DNA of 24,235 bases, taken from positions 1-24,235 of IMG/VR virus record IMGVR_UViG_3300034102_000586; one strand, given 5' to 3'. The stretch is from a virus. The notes under the pieces are model-generated. The model was not told where the DNA came from. It saw only the letters and a list, made by a program, of their open reading frames with translations, and ran no database searches. Both the position numbers and the translations under genes were made by a program. This document shows, piece by piece, positions 1 to 24,235 of the stretch (within the stretch, counting starts at the first letter, position 1; each line of letters opens with the position of its first letter).

Positions 1-218
1 GTTGTTCTGATCTTTTTCATTTCGGCATAGAATTTGCCGCCAGCGTTTATTTGATTTGCTAGGTTTTGAGAAAGGTTATTAGATACTGCAACACCTGCAG
101 CACCTGTTTTTGCCATTGAGGTGTGAAAGGCTGATATCTGGCGTTGTAACGCTTTTAATTGCGTTAACGCTTCACCAGTGTCAATACCAATTTTTATATT
201 GGACTCTACATCAGCCAT
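1..218 (-). CDS. Tail tape measure protein, N-terminal fragment (runs off the left edge)
   Basis: This is a 72-codon open frame beginning MADVESNIKIGIDTGEAL and continuing off the window. A good ribosome binding site (AGAGGT, 8 bases before the ATG) selects this start; a nearby ATG two codons' length upstream leads straight to a stop. The opening matches the usual start of tape measure proteins: a short beta segment of the form 'IKIGIDTGEA' followed by a predicted helix rich in Leu, Gln, Ala and Lys (ALTQLKALQRQISAF). In siphoviruses the tape measure gene directly follows the tail assembly chaperone genes, as here, with a 25-base gap to the upstream gene. The product would set tail length and fill the tube lumen. 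The call rests on position plus the N-terminal pattern; the diagnostic long helical body is outside the window. Confidence 0.75.
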   Translation of the reverse strand, partial: MADVESNIKIGIDTGEALTQLKALQRQISAFHTSMAKTGAAGVAVSNNLSQNLANQINAGGKFYAEMKKIRT

Positions 219-243
219 TCATTAGTACCTCTTTATTTAGTTT

Positions 244-564
244 TTATGGTAAATTATTAAGAAGTGCTGCGTCTGATAGTTTAACACCAGATGCCTCTTC
301 AATAATTTGATATACCGTTGGAAGATCCATATTTTCTTCTAACGCTGCTAAGTCTTCTGCAAGTTCTGGCTTGTATTGTTTCATTGCAATTTGAATACAT
401 TCCATTAATATGTTCATTGATTTTTCGTTATCTTCTGCGACCGCTGCTACACCTTCGAATTTCTTCATAAAAGGACGTAGGAGAGAAATTTTCAGTGGTC
501 TTACTTTGATTTTAGTGCCGTCAATAAGCGTAACTGTTTTTTCTTCGTTAACAGTAGTTGCCAT
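244..564 (-). CDS. Tail assembly chaperone, short form (G-like)
   Basis: This 106-aa acidic protein is clearly paralogous to the N-terminal ~105 residues of the gene just upstream (615-1298). Both begin MAT.V.EE, share LIDGT.I.V.P.KI..LR near residues 14-30, the I.IAM.......P segment near residues 57-66, and a NMDL/NLDI..TVY....E..(S/A)G segment near residues 78-95. Tail assembly chaperones bind and solubilise the tape measure protein while the tail tube polymerises, and they usually lie just before it, as here. Lambda and many siphoviruses make a short G and a longer GT from one gene by ribosomal slippage. This copy stops after the G domain, and neither alternative frame extends past its stop. 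It has its own extended -10 promoter and a strong AAGGAGG site five bases before the ATG, which suggests high expression. Confidence 0.75.
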   Translation of the reverse strand: MATTVNEEKTVTLIDGTKIKVRPLKISLLRPFMKKFEGVAAVAEDNEKSMNILMECIQIAMKQYKPELAEDLAALEENMDLPTVYQIIEEASGVKLSDAALLNNLP

Positions 565-590
565 TTTTCCTCCTTATAAGGTTAACCTTA

Positions 591-599
591 ATTATATCA
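591..599 (-). promoter_or_regulatory. Extended -10 promoter for the short tail chaperone gene
   Basis: The minus strand reads TGATATAAT, an exact match to the extended -10 consensus (TGnTATAAT). It lies in the 50-base gap between the two chaperone genes. A start about 7 bases downstream would give a leader of roughly 20 bases containing the AAGGAGG site. No clear -35 hexamer is seen at 16-18 bases. Confidence 0.6.
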
Positions 600-614
600 C
601 AGAGGACCTATATT

Positions 615-1298
615 TTAACCAACAACCTCTTCATACCCCAAACCATTCCCAATCCCAAACCCTGCTTTCTTTGCTTTGGCTCCACGAAGGTTTGTTATGT
701 CATTGGCATCTTTTCCATTGTATAATACTCTTTTTTTCATATCTTCCCAAGCATTATCACTCTTATCTTTATCTATATCTACTCCTTGCATTGCCGCTGC
801 AAATTTTTTATCATTATGATCAAACTCTCTTCTTACTTCTAGAATAGATATTAACTCTGGCATAGATAGTGCAAGTTCTAGTTCTTCATAATTTTTCCAA
901 GCACCTATTAAAAATACTTCTGATTCTAATTTGGCTAAATCTAGATCTTGCCAACTAGACCCACTGCTTTCTGATTTAGCCTGACTTTCAATAGTCTCTT
1001 CTTTTTCACTACTTATTGTTATTCCAGCACAATATTCCAAAACCTTATATACTGTTTTTATATCTAAATTATCTTCTATTAGTTCTACTGAATCAGAAAT
1101 GGATGGATAAAACTCTTGCATTGCAATTCTGACAGATTCAACCATCATCTCTATGGCTTCATCTTCTGTGCTATCTTTATCTATTTTATTAAAACTGTCT
1201 AATATACCTCTTAGGTATTTTATTTTTGATGGGCCAACTGTTATTTCTGTACCGTCGATTAATTCGATAACATTTTCTTCATAAACTTTTGTGGCCAT
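615..1298 (-). CDS. Tail assembly chaperone, long form (GT-like)
   Basis: This 227-aa protein has an N-terminal region (about residues 1-105) paralogous to the downstream 106-aa protein. A Ser/Glu-rich linker follows (SEKEETIESQAKSESSGSS), then a second domain of about 110 residues (from WQDLDLAKLESEVFLIGAWK, then SMPELISILEVRREFD, then KKFAAAMQGVDID), ending in a basic, Gly-rich tail. The layout matches a GT chaperone, with the T-like extension joined in frame. It is unusual that the G-only partner is a separate downstream gene. The start has no Shine-Dalgarno sequence: TATAAT lies only 6 bases before the ATG, so the mRNA is probably leaderless and perhaps poorly translated. Known: the T part recruits tube subunits in lambda. 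Inferred: the same job here. Confidence 0.7.
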   Translation of the reverse strand: MATKVYEENVIELIDGTEITVGPSKIKYLRGILDSFNKIDKDSTEDEAIEMMVESVRIAMQEFYPSISDSVELIEDNLDIKTVYKVLEYCAGITISSEKEETIESQAKSESSGSSWQDLDLAKLESEVFLIGAWKNYEELELALSMPELISILEVRREFDHNDKKFAAAMQGVDIDKDKSDNAWEDMKKRVLYNGKDANDITNLRGAKAKKAGFGIGNGLGYEEVVG

Positions 1299-1304
1299 TA
1301 AACC

Positions 1305-1313
1305 ATTATATCA
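1305..1313 (-). promoter_or_regulatory. Extended -10 promoter, leaderless start of the long tail chaperone gene
   Basis: TGATATAAT on the minus strand, with the last T only six bases from the ATG at 1298. A start 6-7 bases after the hexamer falls on the ATG itself, giving a leaderless mRNA. The sequence immediately upstream is a terminator hairpin, so no normal -35 box can be present. Confidence 0.6.
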
Positions 1314-1318
1314 AATAG

Positions 1319-1345
1319 AAAAGCCCACCGTTTTATGGGCGGGCT
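1319..1345 (-). terminator. Rho-independent terminator after the major tail protein gene
   Basis: On the minus strand the arms AGCCCGCC (1345-1338) and GGTGGGCT (1329-1322) form an 8-bp GC-rich stem with one G-U pair around an 8-base loop, followed by a T run (TTTTC). It lies 20 bases past the stop codon of the tail tube gene and just before the next promoter, so it isolates the tube transcript from the chaperone genes. Confidence 0.8.
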
Positions 1346-1364
1346 AATCTTGTAAAATTACTTA

Positions 1365-2018
1365 CTAAGCAATTGTACGATCAACAATCTTACCATACAT
1401 ACCGTCATCTAACGGTAACATACGGAAAGTTACGTCAAACATAGATGCTGCATCACGTTTTGCTGATGCTACTACGTTTTCGATTGACAAAGCACGGTAT
1501 CCGATATAGATACGTTCCTTATCGATTGATGGGTCACCAGTTCCTGGACCAACGGCTACTATACCACGTTCTAGAGGAACGTCGCCTAGTTCACCTGAGT
1601 TGATGTCGAATTCTTGGCTTCCTTCTCCAACGCCACTTGTTGCGGATGATAATTCATATAAATCATTTGTGTTTGCTGCTACTGCCACTAGAAGGTTTTC
1701 TAGTGTTGCTTCTGCAAATGATGTTGCTAAAGATACTTGCATGCCGTCTTTGAAAAGACGAGCAACGTCAAGAACTTGATCAACTTGAACTTCACCGAAA
1801 GATGGTTGGAATGTAAGTTCAATACCATTACTGGTATAACCTACGTTTGTAAAAGCCTCAGCATTAGACAAAGTTTCTTTGTATGATGTTGCTGCTTCAA
1901 ATGCTGGTAGTGGTCCACCTGCAGTACCGATTGTTTGTGCTAAAGCACCGTCATTGTATGTAAACAGTGCGGCTGCACCAACGATAATGTTGTTGGACGA
2001 TCCACGAGAATATGCCAT
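1365..2018 (-). CDS. Major tail (tube) protein
   Basis: This 217-aa protein lies between the tail terminator and the tail assembly chaperones, the standard siphovirus place for the tube subunit. It is rich in Ala, Gly, Ser, Thr and Val with little Cys or Trp, and it ends in a beta-rich stretch (MFDVTFRMLPLDDGMYGKIV) typical of tube proteins. The segment SNGIELTFQPSFGEVQVDQ resembles the beta strands shared by tail-tube folds. Hundreds of copies would stack to form the tail. The expression signals suit a high-copy product: its own extended -10 promoter, a leader of about 60 bases, a strong AAGGAGAGGT site, and a private terminator after the stop. The family call rests on position and composition; no enzyme-like motif is present. 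Confidence 0.72.
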   Translation of the reverse strand: MAYSRGSSNNIIVGAAALFTYNDGALAQTIGTAGGPLPAFEAATSYKETLSNAEAFTNVGYTSNGIELTFQPSFGEVQVDQVLDVARLFKDGMQVSLATSFAEATLENLLVAVAANTNDLYELSSATSGVGEGSQEFDINSGELGDVPLERGIVAVGPGTGDPSIDKERIYIGYRALSIENVVASAKRDAASMFDVTFRMLPLDDGMYGKIVDRTIA

Positions 2019-2083
2019 TTATTTCACCTCTCCTTGTAAAGGGTTTTCTTATTTAGTTGTAAAGCGATGTTTCCTCAAGGTCA

Positions 2084-2092
2084 AGTATAACA
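2084..2092 (-). promoter_or_regulatory. Extended -10 promoter of the major tail protein gene
   Basis: TGTTATACT on the minus strand, in the 82-base gap before the tail tube gene. The start would fall near 2077, giving a leader of about 60 bases that contains a repeated CTTTACAA and ends in the strong ribosome binding site. Confidence 0.55.
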
Positions 2093-2100
2093 CCATTTTG

Positions 2101-2634
2101 TTAGCCCTTATGCCAGTCATAATCTAAAATAATCTTGTTTCCCGCAAAGGTTCTGGCTGTTCCAAAGTCTATGATGTCTCTAGTCTCTTGAAGTTGGTAG
2201 GTTTTAAAGGTGTGAAAATATAGAGGAAGGGACATATCCTTAAGTGCTATGTTTGGGCCAGGTATAACTGTGTCCTGATTGTCTCTTATCCATTTGTTTA
2301 TATCAACTGCAGACTCATCCAATGAATTTAAAAGATCTTGAATTTTTTGACTTATGATGATTGTTCTTTCAATTGCGTCTTCACCAAAGTTATAAAAATA
2401 GTACATTATTTGTTCACAATATATGTGTGGAAATGTTTTTCTATTCATTCTAAACATTCTGTCATATACTGCAAATGTTCCTGTAGACTCTGGAAATGAT
2501 TCAGTTAGAGCAGCAATATCTGTTGGGCTAGTAGGAAAAAACGGTATTGTAAATTCTTGATCAAAAAACTCACTAATCTTATTTTGTAAATAAGCATTAA
2601 TCAATGACGGTGGATGATGTATCGTAGCAGCCAT
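2101..2634 (-). CDS. Tail terminator / tail-to-head joining protein (probable)
   Basis: This 177-aa protein is the last gene of the neck cluster, just before the tail tube gene. That is where the tail terminator (lambda gpU, SPP1 gp17 type) is normally found. It starts with an N-terminal helix (HHPPSLINAYLQNKISEFF), then a mixed alpha/beta body containing IIISQKIQDLLNSLDESAVDI and a C-terminal strand-rich part (YQLQETRDIIDFG). An early amphipathic helix, a middle dimer-like helix and C-terminal strands fit the terminator fold, but I see no signature that proves it. Its ATG overlaps the previous stop as TAATG, so it is probably translated by reinitiation; no Shine-Dalgarno is present. It could instead be a general neck protein. 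Confidence 0.5.
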   Translation of the reverse strand: MAATIHHPPSLINAYLQNKISEFFDQEFTIPFFPTSPTDIAALTESFPESTGTFAVYDRMFRMNRKTFPHIYCEQIMYYFYNFGEDAIERTIIISQKIQDLLNSLDESAVDINKWIRDNQDTVIPGPNIALKDMSLPLYFHTFKTYQLQETRDIIDFGTARTFAGNKIILDYDWHKG

Positions 2635-3302
2635 TATGCAATCACCGCATTAGAAATCCATTTATATCCAGTTGAATACCCAACACCTTTACCACTGCGT
2701 TTTCCTGCTGCCATATTGGTTTTAAATACTTGTGGTCTTTTTATATAATCATATAGACCAGATGCTTTTAAAAATGATTGTTTAAAATATTGTAGAAAAA
2801 ACATATCTATAGTTGACTCAAAACTACCCTGTGCATCTTCTCCACCAGGGCTAGATACTGAAACTGGATTTCTAGTAAACACTGTTTCTCCATCTTGCTC
2901 AAAAACCAATACAGGTGATTTCTTAGGTCTTATTATAACTGGAATACCGTTTTCCATTATTTTTGCTTTATTATAAAAAGGAGTTGTTGATCCATCTTTT
3001 ACTTGAGATGATTGTGTAAATGTGGACATCACTGATAATCCTAATCCACTAACAGTATATTGTATATCAAATAATCTTGATTCTGGACTTCCAGATTTAT
3101 ACCACTCATAAACATGTTGCAATGCTGCTGGATCTATCCTAGCGTTTGTGTCAACAAATTGTTTTAAAACCTCTATAGTTTGTTTTCCAAGATTATTTAA
3201 AAATAACTTTTTGCCACCCTCAACTCCTTCTAAAAATCCCATAGAGTATTGAACAATATTGTCCATATCTCTTTTAAATTGTTTTGTGTTAAATGTTATC
3301 AT
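2634..3302 (-). CDS. Neck / tail completion protein, HK97 gp10-like (probable)
   Basis: This 222-aa protein starts at an ATGA overlap with the upstream gene and ends in a TAATG overlap with the next, inside a tight neck operon. Its N-terminal part is helical (NTKQFKRDMDNIVQYSMGFL, then NLGKQTIEVLKQFVDTNARI). It is followed by the 'Y.WYKSGSPESRLFDIQY' region and a basic C-terminus rich in Gly and aromatic residues. Phage gp10-like neck proteins have this kind of long N-terminal helix, a mention of residues around a tyrosine/tryptophan pair, and a C-terminal beta part. Gene order (adaptor, stopper, this gene, terminator) also fits. Recognition is by context plus general pattern; sequence search would be needed to name a family. 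Confidence 0.45.
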   Translation of the reverse strand: MITFNTKQFKRDMDNIVQYSMGFLEGVEGGKKLFLNNLGKQTIEVLKQFVDTNARIDPAALQHVYEWYKSGSPESRLFDIQYTVSGLGLSVMSTFTQSSQVKDGSTTPFYNKAKIMENGIPVIIRPKKSPVLVFEQDGETVFTRNPVSVSSPGGEDAQGSFESTIDMFFLQYFKQSFLKASGLYDYIKRPQVFKTNMAAGKRSGKGVGYSTGYKWISNAVIA

Positions 3303-3748
3303 AAATCTATCGCCTGACTATCAGACCTTTTAATTACAATTTTATAGTATTCTGTTTTTCCAAACAAACCAGAGTATGGGCTTAGTGTTGCAATTTCAAA
3401 AAGACTTGATTTACCAGCACGAACCCCACCTGTTTCAACATATATAGGGTTACCTTCTCCATCTGATATGTTTGTTATAAGAAGATTAGTTAATGCAATT
3501 CCACCATTTATATCATCAAATCTAATATCGCTTGGAACTCTGCCTCTTAAAACTGTGTCAAACAAGATTGCTACATTTTGTACTTGTTGCTCTTCTTTAT
3601 TTTTAACATTACCAGATGCAAAGTAGCATTTTATATCTTTAAATTTTGACCATTGCTTTTTAATATTACCGTACTGACCTTGCTCAACTGATGAATAATA
3701 TACTTCTGCTGTCATGGGATATAAAAAGTTGTCGTCTAAACATGTCAT
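3299..3748 (-). CDS. Head closure / stopper protein (probable)
   Basis: This 149-aa protein is the second gene of the connector series. It opens with a short acidic segment and then 'MTAEVYYSSVEQGQYGNIKKQW', the pattern seen in head-closure proteins (SPP1 gp16, HK97 gp7 type): a beta strand, a polar turn mentioning the assay-like 'Y/G...G.....W', then strands in a small barrel. The body is strand-rich (NVAILFDTVLRGRVPSDIRF and ALTNLLITNIS), with a flexible Gly/Ser middle. Its ATG overlaps the stop of the adaptor gene (ATGA), and a weak AGGA lies five bases upstream. The product would cap the connector after DNA packaging and bind the tail terminator. No catalytic motif is expected or seen. 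Confidence 0.5.
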   Translation of the reverse strand: MTCLDDNFLYPMTAEVYYSSVEQGQYGNIKKQWSKFKDIKCYFASGNVKNKEEQQVQNVAILFDTVLRGRVPSDIRFDDINGGIALTNLLITNISDGEGNPIYVETGGVRAGKSSLFEIATLSPYSGLFGKTEYYKIVIKRSDSQAIDL

Positions 3749-4656
3749 AGTATTCCTAGTCTAGTAATGTTCTTAGTATATTTTGATAGTATTTGATCAA
3801 CTATGATATTGCCTGTACCGTTAAATAATTTTTTAGCATTAAATTTAACTTTGTACTGGTCTGTTTGATATTCTTCAACATATCTTTTATATTGATCAAG
3901 TCTTCCACATTTAATATCATTAACTAACATTTCTGTTGCTGCCTGAATATCTGACGGAATTGTTTTATATCCAGCATCTAGAACTAATGTATAGTCATAT
4001 CCTGTAGGAAAAGTAACAGTATCCCAACCATAATACCCTAAATCGCCATATGATACTGGAAGATTTGGTAGAGTTTTTTCTAATCTATTTAATGATTCTG
4101 TTGAATTAGGAATATATTCTTGTACAGCAGAGTTATCTAATGATAATTTAAAATATCTATCGTTTGTTTCTTCATCAACATCAAAAATTAAAACATCGTT
4201 TTCATAAACTCTCAACACCTTATAAGCATTTACCCACAAAGGTATATAATCTAATCCTTCTCCAACTGTTTGAACAATAACTTTTTGATTATAAAAACCA
4301 TCAACAACGAATGAGTCAATAATTGATCTTGCAATAAGTTCGTTATATTTTGCTTCTGTTATTTCTGAAGCGGTAGTTCCAAGTTTATTAGGGTCAGTAT
4401 ATGGTCTTACTATGTCTAAATTATCTTCAAACACTATTTCTTCATCTGAATTTAAAATCTTAACTTCATATTTTCTGTCAAATTCTATTTTTGATAATGG
4501 TATTACATATGTTATTTGTAAGTTTGCTGAAGTTATATTTGATTCTTCAACAAAGTGTTCCACCAAATCCTGTAACCTAAGAGTGTAGATATCTCCACTT
4601 GTTGGGACATCAAACTTTAGTGTTAGTGGGTATGGTGGAACCCTTAATGCTTCCAT
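3745..4656 (-). CDS. Head-tail adaptor/connector protein (probable)
   Basis: This 303-aa protein is the first of the four-gene neck series after the capsid block. The C-terminal region (about residues 225-300) is mostly helical: 'IPSDIQAATEMLVNDIKCGR' followed by 'YKRYVEEYQTDQYKVKF' and 'IVDQILSKYTK'. Helical adaptor proteins of the gp6/gp15 class carry the same pattern of a proline-started helix with A.E.L...I, then a polar helix, then a terminal strand. The N-terminal 200 residues are strand-rich and longer than in the usual 100-150 aa adaptors, so this one has an extra domain. The gene starts three bases after the previous stop, with no Shine-Dalgarno, so it is probably translated by coupling. 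It would sit on the portal and start the tail-joining channel. Confidence 0.5.
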   Translation of the reverse strand: MEALRVPPYPLTLKFDVPTSGDIYTLRLQDLVEHFVEESNITSANLQITYVIPLSKIEFDRKYEVKILNSDEEIVFEDNLDIVRPYTDPNKLGTTASEITEAKYNELIARSIIDSFVVDGFYNQKVIVQTVGEGLDYIPLWVNAYKVLRVYENDVLIFDVDEETNDRYFKLSLDNSAVQEYIPNSTESLNRLEKTLPNLPVSYGDLGYYGWDTVTFPTGYDYTLVLDAGYKTIPSDIQAATEMLVNDIKCGRLDQYKRYVEEYQTDQYKVKFNAKKLFNGTGNIIVDQILSKYTKNITRLGIL

Positions 4657-4659
4657 TGT

Positions 4660-5100
4660 TTATAAGCCGTATTCCCTTGCAACGTCTTCTGGTTTCAAAA
4701 CTGTAATGTGATTACGTGTTGACCATTCTTTTGCTTCTTCTGCGGATACGTAGTTGATACCAACTTTTACTCTTCCTACACCCATCCAGGATACGTTTTT
4801 AGTTGACTTAATTGCAACTTTTTCTTTACCTTGTTTAGGTTCAGCAGGTTTTTCTTTTTTAGTTCTTGGTTGTTTTCCAACACCAATGGCACCAGTTGAT
4901 AATGGAGCAAGTCCTTCAACAAGGTCTTCAATTGCTTGTTTTTTATCTTCTGGAATTAATGCTTCGCCTGGGGCTAACAATGCTGGTTGGACTTCTTCTA
5001 TAACTTCTTCTACAACATCTTCAACAATTGCGTCTTGAATAGTATTTTCTTCAACTGTTTCTGGTGTTTGTAAATTTAAATCGTTGTCTAATTCTGACAT
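4660..5100 (-). CDS. Hypothetical head protein, acidic N-terminus and basic linker
   Basis: I do not recognise a family for this 146-aa protein. Residues 1-70 are strongly acidic (runs of D, E and V, such as VEDVVEEVIEEV), followed by a basic, Pro-rich linker (TKKEKPAEPKQGKEK, residues ~78-96). A compact C-terminal module of about 45 residues follows, with WMGVGRVKVGINYVSAEEA and a final AREYGL. Small proteins with a disordered charged arm and a short folded end are common next to the capsid gene as decoration, minor capsid or packaging-helper proteins. It begins a new transcription unit: a terminator after the capsid gene, an extended -10 promoter, then a strong GAGGAGG site. A virion role is inferred from position only. 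Confidence 0.7.
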   Translation of the reverse strand: MSELDNDLNLQTPETVEENTIQDAIVEDVVEEVIEEVQPALLAPGEALIPEDKKQAIEDLVEGLAPLSTGAIGVGKQPRTKKEKPAEPKQGKEKVAIKSTKNVSWMGVGRVKVGINYVSAEEAKEWSTRNHITVLKPEDVAREYGL

Positions 5101-5117
5101 ATATTCCTCCTCGTATT

Positions 5118-5126
5118 ATTATATCA
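5118..5126 (-). promoter_or_regulatory. Extended -10 promoter for the 146-aa and neck genes
   Basis: TGATATAAT on the minus strand, between the capsid terminator and the GAGGAGG ribosome binding site of the next gene. The start would lie near 5111, giving a short leader of about 10 bases. It probably drives the run 5100-2101, whose genes overlap or abut. Confidence 0.6.
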
Positions 5127-5140
5127 TTTAATTAAATGTT

Positions 5141-5172
5141 AAAGGGAGTAAGAAATTAATCCTACTCCCCTT
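5141..5172 (-). terminator. Likely terminator after the major capsid gene
   Basis: On the minus strand AAGGGGAGTA (5172-5163) pairs with TACTCCCTTT (5150-5141), with one G-U pair and a 12-base loop. The following stretch (TAACATTTAATT) is T-rich but not a clean U run, so termination may be partial. It lies 17 bases past the capsid stop codon and directly before the next promoter. Confidence 0.6.
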
Positions 5173-5188
5173 AAAATTGTGCTACAGA

Positions 5189-6337
5189 TTATGCATCTGC
5201 TGCTGCATCCGCAAATGCGACTGCGTCTAGTTCTTCCCATTGAATACCGAAACGAACGAAAACTGTATATTCTACAGTATCTTTCTTTGGTCTGTATTCG
5301 CGGTTAACTGTGATGTCTCGTTGGAAACCCCATACACGGTTAGCAGGGAATGTCAAATCGACATATCCTGCAGGGTAGTAAGGAACTTCTTGAACATCAA
5401 TTCCGAGTACACGTGTTGTACGTGCTCCTCCGAATGTTTGTGCGTTACCATCAAGGTATGCTTGACGATTTGCTTCTGTACCTGGACCTTTATTTACAAA
5501 GGCTTCGGCAATTGCATCGGCAAGAGTACCATTGTTTTTAACAATACCTTGGAAAACGTCTGTACCTGCGTAGAACTTAAGATTATTCTTAAGTGCACGG
5601 TACTTACGTGGCATTGCAAGAATTATGTCTTGCAATACGTTTGTTGTCCAGGCGTTTGCTTCAACGTTGGCAACTGCTTCGTGAGATGCTGAGTTGTTCG
5701 CTGTTACTTGATTTACGAAACCGTTCATGATGCTAGTGAAAGCATTATTTCCTGTTCCTGTTCCGTTAATTGCAAGGTCTTCGATATCATTACCGAAAGC
5801 GTTGGTCATCAATCTTACGATATGATCTTCCAATGCTGCACCTTCAATATTGTCTTCAAGTGCTTCTGATGATACTTCCCAGTCTAAGCGAATTTTCTTT
5901 GTAGTTAATTCAACTTTTGAGAATGTTGCACCAGCGTTTGTGTATTCGCCTAAGCCTTGTGCGGCTGCACGAATTACACGTTCTCCAACGTTAACTTTTT
6001 CAAGTTCCATTGTGTTTGCTTTCATGGTCACTCTGCGACCATCTTTAGCCAATACAGTTGCGTCCCACACATAGTCTATAAAACGACGTGCTTGTTCAGG
6101 GCGTAAGATACCGCTTCCAGTATCACCTGAAGGATTTACTGCGTTGATTCCTGATGTAGAGCCAAATGATGCTTCTGCGATGTTACCTAAAACACCACCA
6201 TTTGCATAGTTGCCTGCTACGTTTTCACCAGCATCAGAACCAGATGCGAATGCACCTTGTGCTTGGGCTGTTCCAGGTGCTGTTCCACCTAGATCGCCTG
6301 ATGTTCCTGGCTGATTTTTAATTATTTCTTCCGACAT
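5189..6337 (-). CDS. Major capsid protein (HK97-fold)
   Basis: The likely product is 382 aa, starting MSEEIIKNQPGTSG. I chose the ATG at 6337 over one at 6403: GGAGGTGAAA lies 4 bases ahead of it, whereas the upstream start would overlap the protease end and lacks such a site. After a Gly/Ala-rich N-terminal arm, features typical of HK97-fold capsid proteins follow: LRPEQARRFIDYVWDATVLA, a spine-helix region with EALEDNIEGAALEDHIVRLM, IEDLAINGTG, MPRKYRALKNNLKFYAG, and a P-domain-like C-terminal end (VNREYRPKKDTVEYTVFVRF). Its place directly after the protease/scaffold gene confirms the role. Several hundred copies would form the shell around the packaged DNA. The N-terminal ~60 residues are probably removed or disordered, but no cleavage site can be read with certainty. 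Confidence 0.88.
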   Translation of the reverse strand: MSEEIIKNQPGTSGDLGGTAPGTAQAQGAFASGSDAGENVAGNYANGGVLGNIAEASFGSTSGINAVNPSGDTGSGILRPEQARRFIDYVWDATVLAKDGRRVTMKANTMELEKVNVGERVIRAAAQGLGEYTNAGATFSKVELTTKKIRLDWEVSSEALEDNIEGAALEDHIVRLMTNAFGNDIEDLAINGTGTGNNAFTSIMNGFVNQVTANNSASHEAVANVEANAWTTNVLQDIILAMPRKYRALKNNLKFYAGTDVFQGIVKNNGTLADAIAEAFVNKGPGTEANRQAYLDGNAQTFGGARTTRVLGIDVQEVPYYPAGYVDLTFPANRVWGFQRDITVNREYRPKKDTVEYTVFVRFGIQWEELDAVAFADAAADA

Positions 6338-6360
6338 ATATTTCACCTCCACGTGATTTT

Positions 6361-7689
6361 TTATCTGAATAGATCGGCTGTTTTGAGGAAACGTCCGCCC
6401 CATAGGGATTTCTCAACCATTACTGGTTGTAACTGTACGACCTCGCCGAGATCGCCAGACTTTCGGAAAGCGGTATCAGATTCTACTGATTCCATTCTCT
6501 TTCCAAACTCGTTAACTGCACCGTTTGTTTCAACTAGTGCATTTTGTGTATTAACAATTTGTGACTTTGTGTCAGCAACTTGTTTGTTTAAATCTGCAAC
6601 TTCTGTCTGTAAAGACTTTACTGTTGCAAGTAGATCGCTAAAGGCTGATGTAAGAGTATTCTTAACTTCTGTTACTGCCTCAACAATAACATCGTCTGCT
6701 TTAGATACTTCTGTAGCAACTTCTTCAATAACTTCTGCTACTGCTTCAACTGTGTCTGCTTTTTCTGCTTCCACAACTGTTTCCGCTGCTGGTGCATCTT
6801 CTGCAACAACTTCTGTAACAGGAGCATCAACTACGGCATCTGCCTCTGGAGCAACCTCAACATTTTCAACTGCAATATCAGATTTTTCAACAATCTCTGC
6901 TACTACTTCTGTTGTTTCTGTCATAGGACTTACCTCCTTGGTAATCTTAGAAGTGGTAATGCCTTTAGCACTATCGACTAAGAACTTTATCATATTGATT
7001 TTTTCATTATCCGTTTTTTCAACGAATCCTATATTTTTCATTTCATTGCCAGTTGTTGGACTGATTTCTTTTTCATTTTCTGAAACCATAACAATTCCAG
7101 TTTCTGAATCCCAAAAAACATTTTCTAAGGTTGTATTATCACCTTTAATTACTGCAACTCCGTCTACTTTTTCAACAGAAATAATGTTTGCAAATTCATT
7201 TGCTGGAGAGTCTACAAGACTTAACTCAACAAGATCATAATCTTTAATAATTCTAATTTGAGAATCTAACTTCTCATCAAAAGCGTCGTCCCATTTGTTC
7301 ATTCTTCCACCAATAGAAAAACCTGTTAGTGTGCCATCCAAAACCTTTTCCCATGTGCTTTGAGCACCTTTAGAAACATAAGCGGAAACGAAAACACCGT
7401 TATAAAACTTCTTTGACTCTGAATCAAAATACTTGTCTTGTTTAAATGAAACCATTTTGCCTACTGCTAATGGTTGATGCATTTCTCTTATGTTACCTCG
7501 AAAGTTTTCAAATGCTTTCATGCTGGCCTCTGTGGTTACAATATCCATTTGGCGATCTAAATTATCTAATGAAGCAAAACCTGAAACAACACGACGTTCT
7601 TTATCGACCTTACTAAAAGGCATAGATAGGCGAACATTCTCGCCCTCAGTATTCCATTGGGCTTTTAATATAGACATCGTACTATACAT
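6361..7689 (-). CDS. Prohead protease fused to scaffolding domain (XkdF/S78-like)
   Basis: This 442-aa protein combines two jobs. Residues ~15-175 are a phage prohead serine protease of the PBSX XkdF/HK97 type: RVVSGFASLDNLDRQMDIVT, His71 in REMHQPLAVGK, Ser125 in LTGFSIGG, and Glu155 in YDLVELSLVDSPAN form the expected His-Ser-Glu set. Residues ~235-410 are rich in Ala, Glu and Val, then form a predicted coiled coil (LLATVKSLQTEVADLNKQVA), as in internal scaffolds. The protein would template capsid assembly and then digest itself and capsid arms. Start: ATG 7689 has AAGGG seven bases upstream; the ATG at 7677 (MSILKAQW) is an alternative. It lies between portal and capsid, as usual. The C-terminal 30 residues may be a capsid-binding tail. 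Confidence 0.85.
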   Translation of the reverse strand: MYSTMSILKAQWNTEGENVRLSMPFSKVDKERRVVSGFASLDNLDRQMDIVTTEASMKAFENFRGNIREMHQPLAVGKMVSFKQDKYFDSESKKFYNGVFVSAYVSKGAQSTWEKVLDGTLTGFSIGGRMNKWDDAFDEKLDSQIRIIKDYDLVELSLVDSPANEFANIISVEKVDGVAVIKGDNTTLENVFWDSETGIVMVSENEKEISPTTGNEMKNIGFVEKTDNEKINMIKFLVDSAKGITTSKITKEVSPMTETTEVVAEIVEKSDIAVENVEVAPEADAVVDAPVTEVVAEDAPAAETVVEAEKADTVEAVAEVIEEVATEVSKADDVIVEAVTEVKNTLTSAFSDLLATVKSLQTEVADLNKQVADTKSQIVNTQNALVETNGAVNEFGKRMESVESDTAFRKSGDLGEVVQLQPVMVEKSLWGGRFLKTADLFR

Positions 7690-7693
7690 TATA
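7688..7693 (-). promoter_or_regulatory. Possible -10 box upstream of the protease gene
   Basis: TATAAT on the minus strand overlaps the first ATG of the protease gene, and it lacks the TG of the extended type. If used, the transcript would begin near 7681 and favour the ATG at 7677. The 11-base direct repeats sit where a -35 box would be, so an activator-dependent promoter is possible. Confidence 0.3.
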
Positions 7694-7710
7694 GAGCCCT
7701 TTTATACACA

Positions 7711-7732
7711 TGTTATAAACATGTTATAAACA
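7711..7732 (-). repeat. Two perfect 11-bp direct repeats, each an imperfect palindrome
   Basis: TGTTTATAACA occurs twice back to back on the minus strand, with a weaker third TGTGTATAA just downstream. Each unit has TGTT/AACA arms. They fill most of the 49-base gap between portal and protease genes and centre about 30 bases before the protease -10 box, which suggests a protein-binding site. Confidence 0.5.
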
Positions 7733-7738
7733 GTTAAA

Positions 7739-9334
7739 CTACTTTGAAGATCTACCCTCGCCCTTTGGATTTCTGCCACTTACAGTTGCAGATCCATCAG
7801 ACTGATTGTTAAGTCTTTCGCCATCTCTTGCACGGTTAGCATCATTATTCATAGTCTCTGGTTTGGCTACAAAAGGTTCGTCTCCACCGTCTCTTTGTGG
7901 AAGACCCAGTGCTACTCTTGCCTCATTAGGCATCATAATCTGTGTTTTTACATATCTTTCAAGAATTTGTGATTGTGCTATTTCATCTGTCAAAGTAAGT
8001 TCATTAAACTTAAACTCTAGTATGTCTTGTTTCTCGCGTATAATCTTATTAATTTGTTTTTCTAGTTGAGCCTGTGCTGGTCTGGCTACCTGCTCTTTAA
8101 ATGTTCTATCTTGAGCCAATGCTGCTGCAATTGCCCCTGAGTCTGATCCACCTAGTTTTGAAAGCGGTACTTGATGTGCTACCAAGATGTCATCACGGTT
8201 TTGTTTTCTATATTCCTTAAATGATCCCTCTTGTACTCCAGATTCAATAGGCTCCATCTTAAACTCTACCTTGTTATTTTCTGTATCTCCAGGAAGAGGT
8301 ATGTACAAAGTTCTATGGTTTTGACCCTTTAATCCAGTTTGTAAAAATCTAAACATCTTATCTTCTGCGTCTGCAGATAGTTTGGCACCTTTCATGGTTA
8401 CTACGTATCTTGGAACTGCCTTGTTACCAAAGTAGTCAATGTTGTATTGTGAAGCCAGTTGATCACCGTGTAGAGATGATATTGCTGAAATAATGTCTGG
8501 AACACCATAGAATGTGTTTAATGGTGAGTATTGTTTAAAATGAATAATTTCGTTTGGTCTACGATCTTCAGTTACTGGGTTTGAATTTGTAGCACCAAAG
8601 TTTCTAAAGTAAACTACCTTGTTTGCAATAACCTGTACGAATCCATCTCTTAGTCTGCGACAACGCATTGTGGTTGCTGGAATATGACCAACGTATCCAA
8701 TTTCACCACGAGTGGTTCTACCAATTTCCATGTATCCATTACCAATTGCTTGAACATCTGTGTATATCTTTTCCATTGTTGTGGTAAAAGAGTCATCTGC
8801 GTTTAAACTTTCTAGCCAATCACGTAACTCTACTTTTGCTCTTTCAATTCTGTTTCTTGCACGACTTACTGATTCGTCATTTGAGGAATTCTCTAATTTA
8901 AGCATTGTTCTTTTTGATATATCAAAATCATATCCCAAACCTACAATATTTTCAACCTTAGCATCAATAGCAGCGTGGTTTGCAAAAGATGTGTCATAGT
9001 AGTTGGCAAGTTCATAAACATTCCATGGTGGTGTGATTACGTCAAATAGTCCATAACCATTTCTAAATACGTTACCAGGATTTATCTGATTAGAGCGAGC
9101 ACCATCAATACCTTGTGGAACTGCGATTGATCTGTCAATATAAGATTGTTGGGTTGTATCTACTAGAGCCTTGGACATTCTTGCTGCACGACGTTTAAAG
9201 TTATTATCCAAACCAGAATAGTTTTTTAACTCTTCCCAGTTTTTACTAAATGGGTCTGAACTAGCAAATGCATTTACTGCTTGTTCGTTCTCATCTATCC
9301 TAGCACCAATAACATAGTTAAATTCTTCACTCAT
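7739..9334 (-). CDS. Portal protein
   Basis: This 531-aa protein has the pattern of PBSX/SPP1-related phage portals. It has an N-terminal region with WNVYELANYYDTSFANHAAI, followed by VENIVGLGYDFDI, GNGYMEIGRTTRGEIGYVGH, a middle 'NEIIHFKQYSPLNTFYGVPD' then ISAISSLHGDQLASQYNIDY, the wing/stem part with KLSADAEDKMFRFLQTGLKG, and a clip-to-crown part with FKEYRKQNRDDILVAHQVPL and KLGGSDSGAIAAALAQDRTF. A twelve-subunit ring at one capsid vertex would serve as the DNA entry channel and docking site for terminase and neck. Its ATG overlaps the preceding stop (TAATG). The C-terminal ~45 residues are polar and Asn/Arg-rich, probably disordered. The large terminase gene, which usually precedes the portal, is not present in the window. 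Confidence 0.9.
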   Translation of the reverse strand: MSEEFNYVIGARIDENEQAVNAFASSDPFSKNWEELKNYSGLDNNFKRRAARMSKALVDTTQQSYIDRSIAVPQGIDGARSNQINPGNVFRNGYGLFDVITPPWNVYELANYYDTSFANHAAIDAKVENIVGLGYDFDISKRTMLKLENSSNDESVSRARNRIERAKVELRDWLESLNADDSFTTTMEKIYTDVQAIGNGYMEIGRTTRGEIGYVGHIPATTMRCRRLRDGFVQVIANKVVYFRNFGATNSNPVTEDRRPNEIIHFKQYSPLNTFYGVPDIISAISSLHGDQLASQYNIDYFGNKAVPRYVVTMKGAKLSADAEDKMFRFLQTGLKGQNHRTLYIPLPGDTENNKVEFKMEPIESGVQEGSFKEYRKQNRDDILVAHQVPLSKLGGSDSGAIAAALAQDRTFKEQVARPAQAQLEKQINKIIREKQDILEFKFNELTLTDEIAQSQILERYVKTQIMMPNEARVALGLPQRDGGDEPFVAKPETMNNDANRARDGERLNNQSDGSATVSGRNPKGEGRSSK

Positions 9335-9729
9335 TATTCTTCATCACCGTATTTAGCAATTGTTGCTTTGGCTGCTGCCACTGCACCAAGATCATTAAGG
9401 TTAGGAATTAATCCTGCTTTCATTCTATCTACTTGTTCGGAATACTCTTCGTCTGATACTCTTCCCATACCTGGAAAAAATACAGCCTCTCCATCTGGTT
9501 CTCCATAATATGCTGCTGTCTTTTTTATTTCGGCTAAAGCGGCAATATCGTGTTTTACGGCTGGTATATTTAAAATATTACCCTCTCCATCAGTAAACCA
9601 CTTACCGTTGGCTCTTTTCCAAACATAAACGCCCCAATCATAGTTCTTTTCAATAAAGGTTATCTTAGAGTCGCCAATCTGGCCTTTCATACGAGGTTTT
9701 CTTTTTTTGTTTGGATTTTGATTATTCAT
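9334..9729 (-). CDS. Hypothetical small basic protein before the portal
   Basis: I do not recognise this 131-aa protein. It begins with a very basic arm (NNQNPNKKRKPRMKGQIGD), then 'ITFIEKNYDWGVYVWKRANG' with KWFTDGEGNILNIPA, a short middle, and an Ala-rich end (LGAVAAAKATIAKYGDEE). The middle resembles a small beta fold with several Trp and Tyr residues. I chose the ATG at 9729 because the -10 box TATACT lies seven bases before it, giving a leaderless start; an ATG two codons earlier at 9735 is also open. It directly precedes the portal gene with a TAATG overlap, so the two are translated together. A role in packaging or head assembly is only inferred from that. Confidence 0.75.
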   Translation of the reverse strand: MNNQNPNKKRKPRMKGQIGDSKITFIEKNYDWGVYVWKRANGKWFTDGEGNILNIPAVKHDIAALAEIKKTAAYYGEPDGEAVFFPGMGRVSDEEYSEQVDRMKAGLIPNLNDLGAVAAAKATIAKYGDEE

Positions 9730-9736
9730 AACCATT

Positions 9737-9745
9737 AGTATACCA
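9737..9745 (-). promoter_or_regulatory. Extended -10 promoter of the portal-capsid operon (leaderless start)
   Basis: TGGTATACT on the minus strand, just past the end of the LamG-like gene. The hexamer ends seven bases before the ATG at 9729, so the transcript probably starts on or next to that ATG. It would drive 9729-7739 and probably further into the protease and capsid genes. Confidence 0.55.
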
Positions 9746-9747
9746 TA

Positions 9748-12700
9748 TTATGTTGGATTGAGGATATATTGTTGCCACGAAGAACCAATATGAATAGGAT
9801 TATCGTAACTTTGTGTCAACAACTGTCTTTCTCCATCATTTCCAACAATAATTTTGTTAGTTCCCATGTATGTTCTGTAAATATTTGAAGAAGTATCTCC
9901 AAAATCTGAAGAAGATGTCTTAATTAATACACCAAACCACAAATATCCCTCATTCCAAAAATCCCAGTCAAAGTCAAATGGATCTTCTGATCCAAGGACG
10001 TATTGCTGTTTTACCTCATCCCAAATTCTAGTGATAGACGACTGTTTTTGTTGTAAGCCAGTTAACTTATAATATGATATGTGGTTATAAACTAATGGAC
10101 CATTTAAGTTTATGGATCCAGTAAAGGAATTAAATGTTAGGGAGTTTGCAAAAGATATGCTTAAAAAATACCAGTTTTTATTATCAATTACAGGATTGGC
10201 TACCAAAACACCATTTAAATAATAAGATATTCCATTTTGTAATTGACCAGTTTTTGAATCTACTGCGTATATTTTTGCCCTTTGTCCAGAGTTACCATTT
10301 GCAACAATGTAAAAAATAATAGATGAGTTAACTGTATTTACTTGAAATATTTGAGTTGGGGTGTATGTAAAATTACTGGTATCACTTTTAATTGCAATCT
10401 GAACAGTAGATACAGAAAATTTAACATCTTTGTTTTCATTTATTGGCATACTGATACCTCTATTTTGATAAGAGTTAAAATCTCCCTTTAACTTTATTCC
10501 AGAATACCTTGTTAGATGTAGGTATGGATTAGATTTTTTATAAATGCTAATTGGATTTTTACCAGTATAATCATCATATATTCCATTTTTAATATATGGA
10601 TACAGTTTACTACCAGATTTTGTATTAATGGGTGTAGAGGCGTTTTGATTTAAAGATCTAGATGTTAATTCTAGACTTTTAATTTTTATTTTTCTATTGA
10701 CAGTTGACCTTATATTAAAATTTAGATGTACTGATATAGCCAAATCTTCAAAACTTACCAGCGATGGAGGGTATATAATAGTATCATTTTCTACTAAAAA
10801 TATTGTGTTTTGCCAGTCTGGATAATTATCAAGATCTAATATTCCACTTTTTAATGCTGGTGCAATTTTTGTAAAGGATTCAAATTTTTTATTTATTCCT
10901 GTATTTATAAACTGAAAAGATACATATGATTTTACTAATGAGTTTATAGAATCATACTCATAACTTAAATCTGATCTATTATACTTCAAGTCATCATAAT
11001 TGTTATATCCTGTAAAAAGAGAATTATCTAAAACTTCGTATGTTTGCTGTATAGGAAGTGCAAATGCGTTTGCCAATTCAGAATAGAGCCATCCATCAGC
11101 ATCTTCAACTACCTTAAAAATAGATGGTGAGGGAAAGTTAATATTGTATTGAATATAGTCTAAACTATACTCCTTATTGCCAGATGAATTTGTTATATAT
11201 TTTGCAAAATATTTTAATGGAACATAATCTTCCCAATATCCAGAAATGCCCACATCTAGGTAATATTTATTATATCTTACGGTTGGACTTAAAGTATAAC
11301 TTGCTAAATCATACAGCATGTGGCTATGAATATTTCCATTATCTTCAAGTATTCCATTGTTTTGAAAATGCGTAGCAAATAACTTATGATTGTTTTTTGT
11401 TGAGAATCCAAATCTATACATCTGTTTATTAAAACAAGAGTTATTGTTGTCGTTATTTAAAAGTATTAACTTTAAAGCATTTTTATTTCCAAAAAAAGTA
11501 GCAGTATCTTTTCCAAATTTTGATATTATTGTTTCTAGGTCAACACCAATTTCTATATATTGATCTACTAAGTATTCAGTTTGATGTAAAGTTGTCTCCA
11601 CCCCAGATACATTAATTTTATAGAATATGTCTCCAGTATCTGTTGTATATATCGTAAAGAAATCTAAATTATTTTTATTTTTAATCATAACAAGTGTTGA
11701 GTTTAGTAAAGAGTTTGTCTTAAATATTCCGTGAAAAGACTTAATGTCATCCTTTAAAATATTAAAATTTTCAAACACAAAAGAACCGTTTTGATCTATA
11801 AAACTTGAAAATGCATAATCTTCATTTTGCAATGCGTATAACTCGCTATACCAACTATTGATATTTTCAACATTTATAACTGGTAAAGAATATTCTGGAT
11901 TGCTTAAATAACTACTTGTTACATCTATATTATCTAATTTACCCTGTTGCCATTTTCCAATATTAGGATATTCATAGTTTGTTCCATAGTTAGAAAATGA
12001 ATAATCTATGAATGCTGACTTACCGCTATATGCAGAATCTATTGACTCAAAAGATTTAACTGCTTGTCCATACACCCATCTCTTTTTTGCAATTATTTCT
12101 GGAATAACATATGGATATATTGCAAAACAATCTAATTCAAATGGATACACATCTGTATAGCAATAAAAGCCTAGCCAATCTTGATCTTTATCAGATTCGT
12201 CTAATTTAGGTAACAATAAAATTGTTGAATTATCTATATCAATATCAAGAACTTTTTCTCCATTTAAAAATAAAAATACTTTATTTTCAGAATAAACTAT
12301 TTGAATTAACATTGGTCTTGACCATTCACCCACATATGTAGATTTAAAATTATCTCCAACAACCAGTGTTAAAAAACAATCATCAGCATATAAACCATCA
12401 TTAGAGTTAATTGGTCCAAATATTTTTTTGCTCTCTAGTGTGTCAACACCAAGCCTTAACCACATTTCTACAGTATATGTATTATATCTGCCAGACTCAT
12501 TTAAAAATCCAAAACCTGGAAATATAATAGATGGTTTTGCTGTTTCATCTTCATTTATGTTAGGAAATAACTTAGTAACATTTGATGCACCGTAGACAAG
12601 TGGTACCCCAAAATTTTGTGCACATATTTTATTATTATTTACTAAATAATATCCATAATTTGTGTCTGATCCGTATGATTTTGCAACAATACCTTCTGAT

Positions 12701-13347
12701 GATTCTATTGATATTTCGGTAGGAATAGAAATTTTTTCTGAGCCCATAGAGTAATTATTAAACTCTTCAGACCATTGACCTAAAGATAATCCATTAAGTA
12801 AAAATTCATAATCTTCGCTTCCAGACAAACTAGGAGAATACCCTATTTTAATAACTATTTGCATTGTTGTATTTTGATCAATGTGTTTAAATGTTTCTGA
12901 TAACAAAAACCATTTACCGCTTACTGATATTGGTACATTTTTTAAAACTTCAACTACCTCACTAGTATTTACATCTGTATATTTAAATCCTATTGCTACA
13001 GAACTTAGATGTAAACTATTTGAATAAAAATAACAAGATAGGGCAAATGTGTCTAAGTTTGTGTCAAAATCTAAAAAGTTTATTATATTGTTGCTAGTTA
13101 GTGTGGCAACTTTGCTTACTGTAGTTGATGGTATTCCAACTACCTTATATAGGGATTCACTTATAAATGGCTGAGTGCTTAAACTTGATTCTTCTGAAAC
13201 AGTTCCATCAGTTATATCCCAAAGACTAACATCCTTATCTGTGTTATTCAATAACATCAAATAATCTGATTTATCGTCTAGTGCCCATAGTGCTACTGGA
13301 TGCTCTGAAAAAATTTTTTCTGCATAAAGATTTGATGGGTTAGACAT
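9748..13347 (-). CDS. Very large virion surface protein with LamG/concanavalin-like domains
   Basis: This 1199-aa protein is rich in Asn, Ser, Tyr, Ile and Phe, with many beta-strand segments. It opens AEKIFSEHPVALWALDD, the form that begins LamG-type proteins (PVA.W.LD). Candidate LamG-like domains are at residues ~270-430 (YTVEMWLRLGVDTLESKKIF, then IQIVYSENKVFLFLNGEKVL), ~530-640, and ~1000-1130 (YYLNGVLVANPVIDNKNWYF). These folds bind sugars or proteins, so a role in host attachment or as a long minor tail/fiber protein is likely. No enzyme motif is seen. It has its own promoter and an AGGAGA site. By eye its codon use is more AT-rich than that of the capsid and fiber genes. Exact place in the virion is unknown. 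Confidence 0.7.
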   Translation of the reverse strand: MSNPSNLYAEKIFSEHPVALWALDDKSDYLMLLNNTDKDVSLWDITDGTVSEESSLSTQPFISESLYKVVGIPSTTVSKVATLTSNNIINFLDFDTNLDTFALSCYFYSNSLHLSSVAIGFKYTDVNTSEVVEVLKNVPISVSGKWFLLSETFKHIDQNTTMQIVIKIGYSPSLSGSEDYEFLLNGLSLGQWSEEFNNYSMGSEKISIPTEISIESSEGIVAKSYGSDTNYGYYLVNNNKICAQNFGVPLVYGASNVTKLFPNINEDETAKPSIIFPGFGFLNESGRYNTYTVEMWLRLGVDTLESKKIFGPINSNDGLYADDCFLTLVVGDNFKSTYVGEWSRPMLIQIVYSENKVFLFLNGEKVLDIDIDNSTILLLPKLDESDKDQDWLGFYCYTDVYPFELDCFAIYPYVIPEIIAKKRWVYGQAVKSFESIDSAYSGKSAFIDYSFSNYGTNYEYPNIGKWQQGKLDNIDVTSSYLSNPEYSLPVINVENINSWYSELYALQNEDYAFSSFIDQNGSFVFENFNILKDDIKSFHGIFKTNSLLNSTLVMIKNKNNLDFFTIYTTDTGDIFYKINVSGVETTLHQTEYLVDQYIEIGVDLETIISKFGKDTATFFGNKNALKLILLNNDNNNSCFNKQMYRFGFSTKNNHKLFATHFQNNGILEDNGNIHSHMLYDLASYTLSPTVRYNKYYLDVGISGYWEDYVPLKYFAKYITNSSGNKEYSLDYIQYNINFPSPSIFKVVEDADGWLYSELANAFALPIQQTYEVLDNSLFTGYNNYDDLKYNRSDLSYEYDSINSLVKSYVSFQFINTGINKKFESFTKIAPALKSGILDLDNYPDWQNTIFLVENDTIIYPPSLVSFEDLAISVHLNFNIRSTVNRKIKIKSLELTSRSLNQNASTPINTKSGSKLYPYIKNGIYDDYTGKNPISIYKKSNPYLHLTRYSGIKLKGDFNSYQNRGISMPINENKDVKFSVSTVQIAIKSDTSNFTYTPTQIFQVNTVNSSIIFYIVANGNSGQRAKIYAVDSKTGQLQNGISYYLNGVLVANPVIDNKNWYFLSISFANSLTFNSFTGSINLNGPLVYNHISYYKLTGLQQKQSSITRIWDEVKQQYVLGSEDPFDFDWDFWNEGYLWFGVLIKTSSSDFGDTSSNIYRTYMGTNKIIVGNDGERQLLTQSYDNPIHIGSSWQQYILNPT

Positions 13348-13362
13348 AGGTTCTCCTAGTCT

Positions 13363-13371
13363 ATTTTATCA
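13363..13371 (-). promoter_or_regulatory. Extended -10 promoter for the LamG-like gene
   Basis: TGATAAAAT on the minus strand. Its TGA is also the stop codon of the upstream oxygenase gene. A start about 7 bases downstream gives a short leader containing the AGGAGA ribosome binding site. Confidence 0.5.
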
Positions 13372-13899
13372 CACAATACGTGTAAACCAACGAGGTAATG
13401 TAAACCTTATTCCCTTAGTTATTGGCTTAACTCCATGAATAAAGTTTGGGTTATCTGGAAAACACAAAAGATCTCCAGGCTCTGGCTTAAAGGACATTTC
13501 ATATTTTGGAAAATATATGTCTCCTCCATCATAATCATTATTTAAATAAACCAATGTTGCTATGTCATTTGGCCTTGATGAATCAAAATGTTCGTGCATA
13601 CCTTTTCCTTCAATAAATTTTGCAACATGTGTTTTTTCGTCAATAAAATCTTCAAACTTAAAACTATAACTTTTTAATACAAAGTCATAAACCTTGCGTG
13701 CAACATCTTGAATTTTGTTAAGAATTTCAGGATCTAGCCCTTGTATTTCATGATATGTATGAACCGTAAACTCTTGCTCTCCATTTCCATAATTTGAAAA
13801 TAGATCAGTATATTTTTTTGCATATTCTGTCACTAGAACTGTTTCTTCAAGGTTCATAAAACCTGGAACATATTTAATTTGAGATTTAAAGTCTTCCAT
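13369..13899 (-). CDS. 2OG-Fe(II) oxygenase, prolyl 4-hydroxylase-like
   Basis: This 176-aa protein carries a complete 2-oxoglutarate/Fe(II) dioxygenase set: HxD at His104-Asp106 (MHEHFD), a distal His155 in NFIHGV, and Arg165 ten residues later (KGIRFTLPRWF) to bind 2-oxoglutarate. The segment between (LVYLN..YDGGDIYFP and KPEPGDLLCFP) is the double-stranded beta-helix core of the P4Hc type. Such enzymes hydroxylate peptides or small substrates using O2, 2-oxoglutarate and iron. Here the substrate is unknown: a phage or host protein, or a metabolite. It starts 2 bases after the reductase stop codon, so the two are co-transcribed. Length is typical for phage versions. Confidence 0.85.
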   Translation of the reverse strand: MEDFKSQIKYVPGFMNLEETVLVTEYAKKYTDLFSNYGNGEQEFTVHTYHEIQGLDPEILNKIQDVARKVYDFVLKSYSFKFEDFIDEKTHVAKFIEGKGMHEHFDSSRPNDIATLVYLNNDYDGGDIYFPKYEMSFKPEPGDLLCFPDNPNFIHGVKPITKGIRFTLPRWFTRIV

Positions 13900-13901
13900 A
13901 T

Positions 13902-15932
13902 TTAACCTATCTTTATTTCACATACATCAGTAGTGCAGTATGCCTCACCCTGTGCTTCTAGATTTTCTACCCCATCGTAGATAGCGTCCCAGTTGATTTT
14001 AGCAATCTGTCCTACATAACTATTATACTCTTCTTCTGTAATTTCTGTATAAGGTTGTTGTGGATATACCGTGTTTCCCATAGGCAGGAATGATACCGCT
14101 TTTAATTGTCCTTCGTACATATGTAGTGCTGGAGCAACGTGTTTAGACTCTGTTTCTTTATCAAATGAAAGTGTTACAGACACTCCATTGTCAGACCAAT
14201 ATTTTTGAGCAGTTGCAGCAAGTGCAATTTTTTCAAAAAGGCTAACATCTTTTTCTGCTCTTTCATGTTCTGAAGCAATTGGAAAATATACAACCTTTGT
14301 ATTTGCAGATACAACATCATCTTCTATTTTATATCCAGCAGCCTTAAATAAATGAATCATAGGATCGGAGTCACCAAATCTAATTGCTCTCATAAAGAAC
14401 TTTCCACCTGGACCCCAATGAACTCCTGGAGTTGCACCAGAAAGAATACTTACGCTGCCTGATGGCTTTACTGTTGTGACTCTTATTGATTCACGAACAC
14501 AAAGCCATTCTGAATATTGATGATCATATTTTTTAATATTCAAATATCCTTCGTCCATCCATTCACGAACTATAGGCAAACCATGTTTGTCTGAAAAGGA
14601 AGCAATACCTGTAAGCGATGTTCCAATTCTTCTATTACGTTGCATAATTCCATTTGTTTGTTGCCAATGTGTTGGAACAAGAGTTACCGTTTTACCATAA
14701 AGATATGCAAACTTTAAAGTTCTTAAGAAATCTTCTTTATTTTCATGTCTATTTAAATGAACTTCAACTAATGTGCACAACTCGTATGATTCCAATGGTT
14801 GTTCAGCACATGGGTTAAATCCCATTACTCTGTAGTCTTTTCCATCTGCTGGATCTTTTAATCTACCGTAATTTCTAGCAACATCTAACCAAATAAAACC
14901 TGGTTCTCCATTATTAACTATTAAATCTACATAGTCTTCATACTTAGTTCCAACTGTTGCTGAGATAGAGTTATTAGACATCCAAGCCCAACCTGGATTA
15001 TCTGAATCAAATGAATTTCTTTCTGGAAAAACCTCTGCATTTTTTAAATTAATAAAATCTTTATCTCCAGCAGAACCTAGTGCTAAGGTTGCTGATCTAC
15101 GAACATTTCCTGCAACTACACATGTTCCAATTAAGTTAACAATGTCTACTATTGCTCTGGCATCAAGTTTTTCACCAATTCTTCCACCAATCACCCTATT
15201 AATCTGATTGTGTAATTTAATTAATGGTTCTGGTCCTGACGCTACCCCGCCAAATCCTTTAATTGGAGAGCCAAAAGGTCTTATTAATTCATAACTAAAT
15301 TTTTGTTTTGCTTGACCTGTTCTTAGGTATGAGTTTAACAATAATCTAACAGACTCTACCCAACCTTCTCTGGTATCTGGAATTTCATAAATTGAATCAA
15401 CTTCTGATGGTGCATAGATTGAAAATTCTTTATCTTGTCCAACGGTATCAAATCCAACTCCAATACCAAGCATGAGAGCGTCCATAACCCACGCAAACAG
15501 TGCTCCTGGGTCGTTTCTATCAAGATCCTTAGTAGATACCATGGCACAGTTTTGAAGGGCTGCAGAGTTCCTTTTTTCCATTGTCATGGGGGTTCCAAAA
15601 GCCCACATACCACGACCTGGCGGTGTCCATTTAAGATTAAACATACGATCAAATGCTTCCTGAGCAGACTTTTGAGCCTTATAGTCATTCCAAGGTAGTC
15701 TATTTTCTTTTGCATGATTCTTTTGTACTGAATACATGCCTTCAATTACACGCTTACAAACTTCGTGCCATCTTTCTTTAGTTCCATCTTCTTTAACGCG
15801 GGAATAGGTTCTTATAAAAGTAATTTCACCTAATGAATTGTTTCCAGCATCGTTAAATCCAAATGGGCTATCCATGGTTGTGTATTTTGTTACAAAATCC
15901 TCTGGAAGTTTAAAACTAAAAAAGTCTGACAT
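13902..15932 (-). CDS. nrdJ: Adenosylcobalamin-dependent (class II) ribonucleoside-triphosphate reductase
   Basis: This 676-aa protein matches the monomeric, B12-dependent class II ribonucleotide reductase, which turns ribonucleotides into deoxyribonucleotides. Key residues are all visible: Cys129 (LQNCAMVS) and Cys386 (YELCTLVE) as the active-site thiol pair, Cys375 in FNPCAEQPLE as the thiyl radical residue, with Asn373 and Glu377 beside it, and C-terminal Cys666/Cys671 (YCTTDVCEIKIG) as the shuttle pair. The spacings (11 between the middle two, 5 at the end) equal those of the Lactobacillus leichmannii enzyme (739 aa). Other features: PPGRGMWAFGTP and TTVKPSGSVSILSGATPG. It would supply dNTPs for phage replication without needing oxygen, provided the host has cobalamin. 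It has its own TGCTATACT promoter and an AGGAGA site. Confidence 0.95.
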   Translation of the reverse strand: MSDFFSFKLPEDFVTKYTTMDSPFGFNDAGNNSLGEITFIRTYSRVKEDGTKERWHEVCKRVIEGMYSVQKNHAKENRLPWNDYKAQKSAQEAFDRMFNLKWTPPGRGMWAFGTPMTMEKRNSAALQNCAMVSTKDLDRNDPGALFAWVMDALMLGIGVGFDTVGQDKEFSIYAPSEVDSIYEIPDTREGWVESVRLLLNSYLRTGQAKQKFSYELIRPFGSPIKGFGGVASGPEPLIKLHNQINRVIGGRIGEKLDARAIVDIVNLIGTCVVAGNVRRSATLALGSAGDKDFINLKNAEVFPERNSFDSDNPGWAWMSNNSISATVGTKYEDYVDLIVNNGEPGFIWLDVARNYGRLKDPADGKDYRVMGFNPCAEQPLESYELCTLVEVHLNRHENKEDFLRTLKFAYLYGKTVTLVPTHWQQTNGIMQRNRRIGTSLTGIASFSDKHGLPIVREWMDEGYLNIKKYDHQYSEWLCVRESIRVTTVKPSGSVSILSGATPGVHWGPGGKFFMRAIRFGDSDPMIHLFKAAGYKIEDDVVSANTKVVYFPIASEHERAEKDVSLFEKIALAATAQKYWSDNGVSVTLSFDKETESKHVAPALHMYEGQLKAVSFLPMGNTVYPQQPYTEITEEEYNSYVGQIAKINWDAIYDGVENLEAQGEAYCTTDVCEIKIG

Positions 15933-15969
15933 TGATTTCTCCTAATTAAATGAAATTGAATAAGTACTA

Positions 15970-15978
15970 AGTATAGCA
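15970..15978 (-). promoter_or_regulatory. Extended -10 promoter of the nrdJ gene
   Basis: TGCTATACT on the minus strand in the gap before nrdJ. A start near 15963 gives a leader of about 30 bases ending in AGGAGA. No cobalamin-riboswitch-like structure fits in so short a leader. Confidence 0.55.
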
Positions 15979-16022
15979 GAGTTTATTAAAATTAAAAACA
16001 CTACTTTTATTTTATTTGTGCG

Positions 16023-16151
16023 TTAGTGAAATGACATTGCTGTATGTTGTTTTGGACTGCAACGTTCACATGATGTATACGTATTTTTAGTATATGGACA
16101 AGTAGTTGAACTTATTTTGTGTCCAATAACAAAACAGATCAACTTATTCAT
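16023..16151 (-). CDS. 42-aa Cys-rich miniprotein (DUF1660-like)
   Basis: This short gene lies in the gap before nrdJ. The product starts MNKLICFVIGHKISS, then TTCPYTKNTYTSCERC, ending MSFH. Its ATG overlaps the stop codon of the upstream oxygenase gene as ATGA, the same junction used by other real genes in this window, and the frame runs 42 codons to TAA. Cys6, Cys18, Cys28 and Cys31 plus His11 could bind a zinc ion; the CERC pair is a typical knuckle. The form 'M..LIC...GHK.........C.RC' matches small prophage proteins grouped as DUF1660, whose function is unknown. It would be translated together with the oxygenase. Confidence 0.65.
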   Translation of the reverse strand: MNKLICFVIGHKISSTTCPYTKNTYTSCERCSPKQHTAMSFH

Positions 16152-16777
16152 GCTAGTGGAACCCAGTGTTGAAGTTCATCGCCGCTCATATACATTAGTG
16201 GAGAAACATCATAAGCAAGTGTAATTCTTGGTTTATCAAAAGGCCAAGGACCTATTCCATGCGGATGTCCAGTTTCAGATAAAATAACTCTATTATTTTT
16301 ATTTATATTTTCAATTGGAGTTGCTTCATGTCCACCAATTTTATAATATGTAACAGATGGCTCTGCATCTATACAATAATATCCATGAAAATTGGGAATA
16401 CCTTTTCCACCTAAATGATCGTGATAATGATTATCTTCTTCAAGTGGTGGATTAACCATTGCGTCTGTATTAAACCAACCCTGCACCATATAGTGTTGTT
16501 TTTTAAAATCAATGTTGTAGTATTCACATGCCTCAACTGTCAAATCTCTAATTGCAGAAAAAATATTGTGTATTGCTGGATTGTAACATTGAAAAACATT
16601 AAATTTAGTTCCTAAATGATGAACACCTTTTGTTGAGTCTGCATACTCTTTTGTTACTTTTGGATATATTCCAGCAAATAAATCTTTTTCAACTTTTAAC
16701 AAATACCTAGACAGTCCAGTTAAATCATTTTGAATATACTTTTCAAAAAACTTATGTTTTGGTTTTTCATCTATCAT
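16148..16777 (-). CDS. 2OG-Fe(II) oxygenase-like protein, paralog B
   Basis: I start this gene at 16777, where ATG overlaps the previous stop as ATGA (a longer frame from 16792 lacks a ribosome binding site). The 209-aa product is a paralog of the gene upstream: both have HKFFE near the start, a helix ending ACEYY.IDF, QGWFN, an HDH motif, NFHGYYC..AEPS.TYY, GHPH, PRIT.AYD and HW.PL at the end. In the first-ATG numbering: His119-Asp120-His121, His171/His173 and Arg184 could form the iron and 2-oxoglutarate sites of a double-stranded beta-helix oxygenase. The 'YY..AEPS.TYY' core resembles the putative 2OG oxygenase family PF13759. The triad is HDH instead of the usual HxD, so catalysis is unproven. 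Confidence 0.72.
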   Translation of the reverse strand: MIDEKPKHKFFEKYIQNDLTGLSRYLLKVEKDLFAGIYPKVTKEYADSTKGVHHLGTKFNVFQCYNPAIHNIFSAIRDLTVEACEYYNIDFKKQHYMVQGWFNTDAMVNPPLEEDNHYHDHLGGKGIPNFHGYYCIDAEPSVTYYKIGGHEATPIENINKNNRVILSETGHPHGIGPWPFDKPRITLAYDVSPLMYMSGDELQHWVPLA

Positions 16778-17439
16778 ACTAATGGAATCCAATGCTGTTC
16801 ATGTTCTTTGCCTACGTGTTTTAAGTCATCTAAAGTCATAACATCATATGCAACGGTAATTCTTGGACCTTCCCAATCCCAGTCTCCTTGAGCGTGTGGG
16901 TGTCCCATTTCTGAAAATATAGCACGGTTATCTATGTTTTTATTTTCTATATCTTTACCAAAAACTCTATAATAAGTTGTAGATGGTTCTGCTTTTACGC
17001 AGTAATATCCATGAAAGTTATCTGGAGCACCAGTATGACCATGATCATGCCAATTTAACTTACCTTTTGTTTTATGGTTAATATTAAACCATCCTTGTAA
17101 CATAAATTTCTTTTTTTCAAAATCTATTTCATAATACTCACAAGCCTCTTTTGCCATATCTTGAATATTTTTATATAAGTTATATATGCCATCAATATGA
17201 AATTGAAACACATTATATTCTCTCCATTTAACGGTAGAGACACTTCCAGATTCTTGCCAAAAGTCTTTAGAATTAACTGGTGTAATGCCGTCTAATTCTA
17301 CTTTTTCAATCATCTGATATCTATCAATTAACTCATTTGCTAAAATATCTAAATCATTATCTAGCGTTCTTTCAAAAAATTTATGTGGCTTTAAAGATTG
17401 ACCAATACCACGTAGTTCTGGTGGTGGACCTTGTTGCAT
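16774..17439 (-). CDS. 2OG-Fe(II) oxygenase-like protein, paralog A
   Basis: This 221-aa protein is the upstream member of a tandem pair. Visible landmarks are HKFFERTLDND (~19-29), REYNVFQFHIDGIYNLYKNI (~73-92), ACEYYEIDFEKKKFMLQGWF, NWHDHGHTGAPDNFHGYYC (His131, Asp132, His133), AEPSTTYYRVF, GHPHAQGDWDW (His180, His182), PRITVAYDVM (Arg193) and a C-terminal HWIPLV. The distal His and Arg are spaced as in 2-oxoglutarate oxygenases, and the core resembles the putative 2OG-Fe(II) oxygenase family PF13759. The family is widespread in marine and cyanobacterial viruses. The substrate is unknown. It has its own TGATACAAT promoter and an AGGAT site; the order A, B, miniprotein is one operon joined by ATGA overlaps. 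Confidence 0.75.
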   Translation of the reverse strand: MQQGPPPELRGIGQSLKPHKFFERTLDNDLDILANELIDRYQMIEKVELDGITPVNSKDFWQESGSVSTVKWREYNVFQFHIDGIYNLYKNIQDMAKEACEYYEIDFEKKKFMLQGWFNINHKTKGKLNWHDHGHTGAPDNFHGYYCVKAEPSTTYYRVFGKDIENKNIDNRAIFSEMGHPHAQGDWDWEGPRITVAYDVMTLDDLKHVGKEHEQHWIPLV

Positions 17440-17464
17440 TTTTATCCTATCTGTTATATAGAAT

Positions 17465-17473
17465 ATTGTATCA
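17465..17473 (-). promoter_or_regulatory. Extended -10 promoter of the oxygenase operon
   Basis: TGATACAAT on the minus strand in the 43-base gap after the Hint protein gene. It would drive the two oxygenases and the miniprotein. The bases just before it form a short inverted repeat (ACTAG-TGT-CTAGT) without a T run. Confidence 0.5.
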
Positions 17474-17482
17474 CACTAGACA

Positions 17483-18727
17483 CTAGTCTATTGGATATAG
17501 GTGGTAAACAAGCACTCCGCTTGCATTTATTAGACCAAAAACTTCTCTACCAAACTCGTAGACATTTCTTTTTTCTTTAACAGAGTCTACTTTGTTTACT
17601 ACTTCATGAACTTCTTGGTTATCAACAAATTTAACCAACTTGTCGCCAAGAGCAACGCTATCTGTCTTCATCATTAGATATTCTGCATCTCTTAAAATTA
17701 ATATTTCTTCTGTATTACTTACTCTGTTATGAATGTCTTCATTAAATATTGTAGTATTTTCTACTTCGTGCATTTTTGTGTATGTAACTTTTGAGTTTAT
17801 ATTTTTAATATTTGTAAGTGATTTAGATTTCCATAATCCTATAGTATCTATATTGGCAAGAGGCATTTCATCAAATACTGAAAGAACAAGTGTATCTTCA
17901 TCTGTTATATCTTTTGCTTTTTTATATCCAGCGTCTGTTAGTATAAGCGAGTGTTCGTCAAAACATATTGGTGAGAAACCAAATACTCTGAATGGTGAAA
18001 AACCAAATACTCTGAATGGAGAAAATCCAAATACGGCGAATGGAGAAAATCCAAATACGGCAAATGGAGAAAATCCAAATACTTGGAATGGTGAGAAACC
18101 AAATACTCCAAATGGTACAAATGAAAATGTTGTAGTTATTTCATTTGATAGTGCAGAATATTCTGAGTTTCCATTAGCGTTAGTTGCATATACTTTGTAC
18201 CGTTGTGCTGTTCCTGGTTCTTGTGCTAGTGCTGCAGAAGTTGTTGTTGCAGTATCTCCTGATTTACCGTCGTTTGATTCCCAATGATAATTTGTTATTG
18301 CTGATCCACCGTTTGCTGGTGCAGTCCATGAAATTTGATCTTGATCAGCGTTTGGTGATGAAGCAGTTGGTGCTGCTGGTGTTGCTGGAACAGTTGTTGC
18401 TGTAATTGAATTTGATGCTGCTGATTCACCTGATGTTCCGTAAGTATTTGTTGCAGTTACTTTAAAAGTATATGCTGTATCTGATTGTAATCCTGTTACT
18501 GTAATTGGAGATGATGCTCCAGTGCCTGTAAAACTACCTGGGGTTGATGTAACTGTAAAGGAGTCTGCTGCATAGGTAGGGTCTGCTGTAAATGTTACTG
18601 TGGCTGCACCATTATTATAGGCCCGACTTATACCAACATTTGTTGCTGTACCAATAGTTGGTGTCTTTGGCATTAAAAAGTCATTAGAGCCTTGAGACTT
18701 CTTACCTGCTTTTTTACCTATTGCCAT
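17483..18727 (-). CDS. FN3-octapeptide repeat-Hint domain protein
   Basis: This 414-aa protein has four parts. Residues 1-20 are basic. Residues ~20-112 and ~113-200 are two fibronectin type III domains (TVTGLQSDTAYTFKVTATNT; ISWTAPANGGSAITNYHW). Residues ~203-254 are six or more copies of VFGFSPFx. Residues 255-414 are a Hint (hedgehog/intein) domain: Cys255 opens block A (CFDEHSLILTDAGYKKAKDI), then ALGDKLVKF and a C-terminal NVYEF...GVLVYH. FN3 domains are common in tail and fiber proteins, so a virion surface protein is likely. The usual block-B His seems to be Glu (SNTEEILI), and the C-terminal Asn is absent, so full splicing is unlikely; cleavage at Cys255 is possible. It lies between fibers and oxygenases with its own promoter and AAGGAGAT site. 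Confidence 0.8.
   Translation of the reverse strand: MAIGKKAGKKSQGSNDFLMPKTPTIGTATNVGISRAYNNGAATVTFTADPTYAADSFTVTSTPGSFTGTGASSPITVTGLQSDTAYTFKVTATNTYGTSGESAASNSITATTVPATPAAPTASSPNADQDQISWTAPANGGSAITNYHWESNDGKSGDTATTTSAALAQEPGTAQRYKVYATNANGNSEYSALSNEITTTFSFVPFGVFGFSPFQVFGFSPFAVFGFSPFAVFGFSPFRVFGFSPFRVFGFSPICFDEHSLILTDAGYKKAKDITDEDTLVLSVFDEMPLANIDTIGLWKSKSLTNIKNINSKVTYTKMHEVENTTIFNEDIHNRVSNTEEILILRDAEYLMMKTDSVALGDKLVKFVDNQEVHEVVNKVDSVKEKRNVYEFGREVFGLINASGVLVYHLYPID
17970..18113 (-). repeat. Six tandem 24-bp repeats encoding VFGFSPFx
   Basis: Six units of exactly 24 bases lie end to end (starting 17970, 17994, 18018, 18042, 18066 and 18090), differing mainly in the codon for the variable residue (Q, A, A, R, R) and in silent sites. 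They are in frame, so copy-number change alters the protein by 8 residues at a time. The array stops right at the Hint cysteine. Confidence 0.9.
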
Positions 18728-18744
18728 GTTATCTCCTTAGTCTT

Positions 18745-18753
18745 ATTATATCA
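18745..18753 (-). promoter_or_regulatory. Extended -10 promoter of the FN3-Hint gene
   Basis: TGATATAAT on the minus strand between the 630-aa fiber gene and the Hint gene, followed by a short leader with AAGGAGAT before the ATG. A small 5-bp stem (AACTG/CAGTT) lies just upstream at the end of the fiber gene, without a T run. Confidence 0.6.
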
Positions 18754-18758
18754 AACTG

Positions 18759-20651
18759 TTATGCAGTTAAATCGCCGTATACAACCCAGGTGTTAGTTGC
18801 TCTCTTGAATAGAGTGCAAGATGACCACCGTGTACGTAATTTGAGACCTGGTGTAGCATTTACTGTTACTCCTGCGTCTCCTGCGATTGTTACTTGACCT
18901 GTACCAGTTTGAAGAATATCAAGTGATGTTCCAATTGGGAAGGCTACTGCTGAATTAAGAGGAATAGTTAGTGTTGTTGCACTAGCACTATCCATTTCTA
19001 TTAAGTCGTCTCTTTCAGTCAATGCTGACAGAGTATAACTTGCTGTCTTTTGAATAATTGGTGTCCGTGAAGGTACACCTTCTAATCTTTGTGTACCGTC
19101 TGCAAATACGATTCCGTTTGCAGTGATGTCTGATGTTGCAGTGATTGAGTTTGCCTCAAGTGTCAAAAGTGCCAAGACATCTAGTGAACCTTGTCCAAAG
19201 TTAACTGTAGTTGCTGGCTCAGTTGTAACACCATCAAACAATTTCCATTTACCGTCTGTAACGTCTTTGACGATACCAGCATGTTTTTGTGTTCCATCAT
19301 TATAAGAAACTACCAAACCTAGATCTGTTACGTTGTTAGCATTTGTGTGTCCAAGTTGTAACATGGTATCTTCAATTTGTAATTGTGTTGCTGATACTAC
19401 TACGTTAGATCCGTTGACAATAAAGTTTCCATCAACTGTTAAATCTTGATCAATTGTTACATTTCCAGTAAAATCTGCTCCTGAAAGGGATGCTAGATTT
19501 CCTAGTGTTGTTACAAGGTTTGTAATTTTATCTTGATTGATTGTTCCTGATATAGAGTTATTTGTAACAGAGTTATCAAGTGGTGTTCTTGCATCAGAAA
19601 GTCTTGCATCATCTGTAAGAACTACTGCCAAGGTATTTAGAATACCGTGTACGTTTGATGTATCAGATTCGTGATTGCTTAAATCTGTTAATGTTACAAG
19701 TGTTGCTGTATTTGATATACCGTGAACATTTGTTATTTCTAGATTATGATCTGAAATTGCATTATCTGTGTATTGTTCTAAATCTGTAACTGCATTTCCT
19801 AATTCTTGTTGAAGATCTATTACTGCATTTCCAACCACATCGTCTGCATAATCATTAGCAGCATTAGCAAAAGAAAGATCTGCATTGTCTAAATACAAAA
19901 CTACGTTTGCAATTGCACAATCTGTATAATCTTCTAAAGCCACTATAGCGTTATCTAGACCCTCTTGTAAAGAGTTTGCAATGTCGTTTATGTTATTTGA
20001 TAGTGTATTAATATTGTTGTCTACATATTCATATGTCTCATCTTGAGCATTGCTGATGCTATTTGTTATAGTTAAAAAGAAATTTTCATCTTCATTAATA
20101 GAGTTTGCTAATTCTTCAAGGGTGTTTAGTGCTTCTGGTGCAAGCCCTATCAGATTAGCAACTGCGTTATCTGTATAATCATTTGCATCTGCTAAAGCAT
20201 TGCCTGCCGCTAAATCAGCGTATGTTTCTAGAGTTGAAACTGCATTAGAAACTGCGTTGTCTGTGTAGTCTTCTGCATCGCTTAATGCGTTTCCTGCTGC
20301 AAAGTCAGCATATTCTTCTAAATCTGAAACTGTATTTGCTACTAAGTTACCTACATCTGTTGATCTAGCAATGCTAGTTGGAATTTGTGCTGTTGGAACT
20401 AAATTGCTTTCATCTAATGTGGCAACACCGTTTGCTGCACCTTTTTGTTCTAATAAAATGTAATCGTCTAGGTTTCCGCCTAGATCTTCTATATTTTTAA
20501 AGTATGGCAAATCATCCCATGCTGTAGAGTTGTCACCTATTTTAAATTGTCCTGTGTCGGTTTCAAAACCAATTTCTCCAGAACCCAGAGTAGGGTTAGC
20601 ATTAGCCCACTGTGTAGCAGTTCCTCTACGTTGTAGCATCCTTGTTGCCAT
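18759..20651 (-). CDS. Tail fiber protein with Mtd-like N-terminal domain
   Basis: This 630-aa protein begins with a module (residues ~1-52: LQRRGTATQWANANPTLGSG, then FETDTGQFKIGDNSTAWDDL) found at the N-terminus of the Bordetella phage major tropism determinant and many marine phage fibers. Residues ~80-330 are a long helical, Asn/Asp/Ala-rich region with repeated 'SDAEDYTDNAV' and 'LEEYADFAAGNAL' units, suited to a trimeric coiled coil. Then follow a beta-helix-like part (FTGNVTIDQDLTVDGNFIVN), the 'VVSATQLQIEDTMLQLG' module, and a common C-terminal fiber domain (TASYTLSALTERDDLIEMDS; FKRATNTWVVYGDL). It would be a host-recognition fiber. I see no C-type lectin or variable-repeat signature of diversity-generating retroelements. 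The gene has a long leader with a small hairpin. Confidence 0.85.
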   Translation of the reverse strand: MATRMLQRRGTATQWANANPTLGSGEIGFETDTGQFKIGDNSTAWDDLPYFKNIEDLGGNLDDYILLEQKGAANGVATLDESNLVPTAQIPTSIARSTDVGNLVANTVSDLEEYADFAAGNALSDAEDYTDNAVSNAVSTLETYADLAAGNALADANDYTDNAVANLIGLAPEALNTLEELANSINEDENFFLTITNSISNAQDETYEYVDNNINTLSNNINDIANSLQEGLDNAIVALEDYTDCAIANVVLYLDNADLSFANAANDYADDVVGNAVIDLQQELGNAVTDLEQYTDNAISDHNLEITNVHGISNTATLVTLTDLSNHESDTSNVHGILNTLAVVLTDDARLSDARTPLDNSVTNNSISGTINQDKITNLVTTLGNLASLSGADFTGNVTIDQDLTVDGNFIVNGSNVVVSATQLQIEDTMLQLGHTNANNVTDLGLVVSYNDGTQKHAGIVKDVTDGKWKLFDGVTTEPATTVNFGQGSLDVLALLTLEANSITATSDITANGIVFADGTQRLEGVPSRTPIIQKTASYTLSALTERDDLIEMDSASATTLTIPLNSAVAFPIGTSLDILQTGTGQVTIAGDAGVTVNATPGLKLRTRWSSCTLFKRATNTWVVYGDLTA

Positions 20652-20664
20652 TTTATCTCCCTGT

Positions 20665-20679
20665 GTAGGTCTTACCTAC
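20665..20679 (-). promoter_or_regulatory. Small hairpin in the leader of the 630-aa fiber gene
   Basis: GTAGGT-AAG-ACCTAC on the minus strand makes a 6-bp stem with a 3-base loop. It lies between the promoter and the GGGAGAT ribosome binding site, about 4 bases from the latter, and could affect translation or mRNA stability. No regulator can be named. Confidence 0.4.
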
Positions 20680-20695
20680 TTTGTATTTTGTTTTA

Positions 20696-20704
20696 ATTAT
20701 AACA
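20696..20704 (-). promoter_or_regulatory. Extended -10 promoter of the 630-aa fiber gene
   Basis: TGTTATAAT on the minus strand in the 69-base gap after the 150-aa gene. A start near 20689 gives a leader of about 38 bases that includes the hairpin. The upstream bases are T/A-rich (TTTTAAAAAAAC) with no clear -35 box. Confidence 0.55.
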
Positions 20705-20720
20705 GTTTTTTTAAAATGTT

Positions 20721-21173
20721 TTAATTAAATTCACTGTCTGGATTTCCACCATCAAATACTGCTGCCCATGAATTTGAAAATGGTGTTCCACCACTTAATG
20801 TAGAAATTTGTGGATCGTCATATTGTTCAGCATCCCAGAATACTGTAACAATTCTTCCGTTACCATCAATTGCTGTATCATGAATGTGATCTGGAATATT
20901 TTGTACATCATTGCTTGTTGCAATTGTAAACCAATCAGTTTCATAATAAACTTTTAATCTTTCTACTGTGGTATCAAACCACATATCCCCATTGTCTGGG
21001 GAAAGAGGGGCAGTATTTGCTACTGGTGTACCAGTTACAGAATCTACGTATTCTTTAGTAGTAGCGTGACTTGAGTGTGTAGGTGTTCCTACTGCTACCG
21101 CGTTTCCAAATGAACCGCCGTTAGTTACGACTAATCCATTCTTGACTTTAAAATCTTTTAGACTTGTAGTCAT
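20721..21173 (-). CDS. Small tail fiber-module protein
   Basis: This 150-aa protein starts with LKDFKVKNGLVVTNGG, the same 'FK.K.GLVV' entry module found in the 554-aa fiber upstream and in marine T4-like fibers. A connecting motif HATTKEYVDSVTG follows, typical of phage fibers, then PLSPDNGDMWFDTTVERLKV, a module that describes fiber collars in several phages, and a polar end ('DEQYDD', 'GTPFSNSWAAVFDGGNPD'). No enzyme motif is seen. It is probably a short accessory or chaperone-like fiber component, or a collar piece. It is translated from an RBS (TTAGGGGG) 8 bases before the ATG and has no promoter of its own, so it belongs to the transcript starting at 23318 or 24088. Confidence 0.65.
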   Translation of the reverse strand: MTTSLKDFKVKNGLVVTNGGSFGNAVAVGTPTHSSHATTKEYVDSVTGTPVANTAPLSPDNGDMWFDTTVERLKVYYETDWFTIATSNDVQNIPDHIHDTAIDGNGRIVTVFWDAEQYDDPQISTLSGGTPFSNSWAAVFDGGNPDSEFN

Positions 21174-21195
21174 TTACTGCCCCCTAATTTTTTTA

Positions 21196-22860
21196 CTAGA
21201 CTAACAATGTACCAACAACTGTTACATCTGAGTTGTTATTGGCTGTTGCTACTCTTAGTCTTACATCTGTTCCGTTTACGTCTGCAGAAATTGTGGATGC
21301 GGATCCATTTGTTCCTACAATTGCGTATTCTGTGATTGCGATGTTGTTTGAAGTATCAAGAGTTAAGATAACTTTTGAAACTTCTGTGTGTGCACCGTAA
21401 GCAACTTTTACCAAGAATTCGGCTGAGCGATATTCTGCTAATGCCCAGTCAATTGCTGTAACTGTGCTTGCTGTTGGAGCATTTACTGTTGCTGCAACTT
21501 GTCTAGCAACTGTGTTAATATCAATTTCAGTGAAATTAGGTATTACTGCTTCAAGAGCATCTACTGCACGTTGATCTGTGAAGTAAAGGTTTGTTGAACC
21601 TTCAACCAAAGCATCTGTGTTAGAGTCTCCTACACCATTTTCTGCTGTAATTACCAATCCTTCAGAGTTACCTGTGATTGAGATATTTGTTAGAGTTGCC
21701 ATTGTTAACAAACTTGCTGCTGACTCTTTAGCCCTTGTATCTGTGAAGTATTCGTTTGTTCCTTCTTCGATATCAGTTGTTGACAAAAGATTAATTGCAT
21801 TGTCTGTGTAAGAATTTGCATTTCCTAAAGCATTACCTGCTGCGAAATCTGCATAATCTTCTAAATCAGCAATTGCATTACCTACTTCTAGATCTGTGTA
21901 GGAAGTTGCATTTGAATAAGCATTTGCTGCTGATCCAACTGCGTCATAGTTTGCTGCTAAGCCATCAGCGTAGTCTTCTGCGTCTGATAAGGCATTTGCT
22001 GCGGAACCTGAAGGATCATAACTTCCATTAAAGGAAATTGTGTTTCCTGTAATGTCAATGTCAGTTCCTGCAATTAAAGCATTTTGTTTTAATGCAACCA
22101 AGTTGGTTATTGTTCCAACAAAGTTTGCATCGTCACCAATTGCTTCTGCGATTTCGTTAAGTGTGTCTAATAATGCTGGTGCATTGTTTGTTAAATCAGC
22201 AATTGCATTACCTACTGCAAAGTCTGCATATTCTTCTGCATCTGCTAAAGCATTTGCTGCTGAGCCTGCTGGATCGTAGTTTGCTGCTAATCCGTCAGCG
22301 TAATCTTCTGCATCTGCTAAAGCATTTGCTGCTGAGCCTGCTGGATCGTAGTTTGCTGCTAATCCGTCAGCGTAATCTTCTGCATCTGCTAAAGCGTTTG
22401 CATAAGCATTTGCTGCTGAGCCTGCTGGATCGTAGTTTGCTGCTAATCCGTCAGCGTAATCTTCTGCATCTGCTAAAGCGTTTGCATAAGCATTTGCGGC
22501 AGAACCCAAAAGGTCATATGTTCCTGAAATTGCATTTGCTGCTCTTTCGTTTGTAAAGTAAAGATTTGTTGTTCCTTCACTTACGTCATCAGAATCATGA
22601 TTAGAAATGTCTGATACTGTACCAGTTACATCTCCAACTAAGTCTGCTGTAATTGTATTTGCAAAAAAGTTTGCATTTGCATCACGAAGTACTATTGTGT
22701 TTGCTACTGCATTTGATGAAGCGTCTCCACCAACTAAGTCTACAATGTATTGTTGATCATCTGTACTTTTTGTCAAGATGTCAAAGTTGTTAATTGTACC
22801 TGTTGTTCCTTCAACGACTAAACCATGTTTAATCTTGAAATTTTTTGTTACTGTTGCCAT
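21196..22860 (-). CDS. Coiled-coil tail fiber protein with internal tandem repeats
   Basis: This 554-aa protein starts with VTKNFKIKHGLVVEGTTGTI, the same 'FK.K.GLVV' module seen in the downstream 150-aa protein. Residues ~15-115 form a beta-rich part (ANTIVLRDANANFFANTITA). Residues ~121-200 are tandem repeats (YDPAGSAANA, ADAEDYADGLAAN), then more Ala/Asp-rich helical units, another SGSAANALSDAEDYADGLAA copy near residue 285, and 'EGTNEYFTDTRAKESAASLL' and 'EGSTNLYFTDQRAVDAL' modules common in fiber proteins of marine myoviruses. A globular beta end follows (PTASTVTAIDWALAEYRSAE). It is likely a trimeric fiber. It is translated from a strong AAGGAGAT site. Confidence 0.8.
   Translation of the reverse strand: MATVTKNFKIKHGLVVEGTTGTINNFDILTKSTDDQQYIVDLVGGDASSNAVANTIVLRDANANFFANTITADLVGDVTGTVSDISNHDSDDVSEGTTNLYFTNERAANAISGTYDLLGSAANAYANALADAEDYADGLAANYDPAGSAANAYANALADAEDYADGLAANYDPAGSAANALADAEDYADGLAANYDPAGSAANALADAEEYADFAVGNAIADLTNNAPALLDTLNEIAEAIGDDANFVGTITNLVALKQNALIAGTDIDITGNTISFNGSYDPSGSAANALSDAEDYADGLAANYDAVGSAANAYSNATSYTDLEVGNAIADLEDYADFAAGNALGNANSYTDNAINLLSTTDIEEGTNEYFTDTRAKESAASLLTMATLTNISITGNSEGLVITAENGVGDSNTDALVEGSTNLYFTDQRAVDALEAVIPNFTEIDINTVARQVAATVNAPTASTVTAIDWALAEYRSAEFLVKVAYGAHTEVSKVILTLDTSNNIAITEYAIVGTNGSASTISADVNGTDVRLRVATANNNSDVTVVGTLLV
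22261..22500 (-). repeat. Near-identical tandem repeats (72, 84, 84 bp) in the fiber gene
   Basis: Units begin at 22261, 22333 and 22417. The last two differ by one base in 84, and the first equals them minus one 12-base block. All sizes are multiples of three, so the reading frame is kept. A more diverged copy is at about 21940-22015. They encode alternating YDPAGSAANA and ADAEDYADGLAAN segments of the shaft. Confidence 0.9.
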
Positions 22861-22871
22861 TTTTTATCTCC

Positions 22872-23318
22872 TTATGCCTTAAGTCCCATGCGTGCGTAAC
22901 GCACAGTGACAGGCCGTATAACTGGGTCTGGAGTGATTGTTAAAGCCACTGTATTTCCAGCCCTCGAGACACTTATGGTTCCAATATTCCCATCGTTGTC
23001 TATTGTCCCATATTCAGAAACGGAACTATCTACCGTGTCATTTAATATGGTCAATTCTGTTGCGTAGAAGAGGTTATCTCCTGCTGTTGTTTTAGAGATG
23101 GAAATAAGATACTTAACCATTCTCCATTCTGTTGCATTATGACTATCTAATATTGTAACGTTTTCAATTTCAGAAATAGTGTTGTCGTTATTACCGAAGG
23201 TGCCAAGGCGTGTTGCTTGGGACGCGGTAGTGTCAATTAAATCTTCATAATCTTGCTGAGATGGCCTATCGCCAGTCTCATAACGTGATTTTACTGTTGT
23301 GATTGATTGTTGTGCCAT
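22872..23318 (-). CDS. Hypothetical virion-associated protein, fiber cluster
   Basis: I do not recognise this 148-aa protein. It begins 'AQQSITTVKSRYETGDRPSQ' followed by QDYEDLIDTTASQATRLGTF, a pattern seen at the start of small structural proteins of marine phages: a short helix-turn-strand bearing 'TG..P...D...L'. The rest is strand-rich (WRMVKYLISISKTTAGDNLF; TVALTITPDPVIRPVTVRYA), suggesting a compact beta domain. It is the first gene after an extended -10 promoter, whose TATAAT lies six bases before the ATG; the transcript is probably leaderless because no Shine-Dalgarno is present. It shares a likely operon with the two downstream fiber genes, so a role in the fiber base is inferred. 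Confidence 0.65.
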   Translation of the reverse strand: MAQQSITTVKSRYETGDRPSQQDYEDLIDTTASQATRLGTFGNNDNTISEIENVTILDSHNATEWRMVKYLISISKTTAGDNLFYATELTILNDTVDSSVSEYGTIDNDGNIGTISVSRAGNTVALTITPDPVIRPVTVRYARMGLKA

Positions 23319-23324
23319 GCCTAA

Positions 23325-23333
23325 ATTATAACA
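23325..23333 (-). promoter_or_regulatory. Extended -10 promoter of the fiber operon (leaderless start)
   Basis: TGTTATAAT on the minus strand. The hexamer ends six bases before the ATG at 23318, so a start 6-7 bases on falls on the ATG. It probably drives the 148-aa gene and the two fiber genes below it. Confidence 0.6.
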
Positions 23334-23356
23334 TTATTTTTACAACTTTTTATAAA

Positions 23357-24088
23357 TTAAACAAATATATAGGTTCCTACGTGCACTACTTTAACATGTG
23401 GTGCTACATATACAGAACCGCCAAGTTTACGCCATAACGTACAGAAATAGTAGTCTTCTGACAAAAGTCTTTCTTCTTCTGGGTCTACCTGAGTTTTCCA
23501 AAAGTCATAAATGTATTCACCTTTTTTAATTCCACCTAAATCTAGTTGATCACTTTTATATTTTCCAACATGCTCTTTCATTGTTTCAAAAACATTACGT
23601 TTAATTAACAGCAAACCAGTTCCTATGTTTTTTACCTCTAATGGTTTTTTAGGATTATCTGCTACCTTATGCAAGTCTTGTCTATTAACAAAATTTATGT
23701 TTACATAAGATCCAAACCTTTTTAAATCAGGTTTTTTTAATTCTGCTGCTTTTTCTACGTTAGCCCAGTTAATTGCCTTCATTGGCACGGCAGCCCCAAT
23801 AATATCTAAATCTGTATCAATCATATCTATAACACCATCAGCGTTAAAACCTTCGTCACCATCAATAAATAATAGGTAGTCAGCATCAGATCTTAAAAAT
23901 AGTTCTGTAAGGGTGTTTCTGGCCCTGTTGATTAAAGATTCGTTGTACAAGTCGTTAAAGGTTACTTTGTATCCTTTGTAGGTTAGTTTCATTACTAATC
24001 CCATGACACTTTTCATAAAGTATCCATGACAAACCCCACCGTACATTGGGGTTGCTATAAAAATACTAGGTTTTTCTTTTTTATCCAT
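23357..24088 (-). CDS. GT-A type glycosyltransferase
   Basis: This 243-aa protein has a GT-A fold pattern. It opens with 'IFIATPMYGGVCHGYFMKSV', then VTFNDLYNESLINRARNTLT, the Asp-X-Asp motif at Asp76-Gly77-Asp78 (YLLFIDGDEGF), NIGTGLLLIKRNVFETM, an acidic/aromatic loop (ERLLSEDYYFCTLWRKLGG, GT2-type ED motif) and a C-terminal VVHVG. Enzymes of this kind transfer a sugar from a nucleotide sugar to an acceptor; the DXD motif binds the metal and the sugar-nucleotide. As it lies next to fiber genes, it might modify a virion protein, host envelope or DNA, but the acceptor is unknown. The start lacks a ribosome binding site; a TATACT 13 bases upstream may be its promoter. Confidence 0.8.
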   Translation of the reverse strand: MDKKEKPSIFIATPMYGGVCHGYFMKSVMGLVMKLTYKGYKVTFNDLYNESLINRARNTLTELFLRSDADYLLFIDGDEGFNADGVIDMIDTDLDIIGAAVPMKAINWANVEKAAELKKPDLKRFGSYVNINFVNRQDLHKVADNPKKPLEVKNIGTGLLLIKRNVFETMKEHVGKYKSDQLDLGGIKKGEYIYDFWKTQVDPEEERLLSEDYYFCTLWRKLGGSVYVAPHVKVVHVGTYIFV

Positions 24089-24097
24089 ATGTCTATT

Positions 24098-24235
24098 CTA
24101 CAGTATATAGTTGCTATAGCCAATAACCTGTAAAGGAATTGGGGGCACATTACCTGGACCATACCCTTCTACTGTTATTGTTGTAAATCTTATTCTAAAA
24201 GGTAAGGTGTAATTTATTTCTACCGTGCCAGGTTT
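24098..24235 (-). CDS. Unidentified gene, C-terminal 45 residues (enters from the right edge)
   Basis: The frame is open from the window edge to a TAG at 24098. The visible end reads KPGTVEINYTLPFRIRFTTI and then TVEGYGPGNVPPIPLQVIGY, ending SNYIL. It is strand-rich with a Gly/Pro turn, like the end of a structural beta domain, but I cannot name it. Nine bases separate it from the glycosyltransferase start, so the two are probably co-transcribed unless the weak TATACT inside this gene's end serves as a promoter. Confidence 0.55.
   Translation of the reverse strand, partial: KPGTVEINYTLPFRIRFTTITVEGYGPGNVPPIPLQVIGYSNYIL

Follow-up and report, generated by a model that had tools for sequence, protein, structure and literature searches.

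Genes coding for repeat arms rich in aromatic residues and proline, with or without a C-terminal Hint domain, usually lie behind a fibre gene, with genes of the prolyl-hydroxylase type downstream of them. This twofold linkage makes the arm a likely candidate substrate of phage prolyl hydroxylases, which is the best new lead of the analysis. The window, i.e., the whole stretch of DNA analysed, is a virus record of 24,235 bases and contains one such gene, composed of two FN3 domains, a repeat arm and a Hint domain (Table 1). The most likely reading of its product, held with slightly better than even confidence, is the precursor of a tail-fibre-associated arm equipped with a one-sided C-terminal Hint processing module. 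The working part would consist of the FN3 domains together with the aromatic/proline repeat, and the Hint module would act on one side only, in the style of a type B BIL or a hedgehog domain. Cys255 would take over the peptide bond that follows the last repeat, water or another nucleophile would then free the arm, and hydroxylase-type enzymes would modify it.

Table 1. Features of the repeat-Hint gene and of its neighbourhood in the window.
Feature	Position	Strand	Basis or remark
FN3-FN3-(VFGFSPFx)6-Hint gene, 414 aa	17483..18727	minus	
FN3 domain 1, about residues 24–112	18392..18658	minus	PF00041 best stretch 38–106; model strands 24–94
FN3 domain 2, about residues 118–199	18131..18376	minus	second fn3 stretch; model strands 121–183
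Aromatic/proline repeat arm, residues 201–254	17966..18127	minus	six VFGFSP units from residue 208
Hint domain (predicted), residues 255–414	17486..17965	minus	AF2 model; Foldseek and VIA-align matches
Cys255 (codon TGT), Hint position 1	17963..17965	minus	
Glu340, at block B His position (TxxH)	17708..17710	minus	
Tyr408-His409, at the inteins' His-Asn place	17501..17506	minus	followed by LYPID and the end
Tail fibre gene, Mtd_N domain, end ...VYGDLTA	18759..20651	minus	upstream across a 31-bp gap; PF18454 1e-11; several PHROGs tail families
phrog_2696-like gene	16774..17439	minus	downstream across a 43-bp gap; phrog_2696 3.7e-8; invariant His and Arg
Second phrog_2696-like gene	16148..16792	minus	phrog_2696 E 0.0021
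2OG-Fe(II) oxygenase gene, HxD...H present	13369..13899	minus	PF13640 9.4e-10

The plus strand of the interval occupied by the repeat-Hint gene is interrupted by stops throughout. A Pfam search of the window protein gave fn3 (PF00041) at 5.7e-9 with two stretches, and the full-length structure model showed two beta-rich parts at about residues 24–94 and 121–183, in agreement with the two FN3 domains proposed by an earlier sequence-only reading. That reading had counted at least six VFGFSPFx units. Six VFGFSP units do occur within residues 208–253, but only five of them are VFGFSPFx, the sixth being VFGFSPI followed by Cys. The single residue Ile254 separates the last VFGFSP from Cys255, so that the proposed start of the Hint domain at this cysteine, after the last repeat, was borne out. 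At the DNA level the arm is a 24-bp tandem repeat of 6.2 copies with 86% match, and synonymous codon differences among the V-F-G-F-S-P units were found in 26 of 90 between-unit comparisons. The repeats were modelled at pLDDT <50 over residues 202–252, a value denoting low confidence and no proof of disorder, and the stacked beta layers suggested for the array found no support.

The predicted Hint fold of residues 255–414, claimed earlier from the letters, is regarded as settled by structure modelling. AlphaFold2, run on this part with 28 sequences, gave a model with pLDDT 95.4 and pTM 0.90. Its Foldseek matches in the PDB, among the 50 listed, were all BIL, intein or hedgehog domains, and VIA-align gave Z scores of 16.1 for Tetrahymena BIL2 (6y75), 15.7 for a clostridial BIL (2lwy) and 15.3 for hedgehog (1at0). 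The alignment consisted of 28 of 31 extracted rows, the window sequence replacing the identical L009, and L022, L027 and L046 being excluded. The profile search with the Hint part that had been proposed was also carried out: two family profiles compared with the PDB at E<=1 gave weak and mixed results, inteins or BILs making up 10 of 14 and 7 of 9 matches and the rest being unrelated. By single-sequence search of the window protein, no Pfam or PHROGs match to Hint was obtained at E<=5, and an NCBIfam search gave nothing useful. The identity of the domain is established by the structure model, and the family profiles point weakly to it.

For the active site, 147 unique Hint-hit ORFs were collected, and subtraction of five with an open 3' end and one truncated at the 5' end left 141 complete domains, 123 of them unique and 90 lying within repeat-pattern loci (among the matches listed). 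Position 1 was Cys in 113 domains and Ser in 28, supporting the N-terminal nucleophile that had been claimed, and the domain start set by the family HMM, which was built from Cys-starting sequences, coincided with the Cys in 113/113 and with the Ser in 28/28 cases. Among 149 well-filled columns, position 1 alone was restricted to two residues, and in no column did a single residue reach 95% of rows. At the position of the block B His the only residues were Glu (55), His (51) and Gln (35). The active-site combinations were Cys-Glu-Tyr-Asn (39), Cys-Gln-His-Asn (30), Cys-His-His-Asn (23, e.g., L019), Ser-His-Phe-Asp (18), Ser-His-His-Asp (9), Cys-Glu-Tyr-His (7, including the window) and 15 others, all 28 Ser-type domains having the block B His together with a terminal Asp. 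Terminal Asn or Asp was present in 126/141 domains and terminal His-Asn in 55/141, and the Tyr-His pair of the window occurred in 7/141. On the Hint tree, Cys/Ser requires at least one change and block B at least six.

The window copy, whose block B reads S337-N-T-E340 and departs from TxxH, lacks the block B His as well as the terminal His-Asn, so that its activity is uncertain. It is, judged by its residues, among the weakest cases of the family, as it has no terminal Asn or Asp, and its cleavage may be slow or absent. The Ile immediately before the nucleophile is shared by 5/141 domains; in intein practice a beta-branched residue at this place slows the reaction. One might see in the window Hint a worn-out, non-cutting domain that merely caps the arm end as a folded unit or serves there for binding. 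This is rather unlikely, and the evidence is divided: the Glu at block B, the Tyr-His in place of His-Asn and the many relatives with Glu or Gln at block B speak for it, whereas the retention of Cys or Ser at position 1 in 141/141 domains, with no other column so held, and the pairing of the three allowed block B residues with set C-terminal residues speak against it. We read these ordered combinations as chemistry that looks retuned, not lost. According to the part of PMC7664689 used here, the block B His is not obligatory in inteins, and several inteins that have lost the His of block B or the penultimate His remain able to splice thanks to compensating changes.

The stretch after the Hint domain is no longer than 34 residues in 141/141 cases, and in the window just five residues come after Tyr-His. 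A C-extein is thus missing, which makes splicing unlikely and leaves the N-terminal reaction alone; an acyl shift at the Hint N-terminus would likely free the FN3-repeat arm. The idea that self-cleavage leaves free repeats stood in part, since the repeats do lie in the would-be N-terminal product, but Glu340 and Tyr408-His409 weaken the case for cleavage. An ordinary intein was ruled out, the C-extein, the terminal His-Asn and a +1 nucleophile being absent, and the terminal His-Asn of type A BILs is replaced by Tyr-His in the window. With Tyr408-His409 at this place, the window domain has no similarity to intein block G, which is the definition of type B BILs in the portion of PMC4031507 consulted, where these domains are described as cleaving only. 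The repeat protein at L344:5024-6088 has a C-terminus that starts like a Ser-type Hint domain and continues in unrelated letters, possibly a broken Hint.

Two other readings of the Hint domain were weighed. By the first, the domain would be a pretoxin Hint (PT-HINT) releasing a C-terminal toxin in the style of polymorphic toxins; a weak PT-HINT match in Pfam was obtained for 2/7 relatives (0.007 and 0.0021), below the cut-off of that family, but the short C-termini of all 141 domains and the fibre context make this reading scarcely credible, and it was rejected since no payload follows the Hint domain. By the second, the Hint domain would transfer the arm to an acceptor such as the fibre, a glycan, a lipid or another chain, as hedgehog does with cholesterol. 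The kept N-terminal nucleophile with variable C-terminal residues and the place of hedgehog among the best fold matches (Z 15.3) would fit such a transfer; however, within the at most 34 residues after Hint there is no acceptor-binding region, relatives without Hint exist and the transfer is hypothetical, so that we hold it to be improbable. One-sided release of the arm is preferred to both.

Repeat ORFs were also collected by a DNA-pattern search alone, in which Hint was not required. At least 191 unique repeat ORFs were obtained; among the matches listed, 106 carried Hint, 67 ended within 60 residues of the last repeat, nine had another C-terminus and nine were given no class. One repeat protein (L240) has a Peptidase_S74 chaperone of endosialidase at the Hint place (PF13884, 6.5e-10); this chaperone cuts itself off phage fibres. 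Judged from these sequences, Hint appears to be a terminal module that can be exchanged, and relatives devoid of it resemble the would-be cleavage product. As many relatives are without Hint, cleavage may be dispensable. Variants of the arm seen by eye include PT or VTP repeats before Hint and FFPPFFPFF-type arms with short tails, and mapping of the repeat type on the Hint tree gave 13 changes.

The N-terminal part appears from sequence to be exchangeable too, because the 91.6-kb contig L060 (IMGVR_UViG_3300042445_000748), which carries a gene identical to that of the window, contains a second repeat-Hint gene (L060:3600-4490) in which PASTA (PF03793, 3.6e-6) replaces FN3 and which follows its own fibre-like gene. 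Over repeat and Hint, L012:6709-7245 and L022:2585-3121 share 537 identical bases, their N-termini being FN3 and PASTA, respectively. This identity may stem from recombination within the repeats or from chimeric assembly; in L014, fibre genes of one site are fused to downstream genes of the other. A search of 84,980 bacterial and archaeal species, one genome each, which covered the two repeat patterns only, gave no match for the FGF pattern and six for the FFxPP pattern, none of which resembled, by eye, the repeat genes described here and one of which was only partly readable.

The neighbourhood is the most informative part of the locus. The gaps of 31 and 43 bp that separate the repeat-Hint gene from its neighbours suggest one transcription unit, and from the Mtd_N fibre gene upstream we infer a virion tail protein. 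Eight terminator-like sites were found in 16000-20800, against a shuffle mean of 2.0; seven of the eight were on the plus strand and the genes are on the minus strand. The best matches of the window portal protein among annotated phages were Streptomyces phages with 47% identity, which hints at an actinobacterial host.

The two adjacent phrog_2696-like genes have invariant His and Arg residues in the alignment and had been candidates for oxygenases. This assignment was dropped, as Pfam, profile comparison and the PDB gave no support: no Pfam oxygenase was found in 24/24 members, the profile comparison with oxygenases gave a probability of 1%, and no oxygenase was among the eight PDB matches of the profile at E<=10. 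Their tie to the arm is looser, loci approached from these genes having a repeat gene in 22/43 cases and none in 17, with four lacking usable context. The one clear hydroxylase gene of the window (13369-13899), whose action on proline is putative, lies 3.6 kb off, beyond a ribonucleotide reductase gene. The latter encodes a B12-dependent enzyme, occupies 13902-15932 within the block of tail genes and has the hydroxylase gene on one side and the phrog_2696-like pair on the other.

Across the family, the product encoded just ahead of the repeat gene terminates in GDLx or GDLxA, like the fibre of the window, in 129 of 156 testable cases (among the matches listed), and a tail-gene context is supported. 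A prolyl-hydroxylase-type gene was found within about 5 kb downstream in 86/108 and upstream in 0/80 cases (among the matches listed), where downstream denotes same-strand genes ending <=5.8 kb away and upstream denotes genes of either strand wholly within 5 kb, and repeat genes whose flank on the side in question was <3 kb were excluded. These headline counts refer to the prolyl-hydroxylase type only, without the phrog_2696-like genes. With the latter counted too, clusters at 70% identity gave 44/51 downstream and 0/48 upstream (among the matches listed). One set of relatives comprised loci of which 41 of 50 were read, and another consisted of the best 80 of 572 and overlapped those contigs.

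The hydroxylase was downstream of FFxPP arms in 38/39 cases with Hint and 13/18 without, and of FGFSPF arms in 21/27 with Hint and 14/24 without (among the matches listed). Since repeat genes without Hint also have hydroxylases, the tie is to the arm and not to Hint. The second repeat-Hint gene of L060 has no hydroxylase gene adjoining. Approached from the enzyme side, a Pro/aromatic repeat protein was present in 57/61 testable loci, some contigs being shared with the repeat-side set; here any Phe/Pro-rich ORF encoded by the same strand was accepted, wherever it lay in the locus, and FN3 was not required. For both this analysis and the GDLx count, phrog_2696-like genes were also considered in determining which enzyme came first in a locus.

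Three or more hydroxylase genes accompanied FFxPP arms in 60/63 and FGFSP arms in 1/47 cases (among the matches listed), a difference that may follow lineage. When repeat type and hydroxylase number were compared in pairs drawn from the tree, three pairs were supported, about two of them agreeing in direction and few or none opposing it; with only three supported independent pairs, significance is out of reach and a lineage effect is possible. In the L049 array, 6/8 genes after the repeat gene match PF13640, five of them above the cut-off. The other two are a DUF6065 (PF19541) gene and a phrog_7084 gene, at L049:8954-9664 and L049:9665-10378, and unlabelled genes of similar size stand at the DUF6065/phrog_7084 place in many relatives. 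The iron ligands HxD...H were invariant in 21/21 rows of the enzyme alignment, including that of window 13369-13899, and the best PDB match of the enzyme profile was prolyl 3-hydroxylase 1 (1.4e-13), followed by prolyl 4-hydroxylases.

The hydroxylase neighbours could nevertheless be unrelated to the arm, as ordinary auxiliary genes that happen to lie after fibre genes, a serious possibility only somewhat short of even. The part of PMC9146016 drawn on here describes many copies in cyanophages, nine of them scattered over the S-SZBM1 genome, and proposes a role of cyanophage 2OG-Fe(II) oxygenases in DNA repair. The three tree pairs with their possible lineage effect, the 8/46 upstream genes found when the search range was extended to 9 kb (among the matches listed), and the 27/42 Hint-less repeat genes with a hydroxylase (among the matches listed), so that the enzymes do not follow Hint, point in the same direction. 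This explanation is opposed by the one-sidedness of the counts within 5 kb, by the frequency of repeat proteins in the enzyme-side loci and by the accumulation of three or more copies beside FFxPP arms. Modification of the arm by the enzymes downstream is put forward as a candidate function. An extended version, in which the hydroxylases would decorate the arm and the Hint thioester would join it covalently to a hydroxyl or amine acceptor in the fibre, is a long shot; if true, this two-enzyme maturation line of an adhesin would be the viral counterpart of collagen hydroxylation and hedgehog transfer.

The combination had been described as unknown in phages. That holds for its role, as none was found for the Hint-fibre architecture in the open-access literature searched, in the sections available of PMC7824862, PMC5259590, PMC7412058, PMC9469726 and others. 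It does not hold for the proteins themselves: uncultured Caudovirales proteins in UniProt and a tail protein of phage NCTB match, the viral matches to the Hint model being named 'Fibronectin type III', 'PASTA_pknB' or 'Hint domain' and the NCTB protein being annotated 'putative phage tail protein, contains intein domain'. Judged from these model matches, the FN3/repeat/Hint architecture is probably already in databases under domain names. Among annotated phages, the window protein and one relative matched a single record, in the FN3 part; a second relative matched NCTB and gave 22 matches in the FN3 region; and no match was obtained for the Hint domains of two relatives or for the adjacent gene.

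One of the auxiliary genes abundant in Baltic Sea viruses codes for prolyl 4-hydroxylase, whose viral use 'remains cryptic' in the words of the excerpt of PMC9301287 used; the open-access texts searched, as far as available, gave no link of phage prolyl hydroxylases to a fibre arm. The linkage reported here points to a definite candidate substrate, namely the repeat arm beside the fibre, and reduces the substrate question to an experiment with a single peptide and a single cloned enzyme. Should the Hint domain work, an autoprocessing step would be added to tail assembly, and unusual natural active sites (Cys-Glu-Tyr-Asn, Cys-Gln-His-Asn and Ser-His-Phe-Asp) would become available for protein chemistry.

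Among known systems, the prolyl 4-hydroxylase of chlorella virus PBCV-1 is likewise virus-encoded; it was characterised with peptide substrates (Eriksson 1999, as cited in the excerpt of PMC9301287), whereas the enzymes described here are known from gene arrays alone. Like Hint, Peptidase_S74 occupies the end of a repeat protein, as in L240. Its fold and chemistry are unrelated to those of Hint. The uncultured Caudovirales phage proteins A0A6J5NYB8 and A0A6J5MFV5 (Fibronectin type III) and A0A6J5NY54 (PASTA_pknB), of 410, 424 and 301 residues, match the window Hint in fold with query TM of 0.86, 0.86 and 0.92, respectively, but they are named after another domain and were matched by the Hint fold alone. 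Phage NCTB (LT598654.1) is similar in that gp136, gp135 and gp132 are tail-region proteins annotated 'intein domain', and the family Hint HMM matched them at 3.8e-22, 3.6e-11 and 4.4e-17, respectively. It differs in having collagen (gp136, repeats before Hint) or Calx-beta (gp132) where the window has FN3 and Phe/Pro repeats, and no hydroxylase match was found in the 30-kb region examined. The three NCTB Hint ORFs lie close together in the tail region (L104:13960-21219), with two short proteins, collagen-like by eye, between them.

The hedgehog autoprocessing domain shares with the window Hint the fold (1at0, Z 15.3), the terminal place and, by prediction, the N-terminal half-reaction alone; the window, with five residues after Tyr-His, leaves no space for a sterol-recognition region, and its acceptor would be hypothetical. 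Type B BILs are alike in the Hint fold (6y75, Z 16.1; 2lwy, Z 15.7; both BIL entries, compared regardless of type), in the nucleophile at position 1 and in the loss of block G, cleavage without splicing being expected. They differ from the window domain, which has Glu in place of the block B His and lies at the C-terminus of a phage protein beside a fibre gene.
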